A DNA stretch of 64,000 bases from Candidatus Gastranaerophilales bacterium (GTDB taxonomy: Bacteria > Cyanobacteriota > Vampirovibrionia > Gastranaerophilales > Gastranaerophilaceae). Below are positions 1 through 64,000 of the stretch, one piece after another. Made by a program: the position numbers and the translations under genes. Under the pieces are notes generated by a model. The model worked only from the letters and a program-made list of their open reading frames with translations, was not told where the DNA came from and did no database searches. Numbering within the stretch: position 1 is the first letter of the stretch; each line of letters opens with the position of its first letter. Where the stretch lies: NCBI GenBank assembly GCA_944323165.1, contig CALURK010000008.1, positions 1 through 64,000 of the forward strand, in the 5' to 3' direction.

Positions 1-265
1 TAATTATATAAGATTTTAAATTATATATTAACTAAGCGAAATTCACCAAAATATAAATACTATTTGAACTTCCGACTAGCTTCCGAGTTTGGAGGTGTGG
101 AATTTCAAAGTGGACTTTTTATCTGGAAAGTGTCATCGGGAAATGTGGCTATATATTTAGGTTATAGCGATTTGGGCAGATTTATATAGGAATTTTACGG
201 TAAAATAGAGGACGAAAAAGTAACTTTCTGAGTAGTTTCAGTTAACCACTCGGAAGTGGATGTAA
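1..265. other. Left-edge stretch without a recognisable gene
   Basis: Frame 1 stays open from position 4 to a TAG at 187-189 (about 61 codons), but it has no start codon or ribosome binding site and I do not recognise the translation. It may be non-coding or the debris of an inactivated gene next to the recombinase remnant that follows. Confidence 0.3.
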
Positions 266-478
266 TTCAAACGTAAAGCCGAAAGACGGTTGAAAAATCT
301 TTTTTCAAATGTCCCATTAAAACCCAACTTTTCTTACGATGGCGAAAACCTAGTCATAGAGCCTAAACCAATATTTAAGGCTGTCATTAAAAACAGCCTT
401 TCCAATAAAAAACTCCCCACACTGTACGATGTTGGAACTTTTTATAGAAGAATTATACAACAAAATAACAGACATTAA
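266..478 (+). pseudogene. Remnant of the C-terminus of a large serine recombinase
   Basis: The frame opens after a TAA at 263-265 and ends at 478; the only start-like codon is TTG at 290. The translation has the pattern ERR-x-KNLFSN...NFSYDGENLVIEPKPIFKAV. This resembles the extreme C-terminus of large serine integrases, including the one at 17629-19230 (QRRKILEII...NLILKPVFQTI). No catalytic domain lies upstream within the window, so this is probably a decayed fragment of another integrase. A short independent protein cannot be excluded. Confidence 0.4.
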
Positions 479-846
479 TACTACTTGCATATTTAATCAA
501 ATAGAGATTTTAAAACATTTAGCCTGATGTTTATAGAGAGATTACTAGATGATTCAAGATAAAACTTTCAAAGCCTTTTAAATAATTTTATTTAAAAGGC
601 CTAAGTTTTCACAGAAGTTCTTCTGCAATTTATTCATTTTTTTTATTTTTTCTAAGATTTTTAGTATTACAAAATTACAAATACCAAAACTAAGGTTGAA
701 AAACAATCAGCATAATACTTTTGAATGTAATAAATTTGTAACTTCCTGTAATTAAAACTTTTCAAATTATATTCCTATAAGTAAGAACTTAACAATATTT
801 ATAAATTATGTTATTATTCTACTTTTGCATTATAATTGTAATATAG
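479..846. other. AT-rich gap upstream of the nuclease/SMC module
   Basis: No convincing gene is present. A perfect 11-bp inverted repeat (GCCTTTTAAAT at 573-583 and ATTTAAAAGGC at 590-600, 6-nt loop) has no T-run, so it is a hairpin rather than a clear terminator. A TATAAT box at 831-836 sits 10 nt before the ATG at 847 and is the likely -10 of the module promoter. No Shine-Dalgarno sequence is visible. Confidence 0.5.
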
Positions 847-1863
847 ATGAGTAAGGTAGTAACTAGTAAAAATGAATATGATAATGGTGGAGCTATTGCG
901 ATTAAAGGGTTTAATTTTCAACATGCTGTTGCTGCATTAATTATTATATGCAATTATGAAAAAGAAAACTTTAGTATATACCTTGAAACAAAAGATGATA
1001 TTGAAGTTACTTACTCTGATAATAATTTTTTTATACAAGCAAAAAGTAATCAATTAACATTGAATGGACTTGTAAAAGCTGATAAACAAAATAAATCTAT
1101 TTTATCTAAAAGTTTATCAAAAACATCAGATAAAAAGCATAACTATTACAAAATTGCTACCATTGAATTTTCTGAACAGGAACAAAAAAAATTAAATAAA
1201 AAAGTATCGCAACATTTGTTTAACAATAATGAAATATATGAAATTAATGCTGAAGCTAAGACAAAACTTATAGATGCACTTATTAAACAAGGTCTTGAAG
1301 AAGAAGTAAGCAAAACAAAGTTAGATAATTGTTATATTTATTTTACCCCGTTCTCTAAAAATTCTGAAAATTCATATTACTATCTGTTAGGTTTTATGAA
1401 CCAATGCAATATTAACGTGGATGGTGGCAGGGGGAAACTCCTACTAAATGAGTTATTAAACTTAATTCAGCAAAAGGCTGAAAAAATTATAAACAACGAT
1501 AATGAAAAAGAATGTAAACAGCTAAATTCTGCCTTTTTAAAATCTTTAATAAAAACCGACAAATATTTAACAGCTAAAGACACATTTGTTCAAAAGCTAG
1601 AAGAACAAAATGTTATAAATATCCAAAATTCAATACAAATTAAAGAGTTTTTGTTATCTGTAGGACTAAAACACCTTGCCTTAAAAAATAAAGTACGGAA
1701 TTCTATTGGGACGATTGACATCAAATCTGATTTTGTAGAAACAATAAAAGATTTATTAGAAAAAGTTCAAAATGCTTTTACAGAAGAGAATAGAAACCTG
1801 TTATTAGCTATTATAATTGATTTGTATATTGATGATTTAATCTATAACCAAAAGGATTTTTAA
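847..1863 (+). CDS. Putative Cap4/DUF4297-like nuclease, first gene of a two-gene defence-type module
   Basis: 338 aa. The N-terminal part reads GG-x-AIKGFNFQHAVAAL (residues 14-31), then E47, D51 and a Q64-A-K66 triplet. This is the layout of the Cap4/DUF4297 class of PD-(D/E)XK-type DNA endonucleases (a G-x-x-x-Q helix, E...DD, Q-x-K). Such nucleases act as effectors in CBASS, Lamassu and ABC-three-component systems. The remaining roughly 250 residues are Lys- and Asn-rich and I cannot assign them; they may be a sensing or partner-binding domain. The next gene, an SMC-like ATPase, starts 1 nt after the stop, so the two are almost certainly co-translated. The start lacks a Shine-Dalgarno sequence and sits just below a TATAAT box. 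Family assignment is by motif only. Confidence 0.6.
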   Translation: MSKVVTSKNEYDNGGAIAIKGFNFQHAVAALIIICNYEKENFSIYLETKDDIEVTYSDNNFFIQAKSNQLTLNGLVKADKQNKSILSKSLSKTSDKKHNYYKIATIEFSEQEQKKLNKKVSQHLFNNNEIYEINAEAKTKLIDALIKQGLEEEVSKTKLDNCYIYFTPFSKNSENSYYYLLGFMNQCNINVDGGRGKLLLNELLNLIQQKAEKIINNDNEKECKQLNSAFLKSLIKTDKYLTAKDTFVQKLEEQNVINIQNSIQIKEFLLSVGLKHLALKNKVRNSIGTIDIKSDFVETIKDLLEKVQNAFTEENRNLLLAIIIDLYIDDLIYNQKDF

Positions 1864-1864
1864 T

Positions 1865-3523
1865 ATGATAATAGAAAAATTTATAATAATTGATTATAAA
1901 GATAAAGAAGCAAATGAATTTGCTTTTTCAGAAAATGCCAATATTATAACTGCCGAAAAGAACACTCAAGGTAAATCATGTTTGTTAAAATCATTATTCT
2001 ATGCAATGGGAATGGGGATTAAAAAATTTAAACCGGAATGGCATATTGATTCAAAAATATTTAAAATTTACTACAAGCATAAAGATGAGTATGGTTACAT
2101 AATTAGACAAGGTGATAATTTTTGGGTTAACAACAAAAACGGGCGGTTAAATATAAAAGAATATTCTCAATGGTTAGCTAATACCCTAAAAATAAATATG
2201 AAATTACCTATGGTTAAAACTTTAGTATATGAACCAGTATATCCATCTGCTCTTATATTACCATATTATATAGACCAAGATACATCATGGAGTAAGAGTA
2301 TCTACAAAGATGTAGTTCTTGAATTAGGTCGTTATGATAGTTCTGCTATTCCTAAAAAGATTTTTGAATATATTTTCAATATTTCTAATGACGCAATTCA
2401 AGAAAAAGAAGACGAGTTAAGACTTGCTAAAGATGAAAAAACTAAAGCAGAAAATCAAAAGAAAGCATTAGATGAATTAAAAACAAACTTTATTAAAAAT
2501 TCTACAGTTCTTAGTTTTGATGAAGATAAAGCAAAAGAAGATATAAAAAAATATTTATCCTATGCTCGTACAATACAGACAAAAATAACAAATCTGCAAA
2601 TAAAATTATTTCCAAAAGAAAAAAGTTTGGATGAAAACAAACTAAAAGTTGCTGAACTAAATGAACTATTAAAAACCAACGAAGAAACATACAAAAGTAT
2701 TTCAAAAAGATGTGAATATTGTCATTCAGAATTAACAAGAGAGCAATCTTTAAGTCGGTTTAAATTGGAAAATGATAAATTTGAGATAATAGCAATGAAA
2801 AATGATTTATTGATAAAGATTGAGAAACTTGAAAAAGAAATTCAAAAAATTCTTGATGAAAAAATACCTTTAGAAGAACATTATACTGAATTGCTAAAAA
2901 TAGCCAATAAAAAACAGCAAGAATATACTTTAGCTGAATATATAGATGAAAAAGCAAAAAAAATTAATAACGATAATTATTATCAGACTGAAAATAATGT
3001 AATATTAAAAATATCACAACAGGAAGATATTATAAATGATTTGAAAAAAATCATTAATGCACTAAAAAAAGAAGAAAAAGAAAATAGAGATTTGATTACG
3101 AATGAATATAAAGACTTAACTGCAAGTTTTAGTATGAAGTTTCCAGATGTTGATTTTAATCGACGAGCATTCTTAAATTTTTCTCAAATTACAGATAATA
3201 GTGGAGCAACAGATAATCAGGAATTTTTTGGGCTTTATATGATATACACTCATTTATTATTTAATCATTCAATTATTGAGTTACCTTTTGGGTTGGACTC
3301 AACTTTAAAAGATGAATTAGATGACTACAACATTAATAAATTTTATAAAATTATAGAAGAAATTGTTTTATCAAATCATAAACAATCTTTTGTTATAATG
3401 CTTAAAAATAAATTATCTTTATTGAAAAATACTTATAATGTAATAGAATTAACTAAACCGATTTTGTCTAAACAGAAGTTTGAAAAATTAAAACAGGAAT
3501 TCAGTATTATATCAGAAGAATAA
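1865..3523 (+). CDS. SMC/Rad50-like ABC ATPase with CxxC hook
   Basis: 552 aa. The Walker A motif AEKNTQGKS lies at residues 30-38. A long Lys/Glu-rich coiled coil (about 170-410) is interrupted midway by C283-E-Y-C286, the position of a zinc hook in Rad50-like proteins. The C-terminal ATPase half has a signature-like NSGATDNQEF and a Walker-B-like strand ending in PFGLD478-S-T. The usual catalytic Glu after the Asp is replaced by Ser, as in some RecF/ABC-3C-type ATPases. Paired with the upstream Cap4-like nuclease, this matches the logic of Lamassu (LmuA nuclease with LmuB SMC) or ABC-3C defence systems, where the ATPase senses DNA ends or replication intermediates and releases the nuclease. 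No third LmuC-like gene is visible. Confidence 0.65.
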   Translation: MIIEKFIIIDYKDKEANEFAFSENANIITAEKNTQGKSCLLKSLFYAMGMGIKKFKPEWHIDSKIFKIYYKHKDEYGYIIRQGDNFWVNNKNGRLNIKEYSQWLANTLKINMKLPMVKTLVYEPVYPSALILPYYIDQDTSWSKSIYKDVVLELGRYDSSAIPKKIFEYIFNISNDAIQEKEDELRLAKDEKTKAENQKKALDELKTNFIKNSTVLSFDEDKAKEDIKKYLSYARTIQTKITNLQIKLFPKEKSLDENKLKVAELNELLKTNEETYKSISKRCEYCHSELTREQSLSRFKLENDKFEIIAMKNDLLIKIEKLEKEIQKILDEKIPLEEHYTELLKIANKKQQEYTLAEYIDEKAKKINNDNYYQTENNVILKISQQEDIINDLKKIINALKKEEKENRDLITNEYKDLTASFSMKFPDVDFNRRAFLNFSQITDNSGATDNQEFFGLYMIYTHLLFNHSIIELPFGLDSTLKDELDDYNINKFYKIIEEIVLSNHKQSFVIMLKNKLSLLKNTYNVIELTKPILSKQKFEKLKQEFSIISEE

Positions 3524-3532
3524 AAGTTTCTA

Positions 3533-3541
3533 TGCTATAAT
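3533..3541 (+). promoter_or_regulatory. Extended -10 promoter placed for a leaderless toxin mRNA
   Basis: TGC-TATAAT at 3533-3541 is a consensus extended -10 box. Exactly 6 nt separate it from the ATG at 3548, so transcription would start at or next to the A of the start codon. There is no Shine-Dalgarno sequence. Inferred from spacing only. Confidence 0.5.
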
Positions 3542-3547
3542 AAACGC

Positions 3548-3907
3548 ATGGCAAAGCGAACAAAGGCATTGGAAGTATATTTTTATTCAACGAATTCGGG
3601 TAATGAACCTGTTAGAGAGTGGCTGAAAGATTTGCCTAAAGAAGACAGACGTATTGTTGGTTTTGATATCAAGACTGTTCAATATGGATATCCGATAGGA
3701 ATGCCGTTAACCAGAGTTTTGCATGGTACAAATGGGCTTGAAGAAATTCGCTGTAATCTGTCAAACGGAATTGCAAGAATTATCTTTTGTGTTGAAGATA
3801 ACACTATCATTCTTTTACACGCATTTATCAAGAAAACTCAAAAGACACCGCAAAAAGACTTAGATATAGCAATAAAACGCTATAAAGAGCTCCTGAGGAA
3901 ATCATAG
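3548..3907 (+). CDS. HigB/gp49-like (DUF891) RelE-superfamily toxin
   Basis: 119 aa, typical length for the phage-derived gp49-like/DUF891 family. The pattern is V-x-FYSTNSGNEPVREWLKDLPKEDRR, then G-x-P-x-x-x-x-L-x-x-GLEEIRCNLSNGIARIIFCVEDNTIILLHAFIKKTQKTP. These are the hallmark blocks of HigB-type ribosome-dependent mRNA interferases. The expected antitoxin partner (XRE) is 86 nt away but on the opposite strand and convergent, instead of directly downstream on the same strand. The gene appears to have its own leaderless promoter. It follows the nuclease/SMC module by 24 nt, so it could also be reached by read-through. Confidence 0.8.
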   Translation: MAKRTKALEVYFYSTNSGNEPVREWLKDLPKEDRRIVGFDIKTVQYGYPIGMPLTRVLHGTNGLEEIRCNLSNGIARIIFCVEDNTIILLHAFIKKTQKTPQKDLDIAIKRYKELLRKS

Positions 3908-3993
3908 ATTTCCACGTCGCAATCGTAGTGTTACACCTTTCAAAACCTTGCACTTCTGTAAGTCTTTTCAGGTTTCACACCGGCTAACGCATT

Positions 3994-4278
3994 TTAAGCA
4001 AAAGATAGAATAATCCTTTTACCCAAGTATCTTGCAACTTTTTCTATTGTATTCAAGGTAATTGAAGTGTTATTAGGGTCAAGAATACGACAAATAGCTG
4101 TTCTTGATGTTTCAAGTTCTTTAGCCAATCTATTAACCGACATATTATCTTCTTGCATTTTTTGCTCTAATGCGTAAGCAATAACTCTTTTTATTGCTAC
4201 GGCTTCTGATTCTTGAAGAATGCCTTCTTCTTCAAGAAAACTATCAAAACAGGAACCTATATGTTTCTTATCAATCAT
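3994..4278 (-). CDS. HigA-like XRE antitoxin
   Basis: 94 aa from the ATG at 4278. That start is chosen over the longer frame (4389) because AAGGAC at 4288-4293 is a well-placed ribosome binding site, while the upstream extension looks non-coding. The helix-turn-helix region (MSVNRLAKELETSRTAICRILDPNNTSITLNTIEKVARYLGKRI) is the HigA/XRE type that usually partners gp49-like toxins. It is preceded by a short helical segment (SFLEEEGILQESEAVAIKRVIAYAL). The orientation is convergent with the toxin, so the two ends face each other. This allows independent control of toxin and antitoxin or overlapping 3' transcripts. Confidence 0.7.
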   Translation of the reverse strand: MIDKKHIGSCFDSFLEEEGILQESEAVAIKRVIAYALEQKMQEDNMSVNRLAKELETSRTAICRILDPNNTSITLNTIEKVARYLGKRIILSFA

Positions 4279-4458
4279 TTTAAAACTGTCCTTTATAATA
4301 ATATTGTACCATTTTTGGTGCAATATTTCAACCCTAGTTTGATGATTTATGTGCAAATGGCTAAAACACAATAAAATAGGTGTGTACAAACATTTTTATA
4401 TGAATTATAATAATAAAAATGGCTATTTTTCGCATTTTTGAACATTTAAAATAAATTA

Positions 4459-4485
4459 CTAATTCTAGAATTAACGAGATTAAAC
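4459..4485 (-). repeat. 27-bp element-border motif, copy 1 (inverted)
   Basis: Read on the minus strand this is GTTTAATC-TCG-TTAATTCTAGAATTAG. It shares 23 of 27 positions with the copy at 10570-10596 and contains the perfect palindrome TAATTCTAGAATTA. It lies in the 290-bp gap between the antitoxin and the methylase gene. Confidence 0.55.
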
Positions 4486-4528
4486 GGAAACAGTATTTTA
4501 AATATAAATATATATAATTTTCACAAAA

Positions 4529-4555
4529 GTTTAACGAGAATCATTCTGGAATCAC
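4529..4555 (+). repeat. 27-bp element-border motif, copy 2 (direct)
   Basis: GTTTAACGAGAATC then ATTCTGGAATCAC. It matches the copy at 10570-10596 at 21 of 27 positions in the same orientation. It ends 13 nt before the ATG of the methylase gene, so it may be an operator, or a recombination site that later became a promoter region. Confidence 0.5.
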
Positions 4556-4568
4556 TAGAGGTACATAG

Positions 4569-5318
4569 ATGGAAAAAATAGATTATTTAAAAGAATTTAT
4601 GGCAAAACTGCAATCTTTAGACCGTTCAAAGGATAAGGTTACCGTCTTTAAAGACTTCTTGACATTATGTACCTGTTCATTAGCACAACCAATCTATAGG
4701 AGTGAAAAGCTAGAGCAAAGATACTTAGAAACAGTGAAACAATATACTAAAGAGCAAGCAGAAGAATTTTCAAAACTGCTTGCTCTTTTAGTTATGGCTT
4801 TGGAAGAAAAATACCAAGACTTTTTAGGTGAAGTGCATATGTCTTTGAATTTGAGCAGTAAAGCTAATGGTCGGTATTTTACTCCTTATCCTGTTTGTAA
4901 GTTTATGGCAGAGATAAATTTCTTTGAAGTAGAAAACTCAGGTAAATTGCAGGATAAAGAATTAATAACACTTTCAGAGCCTTGTTGCGGAAGCGGTGCA
5001 ATGATTATAGCTTTTGCCGAAACTATGAGAAAACATAATTTCAAATATCAGAATCAGCTTTATGTCAAAGCAACTGATATCAATGATCTTTGCTTAATGA
5101 TGACATACATTCAATTATCACTGCTTGGAATTCCTGCCAAAGTAATACTCGGAGATACTTTATCTTTGAAATTTCAACAAGCACTGTACACACCGTTTTA
5201 TTATCTGAACGGTATTGAGTTCAAACTTCAAAAAATCAATTCTGACACAAAACAAGAACTTATAGAACCTGAAAATAATCAAAAACAAAATATGCAATTA
5301 CAACTATTTCAACTATGA
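4569..5318 (+). CDS. Partial N6-adenine DNA methylase (HsdM-like, motif I only)
   Basis: 249 aa. An N-terminal helical region is followed by RYFTPYPVCKFMAE, the F-T-P block that precedes the catalytic domain in type I M subunits. The S-adenosylmethionine-binding motif SEPCCGSGAM is at residues 136-145 and an acidic ATDINDLC strand follows. The expected catalytic NPPY/F (motif IV) is missing; after GDTLSLKF the protein turns into TPFYYLNGIEFKLQ and ends. Short proteins of this kind are known on plasmids and integrative elements. It may bind SAM without methylating DNA, or be a decoy or anti-restriction factor. The ribosome binding site is AGAGGT and the gene leads the element's rightward cluster. 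Confidence 0.65.
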   Translation: MEKIDYLKEFMAKLQSLDRSKDKVTVFKDFLTLCTCSLAQPIYRSEKLEQRYLETVKQYTKEQAEEFSKLLALLVMALEEKYQDFLGEVHMSLNLSSKANGRYFTPYPVCKFMAEINFFEVENSGKLQDKELITLSEPCCGSGAMIIAFAETMRKHNFKYQNQLYVKATDINDLCLMMTYIQLSLLGIPAKVILGDTLSLKFQQALYTPFYYLNGIEFKLQKINSDTKQELIEPENNQKQNMQLQLFQL

Positions 5319-5324
5319 CTTATT

Positions 5325-5349
5325 TTGACATAGGTACATTGCATAATAA
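5325..5349 (+). promoter_or_regulatory. Shared element promoter/operator, copy 1
   Basis: TTGACATAGGTACATTGCAT at 5325-5344, followed by AATAA. A near copy (TTGACATAGGTCAATGCAATAA) lies upstream of the helicase gene on the minus strand at 9660-9681. TTGACA is a -35 consensus, but no clear -10 at 17-nt spacing is seen, so the conserved block may be a repressor or activator site. Confidence 0.4.
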
Positions 5350-5367
5350 AAGTACAAAGGACAAAAA

Positions 5368-5712
5368 ATGAAATATTTAATACGAGCAAACAAAGTAGTT
5401 TTTAGCGGAAATATGCAAATGATAATGAAGTACATTTCAGATTTTTATAAATCGGAAACTAAGGAATGGACTGATAAAAGCGGTGAATGGAACAACTTAG
5501 GAAAGTTTAAAACTTTTATAGAATCTATGGGATATTCAATCAAAGATAAAATTCCTTCAAATTGCCGTTGTGAGGGAACTGCGGTAACAAACCACGAATT
5601 TATTAAAGTGTGGAGTGAATGTAAGTTTGATATTCAAGCTGTAGCTGAGAGGTTACACATAGATAAAAGAACAGTTGCACAAATTGTTAGAAAGTTAAAA
5701 TTAAGGAAATAA
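5368..5712 (+). CDS. Hypothetical protein with C-terminal helix-turn-helix
   Basis: 114 aa, not a family I can name. The last roughly 28 residues (FDIQAVAERLHIDKRTVAQIVRKLKLRK) read as a helix-turn-helix of the kind used to bind DNA. The N-terminal half carries a short basic/aromatic segment (YKSETKEWTDKSGEWNNLGKFKTFIESMGYSI). It sits between the methylase-like gene and rtcB, 2 nt before rtcB, so it is probably the local regulator or a small accessory factor of that operon. The ATG follows AAAGGAC. Confidence 0.5.
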   Translation: MKYLIRANKVVFSGNMQMIMKYISDFYKSETKEWTDKSGEWNNLGKFKTFIESMGYSIKDKIPSNCRCEGTAVTNHEFIKVWSECKFDIQAVAERLHIDKRTVAQIVRKLKLRK

Positions 5713-5714
5713 TT

Positions 5715-6851
5715 ATGTATGAAATACAAGGCAAATATACATCCGCAAAAGTTTTTACAGAAAATGAAGAGACTGATATTACAGAACAAATATTAGCAAT
5801 CTGTAACCATCCAATATTCAAAGGTTGCAAAGTAAGAATTATGCCGGATTGTCATAGAGGCAAAGGCTGTACAATAGGTTTTACAGCTGAAACACCGAAA
5901 AATGGAGTGATTATTCCAAATATTATTGGAGTAGACCAATCCTGTGGAATGCTTACAGTAAAACTCAAAAAATCTAAAACTCTGAATGATTTTGCAAAAT
6001 TAGACAAAGTTATTAGAGAATGTGTTCCATTTGGTCAAAACGGAAGAAAAGAGATAAGCTCGCTTATTCCTAATAATTTGATAGAAAAAGTCAAACAAAT
6101 TTCAACGGATTACTTGAAAGAAAAACCGGACAGTGATTTAAGAAAAATCGGTTCATTAGGGGGCGGAAATCATTTTATTTCTATCGAAAAAGGAACAACC
6201 GGTACTTACTTGATTATTCATACAGGTTCAAGAAATTTTGGCAAAAAACTTGCAATCCATTTTCAAGAATTAGCAATAGAACAAAATTGTTATGGCGAAG
6301 GGGAATTAAAAAATTTATCTTATTTAATCGGTATAAATGCTCAAGATTATCTTGAATGTGCAAAAGTGTGTAATGAATATGCACATTTCAATCGTTATGT
6401 TATTGCAAGAGAAATTTTGAATAATATGGGGTGGAAGTCAGAAGATGAATTTGAAACAGTCCATAATTATATTGGGCAAGATAATATAATCAGAAAAGGT
6501 GCAATTTCTTGCTATAAGGAAGAAAAAGTCTTAATCCCGCTTAATATGGCAGATGGCTCTCTAATTTGTATCGGCAGAGGAAATTCTGATTGGAATAATT
6601 CAGCACCACATGGTGCAGGCAGAGCATTATCCCGAACGCAGGCAAAAGAACAATTAACAATGCAAGAATATAAAAAGCAGATGAAAAACATATTTTCAAG
6701 CTGTGTTTCAATTTCTACACTTGATGAAGCACCAATGGCTTACAAAAATAGTAATGAAATTATAAAAGCTATTGAACCTACAGTACAAGTTGTAGACCAC
6801 TTGAAACCGTTATACACCTTTAAGGCGGAGGAATTTTTTAATGAAAAATAA
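5715..6851 (+). CDS. rtcB: RtcB-type RNA-splicing ligase
   Basis: 378 aa, shorter than E. coli RtcB (408 aa). It joins 2',3'-cyclic phosphate (3'-phosphate) ends to 5'-OH RNA ends using GTP and Mn2+. Family blocks are present in order: MPDCHRGKGCTIGF, IGVDQSCGM (metal-binding Asp and Cys), GGGNHFISIE, IHTGSRNFGK, and SAPHGAGRALSR with the His that becomes guanylylated. The C-terminal PMAYKNSNEIIKAIEPTVQVVDHLKP is also typical. No archease gene is nearby. Within a mobile element, a plausible role is repair of tRNA or other RNA cut by host anticodon nucleases, an inference from context. Its end overlaps the next gene by 11 nt, indicating one operon. Ribosome binding site AAGGA. Confidence 0.9.
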   Translation: MYEIQGKYTSAKVFTENEETDITEQILAICNHPIFKGCKVRIMPDCHRGKGCTIGFTAETPKNGVIIPNIIGVDQSCGMLTVKLKKSKTLNDFAKLDKVIRECVPFGQNGRKEISSLIPNNLIEKVKQISTDYLKEKPDSDLRKIGSLGGGNHFISIEKGTTGTYLIIHTGSRNFGKKLAIHFQELAIEQNCYGEGELKNLSYLIGINAQDYLECAKVCNEYAHFNRYVIAREILNNMGWKSEDEFETVHNYIGQDNIIRKGAISCYKEEKVLIPLNMADGSLICIGRGNSDWNNSAPHGAGRALSRTQAKEQLTMQEYKKQMKNIFSSCVSISTLDEAPMAYKNSNEIIKAIEPTVQVVDHLKPLYTFKAEEFFNEK

Positions 6852-7581
6852 ACTACTGTGCGATGATTTGTTTGTTTTATCCAACAATTATAGGGCGATA
6901 TGTGATAATTATTTAGCTAAAACGGAGGCTGATGAACTCTGGGAAAAAACTAAAGATTTTGAAAAGGTTGATAAATTGTGTGAAAGAATAAAACTGAAAC
7001 AAGAATCAGCATTGCTGCTGAAAAAATCAAACATCCATAAACGTTTTATTGGCAAAAAATTTAATAATTTTAAAACTTTTGATGAAATCACAAAATCAGC
7101 AAAACAAACAGCAGTAGACTATGCGGAAAACATTTATGCTCATTTAGCTTTTGGTACTAACCTTGTTATTGAAGGTTTAGGGAAAGTCGGAACAGGAAAA
7201 ACTCATTTAGCCTGTGCAATTGCTCATTATGCAATAGAACATGGTGTTCCGACGAAATTTATTAATGTAGTGTCAATGATATCTGAATTAAAAGAACGGA
7301 TGAGTATTCCAAAATATATAAGAACATATACAGATACTGACCTATTAATTATCGATGACATTGGTAAAGAAAAGAATTCTGAATGGGTATGCCAAACAAT
7401 TTATCAGATTATAAATATTCGTTATGAAACACAAATGCCCACGATTATTACAACTGAAAACTCAATGAAAAATATGACAGCTCATTATAAAGAAAAGGGT
7501 AAAGCAATTCAAAGCAGAATTACAGAAAACTTTGTCTTAATAACACTTGATGGCAAGGATTACAGACAGAATGATTTTTGA
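6841..7581 (+). CDS. DnaC/IstB-like AAA+ ATPase (helicase loader)
   Basis: 246 aa. An N-terminal helical region (1-80) precedes an AAA+ core with Walker A (GKVGTGKTHLACAIAHYA), a hydrophobic Walker B (DLLIIDDIGKEK), sensor-I-like TIITTEN and an arginine-rich IQSRI near the end. This is the layout of DnaC-type helicase loaders found in phages and plasmids. The DnaB-like helicase encoded on the other strand 1.2 kb downstream is the likely partner. It overlaps rtcB by 11 nt and has its ribosome binding site (GGCGGAGG) inside the rtcB end. Confidence 0.85.
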   Translation: MKNKLLCDDLFVLSNNYRAICDNYLAKTEADELWEKTKDFEKVDKLCERIKLKQESALLLKKSNIHKRFIGKKFNNFKTFDEITKSAKQTAVDYAENIYAHLAFGTNLVIEGLGKVGTGKTHLACAIAHYAIEHGVPTKFINVVSMISELKERMSIPKYIRTYTDTDLLIIDDIGKEKNSEWVCQTIYQIINIRYETQMPTIITTENSMKNMTAHYKEKGKAIQSRITENFVLITLDGKDYRQNDF

Positions 7582-7634
7582 AAATAGATTTAGTGATAAG
7601 GTGCATTATATAAAAACAAAAAAGGTCACAACTG

Positions 7635-8249
7635 ATGAACTACAAACACGCAGATATTGATTTAAGTTTTAATAAAAATGAATACTTTAAAATTCAAACA
7701 GGTATTAAACCCTGGAGAGATAGTTTGTATTTGTACTATTTTAACAATCGAAATCTTGATCTGCCGGAAAATGAAATAGAAAATACTAACGACATTGTTA
7801 TTACAAAATCTAAAAGAAGAGATGAAACTCTCGTTTGTTTTCAGACAAGGGCTGAATTTGGAGTTTATAAAAATGTTCTAAAATATGAATATTTTACTTT
7901 GATCAAAGAGTTAGATTGTGAATTATGGGCTTCTTTGGACATAAGAAAGCCATTTAAGCTTGTGCAAAAAGAAAAAGTCGCATATTTAAATAGAATACCA
8001 ATGACCAGTGTTATTAGAGAATTAAAGCCGGATTTTGGCAGTTGGTATATTTATCATCCTTTACAGTTAAGAACAACCTTGCACAATATCGCACAAGAAA
8101 GAAAAGCGATACAAAACATAAAGAATAGATTTATGCAGAAAAAAGCATTATTAGAACTTGAAAAAAGTTATGAAGGAATATTAGGAAACTTTTTTGATGA
8201 TGAACAAGATGTCAGAGTATTTATAAATAACTATGCTCAATTTTGGTAA
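7635..8249 (+). CDS. Hypothetical protein, element-encoded
   Basis: 204 aa, not recognised. The sequence is rich in aromatic and charged residues without signal peptide or membrane segments. Its C-terminal third (about 140-190) is helical and Lys/Glu-rich, consistent with a short coiled coil. It has an AAGGT ribosome binding site and an upstream stretch (GGTGCATTATATAAAAACAAAAAAGG) that resembles the region before the gene at 5368. It is probably in the same regulon. Confidence 0.55.
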   Translation: MNYKHADIDLSFNKNEYFKIQTGIKPWRDSLYLYYFNNRNLDLPENEIENTNDIVITKSKRRDETLVCFQTRAEFGVYKNVLKYEYFTLIKELDCELWASLDIRKPFKLVQKEKVAYLNRIPMTSVIRELKPDFGSWYIYHPLQLRTTLHNIAQERKAIQNIKNRFMQKKALLELEKSYEGILGNFFDDEQDVRVFINNYAQFW

Positions 8250-8296
8250 ATAAAACCAAATAGCAAAAACAATGTTAAATTCAAAGGGGTAATTAT

Positions 8297-8596
8297 ATGA
8301 AACAGATTTTTATATTTTTAGTTCTATTCTTGCTCATACAAACAATACAAGCACAATCAATGGTTGTGCAAGAACAAAAATTGAACAATGGTGAGATTGT
8401 GCGTATGTGTGTTTTTGATAATGGTAGTTATGGTTATTGTACACCTGAAGATGAATACAAGGCTATTAATGCTTACCAAAATTCAAAACAACAGACTAAG
8501 ATACAGAAGTTTAATACAGGAGTAAATAATACAGTGAATACAATAAATAACCTGCTTGACGGTATAAGAGTCATAGGCAGTTATTTCGGGATATGA
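8297..8596 (+). CDS. Small secreted or periplasmic hypothetical protein
   Basis: 99 aa. The first 20 residues (MKQIFIFLVLFLLIQTIQAQ) form a clear Sec signal peptide with an A-x-A-like cleavage site near QAQ. The mature part is about 79 aa with two Cys (MCVFDNGSYGYCTPEDE) that could form a disulfide. The tail is Asn/Thr-rich. A ribosome binding site (AAAGGGG) is well placed. It is the last gene of the rightward cluster in this module. Function unknown. Confidence 0.55.
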   Translation: MKQIFIFLVLFLLIQTIQAQSMVVQEQKLNNGEIVRMCVFDNGSYGYCTPEDEYKAINAYQNSKQQTKIQKFNTGVNNTVNTINNLLDGIRVIGSYFGI

Positions 8597-8718
8597 CCAT
8601 AAATGACACAGTAAAGAATTATAATAAAAACAAAGGCAAGCGTTTCGCTTTATGCCATGAATAACAAATAGAGAAAACCTCGTTCACTTCCTTCGGGCGT
8701 GAATACAAAAATCCAAGT

Positions 8719-8755
8719 TCGGCTTTATTTTTATAGAGCCGGTTTCTTGATTCAT
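8719..8755. terminator. Hairpin at the convergent end of the module
   Basis: CAAG..CGGCT pairs with AGCCG...CTTG around a 12-nt loop. It lies between the rightward gene ending at 8596 and the leftward helicase gene ending at 8790. There is no T-run, so terminator function is uncertain. Confidence 0.35.
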
Positions 8756-8789
8756 TTAAATTTTTAGAAAAGTATATTATTAATTTTTG

Positions 8790-9638
8790 TTAAAATAAAT
8801 CATACTGAATCGGCTCCAAAAATTTTGCAAATTGACTTCTAAATAGCAGTTCTATAGTACCTACTGCTCCCATCTTATTTTTTACAATAATTATTTCAGC
8901 CTTACCTTTATTTAAGGCATAATCTTCTTCATTTGCATAGCTTTTATAATATTCATCTCTATAGATAAACATAACGACATCTGAGATATTTTCAATATCA
9001 CCGCTTTCTCTTAAATCAGAAAGCATTGGACGTTTATCACATCTGCTTTCTAATGCTCTTGAAAGTTGTGAACTAATGAAAATTATGCAGTTATTTTCTT
9101 TTGCAATCTGCTTTAAATCAAGCATTATATTTGTAATAGCTTCACTGCGTTGTTTTTTACGAGGTGTTTCCATTAGCTGCAGGTAATCAATAAACACATA
9201 TTCCGGTCGTTCTTCTGCAATTTTGTTTCTGATACCTTCTATTGTATAAATATCATCACATATCGTTAAATTTAAATAAGATATGGCTGTTAAAATATAT
9301 TCTATTTTACTCTTTTGGCTGTCATCTAATAGTTTATTATGATTCATAGTTATTAATCCAATTTCACCTAATATGGCAATTAATCTTTTAATAATTTGGC
9401 TTGTGCTCATTTCCAATGAAAATAAAAGGCATTTTTTATTCTGTTTTAAAAGATTGGACATAATAGAAAGTATAAATGCTGTTTTACCCATGGCAGGTCT
9501 TGCACCTATAGTAATCAGATTTCCTTTTTCAACTCCTGAAAGAAGTATGTCTAAATCCTGAAATCCTGTAGCAAGGGCGTTACGATTTTCTTCTGTAATT
9601 TGTTTAAAAGTTTTGTCTAAAATTTCTTTGTCTATCAT
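8790..9638 (-). CDS. DnaB-like replicative helicase lacking the N-terminal domain
   Basis: 282 aa, against about 450 for full DnaB. It starts almost directly at the RecA-like core: ATGFQDLDILLSGVEKGNLITIGARPAMGKTAFILS (Walker A), LLFSLEMS, PEYVFIDYLQLM (Walker B), SSQLSRALESR and LSDLRESGDIENISDVVMFIYRDEYY. The C-terminal VKNKMGAVGTIELLF is also conserved. The primase-interacting N-terminal domain is absent. It is probably the element's own helicase, loaded by the DnaC-like protein. The start has a good AAGGAG ribosome binding site, and upstream lies a copy of the shared TTGACATAGGT motif. Confidence 0.85.
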   Translation of the reverse strand: MIDKEILDKTFKQITEENRNALATGFQDLDILLSGVEKGNLITIGARPAMGKTAFILSIMSNLLKQNKKCLLFSLEMSTSQIIKRLIAILGEIGLITMNHNKLLDDSQKSKIEYILTAISYLNLTICDDIYTIEGIRNKIAEERPEYVFIDYLQLMETPRKKQRSEAITNIMLDLKQIAKENNCIIFISSQLSRALESRCDKRPMLSDLRESGDIENISDVVMFIYRDEYYKSYANEEDYALNKGKAEIIIVKNKMGAVGTIELLFRSQFAKFLEPIQYDLF

Positions 9639-9659
9639 TATGATTCTCCTTTTTTACAA

Positions 9660-9681
9660 TTATTGCATTGACCTATGTCAA
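9660..9681 (-). promoter_or_regulatory. Shared element promoter/operator, copy 2
   Basis: On the minus strand TTGACATAGGT is followed by CAATGCAATAA, closely matching the sequence before the gene at 5368. It lies 22 nt upstream of the helicase start codon. Both oppositely directed transcription units of the module therefore carry the same control block. Confidence 0.4.
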
Positions 9682-9695
9682 TTTTGGACATAATT

Positions 9696-10259
9696 CTACA
9701 AGTCTAGACTCAAATACACATCGTCCATTTCATCTTGTGTGATTCCTATATAGCGGAGTGTTACAGCCGGTGATGAATGGTTAAACAGCTTTTGAATAAG
9801 TGTTATATCATAACCGTTGTTGTAAGCATGGTAGCCAAAAGTCTTTCTTAGAGTATGCGTTCCGATTTTTTCTTTTATTCCGACAGATTTAGCAACCTCG
9901 TTAATAATTTTGTATGCCTGTTGCCGCAGTAAAAAGCCTTTATTCTTTCTTGATATGAATAAAGGCTTGTTTTCATCGTATTCTCTTATTTTTAGATATT
10001 CTTTTAGTGCTGATTTTGTACTGTTTGATAGCGGAAAATCCTTAAATTTATTTGTCTTTTTCTCCCTTAACCGTATTCTGTCTTTGATTTTACCTTTGTC
10101 ACTAATATCGGATATTCTAAGTTTAAGTAAATCGCTTATTCTAAGACCGGAGTTAATTCCAAGAACAAATAAGCAGTAGTCACGTAAACTTTGTTGTTTC
10201 AACAATTTCTTGATAGTATCAATCTGTTTTACATCTCTGATTGGCTGTACGAATTCCAT
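9696..10259 (-). CDS. Short tyrosine recombinase (catalytic domain only)
   Basis: 187 aa, about half the length of most phage integrases. The full active-site set is visible: R40 in SGLRISDLL, the beta-hairpin Lys (KTNKFKDFPLS), H-T-L-R-K-T, the second His in LFNHSSPAVTLRYIG, and the nucleophile Tyr in that same block. The N-terminal core-binding domain is missing apart from about 25 residues. Small recombinases of this sort act as resolvases, inversion enzymes or element integrases. Repeats directly upstream (10297-10445) and the 27-bp motif at 10570 are candidate target sites. Confidence 0.85.
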   Translation of the reverse strand: MEFVQPIRDVKQIDTIKKLLKQQSLRDYCLFVLGINSGLRISDLLKLRISDISDKGKIKDRIRLREKKTNKFKDFPLSNSTKSALKEYLKIREYDENKPLFISRKNKGFLLRQQAYKIINEVAKSVGIKEKIGTHTLRKTFGYHAYNNGYDITLIQKLFNHSSPAVTLRYIGITQDEMDDVYLSLDL

Positions 10260-10296
10260 TTTTACCTCTTTCTATGGCTGAAATGTAGTCATAATC

Positions 10297-10337
10297 AATA
10301 ATACATAATATATTTATATTATAAATTATGTATTATT
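10297..10337. repeat. 13-bp inverted repeat upstream of the recombinase
   Basis: AATAATACATAAT (10297-10309) and ATTATGTATTATT (10325-10337) are perfect reverse complements separated by 15 nt. The repeat starts 38 bp before the recombinase start codon. A third copy, ATTATGTATTATT, lies at 10433-10445. The arrangement suits a recombinase core site or an autoregulatory operator. Confidence 0.55.
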
Positions 10338-10413
10338 CTATGTACACCCTAATATTTACAAGGGTTTACAAGGTTATTGAAGTTTAATCGAGATAATAAA
10401 CAGAGGTAAATAC

Positions 10414-10530
10414 ATGAATGATACAAAATATAATTATGTATTATTCAAACAAGGATTAAAGATATTCTTCTTTTTGGGCTTTAAAACTAAATTTATAAGA
10501 AATTACAGAATAAACGTGTTGAAACTTTAG
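10414..10530 (+). CDS. Possible small peptide
   Basis: 38 codons starting MNDTKYNYVLFKQGLKIFFF. AGAGG lies at 10402-10406, 7 nt before the ATG. Just upstream, AGTTTAATCGAGA at 10381 resembles the sequence before the methylase gene (AGTTTAACGAGA). The peptide has a hydrophobic middle and a basic tail. It could be a translated leader or chance. Confidence 0.3.
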   Translation: MNDTKYNYVLFKQGLKIFFFLGFKTKFIRNYRINVLKL

Positions 10531-10569
10531 CAGATAATTAAATATAAAATATTATAAATACATCTGAAA

Positions 10570-10596
10570 GTTTAATCAGATTAATTCTAGAATTAC
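10570..10596 (+). repeat. 27-bp element-border motif, copy 3
   Basis: GTTTAATCAGAT then TAATTCTAGAATTA-C, with the same 14-bp palindrome as copy 1. It lies immediately beyond the stop codon of the XRE gene. Together with copies 1 and 2 it brackets the 4.5-10.6 kb module: inverted relative to copy 1, direct relative to copy 2. Confidence 0.55.
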
Positions 10597-10597
10597 T

Positions 10598-10813
10598 CTA
10601 GTCAAAATCAAATAAGTCTTTTGCCGGTATTTCAAGGGCATCAGCTATTTTAAAAATCATTTTTAGGGTTGGAAGCTTTTCAGAGCGTTCAATTTTACCG
10701 ATATATGAGTAGTCACATCCGACCAATTCTGACATTTTACCTTTTGAGAACTTTCTCTCTTCTCTATATTTCTTAATATTTTGTGCAAATTTCTTGCAAT
10801 TATCCTCACCCAT
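10598..10813 (-). CDS. XRE-family transcriptional regulator
   Basis: 71 aa, essentially a single Cro/C1-type helix-turn-helix: CKKFAQNIKKYREERKFSKGKMSELVGCDYSYIGKIERSEKLPTLKMIFKIADALEIPAKDLFDFD. This is the usual length for a compact phage- or element-type repressor. It is divergent from the gene at 10936 (122-nt gap) and probably represses one or both directions. A canonical Shine-Dalgarno sequence is not evident; TACTATAATACTCACAG-like AT-rich DNA precedes the start. Confidence 0.8.
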   Translation of the reverse strand: MGEDNCKKFAQNIKKYREERKFSKGKMSELVGCDYSYIGKIERSEKLPTLKMIFKIADALEIPAKDLFDFD

Positions 10814-10935
10814 ATTAATATTGTGCTATAATACTCACAGTCCAGTATAGACCACGGGTCTAATAATAATTTTTGTTACGACAAATTTTGACGGTGTTGT
10901 GTGGTAAACTGTTGATAAAAAGAAAGGCGGTGTTT

Positions 10936-11235
10936 ATGGCAATCAAAGAAGCTAAGCAAAGCGGGAGTAATGTACTGGTAAAATGCGGAAATTCAACGCA
11001 ACCGTTTTCAGGTACATTAATCGGTTACACTCCAAATGCTGTATTTATTCAAAACGGCAGAAATCTGCATGTATTTGTCGAACGCAACGGAAGTGTTGTA
11101 ACAAGCGGAAGAAATATTCCACTAAGCGGTAATGAAGATATCAGAATGTACGGCAATCAAGTTGGTATCAAAAAAGGTTCAACAATTCATTTATATGGTG
11201 AAGACGGCAAACATGCAGGAACAAGACCGGCATAA
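10936..11235 (+). CDS. Small beta-rich hypothetical protein, Sm/Hfq-like pattern
   Basis: 99 aa from the ATG at 10936. The longer frame from 10873 is rejected because AGAAAGGCGG directly precedes 10936. Residues 10-50 (SNVLVKCG...QPFSGTLIGYTPNAVFIQNGRNLHVF) alternate hydrophobic residues like the five-stranded Sm fold. The rest is also Gly/Asn-rich beta sequence. I cannot confirm homology to Hfq; another small beta barrel is equally possible. It is 14 nt upstream of the PD-(D/E)XK gene, so likely co-transcribed with it. Confidence 0.5.
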   Translation: MAIKEAKQSGSNVLVKCGNSTQPFSGTLIGYTPNAVFIQNGRNLHVFVERNGSVVTSGRNIPLSGNEDIRMYGNQVGIKKGSTIHLYGEDGKHAGTRPA

Positions 11236-11249
11236 GAGAAAGGATAAAT

Positions 11250-12512
11250 ATGAATACGAAAGAAGCTCAAGATTTATTAGAAGCGTTCATCTGTGACAAA
11301 GACTTGAAAGAACTTGAACAGATGTTTGGAAAATTTAATATCTTTGACTGTTTAAAATTAACAAGAACTGAAATCCGTCATTCTAATTTTTTAGCTTGGC
11401 TACTTGACCCTAATGAAACACATGGTCTAAAGGATTATTTCTTAAAAGAATTTTTAAAGCATATTTTAAAAAGTAAGAAAAAGGAAATTGCAGAAATCAA
11501 TAGAAAAGAGATTGACCTAAAAAACAGTGAAAATTCAGATGAGATTATAAAGAGAACTTATTCAGTACCATCAATATTTGATATTGACTATTGGGATATG
11601 ACAGAGGTGGAAGTTTTTAGAGAATTGGAAAATATCGACTTACTTCTTATTGATGAAAAAAATAAATTTGTCTTTGTTATTGAAAATAAAATTGATTCAT
11701 TTCAGCATAGTAATCAACTTGCAAGATATCGTGACTATGTTGATGAACAGTACCCTAGTATGACTTATCAAAAATTATTTATATATCTTAAACCTAAAAA
11801 AGAAACAGTGGAAAAGCCTTATATTTATTTGAGTTATCAAACAGTGAGAGATACCATAAAAGAACTAATTGATGATAAAGATGATAAAATAAGCGATGAA
11901 ATTTTAGTTGCAATTAAACACTATAATGAGATATTAGAAAGGGATATTATGAATTCAGAAGATGAACTTAAAAAAATCTGTAGACAAATTTACAGAAAGC
12001 ATAAAACCGCAATTGATTTGATTACAAAGAACAGTAGTAATTATAAATCTGATGTGTTAAATGCAATGGAAAAAGTGGTGAAGTCTAATGTAAATTTACA
12101 AGAAATTCACGTGGAAAATAATGGAATTTTATGTTTACCAAATAATTTAAATAATATAAAACCACTTAAATTTGGAGATTGGGCAAATGATTTGATTGTT
12201 TATATTCATTTTATAAGCTTTGCTCAAGGACATAAAGACGCATGCGTAGAAATACTTATGTCACCACCAAAAGATAAAAGTGATAAAAATAAAAAATTGC
12301 AATTGTTAGATCTTATTGAAAAGAAAACTCAGTTAACGTTTAAAGGTAATGATTGGAATTACACACAACCTTTTCAAATAATGTCATACGATGATTATTT
12401 AAATTATGAAAATGAGCAACAACTGATAGAGCACATTGAACAAAAACTAGAAGAATTGAAAGAAACTTATATTGATAAATTACGTGATGCACTAAACGAA
12501 TTCTGCAAATAA
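11250..12512 (+). CDS. PD-(D/E)XK nuclease-superfamily protein (PDDEXK_4-like)
   Basis: 420 aa. The N-terminal block TEIRHSNFLAWLLDPNETHGLKDYFLKEFLKHIL and the core NID130LLLIDEKNKFVFVIE145NK147IDSFQHSNQLARYRDYV are characteristic of the PDDEXK_4 family, often found in defence or mobile contexts. D130 and E145-x-K147 form the nuclease triad. The C-terminal half (about 230-420) is helical, Lys/Glu-rich and unassigned. The gene has its own ribosome binding site (GAAAGG) and is followed by a strong terminator. DNA cleavage is inferred from the intact motif; the substrate is unknown. Confidence 0.75.
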   Translation: MNTKEAQDLLEAFICDKDLKELEQMFGKFNIFDCLKLTRTEIRHSNFLAWLLDPNETHGLKDYFLKEFLKHILKSKKKEIAEINRKEIDLKNSENSDEIIKRTYSVPSIFDIDYWDMTEVEVFRELENIDLLLIDEKNKFVFVIENKIDSFQHSNQLARYRDYVDEQYPSMTYQKLFIYLKPKKETVEKPYIYLSYQTVRDTIKELIDDKDDKISDEILVAIKHYNEILERDIMNSEDELKKICRQIYRKHKTAIDLITKNSSNYKSDVLNAMEKVVKSNVNLQEIHVENNGILCLPNNLNNIKPLKFGDWANDLIVYIHFISFAQGHKDACVEILMSPPKDKSDKNKKLQLLDLIEKKTQLTFKGNDWNYTQPFQIMSYDDYLNYENEQQLIEHIEQKLEELKETYIDKLRDALNEFCK

Positions 12513-12521
12513 AATCAATAC

Positions 12522-12558
12522 AAGCACAACTATGACTTATTTTGCCGTAGTTGTGCTT
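12522..12558 (+). terminator. Rho-independent terminator after the PD-(D/E)XK gene
   Basis: AAGCACAACTA (12522-12532) pairs perfectly with TAGTTGTGCTT (12548-12558), with a 15-nt loop, followed by TATTATAATATT. It ends the 10936-12512 unit. Confidence 0.7.
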
Positions 12559-12597
12559 TATTATAATATTATTAAGAGTTAAACATGTGAGGGCAGA

Positions 12598-13569
12598 ATG
12601 TCAAGATTAAATAAAACAGAGCAAATAATAGAACTTGCAATGATGTTTCAGAATAGTTTCTGCGGACTATGCATTGATGATATTCAAGAGCACTTTGAGT
12701 GTTCAAGACGTTCTGCAGAGAGAATGAAAGCTCTTTTATTTGACTTGTTTCCCGAAAAAATTGAGGAAGTTCCTACCTCTGATAAGAAAAAGCGGTGGAG
12801 ATTTGCTAAAGGTACAATGAATGCACTTATCACTTTTACAGCAGATGATTTTGCAAATCTTGAATATTTGAAGGGACTCACGACAGATGAGAACAAAAAG
12901 AAACAGCTTGATGAACTCATTGCAAAGATTAAGGCTCTAACTCCTCAAAAGAATTTGAGAACTCTTGATACAGATGTTTCTGCAATTTTGGAATCAGAAG
13001 GCTTTGCTGTCAGACAATATTCCGGAGTATCTGTTGCACCAAAGATGTTGGAACAGCTGAGAACAGCTATGCTTGCATTTAAAAAGATTCGGTTTGACTA
13101 CCCCATAGATAATAAAATAAAGACAATTACCTTAAACCCTTATGGGCTTGTTATCTCTGACAAGTATTATCTGGTCGGCTTCAATGAATATGTGAATGCC
13201 CTAAGACAGTATAAGGTAAACAAAATTACTAACCTAACTATCCTGGAAGAGTACTTTGATAAAGACGAGAACTTTTCTCTGGCTGATTACTGCAACAATT
13301 CTTTTGGAGTTTATCAAGAAGAGCCTTTGAATATAACGCTTGAATTTGATAAATCAGTAGCAGAAGAAGCTGTAAACTATCATTTCCACCCGACACAGAA
13401 GGGTAAATTAAACAAAGACGGCAGTTATACCCTAACCTTCAAGGCTGGTGGCAGATATGCAATCTGCCAAGAGCTGTTTAAATGGGGGACTTCTGTTAAA
13501 ATCAAAAAACCTGTAGAATTGAAAGAATATTATAAAATGTATCTGGCTAATGTATTGGAATACTTGTAA
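12598..13569 (+). CDS. WYL-domain transcriptional regulator
   Basis: 323 aa, the normal length for this family. An N-terminal winged helix (LNKTEQIIELAMMFQNSFCGLCIDDIQEHFECSRRSAERMKALLFDLFP) is followed by a WYL domain. The ligand-binding core reads FKKIRFDYPIDNKIKTITLNPYGLVISDKYYLVGFNEYVNALRQYKVNKI. A C-terminal WCX-like segment (LNITLEFDKSVAEEAVNYHFHPTQ) completes it. WYL regulators such as BrxR and CapW sense nucleic acid or nucleotides and control phage-defence genes. The flanking PD-(D/E)XK protein is a candidate target. Ribosome binding site GAGGG. Confidence 0.85.
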   Translation: MSRLNKTEQIIELAMMFQNSFCGLCIDDIQEHFECSRRSAERMKALLFDLFPEKIEEVPTSDKKKRWRFAKGTMNALITFTADDFANLEYLKGLTTDENKKKQLDELIAKIKALTPQKNLRTLDTDVSAILESEGFAVRQYSGVSVAPKMLEQLRTAMLAFKKIRFDYPIDNKIKTITLNPYGLVISDKYYLVGFNEYVNALRQYKVNKITNLTILEEYFDKDENFSLADYCNNSFGVYQEEPLNITLEFDKSVAEEAVNYHFHPTQKGKLNKDGSYTLTFKAGGRYAICQELFKWGTSVKIKKPVELKEYYKMYLANVLEYL

Positions 13570-13584
13570 TAAACTCAACTGAGA

Positions 13585-13612
13585 TTGTGTACTAAAAATT
13601 TTATGCTAGCAT
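13585..13612 (+). promoter_or_regulatory. Promoter placed for a leaderless mRNA
   Basis: TTGTGT (13585-13590), 16-nt spacer, then TGC-TAGCAT (extended -10, 13604-13612). The ATG at 13619 comes 6 nt later, the same geometry as at the toxin gene. Confidence 0.45.
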
Positions 13613-13618
13613 TGAACT

Positions 13619-14188
13619 ATGACAAAGGATTTGAAATATCTCGCAGTTACTCGTGATTTAAACTTTGCTGGCTTGAAGAAACAGGACAGAGAATTTCTGT
13701 ACAAGGAATATCCTGTTATTATTCGTGCACCTAGAGGTATTTCTGATGTTGAGAACTATAATTTATTTTGTAAACACTGTTTAAACATGCCTTTAAAAGA
13801 TAGACAAATTATATATAAAGGCTCTTTAATTAAACTATCTAAAAAAGAATACCTTATGGTATGTACTCTATTATTATGGGGATATATTGCCGAGAGTGAG
13901 TTTAATAAAATTGATTTTAGACCTAATCGCTGTAAAAAAGCTAATGAAAAAGCTCCAAGAAATCTCGAAAAAAGTGTTGAAGACCTAGCACAGGCTTTCT
14001 GGGAGAAAGTAAGCAAAGAGAGGTTCAAAGCTTCGGAAGAGTCCTTAGATAAAAATGCATTTAAAAAAAATTTCAAGGAGAATTTTGCACAGTATCAATA
14101 TAGGTTTGAAAATACTGTAAGTACTTGCTATAGTCCTGCTGATTTACCAGATTTTCTAAAGAAAGTATGTAAACAGAAAGCACAATAA
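13619..14188 (+). CDS. Hypothetical protein downstream of the WYL regulator
   Basis: 189 aa, not recognised. It has no signal peptide. A hydrophobic stretch (KEYLMVCTLLLWGYIAESEF, about 76-95) could be a buried helix. The C-terminal half is highly charged and basic (RPNRCKKANEKAPRNLEKSVEDLAQAFWEKVSKERFK). No Shine-Dalgarno sequence is seen; the start is supported by the leaderless promoter arrangement. It may be regulated by, or act with, the neighbouring WYL protein. Confidence 0.5.
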   Translation: MTKDLKYLAVTRDLNFAGLKKQDREFLYKEYPVIIRAPRGISDVENYNLFCKHCLNMPLKDRQIIYKGSLIKLSKKEYLMVCTLLLWGYIAESEFNKIDFRPNRCKKANEKAPRNLEKSVEDLAQAFWEKVSKERFKASEESLDKNAFKKNFKENFAQYQYRFENTVSTCYSPADLPDFLKKVCKQKAQ

Positions 14189-14530
14189 AATATTTATGTC
14201 GCTAAAATTTACAATATAATTTAACTGTAATCGTGTAATACAAAGTTATTCGACTCATATTTAGGTTTATTATTTAAGTAATAAAAAATTACGATAAGTT
14301 GTCGCTAAATTTTAATAAAAACACCCGTAAATGTAACAATATATCTGGGTTTTGAACTGTTTTTATTTTTTTAGTTTATTATAATAATATAACAAAAAGA
14401 GGCAACCTACAGGCTACCTCAACAAATTAATTTTCGTACAAATATTATAATATAAAAATTTGGGAAAGGGAAGCCTGTAAACCTCATTTTGTAACAGTTT
14501 ATAAATTAAATGCACGAAAGGAGGTTTATT
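14189..14530. other. Structured AT-rich gap before the primase gene, candidate origin
   Basis: There is no gene here. The repeat TGTCGCTAAA(A)TTTA occurs at about 14197 and 14299. GAGGCAACCTACAGGCT (14400-14416) is complementary to AGCCTGTAAACCTC (about 14471-14484) and also forms a local hairpin with the adjacent AGGCTACCTC. On the minus strand that local hairpin is followed by TTTTTG, so it could terminate leftward transcripts. AT-rich repeats and hairpins just before Prim-Pol and helicase genes suggest a replication origin or a structured leader. Confidence 0.4.
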
Positions 14531-15403
14531 ATGTGCATTCATGTTCCTTATGAGAACTGGCGAAACTTTGCCACATTCCCTTGCAAGGGAAATTCAAAAA
14601 TACCTGCCACACGAAATGGCTTCAAAGATGCTAGGTTCGGACAAGATGTTACGGCGATGCTAAATGCTGGCTATAATATCGCAATGTATAATAAGGCAGC
14701 TAAAAATATAACTCTAGACTGCGATTTTGATGAAACGAAAGGCTACAATGGCATTAAAGCGTTAGAACAACTTGAAACAAAGCTTGGCAAGTTGCCTAGA
14801 ACATTAACTCAAAAAACACCAAGGGGCGGTCGACATTATATATTTAGCGACAAGGGGATTACTAATCCGATAGGCAAAATTGACAAAGATATTGATATCA
14901 AGTACAACGGCTATATTATGATAGCACCGTCTGTCATTAACGGTCGGCAGTATCAAATCATAGATGGCATTGATGAAAATGGCAAGTTTATAATAGCCGA
15001 TTTACCACAAGCATGGCTAGATTATCTCAATAAAGACGCTAAAAGTCCTAAGGCTACGGCTTATAAATCTACAAATACTTCTAAACGTAAGGTTTGCACG
15101 AATATTAATATTGAAAGAATGTTTAATAATTGTGCATTTCTACGATTTTGCAGAGATAATGCGGAAGATTTGCCTGAACCGATGTGGCATTCTATGATTA
15201 CGGTTCTTGCTCAAATCAAAGATTCTGATGAACTGATTCACAGGCTATCAGAGCCTTATTATGGCTACAGTTATGATGAAACGCAGAAGAAAATAGATTA
15301 TGCCCGTCAATTCGGGCATTCTCAAAGCTGTAAATATTTATCAGCAAATTATCCGGAAGTATGTCAAGACTGCCATTCAGCAGTATCAGAAAGGTCGGTG
15401 TAA
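14531..15403 (+). CDS. Bifunctional DNA primase/polymerase (Prim-Pol)
   Basis: 290 aa from the ATG at 14531, which follows a strong AAAGGAGG ribosome binding site; the 7-codon upstream extension is rejected. The N-terminal Prim-Pol domain has the expected blocks: FPCKGNSKIPATRNGFKDA, NIAMYNKAAKNITLDCDFDE (catalytic D-x-D) and TPRGGRHYIFSDKG, followed by DIDIKYNGYIMIAPSVINGRQY. The C-terminal half carries Cys residues (CRDNAEDLP, CKYLSANYPEVCQDC) that may bind zinc. It is coupled to the helicase gene 2 nt downstream and forms the replication module of an integrative element or plasmid-like prophage. Confidence 0.85.
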   Translation: MCIHVPYENWRNFATFPCKGNSKIPATRNGFKDARFGQDVTAMLNAGYNIAMYNKAAKNITLDCDFDETKGYNGIKALEQLETKLGKLPRTLTQKTPRGGRHYIFSDKGITNPIGKIDKDIDIKYNGYIMIAPSVINGRQYQIIDGIDENGKFIIADLPQAWLDYLNKDAKSPKATAYKSTNTSKRKVCTNINIERMFNNCAFLRFCRDNAEDLPEPMWHSMITVLAQIKDSDELIHRLSEPYYGYSYDETQKKIDYARQFGHSQSCKYLSANYPEVCQDCHSAVSERSV

Positions 15404-15405
15404 TT

Positions 15406-17331
15406 ATGTCAGATAACGCTTGCAAAAATAAAGTTCAAGCAGGGAAAAGCCCGCTTGAACAGGGGAAAAAGACAATTTTTGACTTATATGAAGAACATAA
15501 AAAATTGCTTGATACATTATCTTTTATTTCTTCGGCAAACATAAACTATAATGCAGAAGATTACAATTTGCCAAATCAGAATAAGTTTATGCATCAAGCG
15601 TGGAATAAAACGTTTTTGATTTCAAAGAAAAAAGGCAAGCTGAACATAAAGTTAGTAGGTAATTTTATCGTGAGTCTTGTTAAAGAATGCACTTATATCT
15701 TTAATGATAAAAGCGGCAAAAAGCCTTTAAAACATTATATTATCACACTTCAAAATCATAACGGCAAAATTGAAAAAGACGTCGAGATTACAGGCAACTC
15801 AAAGACAGACTTTAAACAGTTTCAAACGTCAATAAATAATCAATTAAATGATTTTGTCGTTAATATGAATGAAGCAGAGTTTAAAGCTTTTGTGGCAGAA
15901 TATATATCACCGAAAGTAGCCTCAAACGTCATCATATACAAAAATGCAGGTGTAACTCCAAGTGGAAATTTATTGTATGCAAATGCTCTTGCTACACCAA
16001 AAGGAATTAAAAGGGCTGATGAAGATGGCTACATAGAAATAGGTAAAAACTCATATATTAAGCTTGCAGAGGCTGAACACTATCAGCCAAAACTTGCCAA
16101 AAGTCTAAAACCTGGGAAACAGATCGCTAACGCTTTAATAACTAATATTATAGAATGTTGGATCGATATTATATTGCCGTTGATTGTGCTAGGGCATATG
16201 ATTATGGCTATATATTATGAAGAATTCATTAAGCGTTACGGCTGCCCGACATTAATTCTTTACGGAGAAACAGGAACCGGAAAATCAACACTTGTAACAG
16301 TTGGTCTCGCAATATTCGGACTACACAGAGAGGCTTTAACTGCAAGCGGGGCCACGTCAAAGAGTCTTGAATTTTTCAGTTCTAATTATAATGGTCTGAA
16401 TGTTTGTACAGATGATGTAAAAGGCGAGACCCTTAATTCAAGCAATTTTACTGCTTTAATCAAAGGGGCATACAAAGGAATTCCTCGTACTAGAATGTTG
16501 CCGTATGGAAAGGGCGTAGAATATATTCATACGTGTAGTCCGCTTGCATATTCAACTAATGAAGCCTTACCTGATTTACAGGAAGTTGTAAATAGGCTGA
16601 ATATTGTCGAAATCTTTGGAAAAACTTTTAAGGCAGAAAAGTTTAAATATCATGAAATTGACAAAGGCAATAATGATAATCTTAAAGAACTTTCATTGAT
16701 TTTGCCGGAAGTCTTAAAATTCTCAAAAGAAGATGTGCTTAAGCTGTATGAACAAATCTTTGAGATGCTTGAAAATAATGTTCAAGACACACAGAAACGT
16801 GTTATTAACAATATTGCATACGCATATACAGGAACATTATTACTGCTTAAAATTGCAGGTATTAGTATTGATAGCCTGCAAGATAATATCATTGAATATG
16901 CTAAACAGCAAATTGCAAAATACGAAAGCATAAAAACGCCTGTTGAAAAGGTATTTGACGGTATTATAACATTGACTAAAATGGGCATTTTACAAGTCGG
17001 CACGCATTTTAAAATTGTTGAGGATGAAGTAGCTGGTATCCCCGAAACTCATCTTCAATTCCATAAAGACTTGATTTTAAGTGCAATAAATAAGTATTAC
17101 AGCTATGATAAATCAAAGCAGATAGATGAAAGGAAATTTTTGGCGTATGCTAAAAATCATACACGTTTCAGGGGCAATAATCATAGCGTAAGATATGACA
17201 GCGACAAAAGTAAAGTTGTCGGTTCAATGTGCTTTAATATTTCAGGCCTTGATGATTTTGTCGGTATTAGTAAGCATGGCATTATGACATATCAGGATTT
17301 GGACAACTCAACGAAAGGTAATAATATGTAA
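15406..17331 (+). CDS. DUF927-like AAA+ helicase of a mobile element
   Basis: 641 aa from the ATG at 15406, with AAAGGTCGG just upstream inside the primase end. The ATPase core has CPTLILYGETGTGKSTLVTVGLAIFG (Walker A), TASGATSKSLEFFSS, NVCTDDVKGETLNSSNFTALIKGAYKG (Walker B region) and a sensor-like HTCSPLAYSTNEALPDLQEVVNRL. This order is typical of DUF927 / superfamily-3-like plasmid helicases that work with Prim-Pol enzymes. The C-terminal 200 residues are probably a DNA-binding region. The gene is followed by a long imperfect hairpin. Confidence 0.75.
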   Translation: MSDNACKNKVQAGKSPLEQGKKTIFDLYEEHKKLLDTLSFISSANINYNAEDYNLPNQNKFMHQAWNKTFLISKKKGKLNIKLVGNFIVSLVKECTYIFNDKSGKKPLKHYIITLQNHNGKIEKDVEITGNSKTDFKQFQTSINNQLNDFVVNMNEAEFKAFVAEYISPKVASNVIIYKNAGVTPSGNLLYANALATPKGIKRADEDGYIEIGKNSYIKLAEAEHYQPKLAKSLKPGKQIANALITNIIECWIDIILPLIVLGHMIMAIYYEEFIKRYGCPTLILYGETGTGKSTLVTVGLAIFGLHREALTASGATSKSLEFFSSNYNGLNVCTDDVKGETLNSSNFTALIKGAYKGIPRTRMLPYGKGVEYIHTCSPLAYSTNEALPDLQEVVNRLNIVEIFGKTFKAEKFKYHEIDKGNNDNLKELSLILPEVLKFSKEDVLKLYEQIFEMLENNVQDTQKRVINNIAYAYTGTLLLLKIAGISIDSLQDNIIEYAKQQIAKYESIKTPVEKVFDGIITLTKMGILQVGTHFKIVEDEVAGIPETHLQFHKDLILSAINKYYSYDKSKQIDERKFLAYAKNHTRFRGNNHSVRYDSDKSKVVGSMCFNISGLDDFVGISKHGIMTYQDLDNSTKGNNM

Positions 17332-17343
17332 TTACTGGCGAAT

Positions 17344-17382
17344 TACACCTCAAAGGTAACTCTGCGTTATCTTTGGGGTGTA
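17344..17382 (+). terminator. Terminator after the helicase gene
   Basis: TACACC-T-CAAAG-G-TAAC pairs with GTTA-T-CTTTG-G-GGTGTA around TCTGC, followed by TTTTCG. The long stem has a few mismatches. Confidence 0.55.
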
Positions 17383-17433
17383 TTTTCGTGTGCTGTAATT
17401 TTGTAATACAAAAATTTATACAAGTTTTATAAA

Positions 17434-17589
17434 ATGATTTCTTTAAAAACTGACGGCATAACGATAAATATACTTAAAAGCACCTCTCAATCTTCTGATG
17501 AGCGGGATTTTGAACTGCTTACAGATTATGTCTATGCAATTAAAGAAATTTATGATGATACAAAACTTCATGAAGATGTGGCAAGTTAG
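17434..17589 (+). CDS. Small hypothetical protein (51 aa)
   Basis: 51 aa starting MISLKTDGITINILKSTS, ending KLHEDVAS. It fits neatly in the gap between helicase terminator and integrase, uses ordinary codons and is acidic. No good ribosome binding site is seen, which lowers confidence. It might be an excisionase-like or regulatory peptide by position, but no helix-turn-helix is evident. Confidence 0.4.
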   Translation: MISLKTDGITINILKSTSQSSDERDFELLTDYVYAIKEIYDDTKLHEDVAS

Positions 17590-17628
17590 GTGTAGATAGG
17601 ATAAAATAAGTTAAAAGAGGTTAGGAAT

Positions 17629-19230
17629 ATGGAAAAGGCAGTTATTTACGCAAGAGTATCATCAGAAGAACAGGCTAAACATGGTTTCAGTATTGAAAAT
17701 CAGAAAAAAGTATGCATAGAATTTGCTGAAAAGAGTGGCTATTTTGTTGATAAAGTTTTTGTAGATGAGGGTAAATCTGCTAAAAATCTTGAAAGACCTG
17801 AAATCCAAGAACTTATAGCATATTGCAGTAAAAAGAAAAACGATATAAAAGCTGTTGTTATTTGGCGTTTAGACCGTATTTCAAGGAACAATACTGATTA
17901 TCATGGGATTTTAAGACCTTTATTAGCTAAAAAAGGTATAAAACTATTATCTGCCACAGAGTCTAATGTAGAAACAATAGAGGGCGAGCTTATGCGAAAC
18001 ATTGCAATGAATTTCGCCGAATATGAAAGACAGGTTACAGTAACAAGGACACTAGCAGGCTTAAGGCAAAAAGCTGAACAGGGGGAATACCCACATAGGG
18101 CACCTCTTGGTTATAAAAACCTCTCAAGAGAAGATGGTTCAAAAACTATTGTCATTGATGAAAAATACGCTTTCTATGTAAAAAGAGCTTTTGAATTGTA
18201 CGATAGCGGTATGTATTCATTAAGAAGTCTGACTGCAAAACTTTTTGAAGATGGGCTTAGAAGTAAAACAGGCAAAAGGATTCCTAAAACAAGTATTGAA
18301 TTTATGCTTAAAAATATTTTCTATACAGGAGTTTTTAAGTTTGAAGATAAACTCTATGAAAATGCTAAACATAAAGCAATTATAAGCAAAGAATTGTTTT
18401 ATAGAGTTCAAGACAGACTTATAAGCCCCAATAAAGCAAAGAAACAAAATTATGAATTTGCTTATACAGGCTTAATCAGGTGTGAGCACTGCGGTTGTCT
18501 TTTGACAGCTGAACTCAAAAAAGGTAAATACATCTATTATCACTGTACGGGCAATAAAGGCGGTGATTGCAAACGAGATTATATCAATGAAACTAAGATT
18601 GATAAAGCTGTTGCAGAGGCTTTAAAGTTGATAATTATTCCGTCAGATATAAGACAAAGGATTGCAGATGAATTAAAAATTTTGCATGACAAGAAAAACG
18701 GCTATTCAAAAGAAGTTAAAGCAAATCTTCAAAAGCAGATAGCAACATTAGAAAATCGTATTGAAAATGCGTTTGAATTCAAACTGGACGGAACTATAAC
18801 TCATGAATTTTGGAAAAAACAACATGATAAATGGCAGGCAGAAAAAGATAAGATGTACATTCGGCTCGAAGAAATCAACAAACTTGATAAACAATTTTAC
18901 GAGCAGGCTGACACCCTGCTAAGATTTACAGACAATGCGTACGAATATTATTTAAAAGGAAGTATTGCTCAACGCAGAAAAATTTTAGAGATAATCAGCG
19001 AAAAAATCACTTACAAAGATAAAACTTTTAATCTGATATTGAAGCCTGTATTCCAAACAATAGCAGAAAATCAATATAATTTAAGAGATAGAAACTGCAA
19101 CAATCGAACTCTGGAAAACGGCACTAAAAAAGGGCTTGAAGGTGATTTAAGCCCTAATAATAGAAAAAACTCCCCAGGTTGGACTCGAACCAACAACCTA
19201 CCGGTTAACAGCCGGTTGCTCCGCCATTGA
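17629..19230 (+). CDS. Large serine integrase; its 3' end runs into the tRNA-Asn gene
   Basis: 533 aa. The N-terminal resolvase domain has YARVSSEEQ (catalytic Ser), VDEGKSAKNLERPEIQELI, VVIWRLDRISRNNTDY and a long E-helix region. A recombinase domain (APLGYKN...SIEFMLKNIFYTGVF), a zinc ribbon (CEHCGCLLTA...YYHCTGNKGGDC) and a coiled coil follow. Such enzymes integrate and excise elements at att sites without host factors. Conserved sequence ends near PVFQTIAENQ; the last roughly 50 residues are antisense translation of the tRNA-Asn terminator and tRNA (GWTRTNNLPVNS), with the stop codon inside the tRNA. The natural C-terminus was therefore probably altered at the chromosomal junction. Ribosome binding site AGAGG. 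Confidence 0.92.
   Translation: MEKAVIYARVSSEEQAKHGFSIENQKKVCIEFAEKSGYFVDKVFVDEGKSAKNLERPEIQELIAYCSKKKNDIKAVVIWRLDRISRNNTDYHGILRPLLAKKGIKLLSATESNVETIEGELMRNIAMNFAEYERQVTVTRTLAGLRQKAEQGEYPHRAPLGYKNLSREDGSKTIVIDEKYAFYVKRAFELYDSGMYSLRSLTAKLFEDGLRSKTGKRIPKTSIEFMLKNIFYTGVFKFEDKLYENAKHKAIISKELFYRVQDRLISPNKAKKQNYEFAYTGLIRCEHCGCLLTAELKKGKYIYYHCTGNKGGDCKRDYINETKIDKAVAEALKLIIIPSDIRQRIADELKILHDKKNGYSKEVKANLQKQIATLENRIENAFEFKLDGTITHEFWKKQHDKWQAEKDKMYIRLEEINKLDKQFYEQADTLLRFTDNAYEYYLKGSIAQRRKILEIISEKITYKDKTFNLILKPVFQTIAENQYNLRDRNCNNRTLENGTKKGLEGDLSPNNRKNSPGWTRTNNLPVNSRLLRH
19125..19155 (-). terminator. Rho-independent terminator of tRNA-Asn
   Basis: On the minus strand AGGGCTT, an 11-nt loop, AAGCCCT and a TTTTTT run. 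It follows the tRNA by 14 nt and lies inside the 3' coding end of the serine integrase on the other strand. Confidence 0.75.
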
Positions 19231-19241
19231 GCTACTGAGGA
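19170..19241 (-). tRNA. tRNA-Asn (GTT)
   Basis: 72 nt. The acceptor stem TCCTCAG pairs with CTGGGGA (one G-T pair) and the discriminator is G, as expected for Asn. The anticodon loop CTGTTAA gives GTT, and the T-arm is GGTTCGAGTCC. No CCA is encoded. The gene is overlapped antisense by the integrase reading frame, marking it as the element's chromosomal neighbour. Confidence 0.95.
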
Positions 19242-19347
19242 TTATCTCCTTTTATATACTACCAAATAAAAAAAATTTGTAAAGGGGTTAAATTTATAAA
19301 AGGAAAATTTCTATATCGAGATCTTTGCTTTACACATCTTAATCCTT

Positions 19348-19375
19348 TTTACAAATTCTTTTTTAGTGGTATGAT
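19348..19375 (+). promoter_or_regulatory. Promoter of nrdG
   Basis: TTTACA (19348-19353), 16-nt spacer, TATGAT (19370-19375). The box overlaps the upstream in-frame ATG at 19371, which argues for the start at 19404. Confidence 0.5.
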
Positions 19376-19403
19376 AGATTTCAAGAAGAGGATTGTTGAG
19401 AAA

Positions 19404-19895
19404 ATGAACTATCATAATATCACGAAAGATGACATGCTAAATGGAGATGGATTAAGGGTTGTACTGTGGGTTGCAGGTTGCACACACCATTGTCACGGCT
19501 GTCAGAATCCAATCACCTGGGATGTCGCTGGTGGTATTCCGTTTGATGAAGCTGCAGAAAATGAATTGTTTGAAGCACTTAAAAAACCTTACGTTTCCGG
19601 AATCACTTTTTCTGGGGGCGATCCGCTGCATCCTTTTAATAGAGAAGAAGTTTTTAGGCTTATTAAAAAAATAAGAAAAGAGCTTCCTGAAAAGACGATT
19701 TGGCTATATACCGGTTTTTTATGGGAAGAAATTAAAGATATTCCTGATATTGCGGATATTGACGTAATTGCGGAGGGCAAATTTGTTCAAGAGCTCTTAG
19801 ATGCTAACGCTCATTGGGTTGGTAGTACTAACCAAAGAGTTATTGATGTTAAGCCTACGCTTGAAACCGGAAAAATTGTTTTACACAACACTTAA
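19404..19895 (+). CDS. nrdG: Anaerobic ribonucleotide reductase activating protein
   Basis: 163 aa from the ATG at 19404. This radical-SAM enzyme uses its 4Fe-4S cluster and S-adenosylmethionine to generate the glycyl radical on NrdD. The start MNYHNITKDDMLNGDGLRVVLWVAGC is family-typical. The cluster motif is C-THH-C-HG-C, followed by NPITWD, GITFSGGDPLH and the C-terminal GSTNQRVIDV. An earlier ATG at 19371 lies inside the promoter -10 and is rejected. NrdD is not in the window, so the pair is not adjacent here. The gene indicates anaerobic dNTP synthesis. Confidence 0.93.
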   Translation: MNYHNITKDDMLNGDGLRVVLWVAGCTHHCHGCQNPITWDVAGGIPFDEAAENELFEALKKPYVSGITFSGGDPLHPFNREEVFRLIKKIRKELPEKTIWLYTGFLWEEIKDIPDIADIDVIAEGKFVQELLDANAHWVGSTNQRVIDVKPTLETGKIVLHNT

Positions 19896-19986
19896 ATATT
19901 GTCACATTTTATTAAGACATATTTCCCTAAATCCTTTATTTTGATATAATAATCATTAAAGGCTATGGTGTATTCTGGAGGAAAGT

Positions 19987-21663
19987 ATGAAAGAACGTGA
20001 AAGTAACGTATTGTCTTTACTTGAGGATAAGACTAACGATTATGCACGCAAAGTTGCATTGGGTATGAAGACTCCTTTTGGGTGGAAGGAAATTACATAC
20101 GATGGTCTAGGGCTCATGTCCAGAAGACTTGCGGCTTATTTAATGAATGATTTAGGGCTAAAAAGAGAAGAAAAGCTTGCAATACTTTCCGAATCCAAAC
20201 CTGAATATGGCGCTTGCGTTTTTGCTTCTGTTATTTCCGGACTAATTACAGTTCCTTTAGATATCAAGCTTACAAAATATGAGCTTCAGTCAATTCTGTC
20301 TGACTGCCTGCCTTCAGTAATGCTTGTTTCTCAAACTTATATTGATAAAGCTCTTGAATTACAAAAAGTAATTCCATCTCTCAAGCACATTATCGTTATG
20401 GACGAACATCCTGTTTATAGTAATCTGGAAAGCATTTATACTATTCCGAATAATTACACCTGCAAATGGCGGCACCGTTCAAGAAAATCTACGGTCTTTA
20501 TTATCTATACCTCCGGAACTACAGGTAATCCAAAAGGTGTTGAAACAACTTTCGGCAATATGCTTGCCCAATTAAAAGATTTGAAAGATGCTTTTGATAA
20601 AATTCTTCCGTACGGTGATGTAAGAGTTTTATCAATTCTTCCGATGAACCACTTGTTTGAAATGACAGTTGGTTTTTCGACTTTCTTAAACCTAGGTTTT
20701 ACGGTTTACTACACACACAACCTTAAACCTAAAGATATTTTAAACACAATGCGGGATAAGAAAATCACATTTATGGTTGTAGTTCCTGCATTTTTAAAGC
20801 TTTTGAAAACAGGTCTGGAAGCAGAGATGAAAGGAAATTCTAAGTTCTCACAAAGGATTTTCCCATTTTTGTACCATTTTGCCAAATTTATTCCGTTTAT
20901 TTGGGCAAAAAAACTTATGTTTAGGAAAATTCACAAATGCTTTGGAGGTTCTTTCAAAGGTTGCATGTCAGGCGGAGCGCCTTTAGATATTAATGTAGCA
21001 AAATTTTTCCAAAGAGTTGGTATTCAAGTATATGAAGTGTATGGTTTAACAGAAACCAGCCCGATTGCGACAATAAATATAGAAAGACATAGGGATTTGC
21101 ATTCTGTAGGTAAACCGCTGCCAAGCTATGAAGCGAAAACGGATTCACTAACGGGAGAATTGCTGCTCAAAGGACCTTCTATAATGAAAGGTTATCACAA
21201 TCAGCCTGAATTAACGCGTGAAGCAATTGACGAAGACGGCTGGTTCCATACGGGTGATATAGCTAAAATTGATGATAAGGGAAGAGTTTATATCACAGGC
21301 AGAATTAAGAATATGATTGTACTTTCCGGCGGGAAAAAAGTTTTCCCTGAAGAAGTTGAATCCGTATTGGAAAAAAGCGATTTATTTGAAGAAGTTTGCA
21401 TTTTCGGAGTTTCACGTGAAGGCGGCGCAAAAGACGGAACGGAAGACATTGCAGCTGTTGTTGTACCTAAATCGGATTTAAAAGATAAGTATGACGATGT
21501 AACACTGGACAAACTTATGAAAGACGAAGTTAAAAGGCTTTCTCAGAGATTAACACCATATAAACGCCCGATAAATATTACGGTTTTAAAGGAAGCTTTG
21601 CCAAGGACTGCAACAAGAAAAGTTCAACGTAAAAAAGTTAAAGAATTAGTTTATTCTAAGTAG
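19987..21663 (+). CDS. Long-chain acyl-CoA synthetase (AMP-binding, FadD-like)
   Basis: 558 aa. It activates fatty acids to acyl-adenylate and then acyl-CoA (or acyl-ACP). The adenylate-forming motifs are complete: VFIIYTSGTTGNPKGVETT (P-loop), LPMNHLFE, GGAPLD, YGLTETSP, DGWFHTGDIAKIDDKGRVYITGR, and the catalytic Lys region RTATRKVQRKKVKEL. The ribosome binding site GGAGGAAAG is strong. A TATAAT-containing promoter lies about 40 nt upstream. The next gene begins 8 nt downstream, so the two probably share a transcript. Chain-length preference cannot be read from sequence. Confidence 0.9.
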   Translation: MKERESNVLSLLEDKTNDYARKVALGMKTPFGWKEITYDGLGLMSRRLAAYLMNDLGLKREEKLAILSESKPEYGACVFASVISGLITVPLDIKLTKYELQSILSDCLPSVMLVSQTYIDKALELQKVIPSLKHIIVMDEHPVYSNLESIYTIPNNYTCKWRHRSRKSTVFIIYTSGTTGNPKGVETTFGNMLAQLKDLKDAFDKILPYGDVRVLSILPMNHLFEMTVGFSTFLNLGFTVYYTHNLKPKDILNTMRDKKITFMVVVPAFLKLLKTGLEAEMKGNSKFSQRIFPFLYHFAKFIPFIWAKKLMFRKIHKCFGGSFKGCMSGGAPLDINVAKFFQRVGIQVYEVYGLTETSPIATINIERHRDLHSVGKPLPSYEAKTDSLTGELLLKGPSIMKGYHNQPELTREAIDEDGWFHTGDIAKIDDKGRVYITGRIKNMIVLSGGKKVFPEEVESVLEKSDLFEEVCIFGVSREGGAKDGTEDIAAVVVPKSDLKDKYDDVTLDKLMKDEVKRLSQRLTPYKRPINITVLKEALPRTATRKVQRKKVKELVYSK

Positions 21664-21671
21664 AGGCAAGA

Positions 21672-22286
21672 TTGAATTCCGAAGTAGCTGAAATAAGGAG
21701 TGAATTAGACAAGATAAGGCAAAAATGCCTTTCTTGTGAAAAGTGTCCGCTTTGTAAAACAAGACATAATATTGTTTTTGACGATGGTATACCTAATAAC
21801 AAATTAATGCTGATAGGCGAAGCACCTGGGTTTTATGAAGATCAACAGGGTAAACCTTTCGTGGGGAAAGCAGGTCAGCTTCTGGATAGAATATTTGCTT
21901 CTGTTGGACTAAATAGGGAGAAAGACGTTTATATCTGTAATACTCTAAAATGCCGTCCACCCGATAACAGAAATCCTTTACCTGAAGAAAAGGAAGCTTG
22001 TTGGGAGTATTTGGAAGCACAAATTAGTATTTTAAAGCCGCGGCTAATTCTTTTATGCGGGAATGTTGCAGTGCAATCCATTTTGGGAAACGTAGGAGGA
22101 ATTACAAGGATTAGAGGAAACTGGTATCCGCCAGAGAGTGCTATAGTAGAAGTTTTCGGGGCAAAAATGATGCCAATTTTTCATCCTTCTTACCTTTTAA
22201 GAAATGATACACGCGAAAAAGGTGGACCAAAGTGGCTTATGTGGCAAGATATCCAGGAAATTAAAAGAGAATACGATAAACTTTAA
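21672..22286 (+). CDS. Family-4 uracil-DNA glycosylase, TTG start
   Basis: 204 aa. It removes uracil from DNA. The Fe-S cluster cysteines of family 4 are seen (CLSCEKCPLC near the N-terminus, CNTLKC later). The catalytic block LMLIGEAPGFYEDQQGKPFVGKAGQLLDRIF and the second block IFHPSYLLRND are intact. The initiator is TTG, supported by GAGG five nucleotides upstream and the lack of a nearby ATG in frame. It is co-transcribed with the acyl-CoA synthetase and followed by a terminator. Confidence 0.9.
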   Translation: MNSEVAEIRSELDKIRQKCLSCEKCPLCKTRHNIVFDDGIPNNKLMLIGEAPGFYEDQQGKPFVGKAGQLLDRIFASVGLNREKDVYICNTLKCRPPDNRNPLPEEKEACWEYLEAQISILKPRLILLCGNVAVQSILGNVGGITRIRGNWYPPESAIVEVFGAKMMPIFHPSYLLRNDTREKGGPKWLMWQDIQEIKREYDKL

Positions 22287-22311
22287 TCTTATTAATTAAT
22301 TTTTCTTAAAT

Positions 22312-22343
22312 AAAAAAGACCTGACAAAAGTCAGATCTTTTTT
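22312..22343 (+). terminator. Terminator after the uracil-DNA glycosylase gene
   Basis: AAAAAAGA-C-CTGAC, AAAA loop, GTCAG-A-TCTTTTTT. The A-rich left side makes it potentially bidirectional. Confidence 0.75.
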
Positions 22344-22350
22344 ATTAGCT

Positions 22351-22719
22351 GACGACGAGACTCGTGTCTTGCTCGGTCGCGTTTAACGAGTCTGCGTATT
22401 TTTTGTTTTGTGCTATCGCACACACAAAAAACACTCCGCTCTCAGCTCCCTCGCGCAACTCGCATAATGCAACTTCTCGCACTGTCTATAGGCTAATACA
22501 AAGGAGCCCCTTAAAAGGACTCCTCTGTACTAGCGGACGACGAGACTCGTGTCTTGCTCGGTCGCGTTTAACGAGTCTGCGTATTTTTTGTTTTGTGCTA
22601 TCGCACACACAAAAAACACTCCGCTCTCAGCTCCCTCGCGCAACTCGCATAATGCAACTTCTCGCACTGTCTGTAGGCTAATACAAAGGAGCCCTCAAAA
22701 GGACTCCTCTGTATTAGCG
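22351..22719. repeat. Two tandem copies of a 185-bp repeat ending at tRNA-Gly
   Basis: Copy 1 is 22351-22535 (185 bp) and copy 2 is 22536-22719 (184 bp), with only a few differences. Each copy begins with GACGACGAGACTCG, which is also the 3' end of the adjacent tRNA-Gly, so the tRNA starts what looks like a third copy. Each unit contains a strong hairpin (TTTTTTG...GTGC-TATC-GCAC...CAAAAAA) and a copy of the tRNA's terminator. Open frames here are repeats of each other, not genes. Confidence 0.85.
22690..22712 (-). terminator. Terminator of tRNA-Gly
   Basis: On the minus strand AGGAGTCC-TTTT-GAGGGCTCCT, followed by TTGTATT. A second copy with one extra base lies at about 22504-22527 in the tandem repeat. 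Confidence 0.55.
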
Positions 22720-22787
22720 GACGACGAGACTCGAACTCGCGACGTCAACCTTGGGAAGGTTGCATTCTACCACTGAATTACATCCGC
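22716..22787 (-). tRNA. tRNA-Gly (CCC)
   Basis: 72 nt. The acceptor stem GCGGATG pairs with CGTCCGC and the discriminator is T, normal for Gly. The anticodon stem-loop is CAACC-TTCCCAA-GGTTG, giving anticodon CCC. The T-arm GAGTTCGAGTCTC is present. No CCA is encoded. Its 3' end is duplicated in the tandem repeats downstream. Confidence 0.92.
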
Positions 22788-22805
22788 CGAAGGGTTTGTT
22801 CTTGA

Positions 22806-24170
22806 CTACTCTGATTTAAATTCTTTACCGTGTCTTTTATAGAAATCTTCGATAAAACCAGTGTTAAAATTACCGCTTATAAACACTTCATCTTCCACTA
22901 TTTGCTGGTGGAACGGTATTGTAGTTTTAATTCCTGTTACAACGTATTCTTTTAATGCCTGATACATTCTGCGTCTGGCTTCGTTTCTGTTTTCACCCCA
23001 ACAAATTAATTTGCCAATCATTGAATCATAATACGGTGGGATTGAATATCCTGGGTAAACGTGAGAATCAACCCTTATTCCAAAACCGCCCGGTGCAAAA
23101 TATCCGTCAATTTTTCCAGGGCATGGCATAAAGTCATTGTCAGGATCCTCTGCATTTATACGACATTCGATAGCGTGACCTCTTAATAAAACGTCATCTT
23201 GAGTGTAACCTAATTTTTTGCCTGATGCGACTAAAATTTGTTCTCTTACAATATCAATTTGAGAAATCATTTCTGTAACGCAATGTTCTACCTGAACTCT
23301 TGTATTCATTTCCATGAAGTACCATTTACCATCATGGTCAAGAAGAAATTCGCAAGTTCCTGCACCTTCGTAACCAATTGCCTTAGCAGCTCTTACAGCT
23401 GCTGCACCCATTGCTTTTCTTGTTTTTTCGTCAATTGCCGGAGATGGAGCTTCTTCTAACAATTTTTGATGACGTCTTTGGATTGAACAATCTCTTTCTC
23501 CCAAGTGGATTACATTACCGAAAGAGTCACCCAAAATTTGAACTTCTATGTGTCTTGGGTTTTCCAAGAATTTTTCTGCGTATATTCCGGGATTTCCGAA
23601 GAACTTTTCTGCTTCCATTTGGCATAAGTTCATATTCGTTTCTAATTCGTCGTCATTTCTAACGATTCTCATGCCTTTTCCGCCACCGCCTGCTGTAGCT
23701 TTCAATATAATCGGATAACCTGCCTTGTGAGCAAATTCTCTTGCTTGTTCTACTGATTCCAACAAGCCTGTTCCGGGGGTTACAGGTACATCATTTTCTA
23801 TCATTGTTTTTCTGGCTGTTGCTTTATCACCCATTTTTCGCATCGAATCTGCTGATGGACCAATAAATTTTATTCCGTGTTCGGTACAAATGTCTACAAA
23901 ATCCGCACGCTCTGACATAAAACCGTATCCCGGGTGAATTGCGTCACATCCTGTCATTAATGCTGTAGATATGATTGCAGGAATATTCAAATAGCTTTGT
24001 GAACTCGGTGCAGGTCCTATGCAGTAAGCATCTGTTGCTAATCTTACATGCAGTGACTTTGCATCTGCTTGAGAATATATTGCAACTGTTGGTATTCCAA
24101 GTTCCCTGCAAGCTCTTATTACTCGTACCGCTATTTCACCTCTATTTGCTATTAATACTCTTTTAAACAT
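22806..24170 (-). CDS. accC: Acetyl-CoA carboxylase, biotin carboxylase subunit
   Basis: 454 aa from the ATG at 24170 (AGGAAG ribosome binding site); a 12-codon longer frame is rejected. It carboxylates biotin on AccB using ATP and bicarbonate, the first step of malonyl-CoA synthesis. Diagnostic blocks: MFKRVLIANRGEIAVRVIRACREL, HPGYGFMSE, KATAGGGGKGMRIV, HLGERDCSIQRRHQKLLEEAPSP, FMEMNTRVQVEHCVTEM and the biotin-site region near YDSMIGKLI. It lies 73 nt downstream of accB in the cluster efp-accB-accC. Confidence 0.97.
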   Translation of the reverse strand: MFKRVLIANRGEIAVRVIRACRELGIPTVAIYSQADAKSLHVRLATDAYCIGPAPSSQSYLNIPAIISTALMTGCDAIHPGYGFMSERADFVDICTEHGIKFIGPSADSMRKMGDKATARKTMIENDVPVTPGTGLLESVEQAREFAHKAGYPIILKATAGGGGKGMRIVRNDDELETNMNLCQMEAEKFFGNPGIYAEKFLENPRHIEVQILGDSFGNVIHLGERDCSIQRRHQKLLEEAPSPAIDEKTRKAMGAAAVRAAKAIGYEGAGTCEFLLDHDGKWYFMEMNTRVQVEHCVTEMISQIDIVREQILVASGKKLGYTQDDVLLRGHAIECRINAEDPDNDFMPCPGKIDGYFAPGGFGIRVDSHVYPGYSIPPYYDSMIGKLICWGENRNEARRRMYQALKEYVVTGIKTTIPFHQQIVEDEVFISGNFNTGFIEDFYKRHGKEFKSE

Positions 24171-24243
24171 AATACTTCCTTTAAAAACCAAAAGTAATAT
24201 GTGCATAAATTCTTATACACATATTATCTTTTATTTTCCCAAA

Positions 24244-24702
24244 CTATTCTACATACATCAAAACTTGACCATATTCGATAGGGTCGCCGTTTTTTACACA
24301 TATCTGAACTACTTTTCCTGATTGTTCTGACTTAATTTCGTTCATTAATTTCATTGCTTCGATTATGCAAACTACATCACCAACGTTTACTGTTGAACCT
24401 ACTTCTACGAATGGAGCTGCATCTGGTGAAGATGCTGCATAGAAAGTTCCTACCATTGGAGAAGTAATTGCTCTTCCTTTTACTTCAGGCTCTTTTGCTG
24501 CTGTTGAAGCTGCGGCAGGAGCTGAAGATGTTGTAACAACAGGAGCTGAAGCTGGAATAGCCGCAGGAGCTGCTGCGATTACTTCCGGTAAATCTTTTCT
24601 TATCGTGATAGCCTGTTCGCCATCTTCCAAAGAAATTTCTGTTAAACCGTTATCTGATATAATTTTTGCTAATTTTTCTATATAATCTGTTTCAAATTTC
24701 AT
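24244..24702 (-). CDS. accB: Biotin carboxyl carrier protein
   Basis: 152 aa. The N-terminal helical segment is followed by an Ala/Pro-rich linker ([22 protein letters not shown]), then the lipoyl-like biotinyl domain. Biotin is attached to the Lys in [11 protein letters not shown]. The thumb-containing [23 protein letters not shown] is present. It carries the carboxyl group from AccC to the AccAD transferase. It sits between efp and accC, the frequent bacterial order. Confidence 0.97.
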
Positions 24703-24775
24703 TATTTTCTCCTTAAGCGTAAATCGAAAATAAAATAATATTTCAATTTACTATCCAGTATTTGCAAATTCGATC

Positions 24776-25333
24776 CTAAACTCTGTCTAAGTATTCGTTG
24801 CTTCTGGTATCTACTCTGATTACGTCACCGTTTTGTACAAAGAAAGGTACTTGTACAACTGCACCAGTTTCTAATGTTGCAGGTTTTGAACCGCCTTGAG
24901 CTGTGTTACCCTTTTCTGCAGGTGGCGTATCTACTACTTCTAATTCTACGTGTGCAGGAATATCTACACCTATGATTCTCTTGTCGTGCATTAATACTTG
25001 AACTACCATATTTTCTTTAAGGTATTTTACGCCATCGCCAACTTGATCTTCTGTTAATTGAAGTTGTTCATAAGTTTCGTTATCCATCATAACGTATTCT
25101 TTACCTTCTTTATACAAGTATTGCATTTCTCTACGGTCAAGCATAGCTTTTGCTACTTTTTCTCCGGCTCTGAATGTTCTTTCTACTACGTTGCCTGTTT
25201 CTGCATTCTTTAATTTTGTTCTTACAAATGCAGCTCCTTTTCCGGGTTTAACGTGTAAAAATTCTACAACAGTCCACAAACCGTTATCTAATTCTAGTGT
25301 TAAGCCATTCTTTAAATCGTTTACTGAAATCAT
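24776..25333 (-). CDS. efp: Translation elongation factor P
   Basis: 185 aa, standard length. EF-P relieves ribosome stalling at polyproline stretches. The loop that carries the modified residue reads [19 protein letters not shown]; Lys in PGKG is the usual modification position. All three beta-barrel domains are present, with the C-terminal domain containing [10 protein letters not shown]-like [15 protein letters not shown] and [17 protein letters not shown]. It is the first gene of the leftward efp-accB-accC cluster. No modification enzyme is nearby. Confidence 0.97.
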
Positions 25334-25555
25334 ACTTACTCCTTAACTATATATATTTACTATTGTCTTTTTCCTAAAGGATAACATAAACCTATATTTA
25401 TCGCAACGGGGGGAGAAAAATGTGTTTACCTATTATTTTTTCTTAGTGGCTAATTTTTTTATTTGCTCTTTACATTAAATTTTTTTTTATTAAAATAGTA
25501 GAACACCTCATTAATTGGGGGAGGATAATTTACATTACCCGAAAGGAAATAGAAA

Positions 25556-25729
25556 ATGATCAGCGGTATTTCACCAGTGCTGGCTAAGTTTGTTGGCACT
25601 AAAAGACATACAAACCCTATAAGAAAATCTTTTAAATACAAATTTAATGCAAAATTACAAGAATCGCACCTGAATTTATCAAACTTTATTCAGGATAATG
25701 TGTTTATGAATAAAAATCTTAATAAATAG
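25556..25729 (+). CDS. Small basic protein between efp and lepA
   Basis: 57 aa starting MISGISPVLAKFVGTKRHTN, basic and Asn-rich, no membrane segment. Support comes from GAAAGG seven nucleotides before the ATG and a promoter-like TTTACA with TAAAAT about 60-80 nt upstream. The only longer frame here is antisense and lacks such signals. The gene is on the opposite strand to both neighbours and its stop is 8 nt from the lepA end. Function unknown. Confidence 0.45.
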   Translation: MISGISPVLAKFVGTKRHTNPIRKSFKYKFNAKLQESHLNLSNFIQDNVFMNKNLNK

Positions 25730-25737
25730 GGTTAATT

Positions 25738-27540
25738 TTATTCTTCGTCGAGGCTTAAAACGGCCATAAATGCTTCTTGCGGAACTTCTACACGCCCGAT
25801 TGCTTTCATTCGTTTTTTACCTTTTTTCTGTTTTTCAAGCAATTTACGTTTACGCGTAATATCTCCGCCGTAACATTTATCCAAAACGCTTTTTCTTAAT
25901 GCTTTAATATTAGTTCTTGCAATTACTCTGCCGCCGATTGCTGCCTGAATTGGTACTTCAAACATCTGACGCGGAATGATTGTTTTTAATTTTTCGGTTA
26001 ACTTTTGCCCGATATAATAAGCATTATCCTCGTGACAAATTACTGATAATGCATCAACCACTTCGCCCGCCAGCATTACGTCAAGTTTTATCAATTTTGA
26101 ACGCTTATAATCTTCAAATTCGTAATCCAGGCTCGCATAACCCTTAGAGCGGGATTTGAGCTGATCATAAAAATCCGTAATAACTTCGCTTAATGGCAAA
26201 TGATAAATTAAATCAACACGAACCTTATCCAAATAGTTCATATTAATGAATATACCGCGCTTAGTCTGGCATAAATCCATTAATGTTCCAACGTAATCAT
26301 TTGGTGTGATGATGGAAACTTTTACATAAGGTTCTTCTATATAATCTCGATATTGTGCTGCAGGTAAATTTGCAGGGTTATCAATCTCAACTACTTCACC
26401 GTTAGTCTTGTGAACCCTATAAACTACAGAAGGCGCAGTTGTTACTATAGAAAGGTTATACTCTCTTTCCAAACGTTCCTGAGCAATTTCCATGTGCAGC
26501 ATTCCCAAAAATCCGCATCTGAAACCAAAACCTAATGCGCTTGAAGTTTCGGGCTCAAAAGTTATGGAACTGTCGGATAATTTCAGTTTTTCCAAAGCTT
26601 CCTTAAGCTCGTGATAATCCTCATTATCTACAGGATACATTCCTGAAAATACCATCGGTAAAGCTTCTTTATATCCTGGTAATGGTTCCGTTGCAGGCTG
26701 TTCAACGTGGGTTACCGTATCACCTACAAATCTTGTTATTTCTTTGATTGAGCCTGCAAAATATCCAACATCTCCGCAAACAAGTTCATTTACCTGTACT
26801 CTGTGAGGAGTTAAATAACCTAATTCTACTATTTCATATTCCTTACCCGATGCCATAAATTTAACTTTATCGCCGAGTTTCATTTTGCCATCCATTATTT
26901 TAAAGAAGCATAATGTTCCTAGATATGGATCATAAGCACTATCAAAAACCAAGGCTCTTAAAGGTTTTTCCGTTGTGTCAACAGGCGGCGGAACATATTT
27001 AACTATAGCTTCCAGAACCTGATCTATGTTTAAACCCGTTTTGGCACTTACAGGGATTGCCATTGAGGTATCTATACCTAAAATTTCCTCTATCTCAGCT
27101 TTTACTCTGTCTACATCGGCAGAAGGAAGGTCAATTTTATTGATTACAGGAATAATTTCCAAATTCTGCTCAATTGCCATATATACGTTAGCCAAAGTTT
27201 GCGCTTCAACACCTTGGGTTGCGTCTACAATTAATAGTGCGCCTTCACAAGCGGCAAGTGAACGTGATACTTCATAAGAAAAATCTACGTGACCGGGGGT
27301 GTCAATCAGGTTAAAAATATACTTTTCACCGTCTTTTGAAGTATAGTTCATTCTAGCAGCGTTCAATTTAATCGTTATACCGCGTTCACGTTCGATATCC
27401 ATTGTATCCAAAAGCTGATCTTGCATATCCCTTTCCGCAATCGTGCCTGTTGCTTCCAGAAGTCTGTCTGCAAGTGTGGATTTGCCGTGGTCGATGTGTG
27501 CTATTATACAAAAGTTTCTTACATTGTCCCTGTATTTCAT
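25738..27540 (-). CDS. lepA: Elongation factor 4 (back-translocase LepA)
   Basis: 600 aa, exact family length. GTPase motifs are complete: [48 protein letters not shown] and SAKTG. The LepA-specific C-terminal domain ends [41 protein letters not shown]. It remodels stalled or mistranslocated ribosomes. It lies 44 nt downstream of the PHP gene in a leftward murF-PHP-lepA cluster. Confidence 0.97.
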
Positions 27541-27584
27541 AACGGTTTTATTATAATTGAAAGATGTTTCTTGAGCAACAAGGC

Positions 27585-28424
27585 TTATTGCGTTTTTATT
27601 TTATTGAGCAGGGTTATTTGGGCAGAATCTATACATTTATTTTCTGTATTTAATTTTCCTGGAGAAATATTATCTTTATTTGCCCCGTGGTAATCGCTTC
27701 CGCCTGTAATTAGAAGCTTATTCTCTTCTGCACATTGTAGAAGAAAATTTATTTCACCAAAATTATACCTTGAATAATAGCATTCCAGTCCCTGAATTCC
27801 AAAACTTATCATCTTTTCAAGTCTTGGAAGAAATTCTTTAGGTTCAAGATGTTTTTCGCCTTCTCCCCCTAGCGGGTGTGCCCATACAGGAATCCCCCCA
27901 GATTTTATAATCGCACCAATCGACTCTTCGCCTTGAAATCTGGTATTGCCTGTTTTACAACCATCAAGATATTTTTGCATAGCTTCTATATTATTTTTTG
28001 CCAAACCTCTCTTTACAAGAACGTTTGCAACGTGAGTTTTGACAACACTTTTTCTTGAATAGAGCCAATCCAATTCTTCTGAGGTAAGCTCTATATTATG
28101 GACTTTTTTTAAGTACTGAATTCTTTTTTCCAGTTTTTGGCGCCTTAAAATCTTACCTTTAGATATTAAATCATTTAATTCTTTATTATAAATATCAACA
28201 TTGTACCCTAGAATATGACATTTTATATCTCCGCAAATTGAAGTCAGTTCAACTCCTTTAATAAAATTCGTTTTTTCGTCAAGTTCTTTGCACCCATCTA
28301 CCGTATCATGGTCTGTCAGTGCAAAAATATCTATCTGATAATTTTTCATTATATCAACAAGTTCTGATACAGTATTGCTGCCGTCTGAATAATTTGAATG
28401 TACGTGCAGGTCACATTTACTCAT
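27585..28424 (-). CDS. PHP-domain phosphoesterase
   Basis: 279 aa. The polymerase-and-histidinol-phosphatase metal motifs are present: [41 protein letters not shown] and GGSDYHG. The family includes 3',5'-nucleotide phosphatases and 5'-3' RNA exonucleases (RNase AM/YciV type), either of which fits. Its ATG overlaps the murF stop (ATGAGTAA), so translation is coupled. Confidence 0.88.
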
Positions 28425-29745
28425 TATTTTTACCTTCCAACAATATGATTATTTGCTCAAATTTCATACTGCGTGATGCTTTTAAGAAAATTTCCGAATC
28501 TTTTGAGATGTTTGTTTTTATATATTCTACAGCATCTTCCTTGTTTTCAAAATGCTTTGAAGTACATTTATTTATCTCATCTGTTATATTCTTCGATAAA
28601 ATTCCAATTGATAAAACTATTACATCTTGTTTTAAGTTCTTGTGAGAATTTATATATTCTCCAAGCTCTCTGTGGTATCTAACTTCCTCTTCTCCCAATT
28701 CCCCCATATCGCCAAGTATAATTACGGGTTTTGAATAGAATTCCAAAATCGTGTCAACAAATGCCCTCATAGATTCTGGATTAGCATTATAACTGTCATT
28801 AATTATCTTGTATCCATCTGCGTTTACTACTTCCCAACGCTTTTCTATCGGAGAATATTTTTTTAGTCCGGACTGAATTTGAGGAATTGTCATTCCAAGC
28901 TTTATTCCGGCATTAATCGCTGCTAGTGCGTTTTCTATATTATAATCCCCGCCGACATTCAGTTCATATATATTATTTTTGTATTCAAATTTTGAATAAT
29001 GTTCTTTTTTTTCTAAGATTTTAACATCTTTAAGAGAATAAAATATTTTTTCACCGCCAAATTCGACTGTCTTTTTGATTAAATCATCATCATGCGCGAT
29101 AAAAACGTTACCTCTTTGGTATTTAACGATTTCGCATTTTGCCTTTGCAATATTTTCTCTTGAGCCCAAGCGTCCTATATGAGCGGTTCCGACATTTGAA
29201 ATTATTGTAATATCAGGTTCTGAATATTTGGATAATAATTCAATTTCACCCAAACCTCTCATTCCCATTTCTAATACCAAAACTTCAGTATTTTCAGGAG
29301 CTTCAAATATTGTCTGACAAAAACCGATTTCATTATTGTGATTTAGAGGTGTCTTAAAGGTTCTGAACTTTTCTGAAAGTACAGATGCTACCAACTCTTT
29401 GGTTGTAGTTTTGCCGGAACTTCCGGTTATTGCTACAACATGCGGATTTAATTTGTTTCTTCTCCAGTTTGCAAGTTCAAGATAAGCCTTTAGCGTGTCT
29501 TCTACTTGTAAAATAGTTTTATGAAATTTAGTCTGAGGATTTGATGTGCAAAAAGCCCCAACAGCACCTTTATCAAGTGCTTGGGAGATAAATTTTTCTC
29601 CGTCAAAATTTGCGCCCTTAAGAGGTAAATAAAAATCTCCCGATTTTATTGTTCTAGTGTCTGTTGAAATATTTACTTCGGTATCTTCCTTTGCTTTCTC
29701 CAAAATTTTGGCGTTTGTTGCTTTTATTAATTCACTTATTTTCAT
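28417..29745 (-). CDS. murF: UDP-MurNAc-tripeptide:D-Ala-D-Ala ligase
   Basis: 442 aa. It adds D-Ala-D-Ala to the peptidoglycan precursor in the cytoplasm. Mur ligase features: N-terminal uridine-binding domain (DFYLPLKGANFDGEKFI), ATP loop AITGSSGKTTTKELVASVL, FKTPLNHNNEIGF, LVLEMGMRGLGEI, NVGTAHIGRLGS, and INDSYNANPESMRAFVDTI of the C-terminal domain. The C-terminal GDMGELGEEEVRYHRELG is also typical. It heads the leftward cluster and is divergent from mnmE. Confidence 0.96.
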   Translation of the reverse strand: MKISELIKATNAKILEKAKEDTEVNISTDTRTIKSGDFYLPLKGANFDGEKFISQALDKGAVGAFCTSNPQTKFHKTILQVEDTLKAYLELANWRRNKLNPHVVAITGSSGKTTTKELVASVLSEKFRTFKTPLNHNNEIGFCQTIFEAPENTEVLVLEMGMRGLGEIELLSKYSEPDITIISNVGTAHIGRLGSRENIAKAKCEIVKYQRGNVFIAHDDDLIKKTVEFGGEKIFYSLKDVKILEKKEHYSKFEYKNNIYELNVGGDYNIENALAAINAGIKLGMTIPQIQSGLKKYSPIEKRWEVVNADGYKIINDSYNANPESMRAFVDTILEFYSKPVIILGDMGELGEEEVRYHRELGEYINSHKNLKQDVIVLSIGILSKNITDEINKCTSKHFENKEDAVEYIKTNISKDSEIFLKASRSMKFEQIIILLEGKNNE

Positions 29746-29818
29746 ATTAATCCTCTTTTAAATCTCTCCCTTAGTCGGAAAAGTTTATTTTATTATACCA
29801 TTATTAAACCCTTTGGGT

Positions 29819-29824
29819 TACAAT
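29819..29824 (+). promoter_or_regulatory. Candidate -10 for a leaderless mnmE mRNA
   Basis: TACAAT is separated by exactly 6 nt from the ATG at 29831, with no Shine-Dalgarno sequence between. No good -35 is seen. Confidence 0.35.
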
Positions 29825-29830
29825 AAATTT

Positions 29831-31165
29831 ATGAATATTTTAGATGAATTTGATACAATAACTGCTGTTGCCACTCCTATGGGAATGGGAGGGGTCGGTG
29901 TTATTAGAATTTCAGGCTCTAAGGCTTTTGAAATTATTGAAAAGATTTTTTCTAATCCGAATTTTGAACGAACAAAATTTAAACACGGATATATTATGGA
30001 AAATGGTAGTATCATTGATGAAGTAATTGTGTTACCGTTCTTTGCTCCAAATAGCTACACGGGAGAAGATGTTATTGAAATTCAATGTCACGGCGGTGTT
30101 CAGGTTATTAAAAATATTCTTAACCTCGTTCTTAAAAACGGGGCAAGACTCGCTGAAAAGGGTGAGTTTACCAAAAGAGCTTTCTTGAATAAGAGAATGG
30201 ATTTATCTCAGGCAGAATCCGTTGCAGATATTATTCATTCTAAGACTTCTGATTTTGCTAAAATTTCTATGAAAAACTTGTCAGGAGTTTTAAAAGAAAG
30301 AATTAACGAAATAAGGAATGATATTTTTGAAGTTTTATCAAGAATCACTGCGGGAATCGATTTTCCTGATGATGTGAGAGAACCTGAATATGACTATTTG
30401 ATAAGTTGTTTTGAAAATATTATTTCTCAAATCGATAAAGTCTTAAAAGGTGCAAACACTTCTAATATTTTCAGACAAGGTGCATCTGTTGCAATTATCG
30501 GAAAACCTAATGTTGGAAAATCATCTTTATTTAATGCTCTTTTAAGCCTCGATAGAGCTATAGTTACCGATATTGCAGGAACTACAAGAGATGTTCTTAG
30601 AGAAACTTTGGATTTGGGAATCCCTGTCACTTTAGTTGATACGGCAGGAATTAGGGAGGATGAAGAAGTTTCTAAAGTTGAGAGAATTGGTATTGAGTAT
30701 TCTAAACAATCTCTTGATGAAGCGGATTTGGTATTGTTTATTTATGATGCTTCTAAGGGATTGGATGAGGATGATAGAGAAGTTTTGAAACTTTTGGAGA
30801 ATAAAAATCATCTTGTTATAGCAAATAAAGCTGATTTAACTGATAAAAAAGATGATGGTGCAATATATATTTCTGCATTAAAGGGTTTGGGAATTGAAGC
30901 ATTAAAAGAAGAGTTAAAAAATAAGGTTTGCGATATCAATCCTGAATCTTTGGATTTTGTTACAAACACTCGTCAGCAGGAATGTTTGAGAAAAGCGCGT
31001 AATGCGATAGAGCAAGCTCTTCTTGCAGCTCAACTTCGGGAATTACAAGACTTAATTTCAATCGATGTTAAATCTGCAATTCTAGCTTTGGATGAGCTTA
31101 CGGGTGAATTAATCACTGATAATATTCTGGACAATATTTTTGAAAATTTCTGTATCGGAAAGTAA
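29831..31165 (+). CDS. mnmE: tRNA uridine-5-carboxymethylaminomethyl modification GTPase
   Basis: 444 aa from the ATG at 29831; a TTG six codons earlier is less likely. MnmE works with MnmG to modify the wobble uridine of certain tRNAs. The N-terminal folate-binding domain starts DTITAVATPMGMGGVGVIRISG. The internal G domain has IIGKPNVGKSSLFNALL, TDIAGTTRDVLRE, VDTAGIREDEE and NKAD. The C-terminus ends with the catalytic Cys motif FCIGK. It is divergent from murF and convergent with the DJ-1 family gene. Confidence 0.96.
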   Translation: MNILDEFDTITAVATPMGMGGVGVIRISGSKAFEIIEKIFSNPNFERTKFKHGYIMENGSIIDEVIVLPFFAPNSYTGEDVIEIQCHGGVQVIKNILNLVLKNGARLAEKGEFTKRAFLNKRMDLSQAESVADIIHSKTSDFAKISMKNLSGVLKERINEIRNDIFEVLSRITAGIDFPDDVREPEYDYLISCFENIISQIDKVLKGANTSNIFRQGASVAIIGKPNVGKSSLFNALLSLDRAIVTDIAGTTRDVLRETLDLGIPVTLVDTAGIREDEEVSKVERIGIEYSKQSLDEADLVLFIYDASKGLDEDDREVLKLLENKNHLVIANKADLTDKKDDGAIYISALKGLGIEALKEELKNKVCDINPESLDFVTNTRQQECLRKARNAIEQALLAAQLRELQDLISIDVKSAILALDELTGELITDNILDNIFENFCIGK

Positions 31166-31175
31166 TATTTAGAAA

Positions 31176-31856
31176 TTATTTCTCAAAAAATTCCAGAATT
31201 TTTTCTGCAATTAGTAATGCCGAATTTTGGTTTTGTCCTGTAATTATATTCCCATCAACTTCAACGTGTTCTGCCCAAGGCTTTTCTGAAATGAATTCCG
31301 CGCCTAATTCTCTCAGACGTGTTTCTAACAAGAACGGAACTAATTCTTTTAATTTAACAATTCCTTCTTCTTCATTCGTAAAACTAGTAACTCTTTTGCC
31401 CTTTAGGATTGAAATTCCGTCTTGCGTTTTAGCGTTAACTAATCCCGCAGGACCATGACATACTGCGCTTATAAGCTTTCCTTTTCTATAAAATTCACTA
31501 ACAATTTCACCAATCTCTTGATTTATTGCTAAATCAAACATTGGACCGTGACCTCCCGGGAAATATATTCCGTCAAATTTATCGATATTTATTTCTGATA
31601 ATTTCTTTGTATCTCTTAGAATTTTTATACACTTGTCCCATTCTTCAGGGTTTGAACAAGACATTGATTTTATATCTACAGGGGATAAACCTCCGTTTGG
31701 ACTCGCTACAGCCGTTTTTACATTTGATTTTTCAAACACAAGATATGGTACTGCAAATTCTTCTAAGTAAACTCCGGTTTCTTGTATACAATTACACAAT
31801 GGCTCTTTACAATCACAACCGCTGTAATTTGTTGTCACGATTAATAAATTTTTCAT
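31176..31856 (-). CDS. DJ-1/PfpI superfamily protein (Hsp31-like)
   Basis: 226 aa. The nucleophile elbow ISAVCHGPAGLVN has the conserved Cys, FDGIYFPGGHGPMFDL precedes it, and GVYLEEFAVPYLVFEKSN supplies the acidic residue typical of the Hsp31-like branch. Members act as glyoxalase III, deglycase-type or chaperone proteins; the exact activity cannot be fixed here. An unusual Cys-rich patch (GCDCKEPLCNC, residues 13-23) could bind metal or be redox-active, fitting the thioredoxin gene that lies 8 nt upstream in the same unit. Confidence 0.8.
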   Translation of the reverse strand: MKNLLIVTTNYSGCDCKEPLCNCIQETGVYLEEFAVPYLVFEKSNVKTAVASPNGGLSPVDIKSMSCSNPEEWDKCIKILRDTKKLSEINIDKFDGIYFPGGHGPMFDLAINQEIGEIVSEFYRKGKLISAVCHGPAGLVNAKTQDGISILKGKRVTSFTNEEEGIVKLKELVPFLLETRLRELGAEFISEKPWAEHVEVDGNIITGQNQNSALLIAEKILEFFEK

Positions 31857-31864
31857 ATAAACTC

Positions 31865-32161
31865 CTACAAATATTTCATTAATGTATTCATCAAATCTTC
31901 TTTTTTTCTCATTCCGCTGAAGCGTTCAACTTCCTTACCTTTATTAAACACCAAAAACGTAGGAAAAGAATGTATTCCAAATCTTATTGCTAATTCTGCA
32001 TCTTCATCTGTATTAACTTGTCCTATCCAAACTTTATCCATATCTTTGAACTCTTCTTCCTGTTTTTTACAATATCCGCACCAGGGCGCAAAAAACTCTA
32101 CAACTTTTAGTCCGCTATTTGTTTCTTTGTCAAAATTTTCATGAGTTAATTGTTTTAGCAT
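31865..32161 (-). CDS. Thioredoxin-family protein
   Basis: 98 aa from the ATG at 32161. The fold starts LTHENFDKETNSGLKVVEFFAPWCGYCKKQEEEF. The active site is W-C-G-Y-C rather than the WCGPC of classical thioredoxin, which shifts redox potential and partner choice. The cis-Pro region FGIHSFPTFLVFNKGKEVERFSG is intact. Its AGGAGG ribosome binding site (32171-32176) is inside a perfect 14-bp hairpin, so translation may be controlled. It is followed directly by the DJ-1 family gene. Confidence 0.9.
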   Translation of the reverse strand: MLKQLTHENFDKETNSGLKVVEFFAPWCGYCKKQEEEFKDMDKVWIGQVNTDEDAELAIRFGIHSFPTFLVFNKGKEVERFSGMRKKEDLMNTLMKYL

Positions 32162-32164
32162 AAT

Positions 32165-32198
32165 AAAATTCCTCCTAAACAATATTAGGAGGAATTTT
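32165..32198 (-). promoter_or_regulatory. Hairpin sequestering the thioredoxin ribosome binding site
   Basis: Perfect 14-bp inverted repeat: 32165-32178 (AAAATTCCTCCTAA) and 32185-32198 (TTAGGAGGAATTTT), 6-nt loop. In the leftward mRNA, CCTCCT upstream pairs with the AGGAGG used by the thioredoxin gene. It may also terminate the preceding gene. Confidence 0.65.
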
Positions 32199-32217
32199 TA
32201 TAAATCTCATCGCCTTA

Positions 32218-33132
32218 TTAGAGACCACTTTTGATTAATGTATCTATATAACGGATAATTTCATTTTTATCTTGTGAATTTACTTGTCTTAATACTTCAG
32301 ACATACTTACTAATTTGTGTGGTAAGCATATAAATTTCTCAGCAGCAGTCCTGATATTTTGTAATGCACTTTGTAACGGCGCATTTGGGTTCTCTACAGT
32401 ACGACTGCTAATATCAATTAATTTGTTTGATGCTCTTAAATCTTTTAGCTTATTCACTTCTTTTACAATATCATCTTTATGTTTGTTAACATCTATCATT
32501 GAATTTGTAAGTTCTATGTATTTTTTAGTATCGTCATATAAATTGTTTAAATGAGTTCTTTGCATTGCATTAGAATCGTCCATTCGTACTTTTGCATTAT
32601 ACATTCTTCTTAGCCCTTCTCCCTTTTGGAAAAGATCTTGACCATATTGATAAGCATCATATTGTTCAGAGGAAGCACTATTGTATAATCTGTATGCTTT
32701 ATCTGCAGAAACTTTGTTATTAAAAAAACTTTTTTCTAACATTGCTTTTTTCTCATTTTTCATTTCTAAAAATGCGTTATATTTTTTATAGAGAACTTCT
32801 AATGACTTTTCTCTGTTCATTGCCGGTTTTTCATCTATTGTACGGCGCATTGTACCATCATAATTTACGAAATATGATTCTGTACCTAAAATGTCTTTTG
32901 AAGTTTCTGCTCTATAGGTAGTATTTCTTAAATAGATTTCTTCGTTATCAGGAAGTTTTGAATCATATATGTCAAAACTTTGTTTATTTGCCATTCTGCT
33001 AATGTCATAATTGTGATTCTTTTCCCAGCTGTATGGTTGGTATTCCATTTTCCAATTGCCACTATTTTCTTTCGATTTATCTGTAAATAGACCTTTAAAA
33101 TTTGTATTTGCATGTATTGATTGTATTTTCAT
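32218..33132 (-). CDS. Lineage-type hypothetical protein with N-terminal F-x-G motif
   Basis: 304 aa beginning MKIQSIHANTNFKG. It has no signal peptide or membrane helix. After a polar, aromatic-rich N-terminal third it becomes largely helical with heptad-like Lys/Glu/Leu patterns (about 120-260), so part is probably coiled coil. It lies 27 nt downstream of a second F-x-G protein and was likely co-expressed or duplicated with it. I do not recognise a named domain. Confidence 0.55.
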   Translation of the reverse strand: MKIQSIHANTNFKGLFTDKSKENSGNWKMEYQPYSWEKNHNYDISRMANKQSFDIYDSKLPDNEEIYLRNTTYRAETSKDILGTESYFVNYDGTMRRTIDEKPAMNREKSLEVLYKKYNAFLEMKNEKKAMLEKSFFNNKVSADKAYRLYNSASSEQYDAYQYGQDLFQKGEGLRRMYNAKVRMDDSNAMQRTHLNNLYDDTKKYIELTNSMIDVNKHKDDIVKEVNKLKDLRASNKLIDISSRTVENPNAPLQSALQNIRTAAEKFICLPHKLVSMSEVLRQVNSQDKNEIIRYIDTLIKSGL

Positions 33133-33159
33133 TTTTTACTCCTTTTTACCTATATTTTA

Positions 33160-34242
33160 TTACTTTAACTTTTTAACTCCTTGTATTCCTTGGCTTGAAT
33201 AAAAATATTTTAATTCGTCAAATATAGGTATTAATTTTGATTTACAATTATCTATTAGTGTATTTTTTTCTGCTATTTTTTTATTGTTTTCTAGTATTTT
33301 ATTTTGTAAAGTTTGAATATAATTTTTTATTTCATTTATTGTTTGAGTACAGCCGTTTTTTATTGATTTGAAATCTGTAATTGTTTTTTCAAGTTTTTTA
33401 AATTCTTTTTGTGCATTTTCTTTTGCTTTTGACATTTTATAACTTATAGAGTTTTCTTCGCTTATTTCTTTATATGTATTTGGAGTTATATTAATACTGT
33501 ACCTTTCGTATTTATTAGCAAATTTTGTATCTTGATTTTGTGCAAAATAGTTTACTTTTTGGGCTCTGATTCCTGCGGCTGTATACATAGCATCTTCATT
33601 AATTGAACCTTTTTCAGCGTTTTTGATTAAGTTGTCATAGGGGGATTTCATTTTTTCTAAATTAGCTATTTGTTTTTCTAATGCTAATTTCATTGCATTT
33701 TGACTTTCTAATTCTTTTTGGGCAGCTTCTGCTCCTTTTGATATTTCGTTATTATCTTCTTGAAGTCTTACAATTTCATCTTCTGCTTGTTCTTTTAAAT
33801 ATCTTAAATGACCACCTTTATCATACATTTCGATACACTTTTGTGCTTTATCAGAATTTGCACGAGCTTCTTCTGTATTTGAGAATCCGGCATATGCACG
33901 TCTGTCGTAGTAGTTTTTTAACTCTTCAAAGTCTTTTTTGAAATCTTTGCGGTAGTTATTAAAATAATTTAAACCGACTTCATCAATTGCAGGATAATTT
34001 GGTTCGTTATCATATACAATGAAGTCTACTGATTCTTTTATTTTTTCACTTATTGGCTCCATTGGACTTGCAAAATAAACTTTACCTGATGGTTTATTGC
34101 GAAATTCTCCTAATGTTTGTTGTAATGATGATGCTGGATGCCAATTATTGTCTTTTTTAATGTTTTCTTCAAATGTATAATTAGCATAACTGCCTTGAAA
34201 ACTCAATTTTGAAGAATAGCCATTGATAGGTAGTATTCTCAT
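33160..34242 (-). CDS. Coiled-coil hypothetical protein with N-terminal F-x-G motif
   Basis: 360 aa from the ATG at 34242, which follows AAGGAGG; an 11-codon longer frame is rejected. It begins MRILPINGYSSKLSFQGSY. The middle and C-terminal parts are long coiled coils (about 150-215 and 270-345: NNEISKGAEAAQKELESQ, KTITDFKSIKNG, KILENNKKIAEKNTLIDN). It forms a pair with the downstream F-x-G gene. Possible structural or surface-associated role, but nothing in the sequence proves location. Confidence 0.55.
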   Translation of the reverse strand: MRILPINGYSSKLSFQGSYANYTFEENIKKDNNWHPASSLQQTLGEFRNKPSGKVYFASPMEPISEKIKESVDFIVYDNEPNYPAIDEVGLNYFNNYRKDFKKDFEELKNYYDRRAYAGFSNTEEARANSDKAQKCIEMYDKGGHLRYLKEQAEDEIVRLQEDNNEISKGAEAAQKELESQNAMKLALEKQIANLEKMKSPYDNLIKNAEKGSINEDAMYTAAGIRAQKVNYFAQNQDTKFANKYERYSINITPNTYKEISEENSISYKMSKAKENAQKEFKKLEKTITDFKSIKNGCTQTINEIKNYIQTLQNKILENNKKIAEKNTLIDNCKSKLIPIFDELKYFYSSQGIQGVKKLK

Positions 34243-34400
34243 AATAACCTCCTTGATACCTATAGTTTTAAACACTTACCATTATTAATATAAATTTTAT
34301 ATTGGGTATATGTTAGAATAAACATATATTTATTGCATGCTTTTTTGTTATTCATTTTAATAAAAGTTTACAAAATATTTTCTTTCTGTTGTAATTACAA

Positions 34401-34429
34401 TTGAAGAGCGATTTTAAACATGATATAAT
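34401..34429 (+). promoter_or_regulatory. Promoter of the rubrerythrin gene
   Basis: TTGAAG (34401-34406), 17-nt spacer, TATAAT (34424-34429) with an upstream TG (extended -10). A strong sigma-70-like promoter. Confidence 0.65.
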
Positions 34430-34486
34430 CACAAGAGATAAGAGAGGGAATTAACCCTAATATTAGATAAAAGAAAGGAAGTAGTT

Positions 34487-35029
34487 ATGGCAAAATACGT
34501 ATGTTCAATTTGCGGTTATACAGCAGAAGGCGAAGCTCCTGAAAAATGTCCTGTATGTGGTGCAGCAAAGGAAGCTTTTGTTTTGATGGCAGATGGTGAA
34601 AAAAATTACGCTGATGAGCACAGAATCGGCGTTGCAAAGGATGTTGATCCTGAAATTCTTGAAGGTTTAAGAGCTAACTTTATGGGTGAATGTACTGAAG
34701 TTGGTATGTATATCGCTATGGCAAGACAAGCTGACAGAGAAGGTTATCCTGAAGTTGCTGAAGCTTTCAGAAGATATGCTATGGATGAAGCTGATCACGC
34801 TTCTAGATTTGCAGAATTATTGGGTGAAGTTGTTACAAATTCTACAAAGAAAAATCTTGAATTACGTGCAGAAGCTGAATTCGGTGCTTGTGACGGTAAG
34901 ATGAAAATTGCTAAGAGAGCTAAAGAATTAGGTCTTGACGCTGTTCACGATACTGTTCACGAAATGGCTAAAGATGAAGCTCGTCACGGACGTGGTTTTG
35001 ATGGATTGCTTGCAAGATACTTTGCATAG
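34487..35029 (+). CDS. Rubrerythrin with N-terminal rubredoxin domain
   Basis: 180 aa. The N-terminal rubredoxin-like iron site is [21 protein letters not shown] (two C-x-x-C pairs). The ferritin-like diiron domain follows, with Glu/His ligands in [51 protein letters not shown] and [16 protein letters not shown]. The reversed domain order (rubredoxin first) is the reverse-rubrerythrin type that reduces hydrogen peroxide and oxygen in anaerobes. Ribosome binding site AAAGGAAG; strong promoter and terminator flank it, so it is monocistronic. Confidence 0.93.
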
Positions 35030-35050
35030 TTATTCATTTGCATAAATTTC

Positions 35051-35080
35051 AAGGGCGTCGGGTTTTAACCCGACGCCCTT
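35051..35080 (+). terminator. Terminator after rubrerythrin
   Basis: Perfect hairpin AAGGGCGTCGGGT-TT-AACCCGACGCCCTT, followed by CTCTAT. The T-run is weak but the stem is very stable. Confidence 0.75.
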
Positions 35081-35156
35081 CTCTATATAAATTAAACAAA
35101 AAAAATGGCGGCATTGACGAGAAGCGCTGCCACCGTTGAGTCGTAATACTGAAATT

Positions 35157-36191
35157 TTATTTGTTTTTATTTTTGTTTTCAAAATCTCTTATTCTTACCT
35201 TTGGTACAACTGACATACCAGGTATGATTTTGTATTCATTAGGATCAATATCTTCCGTAAATACAATTTTTACAGGAATTCTTTGTACGATTTTTACGAA
35301 AGATCCTACAGCATTTTCAGGCGGGAATAAACTTGCTTTTGCACCTGAGCTTCTTTGAATACTGTCAACTTTTCCCTTAAATACTTTATCAGGGTAGGTG
35401 TCAATTTTTATATCAACGTCCATGCCCTCTTTCATGTGAGTAAGCTGTGTTTCTTTGTAGTTTGCAACTACCCATACGTTGTGCGGGACAATTACAAATA
35501 GAGGACTTCCAGGTTGTACCATCATACCTACTTCTACTTTTTTATTTGAAACGGTTCCGTCTATCGGAGCTAAAATATCTGTATATTCAAGAGCTAATTC
35601 TGCAGCACGTTTTTGTGCTTTCAAAACATTCAAATCAGCATCTGCTACTTTTGCGTTTCTTGATGGATCTTTAGAAAAAATTGATTGATCTGCACTTGTT
35701 TGAACTGCTTGTTTGCTTTCCAAATTTGTTCTTGCCTGATCTAATCTTTGCTTAGATACTGCGCCTGCTGCGTACAAATTTTCATATCTTTCCAAATCTT
35801 TTTTTGCAAGTGCTATTTCTGAATTTGCTGCATTCAGGTTGGCATGCGCATTTTCTTGGTTTAATAAGGCTTTTTCATAAGCAGCTGTAGCTTGATCAAG
35901 CTTAACTTGATAATCTATTTTATCGATAACTGCTACTACCTGTCCTGCTTTTACCGGTTGGTTATCTTCAACCAAAACCTTAACAATTTGACCTGAAACT
36001 TTTGGTGATACTGAAACGGTTGTAGTTTCTACATAAGCATCGTCTGTAGTTTGATAACCAAGATAGTCATATATAAAATAACCTGCCGTTAAGACTCCTA
36101 AGAGGGCTATTGTTCCAAATATATAACGTTTTTTTACAGGCATTTTCTTTTTATCATTGTTTTCTTCTTCTATTTTGTTTTCTTCACCCAT
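35157..36191 (-). CDS. HlyD/EmrA-type membrane fusion protein
   Basis: 344 aa. A charged N-terminal tail and one membrane anchor (YIFGTIALLGVLTAGYFIYDY, about 22-42) precede the periplasmic part. A biotinyl/lipoyl half-motif (VSPKVSGQIVKVLVEDNQPVKAGQVVAVID) is followed by a long alpha-hairpin, the second lipoyl half (LAPIDGTVSNKKVEVGMMVQPGSPLFVIV) and a beta barrel. It bridges an inner-membrane pump and a TolC-like channel. It lies 29 nt downstream of marR. The expected EmrB-type pump gene is absent on either side. Confidence 0.88.
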   Translation of the reverse strand: MGEENKIEEENNDKKKMPVKKRYIFGTIALLGVLTAGYFIYDYLGYQTTDDAYVETTTVSVSPKVSGQIVKVLVEDNQPVKAGQVVAVIDKIDYQVKLDQATAAYEKALLNQENAHANLNAANSEIALAKKDLERYENLYAAGAVSKQRLDQARTNLESKQAVQTSADQSIFSKDPSRNAKVADADLNVLKAQKRAAELALEYTDILAPIDGTVSNKKVEVGMMVQPGSPLFVIVPHNVWVVANYKETQLTHMKEGMDVDIKIDTYPDKVFKGKVDSIQRSSGAKASLFPPENAVGSFVKIVQRIPVKIVFTEDIDPNEYKIIPGMSVVPKVRIRDFENKNKNK

Positions 36192-36220
36192 TTTATTTAC
36201 CTTTCAAATTTTTAACTATT

Positions 36221-36676
36221 TTATATTTGTATTTCGAGTGTTTCATTTAGAACATCTCTTAATTCCTTTAAAAGATCGCTAACTTTTGCTAAATTACTGT
36301 TATCAATTTTTTCTCTAACAACTGTCAGGTGTGGTTTTATTTTGGCAGTTACTTCTTCTGCCTTCTTAACTCCTGCTTCTGTTATTTCAGCAATTTTTAC
36401 AGGACGATTATTTTTGATTGATAATTTACGAACAATGAAGCCTTTTTTCTCTAGACTGTCTAAAATCTTTCCTGTATTAGCTCGGTCCTTAAGTATTAAT
36501 TTGGCTAAATCTCTTTGACACATGTTCGGGTTACAAATAAGAGTATCAAGTGTAGAAAATTCTTCCGGCGTAATTCCTGCTCCGTATTTCTCAAAAACTT
36601 GCTGACCTAAGAGCTTACAATACTTGGCTGTTAGTTCTATTTGATAGAATACTGTGTCTGTAAAATGGTTTTGCAA
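36221..36676 (-). CDS. MarR-family transcriptional regulator, TTG start
   Basis: 151 aa. The winged helix is evident: LDTLICNPNMCQRDLAKLILKDRANTGKILDSLEKKGFIVRKLSIKNNRPVKIAEITEAG. The initiator is TTG at 36676, with AGGGGA nine nucleotides upstream; no in-frame ATG fits. It is divergent from the TolC-like gene, and a perfect palindrome between them is its likely operator. Co-transcribed with the HlyD-like gene, so probably autoregulated and drug- or phenolic-responsive by family analogy. Confidence 0.88.
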   Translation of the reverse strand: MQNHFTDTVFYQIELTAKYCKLLGQQVFEKYGAGITPEEFSTLDTLICNPNMCQRDLAKLILKDRANTGKILDSLEKKGFIVRKLSIKNNRPVKIAEITEAGVKKAEEVTAKIKPHLTVVREKIDNSNLAKVSDLLKELRDVLNETLEIQI

Positions 36677-36716
36677 TTTTGTAAATCCCCTGTTTGATGT
36701 ATGTTTATTTTACAAC

Positions 36717-36748
36717 ATGTTGCAAATGCAACATAGTTATGTTATCAT
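36717..36748. promoter_or_regulatory. MarR-type operator overlapping the outer-membrane factor promoter
   Basis: ATGTTGCA-AA-TGCAACAT (36717-36734) is a perfect palindrome. The promoter TTGCAA (36720-36725), 17-nt spacer, TATCAT (36743-36748) has its -35 inside it, so bound repressor would block RNA polymerase. Confidence 0.7.
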
Positions 36749-36791
36749 TCTTATTAGAAAAAATCAAGTACTTTGGAGAAAAGAAAAAGAA

Positions 36792-38231
36792 ATGAAAAAA
36801 TTATTAGCATTAGCGATATTAGTATCACTGGGGATGGGAAATGCTGTTAGTGTTTTAGCGGCTGAGAAAACAGTTTTGAGTGCGGGAGCTGAGCAGACTG
36901 TTGATAATAATAAAAAAGTTAAGAAGGAAGAAAAGAAGAAATCTGAAAAGATTAAACCTGTAAAAGACAAATTTGCATATGTTAATATGGCGTGGTGGAA
37001 CCAGTTTAATGATGATATTCTTAATCAATATATTATAAAGGCCGTTGAGAACAATAAAGATTTAAAGATGGCAACATTAACAATTGATGAATATTATCAA
37101 AATGTTGTTGCGCAAAGAGCCGGTGAACTTCCGTCTTTGCAGGCAGGATTTATTCCGGGGTATGGCGGTATGATGGACCATGAAGCAGGCAGTTTCCTAT
37201 TACCGATTTTTGCAAATTATGAGATTGATATTTTCGGAAAAAATCATAACAAGACATCTGCTGTTAGAAAATTGTACGAATCTTCTATTTTAGATGAGCA
37301 GGCTGCATATATTTCTATTGCTTCTGCAGTTGGAAGTGTTTATGTGAACATCGTTAAAATGGATGCAATGATTGACTTGCAGGAAGATATTGTTAAACTG
37401 AGAAAAGAAATTTTTGAAATTATGTCCGTAAGCAACGCTGAGGGCTTAGTTTCTACATCTGATTTAGTTAAGGCAAATCAATCTTACGTTATGGGTGTAG
37501 CGGATTTAACTGATCTTAAGAAAAACAGATCTAAATTACTTCACCAATTAGCGGTACTTACAGGCGATAGCCCTAACAATATTGAAGAATACAAAAGAAT
37601 TGATTATAGAGATTTAGCTTTTTCTGGATACGTTCCTGAGTTTGTAAATTCGGACGTTATTATGAAACGCCCGGATTATATGAAGGCTGAGAAAATGTTA
37701 GAAAAAGCTGGTATTGATGTAAGAGTAGCAAGAAAAGAAATGTTACCTTCTCTGAATTTAGGCGGATTATTGTTATTCAATGCGACAAATTTCGGAAGTT
37801 TGTTTACTACTTCTAACATGTTATGGGGATTTGGCGGCGGAATTGTTCAGCCTTTATTTATGGGCGGAAGGCTTAAAGCTAATTTGAAAGCCAAAAAGAT
37901 TGCTTATGAAAAAAGCTTGAAGAATTATGAGAAGGTTAATTTAACATCTATGCAGGAGGTTAATGATTCTCTTGTGTCTATCAATATGGATAAAGAAAAG
38001 TTAGCTAAACAAAAGAAAATACAGGAACTTGAGAGAAAGGATTTTGATATTTCAAAAGTCAGATTTTCAGAAGGTGTTATTGCGAAACTTGATTTGAACC
38101 AGAAGGAAGAAAATTTGTTAAATATAAATAAGACTGTTTACTCAAGTGAATTTGATTGCATGATAGATTATATAAGTTTCTATAAAGCAATTGCAGCTCA
38201 AAATATAGATAAAAATATTCAAGAAAGTTAA
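36792..38231 (+). CDS. Outer-membrane efflux protein (TolC/NodT family)
   Basis: 479 aa from the ATG at 36792. The start is set by the signal peptide MKKLLALAILVSLGMGNAVSVLAAE; the longer frame runs through the operator and is rejected. The protein has two repeats typical of outer-membrane factors: SLQAGFIPGYGG then FANYEIDIFGKNHNKTSAVRK, and LNLGGLLLFNATNFGSLF with GGGIVQPLFMGGRLKANLKAKK. The long helices form the periplasmic tunnel. It is divergent from marR and hlyD and presumably partners the HlyD-like protein. Confidence 0.87.
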   Translation: MKKLLALAILVSLGMGNAVSVLAAEKTVLSAGAEQTVDNNKKVKKEEKKKSEKIKPVKDKFAYVNMAWWNQFNDDILNQYIIKAVENNKDLKMATLTIDEYYQNVVAQRAGELPSLQAGFIPGYGGMMDHEAGSFLLPIFANYEIDIFGKNHNKTSAVRKLYESSILDEQAAYISIASAVGSVYVNIVKMDAMIDLQEDIVKLRKEIFEIMSVSNAEGLVSTSDLVKANQSYVMGVADLTDLKKNRSKLLHQLAVLTGDSPNNIEEYKRIDYRDLAFSGYVPEFVNSDVIMKRPDYMKAEKMLEKAGIDVRVARKEMLPSLNLGGLLLFNATNFGSLFTTSNMLWGFGGGIVQPLFMGGRLKANLKAKKIAYEKSLKNYEKVNLTSMQEVNDSLVSINMDKEKLAKQKKIQELERKDFDISKVRFSEGVIAKLDLNQKEENLLNINKTVYSSEFDCMIDYISFYKAIAAQNIDKNIQES

Positions 38232-38279
38232 AGACCGTTATTCTTAATAATAATTAAATGGGTGCATATAAAATGCACC

Positions 38280-39929
38280 TTATTTTTTGCAACCTTCATC
38301 TTCACCATCAATTAAACCGTCATAATCATTATCCAAACCGTCTGAACAAGAGCCGATTGAGTCCAGTCCTTCTGCGCGCGGGAAACCTCTTAACCATTTG
38401 TCAGGAATCTTTTTCCAAAGGTATTCAAAAAAGTTGCGGTATAAAATCGCAGCTTGAGGATTTTCTAAGATAATAAGATTTTCGTCATTTCGATTTTCTC
38501 CGCTATATGAGAAATTCATAGAACCTATAATTAAGTATTTATCGTCAATTATCATTGTTTTGGAGTGAAGTTTCCCTGCATAATTTTCGATTTTTACAGG
38601 AAGCCCTGAAGCTCGTAACTGATTAATTTTAGAATATTTGTTAGAAGCATTAAGCGCATCTGCAATAATTTTTACATCTACTCCTCGATTTTTTGCTTTG
38701 ATTAATTCATTTATAATTTGATTTTCTATAATTATGAATGATGGTATGTAAATGTAGCTTTTTGCCTGTTGTATTGCAGGTATTATGCAATTTGTGATTG
38801 TTTTATCCTGAGGTGAAAAGAAAATATTTTCTCCCTTATTAAATGCGATTTTCTCATTATGAAATTTTCCATTGTACATTTGTTCAAATTCATTTTTATA
38901 AAGCTTAGCGACATCTTTTGAATTGATTACTAAAAGAGCGTTTGTGTTATAGCCTGACATATCCGTGTAGGATAAATTTGCAGAGCCTGTGATTACGGTT
39001 TTGTTATCTATTATGAAAAATTTGTTGTGCATTATGTAGCGAGGATTTGCTGAGTCGATATCGCTTTTAGTGTTTTTTATAAGTGCTGCAAGGTGTTGAG
39101 TGTCCTCGTAAATATTGTTTCCGTTTTTGTCACTGTCATATACCATCCGAATTTTTACTCCGCGTTTTAGTGCGTTTTTAATCGCATTTTCTATTGCAGG
39201 AGTGGATGAGTAACCATAAATTGCCATATCTATGGAACTTTGGGCATTATTAATATTAGTTAAAATTTCTCGACATAAATCTGTTGAACAGTTTCTATCA
39301 GGTTTTAACTTGACAGTAAAATCTGTCAGAATTAGTTTGATATTACCTGTGTTTAGGTTTAGTTTGCTGAAGTTTTTTATTGTGGGTTTTGTTGTTTTAA
39401 ATTTTTTTCGATATCCTTTTTTGATAACGAGCAAATTCTGTTTTTCTTTTGAAATCGGATAAATTTTGTCAGTTTCAACATCAAGCAGCACGTAGTTTGT
39501 GTGTTTTATAGTAGAAATTAATTTTTCACCGGCTTTTTCGTTACAGAAGTGATTATCTTTTATGCAATATGGAGAATTCTTGAATTTTGTCAGGTAATTA
39601 AATTTCTGATAATAGAGAGTTTGTTCCTGAATATTCACACTTCTTCCTTCAAGAAGGTTTTTGGCCCAATATTTTCCGAAATTTCCCATTACAAAAGCTT
39701 CTTCTTCGCTCAAGTTAAAGTCCTTAGCGAGTTTTTTGTTTTTCTCACTGAATACGGGATCAAACGTTTCATAATCCGAGATTTTGAAAATATTATTGTT
39801 ATCCAGTAAGATTTGCGTAGGGGATATTACTTCTTTTACGCGAAAATCCTGCTCTTTTGGGTATAAAAACACCAGAAAGAGTATAAACATAGTTAGGATA
39901 AAAGTTATACACCAGATTTTTCTTCGCAC
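38280..39929 (-). CDS. Phospholipase D-like protein with C-terminal Asp-rich repeat
   Basis: 549 aa. An N-terminal membrane anchor or uncleaved signal (IWCITFILTMFILFLVFLYP) is followed by about 170 unassigned residues. Two HKD half-sites come next: HNKFFIIDNKTVITGSANLSYTD and HSKTMIIDDKYLIIGSMNFSYSGENRNDEN. These form the PLD/endonuclease active site. The extreme C-terminus CSDGLDNDYDGLIDGEDEGC looks like a calcium-binding D-x-D-x-D loop closed by cysteines. It is probably an extracytoplasmic phosphodiesterase acting on lipid or nucleic acid. It overlaps the YdjC gene by 25 nt. Confidence 0.85.
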   Translation of the reverse strand: MRRKIWCITFILTMFILFLVFLYPKEQDFRVKEVISPTQILLDNNNIFKISDYETFDPVFSEKNKKLAKDFNLSEEEAFVMGNFGKYWAKNLLEGRSVNIQEQTLYYQKFNYLTKFKNSPYCIKDNHFCNEKAGEKLISTIKHTNYVLLDVETDKIYPISKEKQNLLVIKKGYRKKFKTTKPTIKNFSKLNLNTGNIKLILTDFTVKLKPDRNCSTDLCREILTNINNAQSSIDMAIYGYSSTPAIENAIKNALKRGVKIRMVYDSDKNGNNIYEDTQHLAALIKNTKSDIDSANPRYIMHNKFFIIDNKTVITGSANLSYTDMSGYNTNALLVINSKDVAKLYKNEFEQMYNGKFHNEKIAFNKGENIFFSPQDKTITNCIIPAIQQAKSYIYIPSFIIIENQIINELIKAKNRGVDVKIIADALNASNKYSKINQLRASGLPVKIENYAGKLHSKTMIIDDKYLIIGSMNFSYSGENRNDENLIILENPQAAILYRNFFEYLWKKIPDKWLRGFPRAEGLDSIGSCSDGLDNDYDGLIDGEDEGCKK

Positions 39930-40807
39930 GGAGCTTCACTCCCGTCGGATTGGTAAAGTTCTTTGTAATTTGTTATTTCATAACCCAATTTTTCAATTTT
40001 TTCTTTTAATTTCATATTCTTGGTAATCTGAAATTCAGTAAAGTGATTATCAATTGTGCCGTCTTCGTACCTGCAAGGGTGAATTAGAGCTTCTGCAATA
40101 ACTTTATCATACTTAATTGCCATAAGTCCGTAAGAAATTGCAAGGCTGTTCATCATTGAAGTATATGTTACTCCCAGTAAATACTCGTTTGTATGCAATT
40201 CGTATTTTTGAACGGTGTTTTCATTGAAAAGTGTAAAAAAGTTTAGCAGTGCGACTTTTATTAAATTAATAGGGTATTTTATTGTTAAATGCCTGAAAAC
40301 ATCAGGTATTATGTATGGTTTTTCATATTGGGTTCTGATTTGTTTGATATTGTATTCTTTAGCAAGTTTTGCGACAAGTTCGAAAATCCTCGGTATCGAA
40401 TGTACATGAACGTGTGAATCAATATGCGTTACTTCGGTATGTTTCATGACTTCTTCAATTTGTGCACGAAACTCTCTTTCTAACTGTTCAAAAAAAGTAT
40501 TATCTTTAGTGTTGAGAGATTTTAAAAGCAGCATTCCAAATGAATTGTTGAAATTTCCCTCACTATCAGTCAATTTATCCAAATTTAAACAAAGAGATTT
40601 ACCTTCAATCACGTTAAGATGAACTCCTACTCCTAAATCGGGGCAAGCTGGAATGACATTTCTCCAAGCTTCTTCAAAGGCTTCTCCGTTTGCAACAAGG
40701 CTTGCACTTTTTAAAATTCCTGATGTATAACCTTCCAATACAGCACGGTTATATGCGGGGCTCATTCCAAAATCGTCGGCGTTTAGTATGAATTTTTTGT
40801 CTGACAT
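39905..40807 (-). CDS. YdjC/HpnK-family carbohydrate deacetylase
   Basis: 300 aa. The metal-site blocks are FILNADDFGMSPAYNRAVLEGY at the N-terminus and THIDSHVHVHSIPRIFELV (Asp/His ligands). ALIHPCRYEDG near the C-terminus is also conserved. The family removes acetyl groups from sugars, including glycolipid sugars (HpnK) and chitooligosaccharides (ChbG). The divergent GT2 gene 73 nt away suggests a lipid-linked sugar pathway. Ribosome binding site AGGAG. Confidence 0.85.
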   Translation of the reverse strand: MSDKKFILNADDFGMSPAYNRAVLEGYTSGILKSASLVANGEAFEEAWRNVIPACPDLGVGVHLNVIEGKSLCLNLDKLTDSEGNFNNSFGMLLLKSLNTKDNTFFEQLEREFRAQIEEVMKHTEVTHIDSHVHVHSIPRIFELVAKLAKEYNIKQIRTQYEKPYIIPDVFRHLTIKYPINLIKVALLNFFTLFNENTVQKYELHTNEYLLGVTYTSMMNSLAISYGLMAIKYDKVIAEALIHPCRYEDGTIDNHFTEFQITKNMKLKEKIEKLGYEITNYKELYQSDGSEAPCEEKSGV

Positions 40808-40880
40808 AAATCTCCTGAATGTTTCGTGAAAGCTTCACTATTTATATTATTTATTGTATTATAATTTTAAGAGGAAAACA

Positions 40881-41843
40881 ATGTTTGAAAAGAAAACTAC
40901 ACTTGCAATTATTATTCCGTGTTTTAATGAAGAGCTAGTTGTAAAGTCAACAGTGGAAACACTTTTGTCCGTTATGGACAGACTTGTTATCAACGGAAAA
41001 ATTTCAAAAGACAGCTACATTTATCTTGTAGATGACGGATCAAAAGATAAGACTTGGTGTATTATTGAGGAATTGCATAGTATCTATGGAAAAAGAGTTA
41101 AAGGTGTCAAATTTATAAGAAATTACGGTAATCAAAAAGCTTTTATTGCAGGGCTTTTGGGGGCTAAAAATATTGGCTGTGATTGCGCAGTTACTATTGA
41201 TGCGGATTTGCAGCAAGATGAAAATGCTATAGAAACTTTTATTGATGAATTTCATAATGGTGCGGAAATAGTTTCAGGTATCAGAAATGATAGAAAAACT
41301 GATACATTTTTCAAAAAGTTTACCGCGTACTGTTTTTATAAACTAATGAATATTTTGGGAGTTAAAATCCCGCCTAACCATTCAGATTTTAGACTTGTAA
41401 GTTATAAAGCCCTTGAAATCCTTGAAAAATATTCAGAAACAGGCCTGTTTTTAAGAGGATTTTTCCACGAAATTGGGCTAAAAACTGCTTATGTTCATTT
41501 TAATGTAAAGCCTAGAAAAGCAGGAAAATCAAAGTTTAATTTCTTCTCCCTTACAAGTTTGGCTCTTACGGGAATCACGGCTTACAGTATTGTTCCTTTA
41601 AGAATAATTGCAGCAATGGGCGTTTTGACAGTATTAGGCAGTTTCCTTTTGGCTGCGGAAGTTGTATTTGAAAAATATTTTCTTCACGATACCCCGAGCG
41701 GATGGGCAACGCTTGTTGTGCTTTTAGCTTTCTTTGGCGGTTTGCAAATATTCTGTCTTGGTATTATTGGCGAATATATGGGGCAAATTTTTAACGAAGT
41801 TAAGGCAAGACCGAGATATATAAAAGAAAAAGAACTTATTTAA
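40881..41843 (+). CDS. Family-2 glycosyltransferase with C-terminal membrane helices
   Basis: 320 aa from the ATG at 40881 (AGAGGAAAA ribosome binding site). The GT-A motifs are IIIPCFNEE, YLVDDGSKDKT and VTIDADLQQDEN, followed by LRGFFHEIG and KPRKAGKSKFNFFSL. Two C-terminal membrane helices (about 225-250 and 270-300) place it with the DPM1/GtrB/ArnC-like transferases that load a sugar onto undecaprenyl phosphate. The adjacent YdjC deacetylase could modify that sugar. Substrate unknown. Confidence 0.9.
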   Translation: MFEKKTTLAIIIPCFNEELVVKSTVETLLSVMDRLVINGKISKDSYIYLVDDGSKDKTWCIIEELHSIYGKRVKGVKFIRNYGNQKAFIAGLLGAKNIGCDCAVTIDADLQQDENAIETFIDEFHNGAEIVSGIRNDRKTDTFFKKFTAYCFYKLMNILGVKIPPNHSDFRLVSYKALEILEKYSETGLFLRGFFHEIGLKTAYVHFNVKPRKAGKSKFNFFSLTSLALTGITAYSIVPLRIIAAMGVLTVLGSFLLAAEVVFEKYFLHDTPSGWATLVVLLAFFGGLQIFCLGIIGEYMGQIFNEVKARPRYIKEKELI

Positions 41844-41960
41844 CCCTGCTAACGTTTTGTTAAGTTTTGTAACAAAGACTTCTGCAAAAAGTCAATTTTT
41901 TGATGCAAAAAAACTTCATGAATATATAAGGTCTAAGTTAATAGGGAAAGGTGGTTATTT

Positions 41961-43442
41961 ATGGCTCCAGGTTATGGTATTTCAAGTATAGGTTCGTATG
42001 CAAATGATCCTTACTTTATGTATGTGCTAAATTCATACAATCCGAATTTTATGGGAACTCAACAGAGAGGACAGGCTTCGCAGACTGCTAATCAGTACAG
42101 CGTGCCGCAGGCGGATACAACTTCCGTAACAACTCCTGCGGCAACTGTTGATCCAACATTTAAAGGTTCTTCAAAAGACAAGAATGATGGAAATAATATG
42201 GGAACAGTTGTCACAAGCGGTTTATTGATAGCAGGTGGTGCATTGGCTTGTATAAAGGCATATAAAAAAGGTGATGGAACCGGATTAAAGAAAATGTTTA
42301 ACGGATTTAAGCAGTACGGTCAGAAACTCCTCGGAACATCCGCAAAAGAAGCCGCTGAAAAGGCTGTTGATAAAGCAGACGATGTTGCAGCAAAAATTTC
42401 TAATATAATCAAAAACGGCGGAAAGAATTTACAGGAATATACAATTCAAAAAGATGGTATGTCATTTATTATGAAAAACGGCAAACCTGTTAAGATTATT
42501 ACACAAGACAAGAAAGTTATAGACAAAGCTGCAGATGTAGCAAACTGGGTTCGTAACAATCCGACTGTAAGAGACGAAGTAAGAAACATGACTCTTGCAG
42601 GTACAAAACTCCCTAAAGGTGTAAGCCTCTCTTACACAAGAGAAATTGCAGACGGCAAAAACCTCTATAGATTAACCGTAGAAAACGGACAGGTTGTAAA
42701 AGCTTCAAGCAGAGATAAAGCAGGAAAATGGGTTGAAGTAACAAAAGACCAGTTTGACGGTTTTATCAAGAACCATGCAAAACAGGTTAAAGAGGCTGAA
42801 ACTCTCCAGAAAACATTTGGCGGTAAAAAAGTACGTATTCTGAATAAGAAGGGTAAACTTGTCGAACAAACCGGAAGTATTCAGATGAATGTAAGAGGCG
42901 GTAAGGTTGTGTCCGCTAAGTTTAATGGTAAAGATTTGAAACCTGAAGAACTCAAAGCTCTGCAGAATGATTTCCAGAAAGAAATCTCAAGCTTTGGTCA
43001 CGAAGCAGGTAACAAATACGGTTTAACAAACTACGAATATGTTTACAGACAGAAAGGCGGTCAGACTGTAAGATTCGATAAAAGCAGAACTATAAAGAAT
43101 GTAACTTCTGTTACAAATAAAGATATAACAAATGCAAACGCTATGGATAATTTCTGGCAGAAGAATGAAGGTATCAAGAACGAATTAGACAATATTATAT
43201 CAACAGGTAATGTTTCAAGCGGTTTCAGGGTCGGAAATATGACTTACAAATCTGATGCGGGAGTTGTATACAATATTTCAGGCGACAAAATCAACGGTAT
43301 TAAGCTTGATAAGAAAATTACTCTCGGCGGTAAAACCTTCAAGGCCGGTGATGTAATTGACGGTAAGTACCTCGGTGAATGGAGAAAAACTGCAGAAAAT
43401 AACAATGATTTTCAGGCAGTGCTGGATTTATTGAAATCATAA
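41961..43442 (+). CDS. Lineage-type hypothetical protein with repeated NGxVVK units
   Basis: 493 aa. The Ser/Gln/Thr-rich N-terminal part (1-60) includes a PTFKG motif near residue 67, then a hydrophobic segment (GTVVTSGLLIAGGALACIKAYKKG, about 80-103) that may insert in a membrane. The rest contains recurring beta-hairpin-like units: MSFIMKNGKPVKIITQDK, YRLTVENGQVVKASSRDK, QMNVRGGKVVSAKFNGK, and VVYNISGDKINGIKL. The repeats suggest a surface or scaffold protein. GGGAAAGGTGG precedes the start and a strong terminator follows. No known family recognised. Confidence 0.55.
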   Translation: MAPGYGISSIGSYANDPYFMYVLNSYNPNFMGTQQRGQASQTANQYSVPQADTTSVTTPAATVDPTFKGSSKDKNDGNNMGTVVTSGLLIAGGALACIKAYKKGDGTGLKKMFNGFKQYGQKLLGTSAKEAAEKAVDKADDVAAKISNIIKNGGKNLQEYTIQKDGMSFIMKNGKPVKIITQDKKVIDKAADVANWVRNNPTVRDEVRNMTLAGTKLPKGVSLSYTREIADGKNLYRLTVENGQVVKASSRDKAGKWVEVTKDQFDGFIKNHAKQVKEAETLQKTFGGKKVRILNKKGKLVEQTGSIQMNVRGGKVVSAKFNGKDLKPEELKALQNDFQKEISSFGHEAGNKYGLTNYEYVYRQKGGQTVRFDKSRTIKNVTSVTNKDITNANAMDNFWQKNEGIKNELDNIISTGNVSSGFRVGNMTYKSDAGVVYNISGDKINGIKLDKKITLGGKTFKAGDVIDGKYLGEWRKTAENNNDFQAVLDLLKS

Positions 43443-43455
43443 CAGGAAAATGGTA

Positions 43456-43485
43456 AAGCGGGCGAAGCTTAAGCTTCGCCCGCTT
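43456..43485 (+). terminator. Terminator before the kinase gene
   Basis: Perfect hairpin AAGCGGGCGAAGCTT then AAGCTTCGCCCGCTT, followed by TTCTTTT. Confidence 0.85.
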
Positions 43486-43505
43486 TTCTTTTAATTTATT
43501 TCTGG

Positions 43506-43511
43506 TATCAT
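43506..43511 (+). promoter_or_regulatory. Candidate -10 for a leaderless kinase mRNA
   Basis: TATCAT followed by 6 nt and the ATG at 43518. The strong terminator 20 nt upstream means the gene needs its own promoter in this short gap. Confidence 0.35.
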
Positions 43512-43517
43512 GTTTGT

Positions 43518-45530
43518 ATGACAAAGTTTTTGTTAATAAGCGAGGATAGCGAAAAAGAGGGTATCGTAAGGGAGGTTTTTCCGTCTGATGAAGTTCTTGT
43601 CTCTACTGACCAGACTTTGATTTTCGATATCTTAAAAGTCGAAGAGCCTGATATTGTTTTGGTTGATGGGGATATCTCTTCTCTTGATTTAAAATCGCTT
43701 TGCCGAAAAATTAAACAATACCCTGTCGTTATTTTATTAATCTTAGGTGAAAAAGAACTTACAAAAGATGTTATGCACAATGCTAATCTTTTTATCAAGA
43801 CTCCGATTGATAAAAAACTTCTTTCCGCAACTGTGGATTCCAGTTTAAAAACCAGACATTCGCTTCTAAAGATGGCAAAATCCAATCAAGAACTCGCAAG
43901 GAGCTTGTATCAGTTAAATGTTTTGTATAATACAAGTTCTCAACTGGCTGGAACTCTTGACAAGGATGCGCTTATTAAGATTATGATAGACGGGATTGAA
44001 AAGTCTTTAAACTTTGAATTATCGTGTACTTTAATGTTTCGCTCGGAGCGTGAGCCGGTTTTAATAATAAATTCGCTTTACAAAATTTCGGACAGGCTTC
44101 TTGAAGCTCTGAAACTTCGTGCAATTTTGAGTTATAAATCTTTGCTTGAGGATCCTCCTGTTGATATTAAGATTGGGAATTTGAAAATCGAAAAAAATAT
44201 TAAGCATAATATTCAGGAGTATGATTTTTCAGTTCTAAGATTTGATAATATGTTTGCTCCGATAACTCTAAATGATGAGTTTTTCGGGTTTACGGAAATA
44301 TATAGAGAAAAACCTTTTACAACAGAAGATGCAACTTGTTTCCAAACTCTTGTTCAACAAGTTACAATACCGCTTCAGAGCGCATCTTTTACTCAAGAAT
44401 TAAAAGCAACAAACAGGAAATTACAAAAACTTGAGAGGTTAAAATCCGAATTTATATCGATAGTTTCGCACGAATTAAGAACTCCGCTTACTGCTATAAA
44501 AAATGCGATGGATATTATTCTTAGCGGAAAAGCAGGCGAAATGACGGAAAATATCGAGAAATTTGTTTCTATGGGCAAAAGAAATGCAATAAGGTTATCC
44601 GGAATTATTAATGATTTATTGGATATTTCCAAAATTGAAGCAGGAAAAATGGATTTCAAATTTGAGCTTATACATATCGAACCTGTTATAGAATATGTGA
44701 AAAATAACCTTTCAGAGGTTGCGAAGGAGAAAAATCTGGAGATAAAGTATACCTCTTCAGGAGAAGATGTTGAGGTTTATGCGGATTCAAACAGATTGGA
44801 GCAAGTTTTAACCAATTTGGTTTCAAATGCTATTAAATTCACGCCTGATGCCGGTACAATAGAGATTACGTCCAAGGTGGTAAACGCAAGAGAATTACAG
44901 TATGATCACTGTTTTGAAGATGATATAAAGAAACTTCAGGGAAATTATTTGCTTGTTTGCGTAGAGGACCACGGTATCGGTATTGAAAGAAAAGATTTGA
45001 ACCATGTATTTGATAAATTTGCACAAATAGAGAATTCCCTGTCAAGAAAAGTTGGCGGCTCAGGTTTGGGTTTACCAATTGCAAGACAGCTTATGGAATC
45101 TCATAACGGAGCTATTTGGTGCGATAGTGAAATCAATAAAGGTTCAAAATTCTATTTTGTAATCCCTATAGCAAATGACAAATCAAATTTCCTTATGATA
45201 AGAAAACAACTTGCGCAAAAAGCTCGTTCTAACGGTTCAACAATAGCAGTAATAAAGATAAAATCTACAAATGAAGTTATTGAAAACTTGCTAAGAGAAA
45301 ATAATTTATTAAACAAAACGTATATGACAAATTCTCTAATTGAGAAAGAAGGTGCCATGACTACGCTATCATTAGTTTTGGTAGATGGAGATAAGCCTTC
45401 AGCAGAGTTTTTGAAAAAGAAAATAGATTCTGTAATCGAGCAGAATAAAGATTTGTATGGCGAATGTGATATAATGTATTCATACGATATTGAAGGAGAT
45501 ACACATGAAAAAGATTCTTATAGTGGATGA
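43518..45530 (+). CDS. Sensor histidine kinase with receiver-like N-terminus
   Basis: 670 aa. A receiver-like N-terminal domain (1-120; PDIVLVDGD) lacks part of the normal acidic pocket and may be a pseudo-receiver. A GAF-like region (about 150-300) is followed by HisKA with FISIVSHELRTPLTAIKNAMD (phospho-His), the N box EQVLTNLVSNAIKFTPD, G1 VEDHGIGIERKD and G2 GGSGLGLPIARQLMESHNG. The last 110 residues (STIAVIKIKS..., TTLSLVLVDGDKPSAEFLKKK) may be a degenerate GGDEF-like or receiver-like domain. No membrane helix is seen, so it is cytoplasmic. It overlaps the response regulator gene by 26 nt. Confidence 0.88.
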   Translation: MTKFLLISEDSEKEGIVREVFPSDEVLVSTDQTLIFDILKVEEPDIVLVDGDISSLDLKSLCRKIKQYPVVILLILGEKELTKDVMHNANLFIKTPIDKKLLSATVDSSLKTRHSLLKMAKSNQELARSLYQLNVLYNTSSQLAGTLDKDALIKIMIDGIEKSLNFELSCTLMFRSEREPVLIINSLYKISDRLLEALKLRAILSYKSLLEDPPVDIKIGNLKIEKNIKHNIQEYDFSVLRFDNMFAPITLNDEFFGFTEIYREKPFTTEDATCFQTLVQQVTIPLQSASFTQELKATNRKLQKLERLKSEFISIVSHELRTPLTAIKNAMDIILSGKAGEMTENIEKFVSMGKRNAIRLSGIINDLLDISKIEAGKMDFKFELIHIEPVIEYVKNNLSEVAKEKNLEIKYTSSGEDVEVYADSNRLEQVLTNLVSNAIKFTPDAGTIEITSKVVNARELQYDHCFEDDIKKLQGNYLLVCVEDHGIGIERKDLNHVFDKFAQIENSLSRKVGGSGLGLPIARQLMESHNGAIWCDSEINKGSKFYFVIPIANDKSNFLMIRKQLAQKARSNGSTIAVIKIKSTNEVIENLLRENNLLNKTYMTNSLIEKEGAMTTLSLVLVDGDKPSAEFLKKKIDSVIEQNKDLYGECDIMYSYDIEGDTHEKDSYSG

Positions 45531-45873
45531 CGAACAGGACATAGTAGAAAGTCTTAAGTTTGTGCTAGAGGTATCAGGTTATGTGTGTTATACCGCATAT
45601 AACGGAGAGGACGGTTTAAGGTTGGCAAAAGAAATTATGCCTGATTTGATAATTCTTGACGTTATGATGCCGAAAATTAACGGTTATAAAATTAGCAGAC
45701 TTTTAAAATATGACAGCAAATATAAGGATATTCCTATAATCATGGTAACTGCCCGTTCTCAGTTGGAGGACAAAATGATAGGCGAAGAAACGGGTGCTGA
45801 TGAATATATTACAAAGCCTTTTGAACTTGATCAAATTGTAAAAAAAGTTGGCGAGTATTTGGGTGAAGGTTAA
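45505..45873 (+). CDS. Single-domain response regulator
   Basis: 122 aa from the ATG at 45505 (AAGGAG ribosome binding site), inside the 3' end of the kinase gene. Receiver motifs: KKILIVDDEQD (acidic pair), PDLIILDVMMPKING (phospho-Asp), IIMVTARS and EYITKPFELDQIVKKV (conserved Lys). There is no output domain, so it is likely a phosphorelay or protein-interaction switch like CheY or Spo0F. The cognate partner is presumably the upstream kinase, the target perhaps the PilB-like protein 5 nt downstream. Confidence 0.93.
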   Translation: MKKILIVDDEQDIVESLKFVLEVSGYVCYTAYNGEDGLRLAKEIMPDLIILDVMMPKINGYKISRLLKYDSKYKDIPIIMVTARSQLEDKMIGEETGADEYITKPFELDQIVKKVGEYLGEG

Positions 45874-45878
45874 AAAGA

Positions 45879-47264
45879 ATGGAAACCATTACAAATAAAA
45901 CACTGGAAAAATTAAAATATGAACTTGTAAGAGATGGCGTAGTTTCTTATGAAACGTTAGAGAAAGCCGAAGAGCTTGCAAATGTTCAGCGTATAAATAT
46001 TGGTCAGGCACTCATTAATTCAGGAATTTTGGGTGAGGATAAGCTGTTAAAATTTTTGGAAAGCAAACTCCATATTCCGTATGTAAACTTGGAGGATTAT
46101 GAACCTGATCCTAAGTGTTTTAAATTTGTTTCATTTGCAGATGCAAGAAGATACAGGATTATACCTTTATTTAAGATAGAAGATGTTTTGACTGTAGCGA
46201 TGGCAGATCCGTTGGATTTGTTTGCAATAGATAAAATTATTGAAACGGCAGAATGCTCTATAGAACCAGTTATCGCATCCGAGCACAGCATTGTTAAAAA
46301 AATTGACGAATATTATAAAGTTGCGGATACCGTAGATAGTATTACTCTGACTTCCGATGAGGATGAGGAATTTGATTGGACGGAAGAACTTCATAAAGAG
46401 GAAGCCGGAGAAGAACATATCCAGCATGTTATAAGAGCTATATTAAAACAGGCTATTATAGAAGATGTACACGAATTAAACTTTGAACAAACAGAAGAAG
46501 GTTTGAAAGTTGTTTTCAAGAAAAATGGAGAACCTTCTGATAAGGGAACAATTCCTGCAATTTTAAATTCAGCGTTTGTTTCTAAACTCAAAACACTTTC
46601 CAATTTGGACGCGTCAGTATGTGAAATTCCTCAGTTAGGCAAATTGTGCTTTAAGGTAGAAAATTCAATGTTAATTGCATCAGTTTCGTCATTTCCTACA
46701 ATTATGGGAGAGAGAATTTCTTTAAAGATTTATAAACCGCCGAAGAGCTTGGATAAAATTATCACTGATGAAAAGCAGAGAAATATAATGTTGCAAGCGG
46801 TTGAACATCCGGGAATAATTCTTGTTTGCGGCTCACCTCTCAGCGGAAAAACTCATATTATATATTCGTTGCTTATGGAGATTTCTCAGTCAAAAAAGAA
46901 TATCATGACAATAGAATCTATTGCAAAATATGAGTTAAAAGGTGTTAATCAGTGTGAATTGAACGAGAATGTCGGCTTTAATATGGATAAAGCTCTTAAA
47001 TACGTTGAGTTTCAATCTCCTGATGTAATTTATCTTGAAGGGGTTAAAACACGAGATGCCTTTGAATTTATGTCAGAATTATTTTATAGCGATAAGACTG
47101 TGATAACCGAATTTATGGCAAATAATATGACAGATTTGAGGCAAAAGCTCGCGTTTGAAGATTTTCAATCTTTTAAATCTTTGATAACCTGCCTTGTATT
47201 TATCCATTCAAAAGAAAGCATAGAAGTTTTTGATAAAGAGACTTTGCAAAAATATTTGGCTTAG
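45879..47264 (+). CDS. PilB/GspE-like ATPase with degenerate catalytic core
   Basis: 461 aa, shorter than PilB (about 560). The N-terminal MshEN-like domain (LGEDKLLKFLESKLHIPYVNLEDYEPDPKC, RYRIIPLFKIEDVLTVAMADPLDLFAIDKI) commonly binds c-di-GMP in this family. A RecA-like domain has Walker A GSPLSGKTH. The Walker-B segment is PDVIYLEGVKTRDAFEF rather than the usual D-P-D-I-I-x-x-G-E-I-R-D, and the tetracysteine zinc motif is missing. It is probably a regulatory or signal-output homologue of type IV pilus ATPases. Grouped with kinase and receiver genes; convergent with the GH57 gene with no gap. Confidence 0.75.
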   Translation: METITNKTLEKLKYELVRDGVVSYETLEKAEELANVQRINIGQALINSGILGEDKLLKFLESKLHIPYVNLEDYEPDPKCFKFVSFADARRYRIIPLFKIEDVLTVAMADPLDLFAIDKIIETAECSIEPVIASEHSIVKKIDEYYKVADTVDSITLTSDEDEEFDWTEELHKEEAGEEHIQHVIRAILKQAIIEDVHELNFEQTEEGLKVVFKKNGEPSDKGTIPAILNSAFVSKLKTLSNLDASVCEIPQLGKLCFKVENSMLIASVSSFPTIMGERISLKIYKPPKSLDKIITDEKQRNIMLQAVEHPGIILVCGSPLSGKTHIIYSLLMEISQSKKNIMTIESIAKYELKGVNQCELNENVGFNMDKALKYVEFQSPDVIYLEGVKTRDAFEFMSELFYSDKTVITEFMANNMTDLRQKLAFEDFQSFKSLITCLVFIHSKESIEVFDKETLQKYLA

Positions 47265-49502
47265 TTATTCTCTTGTCATAGAAAGTAAAATTTCTTGCGG
47301 AATGTATGTGTTTTTAACACCGGAATCAGTATTTGCAAGGAAAAATTCTACAGTTTCACCCGATTGAATACCCAGTTTTTCAAACGGGATAGAAATGTCT
47401 ATGACGTCTTCGTAAACTATTTTTATGTCTTCAGGGTTATCAAGAGTCCACATATTCGGATGCAATACGGCTGTTAATCTTGGCGGATAGAGAGTATCGC
47501 TAATAAGTGTTAAAGTGATTTCGTGCTCAAATTTTTCGAGCAAAATAGGATAAGGATTATCAGTTTTACTGATTAATCTTATATAAGCTCTATTGCCTAT
47601 TCTGGTTGCGTTTCTGGTATATATATAAAATTGGTTAATTCTGTCGATGAAACTAATTTCACCAGAACCTTTGTTAACGTGCAGTCTAAAATAAATATTA
47701 TTTTTGTCACATCCGAAAAGAATTTTATCAACATTTTTATTTTCTCTGAATACGGGGCCGTCAATCAAAGTCATAGATCCTGCATTATACCAGTCGTCAT
47801 AACTGCTGTTAAGCCCGTCCATTGTAGGAGTTATACTTCTTTTAGGATGTTTAAAAGGTACTTCCAATGTTGTTATAAGCGTTTGGTCTAAATATTCAGG
47901 ATAAGTCTTGTTAAGTACAATATAGACGTTTTTAAGTCGTTCCCTGAACATATAGTCAAAAACAAAGTCCTGACCTGAATTGTTAGGCTCTCCATACCAC
48001 CAGAACCAGTCACTGCCTTCTGCAATAAGGAGTTCTCTCCTTGCGTATTTGATATTTGGATTGTCAGGATTTTCCTTTACAAAACTGTCAAAATCATCTT
48101 TAGTTTTCTTTAAATATGCCCAGGCTTTGTTTTTTTCAGGCTCACCAATCCAGAATTGGAAAGTTTTATCTATCCAAGAGCCGGAATGAATTTTTTTAAG
48201 ATTTTTCTTGTGCTTATCGTTTTCTATGTATTCGCTAATTAAAACTGTTTCTAAAGTGTTGTCATTTTCGATTAGAGAATAAATATTTTCTAAGAAATCT
48301 CTTCCGTCATTCTGGTAATTTTCCCAGCAGTTTTCGCTGTCTGAGGCTATCGTAAGCAAATGTTTTTCATCGGGAGAAACAAGCAGTTTGTTTTGTATAA
48401 TTTTAATTTTTTCATACAAATCTCCCGCTGCCATTTTAGGGTTAATTCCTGCGTATTCAAAATTTATTAAATTAGGAATAGAACGATCTCGGAATATAAT
48501 ATCAATATTAGAGTCCTTTGTTTCGTAGTTGTAAACCTTTAAAAGATGGTAAGGATCATTTAAATTCCCCTTGAAATCCCTTACAAAATCAAAATTAATT
48601 GAGCTAGACAGAATTCCTTCATCAGAAATTGTCCATTTAATCCCTTCTTTAGCTAAAAGATTAAGCGTTTTTGGTCCTAAACATAATTCAGGCGGCCACA
48701 TTCCTTTTGGTCTAACGCCAAAAATTTCTTCAATTCTATCCAATGCAATTTTAATTTGATATTTAGCATCTTCAAGCATACCTAAAGTTTGAGGCAGTCC
48801 TTCTGTAGTAATTACAGATTTAGTTGAAGCTTTCAGATCTAACAATATCGGCAAAATTGCGTGATAATAAGGACTTGTAGTTAATTCAATTCGTCCAGTT
48901 TGAATATATTTTTTATAAGTTGGAATAATTTCCCTTATAATTTGTTTTTGGATATCAATAATTTCTTTTCTATCTTCAGTGGTGTAACCAGTTTGTTTAT
49001 CCCACAACTCTTTTAACCTTGGGTATCTTTCAAAATGAACAGGATCAATCCAAACCAGATTGAATAAAGCCATCAGATCAGAAAGTTCTTGTAAAGAGAA
49101 ATCATTAATATCAACTGTATCTTTTGCAAATCTTTTTTGGAAGAGATTTTTATAAGTTTCACTCCTATAAATCATAGTTTCATATTTAGAGCTAAAAAAG
49201 TTGTTAATAATAAACGCTTTTTCTTCATCAGTAAGATTTTCGGTATCCGAAACTGTAAGTTCAGAATGAATGTCGTGATATCCTGCTTCTGAATAATCAA
49301 TAATAGCGTCAAGAAGAGCGGGAACAATATTGAAGTTGAGTTTTAATTTCGGAAATTTTTCCAGAATTAAAACCATATCCAAATAATCTTTAACGGCGTG
49401 CAATCTAACCCAAGGCATAAGATATGTGCCTTCTAGTTCATAAACCGGTTGATGCATATGCCAATAAATAGCAAGCGAAAGTTTCTTTAAACGCTTATTC
49501 AT
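47265..49502 (-). CDS. Glycoside hydrolase family 57 (alpha-glucan-active) enzyme
   Basis: 745 aa from the ATG at 49502. GH57 regions: LAIYWHMHQPVYE (region 1), FNIVPALLDAI (region 2), GMWPPELCLGPKTLNLLAKEGIKWTISDEG (region 3 with the catalytic Glu) and IASDSENCWENYQNDGRDFLENIY (region 4 with the acid Asp). The C-terminal 250 residues are a beta-rich domain seen in the long GH57 group. GH57 includes amylases, 4-alpha-glucanotransferases and branching enzymes; no signal peptide means it acts in the cytoplasm, probably on glycogen, together with the GlgA-like enzyme at 51689. Confidence 0.88.
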   Translation of the reverse strand: MNKRLKKLSLAIYWHMHQPVYELEGTYLMPWVRLHAVKDYLDMVLILEKFPKLKLNFNIVPALLDAIIDYSEAGYHDIHSELTVSDTENLTDEEKAFIINNFFSSKYETMIYRSETYKNLFQKRFAKDTVDINDFSLQELSDLMALFNLVWIDPVHFERYPRLKELWDKQTGYTTEDRKEIIDIQKQIIREIIPTYKKYIQTGRIELTTSPYYHAILPILLDLKASTKSVITTEGLPQTLGMLEDAKYQIKIALDRIEEIFGVRPKGMWPPELCLGPKTLNLLAKEGIKWTISDEGILSSSINFDFVRDFKGNLNDPYHLLKVYNYETKDSNIDIIFRDRSIPNLINFEYAGINPKMAAGDLYEKIKIIQNKLLVSPDEKHLLTIASDSENCWENYQNDGRDFLENIYSLIENDNTLETVLISEYIENDKHKKNLKKIHSGSWIDKTFQFWIGEPEKNKAWAYLKKTKDDFDSFVKENPDNPNIKYARRELLIAEGSDWFWWYGEPNNSGQDFVFDYMFRERLKNVYIVLNKTYPEYLDQTLITTLEVPFKHPKRSITPTMDGLNSSYDDWYNAGSMTLIDGPVFRENKNVDKILFGCDKNNIYFRLHVNKGSGEISFIDRINQFYIYTRNATRIGNRAYIRLISKTDNPYPILLEKFEHEITLTLISDTLYPPRLTAVLHPNMWTLDNPEDIKIVYEDVIDISIPFEKLGIQSGETVEFFLANTDSGVKNTYIPQEILLSMTRE

Positions 49503-49644
49503 ACATAAATGAGTATACAAGAAATTACAAATGTTATCAATAAAAACTTTAGATTAATGAAATATTAAAATTTCCTTAATTTTTTAATAAATTTTTCAAA
49601 TCTATTATATAAATATAATTGTTAGTAAATAGGAGGATTATATT

Positions 49645-49932
49645 ATGGCATTAAAACCATTACAAGACAGAATCGTAATTAAGGTAATAGAAGATACAGA
49701 ACAAACATCAGGCGGAATCTTTATTCCTGATAGTGCAAAAGAAAAACCTCAAAAGGGTGAAGTAGTAGCCGTAGGAGAAGGTAAAGTTGGTGAAAACGGT
49801 GAAAGAGAACCAATGGATGTAAAAGTAGGCGATGTTGTTTTATATGCAAAATATGCAGGAACAGATGTAAAGATGGACGGAGTAGAATACAAAATTTTGT
49901 CAATCAAAGATGCTCTTGCAATAGTTGAGTAA
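49645..49932 (+). CDS. groES: Co-chaperonin GroES
   Basis: 95 aa, canonical: [44 protein letters not shown] (mobile loop and roof region). It caps the GroEL cavity. Strong ribosome binding site TAGGAGG. Followed 25 nt later by groEL. No CIRCE element is visible upstream. Confidence 0.98.
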
Positions 49933-49954
49933 AGATTTGAAAAGGAGAATATAA

Positions 49955-51607
<1,653 letters not shown>

Positions 51608-51633
51608 TAGTCGCTCATTTTTAGTATAGAATT

Positions 51634-51669
51634 AATCGCGTCAAAAACATTTATGTTTTTGACGCGATT
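51634..51669. terminator. Bidirectional terminator between groEL and the GlgA-like gene
   Basis: AATCGCGTCAAAAACAT-TT-ATGTTTTTGACGCGATT is a perfect 17-bp stem, followed by TCTTATTA on the plus strand; the gene from the other strand ends 20 nt away. Confidence 0.85.
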
Positions 51670-51688
51670 TCTTATTATATTAATCTTA

Positions 51689-53500
51689 TTATATTAAGTT
51701 GTATATTTGGTTGTATCGTTCAATAATTTTAAATGACCAGCTGGAATCATAATTCATTGCATTTTTTATAAGTAAATTCCAACTACCCTGATTTTGGTTG
51801 TATAAATTAATAGCTTTAATTGTTGTTGTATAGAAGTTATTAAATTCGTCCAGCCCGTCATTATCCTGAGTTTTAAACCCGCATCCGTTAGTAATGTCTT
51901 CAAATATATCCGGAATAGTATCATTATAAATTCCTTTTTTAGTAGCAACAGGAATGCAACCGTATTTCATTGCCAGGTAGTGTTCATATCCGCAAGGGTT
52001 TTTCTTTGCCGGCAGTAAGGTTAAATCGGATGCTGCATAAAACTGAGGTAAGTTCAATTCTCCATCAATGAACATCCATCTTCCGTCCAGACCTTTATTT
52101 TTTTCAAGATATTCAATCCAGGATACAATATGTGGGTTATTCAGTCCATTTGGTATGTTAACGATTATTTGAACATTGTTATGTTTTACCAAAAGATTAA
52201 GTAATGTGGTTAATCCAATATCGCCGCCGGTAGAAAAAATATCAGGGGAAAATTTGTTGAATATCAAGGGTGCTTCTATTGTTGAATCTAAAAATCCTCT
52301 AATCGTATAATCTTTATTTACAAACATTTTAGACGTTATAAAGTTTATTTTTATCCTTGCACTAGAAAACTCTTTGATAAGGTATTTTTTATTTTTATCT
52401 CTATAATCTCTAAAGTTTTCGGAAGTAAATTCTTGAAAAATTTTCCCGTTGTTGTTATTAAGTCCGTATGAAACGTATGTACTCTTGTTTTTTGTGCTAA
52501 ACAAGGTGTTATAAATTCCTCCTGAGATTTCAGGTTTAGTAAGAACATCTTTGTGGTATTTTTGCGAAATAACAGCCCAGCAGTTTGCTTTTTTAATTGT
52601 GTAAGCAATAAGATTATATGAGGAATTATCCTCTATCATCATTTGCGGGAAGAGTTTTCTAATTTGTGTATTAAGCTTTTTAATTTCATCATTTTGGTTG
52701 GATTTCAACAGAGAAAAATTATGGTAGACAAAATCCAATACATCTTGGGCATTTTCTTTACTCTTTGGCATTGCACAAATAGACGTTAAGCATTTTTTTA
52801 TGATTTTATTTTTGAAGAGTTTTTTTAGATTTTTTTTATCTGCAAGATTAATTGCAGCCCAAAAAGGATCTATTTTTTGGCTTTCAAAGTCACTAAAATC
52901 ATGTACAATTTGTACGATTTTTATATTGTGAGGAAATTGTTGCTCAAACTCGCTTCCGAGAAAGAATGGTAGATTATCGGAATGGACGATGCTCGGTGCG
53001 ACAATTTTAATTATTTGTCTGACAGCTTTCATAAAAGGAACAAGAAACTCAAATTCTGAGAAATCTTTTCCAACAAAAGTTTTTGAATAGAGTCCGAAAA
53101 TTTCTACATGTTCCTTGTCATTATAGGTTTTATAAAGAGATGCAGAATGTATTTTATTTTGAAAAAAGAAATTAACATTTAATCCGGTATTTTTGTATCC
53201 GTCAATATTTTCAATTGGTTGAATTATTTTTATGTTTTTATCGGGGTATTGTTTTCTGAATGCTGATACAAAATCCAATGGCGGAGGTGAAGTTGTGAGA
53301 TAGAGAATATTTTTAAAAGAACAGTCTTTGTTTTTGCGAAAGAGATTTGGGTATTTTCGTCTAAAGTAGCGAAAATACACTCTAATGTAATATATAAGTT
53401 GGCTGTTTTTAGAGTTGTCTTCTGTAAATTCATTATCAGAAGAATTATATATAATATCTAGTTCTTCCAAATGATTTTTTTTCTCACAATTTTCTTCCAT
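51689..53500 (-). CDS. Divergent glycogen/starch synthase-like glycosyltransferase (GT5/GT4)
   Basis: 603 aa. The C-terminal half matches glycogen synthases: FYAASDLTLLPAKKNPCGYEHYLAMKYGCIPVATKKGIYNDTIPDIFEDITNGCGF, then SWNLLIKNAMNYDSSWSFKIIERYNQIY. In this block the E-x-x-C-G of typical GlgA (FEPCGLTQ) is N-P-C-G-Y-E-H. The N-terminal half has HSDN, QIVHDFSDF and ISQKYHKDV segments of a GT-B fold, but no standard KTGGL motif, so donor use is uncertain. A role in glycogen or other alpha-glucan synthesis fits the GH57 gene nearby. Confidence 0.7.
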   Translation of the reverse strand: MEENCEKKNHLEELDIIYNSSDNEFTEDNSKNSQLIYYIRVYFRYFRRKYPNLFRKNKDCSFKNILYLTTSPPPLDFVSAFRKQYPDKNIKIIQPIENIDGYKNTGLNVNFFFQNKIHSASLYKTYNDKEHVEIFGLYSKTFVGKDFSEFEFLVPFMKAVRQIIKIVAPSIVHSDNLPFFLGSEFEQQFPHNIKIVQIVHDFSDFESQKIDPFWAAINLADKKNLKKLFKNKIIKKCLTSICAMPKSKENAQDVLDFVYHNFSLLKSNQNDEIKKLNTQIRKLFPQMMIEDNSSYNLIAYTIKKANCWAVISQKYHKDVLTKPEISGGIYNTLFSTKNKSTYVSYGLNNNNGKIFQEFTSENFRDYRDKNKKYLIKEFSSARIKINFITSKMFVNKDYTIRGFLDSTIEAPLIFNKFSPDIFSTGGDIGLTTLLNLLVKHNNVQIIVNIPNGLNNPHIVSWIEYLEKNKGLDGRWMFIDGELNLPQFYAASDLTLLPAKKNPCGYEHYLAMKYGCIPVATKKGIYNDTIPDIFEDITNGCGFKTQDNDGLDEFNNFYTTTIKAINLYNQNQGSWNLLIKNAMNYDSSWSFKIIERYNQIYNLI

Positions 53501-53545
53501 ATATTCTCAGAGTATTATAAAAAATGACATAGTTCAAGTCAACTA

Positions 53546-53575
53546 TTGACAGCACACAATAAAAAGTTGTATACT
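53546..53575 (+). promoter_or_regulatory. Strong promoter of the attenuator leader
   Basis: TTGACA (53546-53551), 18-nt spacer, TATACT (53570-53575). Start of transcription is expected near 53582, two nucleotides before the leader ATG. Confidence 0.75.
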
Positions 53576-53583
53576 TTGAAGCA

Positions 53584-53652
53584 ATGAACAATATCTATAT
53601 TACAAACAATACATCCTCCAATTGCTCCAAGTTTCTATCGGGACTTGAGTGA
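53584..53652 (+). CDS. Putative leader peptide (22 aa)
   Basis: MNNIYITNNTSSNCSKFLSG-LE, ending TGA. Asn (5), Ser (4) and Thr (2) are enriched in the first 16 residues. Its end covers segments 1 and 2 of the attenuator, so ribosome position on it could choose the hairpin. The ATG lies about 2 nt from the expected transcript start, without a Shine-Dalgarno sequence. Confidence 0.4.
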   Translation: MNNIYITNNTSSNCSKFLSGLE

Positions 53653-53692
53653 TTTTGGTGTGTAGTTTTTGTAAGTAACCAAATTTATAAAC

Positions 53693-53726
53693 AAAAAAAG
53701 TCCCGTATGTAATGCGGGGCTTTTTT
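53693..53726 (+). terminator. Intrinsic terminator of the leader
   Basis: AAAAAAG-T-CCCG, loop, CGGG-G-CTTTTTT. The stem is 12 bp with one G-T pair and ends in a T-run, 32 nt before the next gene's start codon. Confidence 0.85.
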
Positions 53727-53758
53727 GTTGTGTATGAACGACTTGGAAAGGACGATTA

Positions 53759-55267
53759 ATGAAAGTAGGAAACGTAAATAGTAATGTAGTATTCAGAGGG
53801 CCTTTGGACGGGGCATTAACCGGCATTTTAAGAACTTGTGATATGAATGAGATGGTTAATGCTGTTGGTCTTGATGTTGGAGCAATGGTTATTCCTAGAG
53901 CGTATTATGATACAAAGAAGCGAAATGAATACGCAGGTGCCGAAACATTTATACGAGAAATTAGCGGAACTTTCATAAATTGTCTTTCAGCAGGTTTATT
54001 TGCAATGGGGATTTCAAAGGTCGTATCAAAAAATATTCAGCCGGAAGTAAAAATTAATTCTGAGAGCTGGTATTCAGAAGAATCTCTGGAAACATTAAAC
54101 AAATCTTGGAAAAAGAGCGGTAATGTTGATACTTATCTGAAAACTGTCCTTGAAAATATATCGGGCAGGGACGGAATGAGGATAAATCATTTTAAAGACA
54201 TAGACTGGAATAAAGTCGAGTGGATAGATGAAGCTCGTTGGGATAGAATTCATTGGGATAATCCGGAGTATAAAGGTATCCAAAATGATTTGAAAACAGA
54301 AAAAGGCTTTGTAAACACACTCAAAAAACTTATAAAGGATGAGAATATAACAAAAGATGATAAGAAGTTTGCTCTTTCAATTATTGAAAAACGTCTAACA
54401 AATGCTCTGGGTGCGGAACGTGATACTGAATTAAATATTGATGGGACTAAACTTTCTGCCAAATTAGAAAATATTTTGCGTGATACACACGATATGGCAA
54501 AAGATATTTTTACAAAGAAAAGTAATAAGGAAATAGAACAAGCAATTAATAAGATTTCACGCGTAAATAAAATTAAAGCCTTTGGTGCTATTTCAGCATC
54601 TTGTGTTTTAGGGCTTACAAATCAGTGGATTAATAGAAAAATAACAGAAAAAAGGACAGGTAAGAAAGGCTTTGTGGGTGATGTCGATTACACTTCTACA
54701 TTTAGAGGCGAACAGAAAAAAGACAAATTACTAATTTTAAAGAAGCTTGGTGCAAGTGCACTTATGGCAGGAATGGTATTTAGTGTAATGGGTGTAAAAA
54801 ACTTTAAGCAATTTGCCAAAAAGCTCGAATTTACAGGGCCGATTACGAGCGGTAATGCTATAAAAACCGTTTATGCCGCAAATATAATCGGAAGATTTAT
54901 GGCGGCAGATAACGGAACCGAACTACGAGAGTCAATGACAAGGGATTATTTGGGCTTCTTAAACTGGCTTGTATTTGGCGGTTTTGCGGCGAAAGGTGTT
55001 GCAAATCTTTTGGACAAAAAAGGTAAAGACTTATTCAATTACAAAAAGGACGGCAAAGGTTTAAGACACTGGCTTAATGATATGTCATTAAAGACTCATA
55101 ATGAGGTTGCATCAAAAGGGAAAGCTTTTGCAAAGAAAAATATGTGGAAGCTAAACCTCGCTCAAGCTTCAGGTATTGCATATTCTGCGGTAACTTTAGG
55201 AATATTGCTTCCGATGATGAATGCAAAAATTACAGAAATGAAGGCAAGAAAAAACAGAGGGGGGTAA
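53759..55267 (+). CDS. Large hypothetical membrane-associated protein with F-x-G motif
   Basis: 502 aa beginning MKVGNVNSNVVFRGPLDGAL. Hydrophobic segments lie around residues 70-88 (SGTFINCLSAGLFAMGIS), 278-292, 320-340 and 465-482, so it may associate with the membrane, although none is a textbook signal peptide. Between them are charged helical stretches. Basic and Gly-rich C-terminus (NAKITEMKARKNRGG). It has an AAGGAC ribosome binding site and is preceded by the candidate attenuator. No known domain recognised. alaS begins 117 nt downstream. Confidence 0.55.
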   Translation: MKVGNVNSNVVFRGPLDGALTGILRTCDMNEMVNAVGLDVGAMVIPRAYYDTKKRNEYAGAETFIREISGTFINCLSAGLFAMGISKVVSKNIQPEVKINSESWYSEESLETLNKSWKKSGNVDTYLKTVLENISGRDGMRINHFKDIDWNKVEWIDEARWDRIHWDNPEYKGIQNDLKTEKGFVNTLKKLIKDENITKDDKKFALSIIEKRLTNALGAERDTELNIDGTKLSAKLENILRDTHDMAKDIFTKKSNKEIEQAINKISRVNKIKAFGAISASCVLGLTNQWINRKITEKRTGKKGFVGDVDYTSTFRGEQKKDKLLILKKLGASALMAGMVFSVMGVKNFKQFAKKLEFTGPITSGNAIKTVYAANIIGRFMAADNGTELRESMTRDYLGFLNWLVFGGFAAKGVANLLDKKGKDLFNYKKDGKGLRHWLNDMSLKTHNEVASKGKAFAKKNMWKLNLAQASGIAYSAVTLGILLPMMNAKITEMKARKNRGG

Positions 55268-55383
55268 ATATATTACCATTTACCCTATAGAGTAATTTGG
55301 CTTATTCTTTCAAGAATATATTTACCCCTTTCTACCCTTTGATGTATAATTAGTTTACATGTAGAGAAAAAGGGATTAATTAT

Positions 55384-58035
55384 ATGCTAAAAGGAAATGA
55401 AATTAGGAAATTATACTTAGATTATTTTAAAGATAAACATCAACATACCATAGTAGAAAGTTCAAGCCTAGTGCCTGATAACCCTACTGTATTATTAACA
55501 ACCGCAGGTATGTTGCAGTTTTTGCCGATATTTTTAGGGATACAAAAATGTCCTTATAACCCTGCAAGAGCAACATCTTGCCAAAAGTGCGCACGAGCAG
55601 GCGGAAAAGATTCTGATATAGAAAATGTAGGAAGAACACCAAGACACCATACGTTTTTCGAAATGTTAGGAAACTTCTCTTTTGGTGATTACTATAAAAA
55701 AGAAGTTATTCCTTGGGCTTGGGAATTTGTAACAGAAGTTTTGAAACTTGATAAAGACAGATTATGGATAACGATTTTTGAAACTGATGACGAGGCTTAC
55801 GAAATTTGGAGAAGTGTAGGCGTTCCAGCAGAACGTATTAAGAGAAAAGGTAAAAAAGACAATTTCTGGGGCCCTCCAGGGGCATCAGGTTCTTGCGGAC
55901 CTTGCTCAGAAATTCACTATGATTTAGGTGAAGAATACAAATGTGATGATCCAAATTGTGGTATTGATACTTGTGAATGCGACAGATGGGTAGAAATTTG
56001 GAACCTTGTATTTACAGAACTTTATCAGGACGAAGAAGGAAACCAATCACCATTGGAGAAGAAAAACGTGGATACCGGCATGGGCTTGGAACGTATTGCA
56101 ATGGTATGCCAAGGTGTTGCGTCAACTTTTGAAACTGATTTGTTAAGACCGATTTTAGACAAAGTTTCTGAAATGAGCGGTGTTCCTTATAAAAAATCTG
56201 AAAAAACAGATATTTCTCTTAGAATAATTACCGATCACGCAAGATGCGTAACTTTCTTGATTTCAGATGGTGTAATTCCTGGAAATGAAGGCAGAAGCTA
56301 CGTACTTAGAATGATTTTAAGACGTGCTTTAAGACACGGAAAAATATTGGGAATGGAACTTCCTTTCCTTTATAAATTAGTTGACGTGGTTGTCGATAAT
56401 TACGGTGAAGCTTATCCTGACTTGGTTAAGAATAAGGCTAAGATTATTGATGTAATTAAGAAGGAAGAAGAACGTTTCTCTAAGACTCTTGATAGAGGAT
56501 ACAAAATGTTAGAAGATTTTATATCCGACAAAAAAGATATAGACGGAGAAAGCGCATTCAAATTGTATGATACATACGGCTTCCCATTTGAATTAACCAA
56601 AGAAATCGCTTCAGAGAACGGATTAAACGTAGATGAAGAAGGCTTCAAATCTGCAATGCAAGAACAAAAAGACAGAGCAAAAGCTGCTGCTGAAAAAATT
56701 TCCGTAACAGGCGATATAAAATATGCAAAAGTAGAAGAGCAAGTAGGTTCTACAGAATTTGTAGGTTATCTAGTTGACTGCTGTGAAGCAAAAATTCTTG
56801 CAACAATTGAAGGTGATGGCTACGTGGATGTTGTTCTTGACAGAACTCCTTTCTACGCAGAATGTGGCGGACAAGTCGGTGATAGCGGATTTATTGTTAA
56901 CGAGAATTTGAAAGCCGAAGTTCTTACGACATTTAAAGTAAACCATCTTTTTGTACACAGATGTCAGGTTGTAAATGGTGAAATCAATATAGGTGATTAT
57001 GTTTTTGCCCAGATAGATTCGGCAAGAAGAGCGCAAATAAGAGTTCACCATACATCAGCTCACCTTCTTCAAGCTGCATTGATTAAGGTTCTTGGAGATG
57101 AAGTAAAACAAGCAGGATCTCAGGTAGAAGAAAACAGGATGAGATTTGACTTTACTTTCTCACGTGCGATGACACCTCAAGAAATTGAAAAAACAGAAGA
57201 AATTATGAACAAATGGATAGGCGAAAAACTTCCTGTTCAAACTGATGTAATGAATATTGAAGAGGCAAAACTTACAGGTGCAACTGCTTTATTCGGCGAA
57301 AAATATGAAGACGTCGTAAGAGTAGTAACAATTGGCGGTAAGAAAAAATGCAATTGCGGTGACGGAAATTGCAAGGGGCATCAGGAACACCCTGAACACG
57401 AAGTTGTATCCAAGGAATTCTGTGCAGGAACTCATGCTTCAAATACGGCAGATTTAAGATTGGCAAAAATTGTATCAGAAGGCGCAATCGCAGCAGGTAC
57501 AAGAAGAATAGAAGTTGTAGTAGCCGATGCTGCAATCAAGTATTTGAACGCAAAATCTGCTGAAATTGACAAACTTGCTTCAAAATTCAAAGTTCATTTT
57601 GACGAAGTGGAAGCAAGAATAGAAAAAATCCTTGAAGAAAACAAAGAACTTCAAAAATCTTTGGAAGAAACGAAAGCAGAAATGGCAAGAAGTAAATTCT
57701 CAACATTTATTTCAAAAGCTCAAGATATTGAAGGCGGAAAATTGTTTATCTCCAAGATAGAAAACTTCGATTCAGACGCAGTAAAAGCAGGAATTGAACT
57801 TTTGGCAAACAAACTCGGAGAGTGCATTATAGTTCTTGCTAATGAAAGAATGGTAGTAGTAAAAGTTACCGATAGTTTCGTTAAGAAAGGCATCAATGCA
57901 GGCAAACTTGTAGGAGAGATTGCAAGAGCAACCGGCGCAAACGGCGGCGGACGTCCAAACTTTGCTCAAGGCGGTGTGAAAGACGCTTCTAAATTGGATG
58001 AAATTTTAGCCAAAGTTGAAGGTGATTTAAAATAA
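55384..58035 (+). CDS. alaS: Alanine-tRNA ligase
   Basis: 883 aa, full length. Class II motifs: FFEMLGNFSFGDYYKKE, the CGPCSEIHYD block with a Cys-rich CDDPNCGIDTCECDRW, IWNLVFTELYQ and DTGMGLERIAMV. The editing domain has HHTSAHLLQAAL and CAGTHASNTADLR. An extra Cys/His-rich insert (CNCGDGNCKGHQEHPEHE) sits between the editing motifs. The C-Ala domain ends GGGRPNFAQGG. It charges tRNA-Ala and hydrolyses mischarged Ser/Gly. Transcribed after the F-x-G gene; a strong terminator follows. Confidence 0.97.
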   Translation: MLKGNEIRKLYLDYFKDKHQHTIVESSSLVPDNPTVLLTTAGMLQFLPIFLGIQKCPYNPARATSCQKCARAGGKDSDIENVGRTPRHHTFFEMLGNFSFGDYYKKEVIPWAWEFVTEVLKLDKDRLWITIFETDDEAYEIWRSVGVPAERIKRKGKKDNFWGPPGASGSCGPCSEIHYDLGEEYKCDDPNCGIDTCECDRWVEIWNLVFTELYQDEEGNQSPLEKKNVDTGMGLERIAMVCQGVASTFETDLLRPILDKVSEMSGVPYKKSEKTDISLRIITDHARCVTFLISDGVIPGNEGRSYVLRMILRRALRHGKILGMELPFLYKLVDVVVDNYGEAYPDLVKNKAKIIDVIKKEEERFSKTLDRGYKMLEDFISDKKDIDGESAFKLYDTYGFPFELTKEIASENGLNVDEEGFKSAMQEQKDRAKAAAEKISVTGDIKYAKVEEQVGSTEFVGYLVDCCEAKILATIEGDGYVDVVLDRTPFYAECGGQVGDSGFIVNENLKAEVLTTFKVNHLFVHRCQVVNGEINIGDYVFAQIDSARRAQIRVHHTSAHLLQAALIKVLGDEVKQAGSQVEENRMRFDFTFSRAMTPQEIEKTEEIMNKWIGEKLPVQTDVMNIEEAKLTGATALFGEKYEDVVRVVTIGGKKKCNCGDGNCKGHQEHPEHEVVSKEFCAGTHASNTADLRLAKIVSEGAIAAGTRRIEVVVADAAIKYLNAKSAEIDKLASKFKVHFDEVEARIEKILEENKELQKSLEETKAEMARSKFSTFISKAQDIEGGKLFISKIENFDSDAVKAGIELLANKLGECIIVLANERMVVVKVTDSFVKKGINAGKLVGEIARATGANGGGRPNFAQGGVKDASKLDEILAKVEGDLK

Positions 58036-58051
58036 AAACAGATTAAAAAAA

Positions 58052-58079
58052 GGGCGGTCGGATTATAATCCGACCGCCC
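58052..58079. terminator. Terminator after alaS
   Basis: GGGCGGTCGGAT-TATA-ATCCGACCGCCC with A-run before and G-TTTTTT after; works in both directions. Confidence 0.88.
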
Positions 58080-58084
58080 GTTTT

Positions 58085-58339
58085 TTATTGCATACATTTT
58101 CCTTGGCTGTCAAAAAATTCTTCAACCTTTAGTTTATATTTATCATTGATCCCCTTCATATCTTTAGTTAGCAATTCAACAATATAACTATAAACATGAA
58201 GAAAATTGAAAAGACTTTTCGTATCGTCTTTACTCAAATCCCAATAAGTATCAAAGAGTTCATTAACAAACATTTTGTTAACAAATTCTAAAGCTTCAAT
58301 TGGATATGAGATATCTATAGTAAAATCTTCTAAGTCCAT
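58085..58339 (-). CDS. Small acidic hypothetical protein, divergent from the AbrB-like gene
   Basis: 84 aa, predicted all-helical and acidic (MDLEDFTIDISYPIEALEFV, FNFLHVYSYIVELLTKDMKG). The start follows AAGGAGG. It is not a family I know. It shares a 99-bp promoter region with the AbrB-like gene in which TTATAAT boxes are phased at 11 bp. By position it could be the partner of the AbrB-like protein, yet the divergent layout differs from standard toxin-antitoxin operons. Confidence 0.5.
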   Translation of the reverse strand: MDLEDFTIDISYPIEALEFVNKMFVNELFDTYWDLSKDDTKSLFNFLHVYSYIVELLTKDMKGINDKYKLKVEEFFDSQGKCMQ

Positions 58340-58351
58340 AAGACCTCCTTT

Positions 58352-58429
58352 ATTATAATGAAATTATAATAATATTATAATATGTTTGTCAAGTGTCTTG
58401 TTATAATAATGTTATAATAAAATTATAAT
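58352..58429. repeat. Six TTATAAT boxes in two triplets with 11-bp phasing
   Basis: TTATAAT starts at 58353, 58364, 58375 and then 58401, 58412, 58423. Spacing inside each triplet is exactly 11 bp, about one helical turn; triplet starts are 48 bp apart. Four copies extend to the palindrome ATTATAAT. The array fills the divergent promoter region, so it may be a cooperative operator, stacked -10 boxes, or both. Confidence 0.75.
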
Positions 58430-58438
58430 GGGGTACTA

Positions 58439-58594
58439 ATGTCCAAAAAACTTACACAAATCGGTACGAGTTGGGGATTTATAATACCAAAAGCATTGTT
58501 AGAAGTATTAAAAATAAACCCTGTAACCGATAAAATAGATTTTGAAATAGAGGGAAAAACTTTGAAGATAACAAAGGCTTCAAAGGATGATTAA
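58439..58594 (+). CDS. AbrB/MazE-like DNA-binding protein (51 aa)
   Basis: 51 aa; too short for common cut-offs. The pattern KKLTQIGTSWGFIIPKALLEVLKINPVTDKIDFEIEGKTLKITKAS matches the swapped-hairpin AbrB/SpoVT fold (G-x-S-x-x-x-x-I-P-K-x-x-x-x-x-L, then beta strands). Such proteins are antitoxins or transition-state regulators. The ATG is 9 nt from a TATAAT box and has no real Shine-Dalgarno sequence. The phased array upstream is a natural candidate operator. Confidence 0.7.
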   Translation: MSKKLTQIGTSWGFIIPKALLEVLKINPVTDKIDFEIEGKTLKITKASKDD

Positions 58595-58688
58595 TATTGA
58601 AAAATAGTTCTTTTTAGCTATTGAGAAAAGTCTAAAGTGTGATATAATCTTTATATACTATAAGAGTATAAAGAAAGGTTTAAATTTT

Positions 58689-59189
58689 ATGACAAGTGGG
58701 CTATCTCTAAATCTTCAATTAATGCAGGATTTGACCTCTACGTTGAATTCAAAAAGTAATCAAACTCAAAACAGTAAGCCTGAAGTGTATGCCAAAGAGG
58801 GTGAATCACGTTATATTGAGGAAATGGACTATGATGGCGACGGTGTTGTCACAATGGACGAGTACCAAAAGTACTTGGAAGAAAATAGCGTAAGTACTAC
58901 TCAGCAGGCTCAAAATGTTCAGAGTATGGGCGATTCAATGGTTAATCGTCAGGTTGCCGAGCAAGCAGAGCAAACAGAAACTCAAGAAAAGAAATTTGAT
59001 TACAATGAATATATGCAGTACTGTGAAGCTAATGCCGTATCTCAACCTTCGACGTACGCAGCGATAAAACCTGAAAACATTGAAACCAACGAAGCAGGAC
59101 TTATAATTCATAATTTTGGAAAAGCCTTAAACAGTTATTCAAAAAGTAATTTGAATTATGCGACATCAAAATTTGAGATGAATGCTTAA
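58689..59189 (+). CDS. EF-hand protein, Gln/Asn/Ser-rich
   Basis: 166 aa. A perfect 12-residue calcium loop DYDGDGVVTMDE (about 48-59) with Asp at 1, 3, 5 and Glu at 12 is followed by the exit helix YQKYLEEN. A second hand (KFDYNEYMQYCEAN, about 100-113) keeps the helix but lost the loop. No signal peptide. The rest is low complexity. It has a TATAAT-type promoter and GAAAGG ribosome binding site. Its 3' end overlaps the tsaC end by 4 nt on the other strand. Function unknown; calcium binding inferred. Confidence 0.65.
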   Translation: MTSGLSLNLQLMQDLTSTLNSKSNQTQNSKPEVYAKEGESRYIEEMDYDGDGVVTMDEYQKYLEENSVSTTQQAQNVQSMGDSMVNRQVAEQAEQTETQEKKFDYNEYMQYCEANAVSQPSTYAAIKPENIETNEAGLIIHNFGKALNSYSKSNLNYATSKFEMNA

Positions 59190-59773
59190 TTCAGTGTAAT
59201 TTCTCCTTGTCTGAAAATTACCGTTTTTCCTTCTTTAAAACCTGCAACTGTAGAAGCTTTGCCTTTTGCAGCGTAGCCGTAGTCTGGGATTACTAAATCT
59301 ACTTTATCTCCGATGTATTTAAGAGCTTCATCATAAGTTAAAGCAGGGTCTTCGCCGGAGAGGTTTGCGCTTGTTGTTGCAAGAACTCTTCCATCAATAT
59401 TTCTGCAAATTTCTGCAAAAACTTTGTTATCTGGAATTCTAACTCCGACTGTATTGAGTCCTGATGTAATGTAATCAGGAGTTTTTTCGGATTTTTCAAG
59501 AACGAGTGTTAAAGCACCCGGAAAATATTTTTTGATTAATTTTTGAGCTTCTTTTTCGATAGGTTGTTTAAGATAATCAAGTAAATTATAAAATTCATCA
59601 CTCATTAATATAAGAGGTTTTTTCCCGTCCCTGTGCTTAATTTCGTATATTTTTTTAACGGCTTTTTCGTTATTCGGTAAACAGCCCAGTCCCCAGACGG
59701 TATCTGTAACATAAGCGATAACTCCGCCATTAATGAGAGTATTATTTATTTTATCTAAATATTGTTTTTCCAT
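59186..59773 (-). CDS. tsaC: L-threonylcarbamoyladenylate synthase (Sua5/YrdC/TsaC family)
   Basis: 195 aa. It makes threonylcarbamoyl-AMP for the t6A37 modification of tRNAs that read ANN codons. Conserved blocks: GGVIAYVTDTVWGLGCLPNN, IYEIKHRDGKKPLILMS, KKYFPGALTLVLEKS, TVGVRIPDN and RVLATTSANLSGEDPALTYDEAL. The length is that of the short TsaC/YrdC form without the Sua5 extension. Partner genes tsaB and tsaD are not in the window. Confidence 0.94.
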   Translation of the reverse strand: MEKQYLDKINNTLINGGVIAYVTDTVWGLGCLPNNEKAVKKIYEIKHRDGKKPLILMSDEFYNLLDYLKQPIEKEAQKLIKKYFPGALTLVLEKSEKTPDYITSGLNTVGVRIPDNKVFAEICRNIDGRVLATTSANLSGEDPALTYDEALKYIGDKVDLVIPDYGYAAKGKASTVAGFKEGKTVIFRQGEITLN

Positions 59774-59877
59774 ACAAAAATCCTTTTCTCTATTATATTA
59801 TAAAATAATGTTACTAATGTTGCTTTTATAAAAACAGCATGTTTAAATTACTTTATAGAGGGAGAAAGAAGTATTTT

Positions 59878-60183
59878 ATGAAAATATCAGGTTTAAACGA
59901 ATATAATGTTGCTTATACAGGTAAAAAGTCATATAAAATTTTATCAGATTCATATAAAAAAGAACATAATACAGCAATGTCCAGGTTGCATAATATAAAA
60001 TATTTAAAACATGAAAAAGAATTTACTCAATCGTTTGATGATGTTGTAAGAAACTTTGACGGTGAAGGTTTTGTATCTGAGTTTAAGTCTATTGGGAGAT
60101 TTATCGGCAGTACGACCAAGATGTTAAAAGAGAAAGTTTTAAGTTTATATTATTCAAACAAATCACGGGTAAAAGAGTCTTAA
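59878..60183 (+). CDS. Small hypothetical protein with N-terminal F-x-G-like motif
   Basis: 101 aa from the ATG at 59878 (AGAAAGAAG upstream); the 13-codon longer frame is rejected. Begins MKISGLNEYNVAYTGKKSYK, where Y-T-G takes the place of F-x-G. Basic and helical, no membrane segment. Related to the other F-x-G proteins here only through the N-terminal pattern. Function unknown. Confidence 0.5.
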   Translation: MKISGLNEYNVAYTGKKSYKILSDSYKKEHNTAMSRLHNIKYLKHEKEFTQSFDDVVRNFDGEGFVSEFKSIGRFIGSTTKMLKEKVLSLYYSNKSRVKES

Positions 60184-60242
60184 TTTGTATAGTTACATAC
60201 TTTTATAGTATAATACAGTCACATTGAAAAAAGGAGAAAGTT

Positions 60243-60488
60243 ATGGTTCAGCAATTTAATACACCACAAAAAACAAGGCAGGCTGTAATATTGTTTTTGA
60301 AAGGTTCAGCGACTCCGATTGTAATGTATTTTGACAATCCGCAATCGGTATATGCAGAGCTAAAACAATTAATGAAGAGTCCGACTCCTGTTTTGGTAGA
60401 AAAAGAACCGATAGGTCCTATAAAAAGGCTTTGTTTTGTGTCAACACAAATAGCAGGTTTAGTATTGCAGGAAGAACCTTATGCATAA
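60243..60488 (+). CDS. Conserved-looking small protein upstream of yceD
   Basis: 81 aa: KTRQAVILFLKGSATPIVMYFDNPQSVYAELKQLMKSPTPVLVEKEPIGPIKRLCFVSTQIAGLVLQEEPY. Alternating beta strands and one helix suggest a compact alpha/beta or SH3-like fold that could bind RNA or protein. It has a strong AAAGGAG ribosome binding site, a TATAAT promoter about 40 nt upstream and overlaps the next gene by 8 nt. It is the first gene of the yceD-rpmF-plsX-fabH-fabD run. Not a named family to me. Confidence 0.65.
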   Translation: MVQQFNTPQKTRQAVILFLKGSATPIVMYFDNPQSVYAELKQLMKSPTPVLVEKEPIGPIKRLCFVSTQIAGLVLQEEPYA

Positions 60489-61002
60489 TAATGAAGAAGA
60501 AACCAAAGTTAATTCGACAATTATATCAATAGAGGAAATTGAACGGACTCCAGACAAGCGTATACATTACAATTATGAAGGTGCGATAAAAGAGCTTGAG
60601 GGTTGTGAAGTCAGTGCGGATTTGGATATAAAATCTTTGGGCGATTTTATAGAAGTTCAAGGTCACGTGACTGGCGTAATAAAATTGGAATGTGACAGAT
60701 GTCTGAATAAATTTGATTATGATTTGGACTTTGATATAGAAGAAACTTACGCAAAACATTCCCTGTATGAAGAATATTCCCAAGAGGTGGAACTCAAGTC
60801 AGGACAGTTTATTATGGATTTGAACGGCAAAAAAGAAATAGATATTTATGACTTATTGTATCAATCTGTAATATTAAACTTACCAAATAAAAAAGTTTGT
60901 GGTATAAATAATTGTAATGAGGGACTATTTGTGTCTGATGAAGATATGGAAGTTCATGATGAAAGGATGGATGTTTTTAAGAACATCAAAATAGAAGGGT
61001 AA
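60481..61002 (+). CDS. yceD: YceD/DUF177 family protein
   Basis: 173 aa. DUF177 proteins lie directly before rpmF in many bacteria and help 23S rRNA accumulation. Characteristic: GHVTGVIKLECDRCLNKFDYDLDFDIEETYA (the C-x-R-C motif) and the end IDIYDLLYQSVILNLPNKKVC...C. Its start lies inside the preceding gene, so translation is coupled. Position 63 nt before rpmF supports the call. Confidence 0.9.
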   Translation: MHNNEEETKVNSTIISIEEIERTPDKRIHYNYEGAIKELEGCEVSADLDIKSLGDFIEVQGHVTGVIKLECDRCLNKFDYDLDFDIEETYAKHSLYEEYSQEVELKSGQFIMDLNGKKEIDIYDLLYQSVILNLPNKKVCGINNCNEGLFVSDEDMEVHDERMDVFKNIKIEG

Positions 61003-61064
61003 GTATCCCAGAAAGTCGGAAAATATAAGTAGTACTAAAAAAGAAATAGAAAGGTATAGGAAAA

Positions 61065-61418
61065 ATGGCAGTACCAAAGAAAAGAACAGGGCATAGTGCT
61101 CAAGGAAAAAGAAGATCAAATTGGAAGGCAGTGAAGCCTGAATTAACAACATGTCCAAACTGCGGAGCAAAAGTATTGACTCACACAGTATGTACAGCTT
61201 GCGGAACATACAAAGGAAAAGTAGTTTCCAAGAAAGCTGAAGGATACGTAGAAGAATCTAAAGCAGAAGAAGTAAAAGAAGAAAAAAAGACAAAAAAATC
61301 AACTAAGAAATCTGCAGAAGTAAAAGAAGAAGTAAAAGCAGAAGAAGTTGTTGAAGAAAAAACTGAAGAAGCAGCAGAAGAAGTAAAGGAAGAAAAAACA
61401 GAAAATCCTGAAGCTTAG
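61065..61418 (+). CDS. rpmF: Ribosomal protein L32 with a long charged C-terminal extension
   Basis: 117 aa, roughly twice the usual 55-60. Residues 1-57 are normal L32: MAVPKKRTGHSAQGKRRSNW, then two C-x-x-C pairs (CPNCGAKVLTHTVCTACG) and TYKGK. Residues 58-117 are almost only Lys, Glu, Ala, Val and Thr with repeats such as AEEVKEEKK and EVKEEVKAEEVVEE, likely disordered or a single charged helix. The extension is in frame with no sign of frameshift. Ribosome binding site weak (AAAGGTATAGG). Confidence 0.93.
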   Translation: MAVPKKRTGHSAQGKRRSNWKAVKPELTTCPNCGAKVLTHTVCTACGTYKGKVVSKKAEGYVEESKAEEVKEEKKTKKSTKKSAEVKEEVKAEEVVEEKTEEAAEEVKEEKTENPEA

Positions 61419-61454
61419 TCTGGGAAGCTTAAGTTAAGAATATAGAGGGTGAGA

Positions 61455-62510
61455 ATGACAAGAATAGCTATAGATGCAATGGGGGGCGATCATGCGCCGT
61501 TTGAGATAGTAGCTGGTGCGGTATGGGCAGCAGCAGAGTACGGAGTGGCGTTAGAGTTAGTCGGAAAACAAGATAGAATAGAACACTGTCTTGAAGTAAT
61601 ACAACAAGAAGGATTTTTATCGGATTGTGGTAAAGCCGGCAGAAAAAGAAGAATTCGAGTAGATGTAAAATCTTTGGATATCAAGATAACTCACGCGTCA
61701 GAAATTATCGAAATGGGCGAAGCTCCTGGTCAAGCTATTCGAAAGAAGAAAAACTCATCAATAGTTTTATCGGTAAGTTCAGTTGCAACAGGCAGCTCAG
61801 ACGCGCTTGTTGCAGCAGGTTCTACCGGTGCTGCTATGGCTTCCAGCTTGTTTGGTCTGGGAAGAATTCCCGGTATCGACAGACCTGCAATTGCGGTTAC
61901 TCTTCCAACAATGAAGAAACCTATTGTTATAATTGATGCCGGTGCAAACAGCAACTGTACTCCTCAAATGTTGAAGCAATTCGCGATTATGGGTATGACT
62001 TTTTCTAAGAATGTTTTAGGAATAGAAAATCCACGTGTAGGTGTTTTGAATATCGGTGAGGAAGCCGGCAAAGGTAACGAATTAGCTCAAAGCACTTATA
62101 ACATTCTTGAGGAAGAAAAGGAAAGATTTAACTTCATGGGCAACGTTGAGGGAAGAGAATTGTTCCTTAATGTTTGTGATGTGGTTGTATGTGACGGTTT
62201 TGTAGGAAACGTGGTACTAAAAGTTACTGAGGGTACTTCTTCATTATTGTTTAAGATGATAAAGAGTGAATTTAAATCAGACTTTTTAGGTATGATAATC
62301 GGTCTTTTAGCAAAACCGTTTATGAAAAGAATTTATGAGAAAATTAACTACGAAGAATACGGCGGCGCATTATTATTAGGCGTTAAGGGAATTACAGTAA
62401 TTTCTCACGGCAGAAGCAAAGCTTATGCGATCAAGAAGGCCGTAAAGGTAGCTAAAGAGGCAGTTGAAAAGGGTGTAAACAGCAAAATTTCCGAATCAAT
62501 TGCTATATAG
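61455..62510 (+). CDS. plsX: Phosphate acyltransferase PlsX
   Basis: 351 aa from the ATG at 61455 (AGAGGGTG upstream); a GTG two codons earlier is possible. It converts acyl-ACP and phosphate to acyl-phosphate, the donor for PlsY in phospholipid synthesis. Family blocks: IAIDAMGGDHAPFEIVAGA, GSTGAAMASSLFGLGRIPGIDRPAIAVTLPT, DAGANSNCTPQML, NIGEEAGKGNE, NVEGRELF, VCDGFVGNVVLKVTEG and EYGGALLLGVKG. Part of the rpmF-plsX-fabH-fabD operon. Confidence 0.96.
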   Translation: MTRIAIDAMGGDHAPFEIVAGAVWAAAEYGVALELVGKQDRIEHCLEVIQQEGFLSDCGKAGRKRRIRVDVKSLDIKITHASEIIEMGEAPGQAIRKKKNSSIVLSVSSVATGSSDALVAAGSTGAAMASSLFGLGRIPGIDRPAIAVTLPTMKKPIVIIDAGANSNCTPQMLKQFAIMGMTFSKNVLGIENPRVGVLNIGEEAGKGNELAQSTYNILEEEKERFNFMGNVEGRELFLNVCDVVVCDGFVGNVVLKVTEGTSSLLFKMIKSEFKSDFLGMIIGLLAKPFMKRIYEKINYEEYGGALLLGVKGITVISHGRSKAYAIKKAVKVAKEAVEKGVNSKISESIAI

Positions 62511-62517
62511 GATTTGA

Positions 62518-62542
62518 AAGCCGGCATGTGTCGTGCCGGCTT
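62518..62542 (+). terminator. Terminator or attenuating hairpin between plsX and fabH
   Basis: AAGCCGGCA, loop, TGCCGGCTT followed by AATTTTATTT. It probably only partly stops transcription, because fabH follows at once without a clear promoter. Confidence 0.65.
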
Positions 62543-62579
62543 AATTTTATTTCTATGAGGTAAGAGGAGTATTTAATCA

Positions 62580-63590
62580 ATGGGAAATAATTTGATTCCT
62601 TTAAGAATTGCTGGTGTCGGGTATAGTGTTCCTGACGCTGTTATTACTAATGATGACTTGACAAAATTATATGATACATCTGACGAGTGGATATATTCAA
62701 GGACAGGTATTAAGGAAAGACGTGTTGTGTCTGGTGAAGAAAACGCTATAGATTTAGGTTTTGCAGCTGCAAAAAATGCTTTAGAAAAAGCAAAAATGGC
62801 ACCAGAAGATATCGATTTAATTATCGCAGCGTCTTCTGCTCCGCCGGATTTATATCCTGCAATTGCTTGCCACATACAAGCAAGACTTGGTATTTCAACC
62901 CAAGTTCCTGCATTTGATATAACGGCTGCTTGTACAGGTTTGATTTATGCTTTAAGTATTGCAAAAGCTTATATTGCGTCTGGTATGTACAAAAATATTC
63001 TTCTTGTTGCTACTGATAACAATTCAAGATTAGTTAACTGGGAAGACAGAGGAACTTCTATATTATTCGGAGATGGCGCAGGTGCAATGGTTGTAACAGC
63101 TTCTGATGACGGTGTGGACGATGTTATTGCAATTGATATTAAGTCAGACGGAAGCATTGGCGATTTAATCGAGCTTTCTTTTGACGGTAAAAATTGTCCG
63201 CTTGTGGAACAGTATGAACCAAAACCTCAAGGTATAAGAATGAATGGTAGAGGTGTTTACACATTTGTAGCAAAGGTTTTGCCTCATTATGTAGAAAACT
63301 TGATTGCAAATGCAGGAATGAAAGCTGAAGATATTGATTATCTGATTCCTCACCAAGCTAATATCAGAATTATTCAAGCAGTACAAGAAAGGCTCGGCTA
63401 TTCTGATGATAAAGTTGTAACTAATATTAAATATTACGGAAATACTTCCGCCGCTTCAATTCCTTTGGCTTTGGCCGAAAGTGTTGAAAAGGGTAAAGTT
63501 AAGTTAGGAACAACTGCTGTACTTTGCGGATTTGGTGCAGGTATGACTTGGGGCGGTGCTATAGTTAGATTGAGAGAAGGCATCTGCTAA
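62580..63590 (+). CDS. fabH: 3-oxoacyl-ACP synthase III
   Basis: 336 aa. It starts each fatty-acid chain by condensing acetyl-CoA (or a related primer) with malonyl-ACP. Catalytic Cys in FDITAACTGLIYALSIA, His in DYLIPHQANIRII, Asn in IKYYGNTSAASIPLALAE. SDEWIYSRTGIKERR at the N-terminus is typical. The C-terminal GFGAGMTWGGAIVRL is intact. AGAGGAG precedes the ATG. Confidence 0.97.
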   Translation: MGNNLIPLRIAGVGYSVPDAVITNDDLTKLYDTSDEWIYSRTGIKERRVVSGEENAIDLGFAAAKNALEKAKMAPEDIDLIIAASSAPPDLYPAIACHIQARLGISTQVPAFDITAACTGLIYALSIAKAYIASGMYKNILLVATDNNSRLVNWEDRGTSILFGDGAGAMVVTASDDGVDDVIAIDIKSDGSIGDLIELSFDGKNCPLVEQYEPKPQGIRMNGRGVYTFVAKVLPHYVENLIANAGMKAEDIDYLIPHQANIRIIQAVQERLGYSDDKVVTNIKYYGNTSAASIPLALAESVEKGKVKLGTTAVLCGFGAGMTWGGAIVRLREGIC

Positions 63591-63628
63591 AATTAATTAA
63601 TAAATGAAAAAATAAGGAGTATATTAAT

Positions 63629-64000
63629 ATGGTAAAGAAAATAGCGTTTCTGTTTCCGGGACAGGGCTCTCAGTCCGTAGGAATGGGAAAAGACTTGTGT
63701 GAAAGTTTTGAATCAGCAAATATGGTTTTTAAAACAGCAGATGAAGTTTTAGGTAAAAGCATTTCTAGAATTTGTTTCGAAGGGCCTGAAGAGGATTTGA
63801 AACAAACAGTAAATACTCAGCCTGCAATTGTAACAACATCAATTGCTGCTCTTGAAGCTTTTAGATCAGAACTTAATATAACGCCTGATTTTGTCGCAGG
63901 TCACAGCTTGGGTGAGTATTGTGCAATGTATACAGCAGGTGTTATGAATTTACAAACAACACTAAAAGCTATTCAAAAAAGAGCAGAGCTTATGGGGCAA
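63629..64000 (+). CDS. fabD: Malonyl-CoA:ACP transacylase, cut by the window end
   Basis: The first 124 residues are present. FLFPGQGSQSVGMGKDL at the N-terminus and FVAGHSLGEYCAM with the nucleophile Ser are diagnostic; TQPAIVTTSIAALEAF lies between. It loads malonate onto acyl carrier protein. Ribosome binding site AAGGAG, 38 nt after fabH. The frame is open to the last base. Confidence 0.95.
   Translation, partial: MVKKIAFLFPGQGSQSVGMGKDLCESFESANMVFKTADEVLGKSISRICFEGPEEDLKQTVNTQPAIVTTSIAALEAFRSELNITPDFVAGHSLGEYCAMYTAGVMNLQTTLKAIQKRAELMGQ

Follow-up and report, generated by a model that had tools for sequence, protein, structure and literature searches.

Upstream of FxG, an uncharacterized gene in the stretch of Candidatus Gastranaerophilales DNA that we analyzed (64,000 nucleotides, here called the window), we found an element that is likely a trp-type, ribosome-mediated transcription attenuator. 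On this reading it would sense Ser-tRNA (UCN), with Cys-tRNA sensed before paralogues, and would induce FxG in starvation; the function and the response are inferred, without expression data. What the comparison shows is a conserved promoter, an open reading frame (ORF) carrying a Ser or Cys run, covarying 2:3 and 3:4 helices, and placement of the run just ahead of segment 1 (Table 1). An earlier note, made from the sequence alone, had claimed the promoter, a 22-codon leader ORF, and mutually exclusive 2:3 and 3:4 pairings, and all of these held by sequence and covariation. The leader-peptide attenuator layout that it proposed also held and is supported by the comparative evidence. The 1:2 pairing that it included is present as sequence in the window but lacks covariation support.

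Table 1. Coordinates of the leader elements and the FxG gene in the window
Feature	Position	Strand	Remarks
Sigma-70-type promoter TTGACA-18-TATACT	53546..53575	+	TTGACA 53546-53551, 18-nt spacer, TATACT 53570-53575; 11/12 consensus matches
Leader ORF MNNIYITNNTSSNCSKFLSGLE, then stop; 22 codons	53584..53652	+	From sequence; Ser- or Cys-run leader in 79/80 relatives
Regulatory codons TCC TCC AAT TGC TCC (Ser Ser Asn Cys Ser)	53614..53628	+	Relatives' run mostly TCC/TCA
Segment 1 CAAGTTTC	53628..53635	+	1:2 helix with partner GGGACTTG at 53640-53647; 83.5% paired (32 sequences), no covariation excess
Segment 2 CGGGACTT, antiterminator 5' arm	53639..53646	+	Perfect 8-bp helix with segment 3 in the window; 2:3 helix 97.3% paired (32 sequences), 13 doubly changed cells
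Segment 3 AAGTCCCG, antiterminator 3' arm and terminator 5' arm	53698..53705	+	Covariation of 2:3 and 3:4
3:4 intrinsic terminator hairpin and T-run	53694..53726	+	15 pairs; 98.6% paired, 8/9 pairs doubly changed (32 sequences)
Conserved unpaired block TTTTGGTGTGTAG	53653..53665	+	RNA polymerase pause site is a guess
Shine-Dalgarno-like GGAAAGGA of the FxG gene	53745..53752	+	From sequence
FxG gene (putatively regulated), 502 aa, uncharacterized	53759..55267	+	Predicted mostly helical, four moderately hydrophobic stretches

Distribution and setting of the leader

A protein-profile scan of GTDB contigs yielded 80 named loci with FxG homologues (52 to 90% identity), mostly labeled Candidatus Gastranaerophilales or uncultured gut or rumen bacteria. 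A short, run-bearing ORF precedes the homologue in 79 of them (68 Ser and 11 Cys), which with the window gives 69 Ser-run and 11 Cys-run leaders. The sole homologue without a leader (L098) has lost it despite 74% protein identity, a point against the attenuator reading. Other genomes also encode a clade of more distant paralogues (L071-L078, L080, and L081) in which every leader is of the Cys type, as in MNKSFVNNLICCCCKSCC followed by a stop, with AAGAACTT/AAGTTCTTATTTTATTAAGAACTTGTTTTTTT. Ser-type and Cys-type copies occur together in genomes G005, G009, G013, G018, and G030.

Searching 97 related genomes with the leader DNA gave its strong matches upstream of FxG orthologues, and an RNA model of the leader gave 33 strong matches, all at loci preceding FxG homologues; its weaker matches mostly covered the terminator half alone. 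Among about 50 Cys4-run leader sites examined in these genomes, those with a terminator all lie before FxG homologues, and neither the RNA-model nor the run-leader searches found any other gene behind such a leader. Among the sites examined in the window's own genome, none of the other Ser4 or Cys4 leaders had a terminator. No Ser or Cys leader was seen before deeper FxG paralogues, including two in that genome (L082), and no FxG was found on viral contigs. The L082 locus (contig C24, 5949-8955) is a tandem pair of distant paralogues with 27 to 32% identity.

Of the 80 leaders, 68 have a similar promoter no more than 75 nt from the leader start, compared with 0.9 expected from shuffles. The window's leader ATG is 8 nt downstream of the -10 hexamer, and its mRNA is therefore leaderless or nearly so. 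Such a gap of 6 to 9 nt is found in 22 leaders, the window's included, while in another 40 the 5' UTR is longer and contains a Shine-Dalgarno-like sequence. One frame is retained from the ATG to segment 2 in 29 of 32 relatives, and this, together with those Shine-Dalgarno-like sequences, indirectly supports leader translation, which is itself inferred and unmeasured. The frame is less well kept across the spacer to segment 3 (19, 9, and 2).

The protein itself gave few clues. FxG matched no Pfam or NCBIfam family above the curated cutoff; Pfam DUF7770 and ASA5 were rejected because their matches were below cutoff or weak. Its AlphaFold model (pLDDT 83.8) is mostly helical, and neither the sequence nor the model identified a clear solved relative in the PDB, the best structural matches (Foldseek E of 0.26; Z of 6.3 over 95 residues) giving no convincing fold. 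The hydrophobic stretches score 1.28 to 1.57 over 19 residues, and membrane association is possible by inference from sequence, the protein's location not having been shown. Separately, an N-terminal N-x-x-F/Y-x-G motif is shared by otherwise unlike predicted proteins starting at 33132 (-), 59839 (+), and 53759 (+) (MKIQSIHANTNFKG, MKISGLNEYNVAYTG, and MKVGNVNSNVVFRG).

The earlier note had pointed to alaS following the hypothetical protein. We rejected alaS as an operon partner and place it outside the unit, as it lies 3' of FxG in only 4 named loci; the FxG-alaS gap in the window contains a strong hairpin and a promoter-like site, TTTACC-18-TATAAT. A long hairpin, GGGGGGTAAATATAT/ATATATTTACCCC, occupies 55262-55340 after the FxG gene, and TTTACCCC repeats also occur upstream of the L071 and L155 genes.

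Alternative helices and the proposed switch

In the proposed mechanism, RNA polymerase would start at the promoter and make the leader, and a ribosome would enter at the near-5'-terminal AUG. With ample Ser-tRNA (UCN isoacceptors), the ribosome would continue as far as the stop codon, next to segment 2, and cover that segment, so that 3:4 would form and transcription would stop near 53726. With scarce Ser-tRNA, the ribosome would stall on the Ser codons and mask segment 1; segment 2 would then pair with segment 3, the terminator would be blocked, and FxG would be expressed. Before the paralogues, an identical device with Cys codons would sense Cys-tRNA. Leader translation, stalling, the direction of the response, and a benefit from FxG under Ser or Cys shortage are all inferred in this scheme, and no expression data bear on them.

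Covariation was assessed in 32 aligned Ser-type leaders. The changes in the 2:3 antiterminator were equaled in 0 of 500 shuffles, and sliding that helix by 1 to 3 columns lowered pairing to 24 to 56%. The 3:4 terminator contains 25 doubly changed cells, and segments 2, 3, and 4 covary jointly, as in TCGGAACTT/AAGTTCCGA/TCGGAACTT and TCAGAGCTT/GAGCTCTGA/TCAGAGCTT. Compensatory change was the check set by the earlier note, and finding it in both 2:3 and 3:4 leaves the attenuator unrefuted. A terminator is present in 75 of the 80 leaders, and in nearly all of these the sequence upstream includes a complement of the terminator's 5' arm (mean z of 4.2 for Ser leaders and 2.4 for Cys leaders). RNAalifold returned only the terminator from the whole alignment, as expected because the antiterminator and terminator helices are mutually exclusive.

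These data also bear on a rival in which a discrete small RNA ends at 53726 and FxG has its own promoter. The transcript is indeed compact, stable, and terminated: the 154-nt leader RNA folds at -45 kcal/mol (z = -5.8), and 0 of 200 shuffles were as stable. Against this rival, no plus-strand promoter-like site is listed between 53726 and the FxG start, the unit always lies upstream of FxG homologues with its reading frame conserved, and the 2:3 helix, which is incompatible with the terminator, covaries. We consider a separate small RNA very unlikely.

For the attenuator reading, we then folded each RNA as an ensemble with the nucleotides masked that a ribosome would cover and recorded the probability that segment 3 pairs upstream. 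The median was 0.86 when a ribosome occupied the first codon of the run, 0.19 when it was at the stop, and 0.41 when there was none; the window gave 0.83 and 0.0007 for the first two states. In these assays, the stall-versus-stop contrast partly follows from masking itself, and comparison with shuffles is the fairer test. Shuffling the unmasked spacer gave 0.47, and only 44 of the 75 leaders beat 29 of 30 shuffles, which counts against the model. Two further caveats apply. Compensatory change in the 1:2 helix is not in excess, and with free RNA giving 0.41, the state without translation is unresolved, which also weighs against an attenuator. In a deeper Ser clade, the leader stop is about 20 nt beyond segment 2, and a ribosome there may not fully cover that segment.

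A conserved block near the leader stop (TTTTGRTGTGTAG) was found in 62 of 80 leaders, compared with 8 of 80 shuffled ones, in both Ser and Cys types and outside all three helices. It contains a TGYG core about 14 nt past hairpin 1:2. This core is similar to the consensus of elemental RNA polymerase pauses. A pause there could synchronize polymerase and ribosome, which remains only a guess without pausing data. In a deeper clade, the TTTTGGTGTGTAG block falls inside the ORF.

The lack of an explanation for this block is the point in favor of another rival, in which an unrecognized ligand-binding riboswitch or T-box drives the terminator and the ORF is coincidental. No Rfam family matched at its gathering score, the T-box riboswitch and the amino-acid leader families included; the best of the latter was Thr_leader (25.5 bits versus 55), and several matched weakly, as expected of a terminator-bearing leader. 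In addition, conservation around the ORF is at the level of codons and not of structure, and the device persists across changes of the run between UCN and UGY. This rival, too, seems very improbable.

The probable sensed residue and its exchange

The earlier note had suggested ribosome speed or tRNA-Asn/Ser charging as a possible signal. Ser was kept, and Asn was rejected because its residues are absent from several relatives, for example, MRRLYFTVSSSSSSKSDSELE (L104); Cys takes the regulatory place before paralogues. Of 374 run codons, 203 were TCC, 139 TCA, 13 TCG, 11 TCT, 4 AGC, and 4 AGT, versus 14, 57, 6, 53, 24, and 23, respectively, among the 177 Ser codons of five window genes. This bias (chi-square P of about 1e-43) is beyond general codon use. 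The genome encodes tRNA-Ser with anticodons UGA, CGA, GGA, and GCU and one tRNA-Cys, which implies that UCN isoacceptors read the run. The window's own run is short, with three Ser codons interrupted by Asn and Cys, and this counts against the attenuator reading. Given this caveat, the comparative sequences still make Ser (UCC/UCA) the likely regulatory residue, with Cys instead before paralogues; both assignments are inferred.

Alternatively, the leader could sense general slowing of the ribosome, for example, by antibiotics as at erm-type leaders, with the residue run incidental. Read-through would then follow any stall within the run. However, every run is of Ser or Cys codons, with synonymous ones mixed (TCC/TCA/TCG/TCT and TGT/TGC) and length variable, and what arrest peptides usually conserve is a particular peptide sequence. 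The sensor also swaps between Ser and Cys with the paralogue clade. General slowing is thus an unlikely explanation.

Returning to a Ser- or Cys-specific attenuator, we mapped leader type onto a tree of 76 FxG proteins. The label changes at least 2 times, versus about 18 in shuffles; under midpoint rooting, the main Ser clade is nested in Cys-type branches, and one Ser type, L070, sits among Cys types. A single base separates UGY from UCY. Proteins behind Cys leaders have a mean of 0.7 Cys versus 3.0, and those behind Ser leaders contain 4.35% Ser versus 7.1%. Cognate bias predicts a low content of the sensed amino acid in controlled proteins (PMC4209129), and our values may reflect it. This evidence is merely suggestive because only two label changes underlie it, L070 lacks the bias, and shared ancestry confounds it. 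A bolder reading, to which we lean by a small margin, is that two switches present across the lineage, one for Ser starvation and one for Cys starvation, control a single, possibly membrane-associated family (here in Gastranaerophilales only), with the sensor flipped between Cys and Ser and the proteins avoiding the sensed residue.

Relation to known attenuators and meaning

Most known leader-peptide attenuators come from Proteobacteria and Actinobacteria, with some from Firmicutes (PMC2965389). The trp/his-type attenuators (Rfam Trp_leader, Phe_leader, Thr_leader, and Leu_leader) likewise combine a leader ORF bearing regulatory codons with an alternative antiterminator and terminator; here, however, the codons are Ser (or Cys) and the target is neither a biosynthetic operon nor a tRNA synthetase. 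Mycobacterial attenuators with leaderless polycysteine ORFs respond to cysteine (Canestrari 2020, cited in PMC9031893; predicted in PMC1262725). They share the Cys-codon run within a short leaderless ORF but have no conserved terminator hairpins (PMC1262725) and are located upstream of cys operons, whereas our leaders have intrinsic terminators and an uncharacterized gene. The uORFC-8-2 motif before Rhodobacterales cysS (PMC8632094) is alike in having Cys codons in tandem, a predicted structure, and a terminator with a U-run; it differs in controlling cysteinyl-tRNA synthetase, in having two Cys codons, and in lineage. In the Bacillus subtilis sinR serine sensor (PMC3862929), UCN codons also slow ribosomes under serine starvation, but there is no leader peptide or terminator and the effect is within the sinR coding sequence.

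We found no Ser-codon attenuator in the open-access literature searched, which did not cover subscription papers. Cys-codon attenuators are already known; what is likely new is the use of Ser codons for sensing, a dedicated target whose function is unknown, and the sensor swap. If this is true, no transcription attenuator with Ser codons would have been described before this one, and the element would be an example of an RNA sensor that has changed its amino acid with its architecture unchanged. It precedes nearly every close FxG homologue in a nonphotosynthetic lineage of the gut that is related to cyanobacteria. It would also link this gut-bacterial family, whose function is unknown, to the supply of serine and cysteine, making shortage of these amino acids the first testable condition for FxG proteins.

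Follow-up and report, generated by a model that had tools for sequence, protein, structure and literature searches.

DNA-binding domains of the MazE/AbrB type are usually met as antitoxins or as global regulators. Phased repeats next to a promoter are known from the ParR-parC system of plasmid R1, where two clusters of 11-bp direct repeats flank a promoter and are bound by a small dimer; this system serves plasmid segregation and consists of a ribbon-helix-helix protein together with the ParM ATPase. According to the part of PMC4803016 available to us, the MazE antitoxin-type DNA-binding domain acts on its own promoter. For the AbrB-like antitoxin Phd of Enterococcus faecalis, the accessible text of PMC13034048 describes that the isolated domain, fragment 1-55, binds a perfect 10-bp palindrome near its promoter. 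AbrB of Bacillus subtilis is a global regulator whose C-terminal domain matters for DNA binding, as described in the available part of PMC4022651.

Here, we describe a locus of a Candidatus Gastranaerophilales bacterium in which a very small protein of this class lies beside a phased array of palindromes. The window is the whole stretch of DNA that was analysed, 64,000 nucleotides of contig CALURK010000008.1, and all coordinates in Table 1 refer to it. Our search of the literature on AbrB/MazE operators and on regulators of Gastranaerophilales/Vampirovibrionia found no title on this system. Both genes of the locus, the 51-aa and the 84-aa reading frame, have the extent and strand given by a first-pass annotation of the sequence.

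Table 1. Features of the locus, with positions in the window.
Feature	Position	Strand	Remark
Terminator-like hairpin, bidirectional, between alaS and the 84-aa gene	58052..58079	.	
Approximate two-gene cassette (84-aa and 51-aa genes)	58085..58594	.	in seven relatives, alaS directly adjoins the EF-hand-like gene
84-aa acidic divergent partner, predicted all-helical	58085..58339	-	net charge -8, pI 4.4
Left triplet, boxes ATTATAAT	58352..58381 (58352-58359, 58363-58370, 58374-58381)	.	over the 84-aa gene promoter
84-aa gene promoter, TTGACA + 18-nt spacer + TATAAT (12/12 consensus)	58363..58392	-	sequence match
Right triplet, boxes GTTATAAT, GTTATAAT, ATTATAAT	58400..58429 (58400-58407, 58411-58418, 58422-58429)	.	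just upstream of the 51-aa gene
51-aa MazE/SpoVT-AbrB-type DNA-binding protein, predicted DNA-binding domain only	58439..58594	+	proposed repressor of both promoters

The array between the divergent genes consists of six RTTATAAY 8-mers, three toward each gene, with start-to-start steps of 11 and 11, then 26, then 11 and 11 bp. The first-pass annotation had reported six boxes at exact 11-bp steps within each triplet, and they are present where it placed them. RTTATAAY is its own reverse complement, so every box is an 8-bp palindrome, a property that the earlier description did not include. It had also put all boxes on one face of the helix, which holds only within each triplet: with 10.5 bp per turn, the inner 26 bp amount to some 2.48 turns, which places the two triplets on roughly opposite sides. 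The -10 element of the 84-aa gene promoter sits inside the middle left box. In the right triplet, the first two boxes resemble extended -10 elements (TGTTATAAT); on this side, toward the abrB-like gene, the window has extended -10s only, and a clear -35/-10 promoter was not found.

To judge the rarity of this layout, we searched the window for three TTATAAT-N4 units in a row with at most three mismatches. All seven matches fall inside the array, whereas 100 dinucleotide shuffles average 0.07 matches. Across the whole genome (1,927,248 bases) the exact pattern RTTATAAY-N3-RTTATAAY occurs only in this array, and the reversed control gives 0 matches. Single RTTATAAY boxes are common, with 23 in the window against 13.5 expected. 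The special feature of the array is the phasing, not the single boxes, and chance is a poor explanation of it.

The 51-aa protein has no match in Pfam at E<=10. In NCBIfam, it matches TIGR02609 (putative addiction module antidote) with an E-value of 7e-5 and 23.1 bits, under the cutoff of 55.9. Of the 18 relatives in the alignment, 11 are matched by PF04014 and 17 by TIGR02609 (E<=0.1), and the profile of the 18, compared with PDB profiles, matches MazE with an E-value of 0.003, up to position 50 of the 51 in the profile. The AF2 model has the order strand-strand-helix-strand-strand (E-E-H-E-E) and is of moderate confidence, with a pLDDT of 76. Its top Foldseek matches are the MazE structures 2mrn, 1ub4 and 2mru, the last being a MazE DNA complex, with a probability of 1.00 but weak E-values of 0.07-0.10. 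The protein is essentially a stand-alone DNA-binding domain, without a toxin-binding C-terminal tail. A single reading frame with two tandem AbrB-like domains is found at G000:C4:128802-129113 (L106, L107), and further genomes of the family have similar tandem matches.

Relatives of the 51-aa protein are found at E<=1e-3 in 209 of 383 genomes of the same family. For 95 different AbrB genes, we compared the sequence upstream; this sample is drawn from the best-scoring family matches and therefore leans toward relatives of the window protein. It also takes in the other matches of the own genome and two named records, and it leaves out places that are near-identical to others, near contig ends or lower in the match list. 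The subfamilies, LTQ, IRK, IEK, HKK and KSG, carry labels that we assigned by regular expressions.

The layout recurs in these relatives, and the AbrB-like protein beside a phased array is borne out by the comparison, as is the conservation of box number and spacing that the first-pass annotation had proposed to check. In LTQ, the subfamily of the window protein, 11-bp pairs are present in all 12 loci. When two mismatches are allowed for boxes in phase, six of these loci have 3+3 boxes, three have 3+2, one has 4+4 and two have a single cluster. Of the ten LTQ loci with two clusters, eight have an inner gap of 26 bp and two have one of 35 bp. In IRK this gap is 35 bp in 9/9 loci, eight of which have 2+2 boxes. 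The LTQ spacers between boxes are loose (0.3-0.6 bit) and the box ends keep 1.0-1.2 bit, the six core positions being uninformative here because they are fixed by the search pattern.

After removal of near-identical regions, palindromic pairs were counted against expectations of 0.5 to 1.9 for LTQ, IRK and IEK. LTQ has 36 pairs at 11 bp (expected 1.9) and none at 12, found in 11/11 loci, and IRK has eight at 11 bp and none at 12, in 7/7 loci. The IEK subfamily has 19 pairs at 12 bp (expected 1.5) and a single one at 11, in 11 of 18 loci; in the full set, nine of 21 IEK loci have no pair at 11 or 12 bp. AT-matched stretches of the same loci served as a second control, and the main spacing is again enriched (LTQ 31 vs 1.1, IRK 8 vs 0.6, IEK 16 vs 1.1). 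The autocorrelation, with a control of the AT-matched type, peaks at a lag of 11 bp for LTQ (z 10.9), IRK (z 4.7) and KSG (z 8.5) and at 12 bp for IEK (z 7.5). For KSG, which has different boxes, the palindromic-pair test is not significant (5 vs 3.2, sd 2.4), although the lag-11 signal is strong. For HKK the palindromic-pair test is weak and not convincing, and the autocorrelation gives no clear picture either.

We consider it likely that the array is the bidirectional operator of a dedicated local autorepressor, the 51-aa protein, which would bind cooperatively and control both genes. From the positions, palindromy and phasing of the boxes, their conservation within subfamilies, the overlap with the partner-side promoter and the uniqueness of paired boxes in the genome, we infer binding by the 51-aa protein and, with it, dimerisation, stoichiometry, cooperativity and repression. 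The protein would form a swapped-hairpin dimer, and one dimer would occupy each 8-bp palindrome. As the boxes are one helical turn apart, we propose that neighbouring dimers cooperate. On one side, three dimers would sit over the -10 region of the 84-aa gene, and on the other side three more would sit over the region of the promoter from which the repressor itself is expressed. Abundant repressor would keep both genes off, and a fall in its level would switch both on together. Such a mechanism is plausible because the isolated AbrB-like domain from E. faecalis binds a palindrome near a promoter, according to the accessible text of PMC13034048. In this reading, the 51-aa protein would be dedicated to its own locus rather than act globally. 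A role as an AbrB-type global regulator is not supported, as the whole-genome scan for paired boxes found the two-box pattern at this locus only.

The spacing can also be followed over the protein family. In a maximum-likelihood tree of 92 proteins, built on 53 columns after dropping L106 (two entries) and L077 and with 40 of its 84 inner branches weak, the period changes four times over 49 scorable rows, and the midpoint split yields two sides, one with mostly 11 bp and the other with mostly 12 bp. Both spacings are present in the own genome: the 11-bp array described here (58352-58429, L006) and a 12-bp array at L043, on contig C2, which lies upstream of a paralogue and starts with the same core box. 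It is conceivable, if rather doubtful, that the phasing is part of the address, i.e. that paralogous repressors sharing the core (G/A)TTATAA(C/T) read 11 versus 12 bp. If this is true, dimer-dimer geometry together with base contacts would insulate local circuits while the divergent gene, be it small helical, XRE-like or pilin-like, is swapped. The separation of related clades with a shared core box by 11 versus 12 bp offers a natural test of whether spacing, beyond sequence, insulates paralogous circuits.

The divergent gene itself differs among loci. With classes set by motif and by eye, and one XRE partner checked in Pfam, the 92 loci have a small ORF in 54 cases, a pilin-like gene in 19, an XRE-like gene in ten and an unassigned one in nine, and the class changes at least eight times on the tree. 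All nine IRK divergent genes (L005, L025, L049, L057, L064, L071, L072, L082, L086) start like pilin or pseudopilin genes, with an FTLAE-type motif, two of the reading frames being odd or short. Since all nine begin in this way, the tiny IRK AbrB proteins may control pilin-like genes.

The 84-aa partner in the window gave no significant match to a family in Pfam (none at E<=10), NCBIfam, PHROGs or PADLOC, and no toxin family was among the results, so the earlier statement that it belongs to no known family stands. The AF2 prediction, made for two sequences, gives a two-helix model of low confidence (pLDDT 60.8). Relatives of the partner are found in seven of 383 same-family genomes; one of the seven matches is weak and lies within a longer ORF. 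The homologous family, for which a profile added 8 members to the 15 seeds, also adjoins KSG and IEK AbrBs. At L042 (G288), a weak relative is divergent from an ORF that looks XRE-like in translation. Judging from this locus, the partner family may pair with non-AbrB regulators as well.

The first-pass annotation had suggested a switch locus as one reading. In such a two-gene switch, the divergent protein would be an anti-repressor of the 51-aa repressor, similar to AbbA, and the circuit would be bistable; this would add to the operator reading and not replace it. One operator is common to both divergent genes, the window partner is acidic and predicted to be helical (at low confidence), and XRE-like partners at other loci would fit too. 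However, acidity is not conserved in the partner family, where the net charge is +6 at L020, +3 at L074 and 0 at L096, compared with -8 in the window. Further, Pfam gives no AbbA hit for the 84-aa protein at E<=10, and pilin-like partners do not fit an anti-repressor. We regard the switch as rather unlikely.

The other suggestion of the annotation was a toxin-antitoxin pair, with the 84-aa protein as toxin and the 51-aa protein as MazE-like antitoxin and autorepressor. A small cassette of patchy occurrence would agree with this, and so would a domain resembling MazE and doc-partner proteins, as seen in the match to TIGR02609 under its cutoff and in the MazE profile match. The comparison contradicts the pairing in several ways: the genes are divergent rather than in one operon, the 51-aa protein stops at the DNA-binding domain so that the toxin-binding tail is missing, the divergent gene varies over the 92 loci, and no toxin family matches the 84-aa protein. 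In addition, three genomes (G366, G146 and G369) have a relative of the partner with no AbrB gene next to it, and in G366 and G369 there is no AbrB match genome-wide at E<=1e-3. Because of the gene order, the missing tail, the partner kept without AbrB and the variety of partners, we reject toxin-antitoxin as the main reading and hold it to be very unlikely. In the G366 relative, a stop lies close to the 3' end. Its locus (L037) retains one ATTATAAT box and a -35-like element, CTTGACA, with no AbrB gene adjoining, and looks like a decayed cassette.

The boxes could also be merely redundant -10 elements in AT-rich divergent promoters, with the phasing as a by-product. TATAAT is contained in TTATAAT, and the earlier observation that each box resembles a -10 element is borne out in that one box doubles as the -10 of a perfect promoter. 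The boxes of the IRK subfamily are mostly GTTATAAC and end in C in 95% of units, making them poor -10s, so the arrays are not simply copies of a promoter. Among 42 loci of LTQ, IRK and IEK, 27 have a box that contains the -10 of the best promoter toward the partner, and the remaining 15 have no such promoter. The boxes are palindromic, their phasing is absent from AT-matched stretches of the same loci, and one subfamily has a 12-bp step in place of 11 bp. All of these argue against redundant -10 elements, which we find highly improbable as an explanation, and in favour of the bidirectional operator.

Beyond the family, we scanned 117 genomes of the phylum. The profile of the 51-aa family finds matches in 39 of the 48 genomes that belong to the window's family and in none of the three from the other family of its class; nine others match weakly, with longer ORFs. 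A scan for three boxes gives four of the 117 genomes: the window's own, G195 and two with perfect 11-bp tandem repeats. In G195 (L154, 1501-1530 and flanks), three exact 11-bp-phased boxes are flanked on one side by a small ORF and on the other by a divergent ORF whose sequence suggests a ribbon-helix-helix-like protein. As this array adjoins such an ORF instead, proteins other than AbrB may use these boxes too, and the same layout may serve another repressor fold. That a different DNA-binding protein and not the 51-aa neighbour uses the window's array, as G195 could suggest, is nevertheless extremely improbable, given that the spacing varies with the AbrB subfamily and that the genome has a single occurrence of the two-box pattern, with its five further AbrB matches, at four further places, all away from the array.

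The cassette is flanked by what we take, from their sequences, to be alaS and a Sua5-like ORF, and by an EF-hand-like ORF. The EF-hand-like protein is encoded by the next co-directional gene after the 51-aa gene and has its own promoter-like site; elsewhere, the genes downstream of AbrB genes vary from locus to locus. Of 14 loci with the EF-hand-like gene that we compared, those in the own genome and at L122 have the cassette; at L122, alaS was not seen. In seven loci (L123, L128, L130 to L134) the 3' end of alaS adjoins the EF-hand-like gene without AbrB or partner, and in L124 to L127 and L129 neither the cassette nor alaS was seen in the stretch examined. Among repeats of at least 10 nt within 58000-58720, no clear target duplication was found as a signature of insertion. 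Elsewhere in the window, at 22346-22733, a 185-bp unit is repeated in tandem (2.1 copies at 97% identity).

An origin from phage or plasmid was considered and rejected, as neither protein has a match in 50,697 phage records, in 72,556 plasmid records or in viral contigs. The three-box pattern is present in 13 stretches of viral contigs. Six AbrB queries run against these stretches with tblastn gave nothing under an E-value of 0.19, so they look unrelated or carry other regulators. In one viral contig (L115), around position 5306, TTATAACATCA is found in 11-bp steps beside TGTCAAG, resembling the layout of the partner-ward promoter, and no AbrB was found in the stretch examined.

In this gut lineage, which has been little studied, stand-alone domains about 50 aa long form a family that seems to control private operators, phased and bidirectional. 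A ParMRC-type centromere was rejected for the window, given that the neighbours are alaS, EF-hand-like and Sua5-like ORFs and the candidate adaptor is MazE-like in its predicted fold. The N-terminal domain of E. coli MazE has the same predicted fold and GNS motif region as the 51-aa protein; however, MazE has a C-terminal toxin-binding tail and a toxin in its operon, and the 51-aa locus lacks both. The mazEF operator, as described in the part of the source available, is an alternating palindrome, whereas the window has phased triplets. The domain of E. faecalis Phd is related to that of the 51-aa protein. PDB entries named 'Addiction module antidote', e.g. 9vx7, are probably this Phd, and if 9vx7 is, our mapping places its contact residues K8, R10 and N14 at K4, T6 and T10 of the 51-aa protein. 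Phd has a single operator in a doc toxin operon, according to the accessible text of PMC13034048, in contrast to the six phased boxes and the divergent gene in the window. AbrB of B. subtilis belongs to the same domain class, and compared with it the window protein is without the C-terminal domain and has a dedicated local site.
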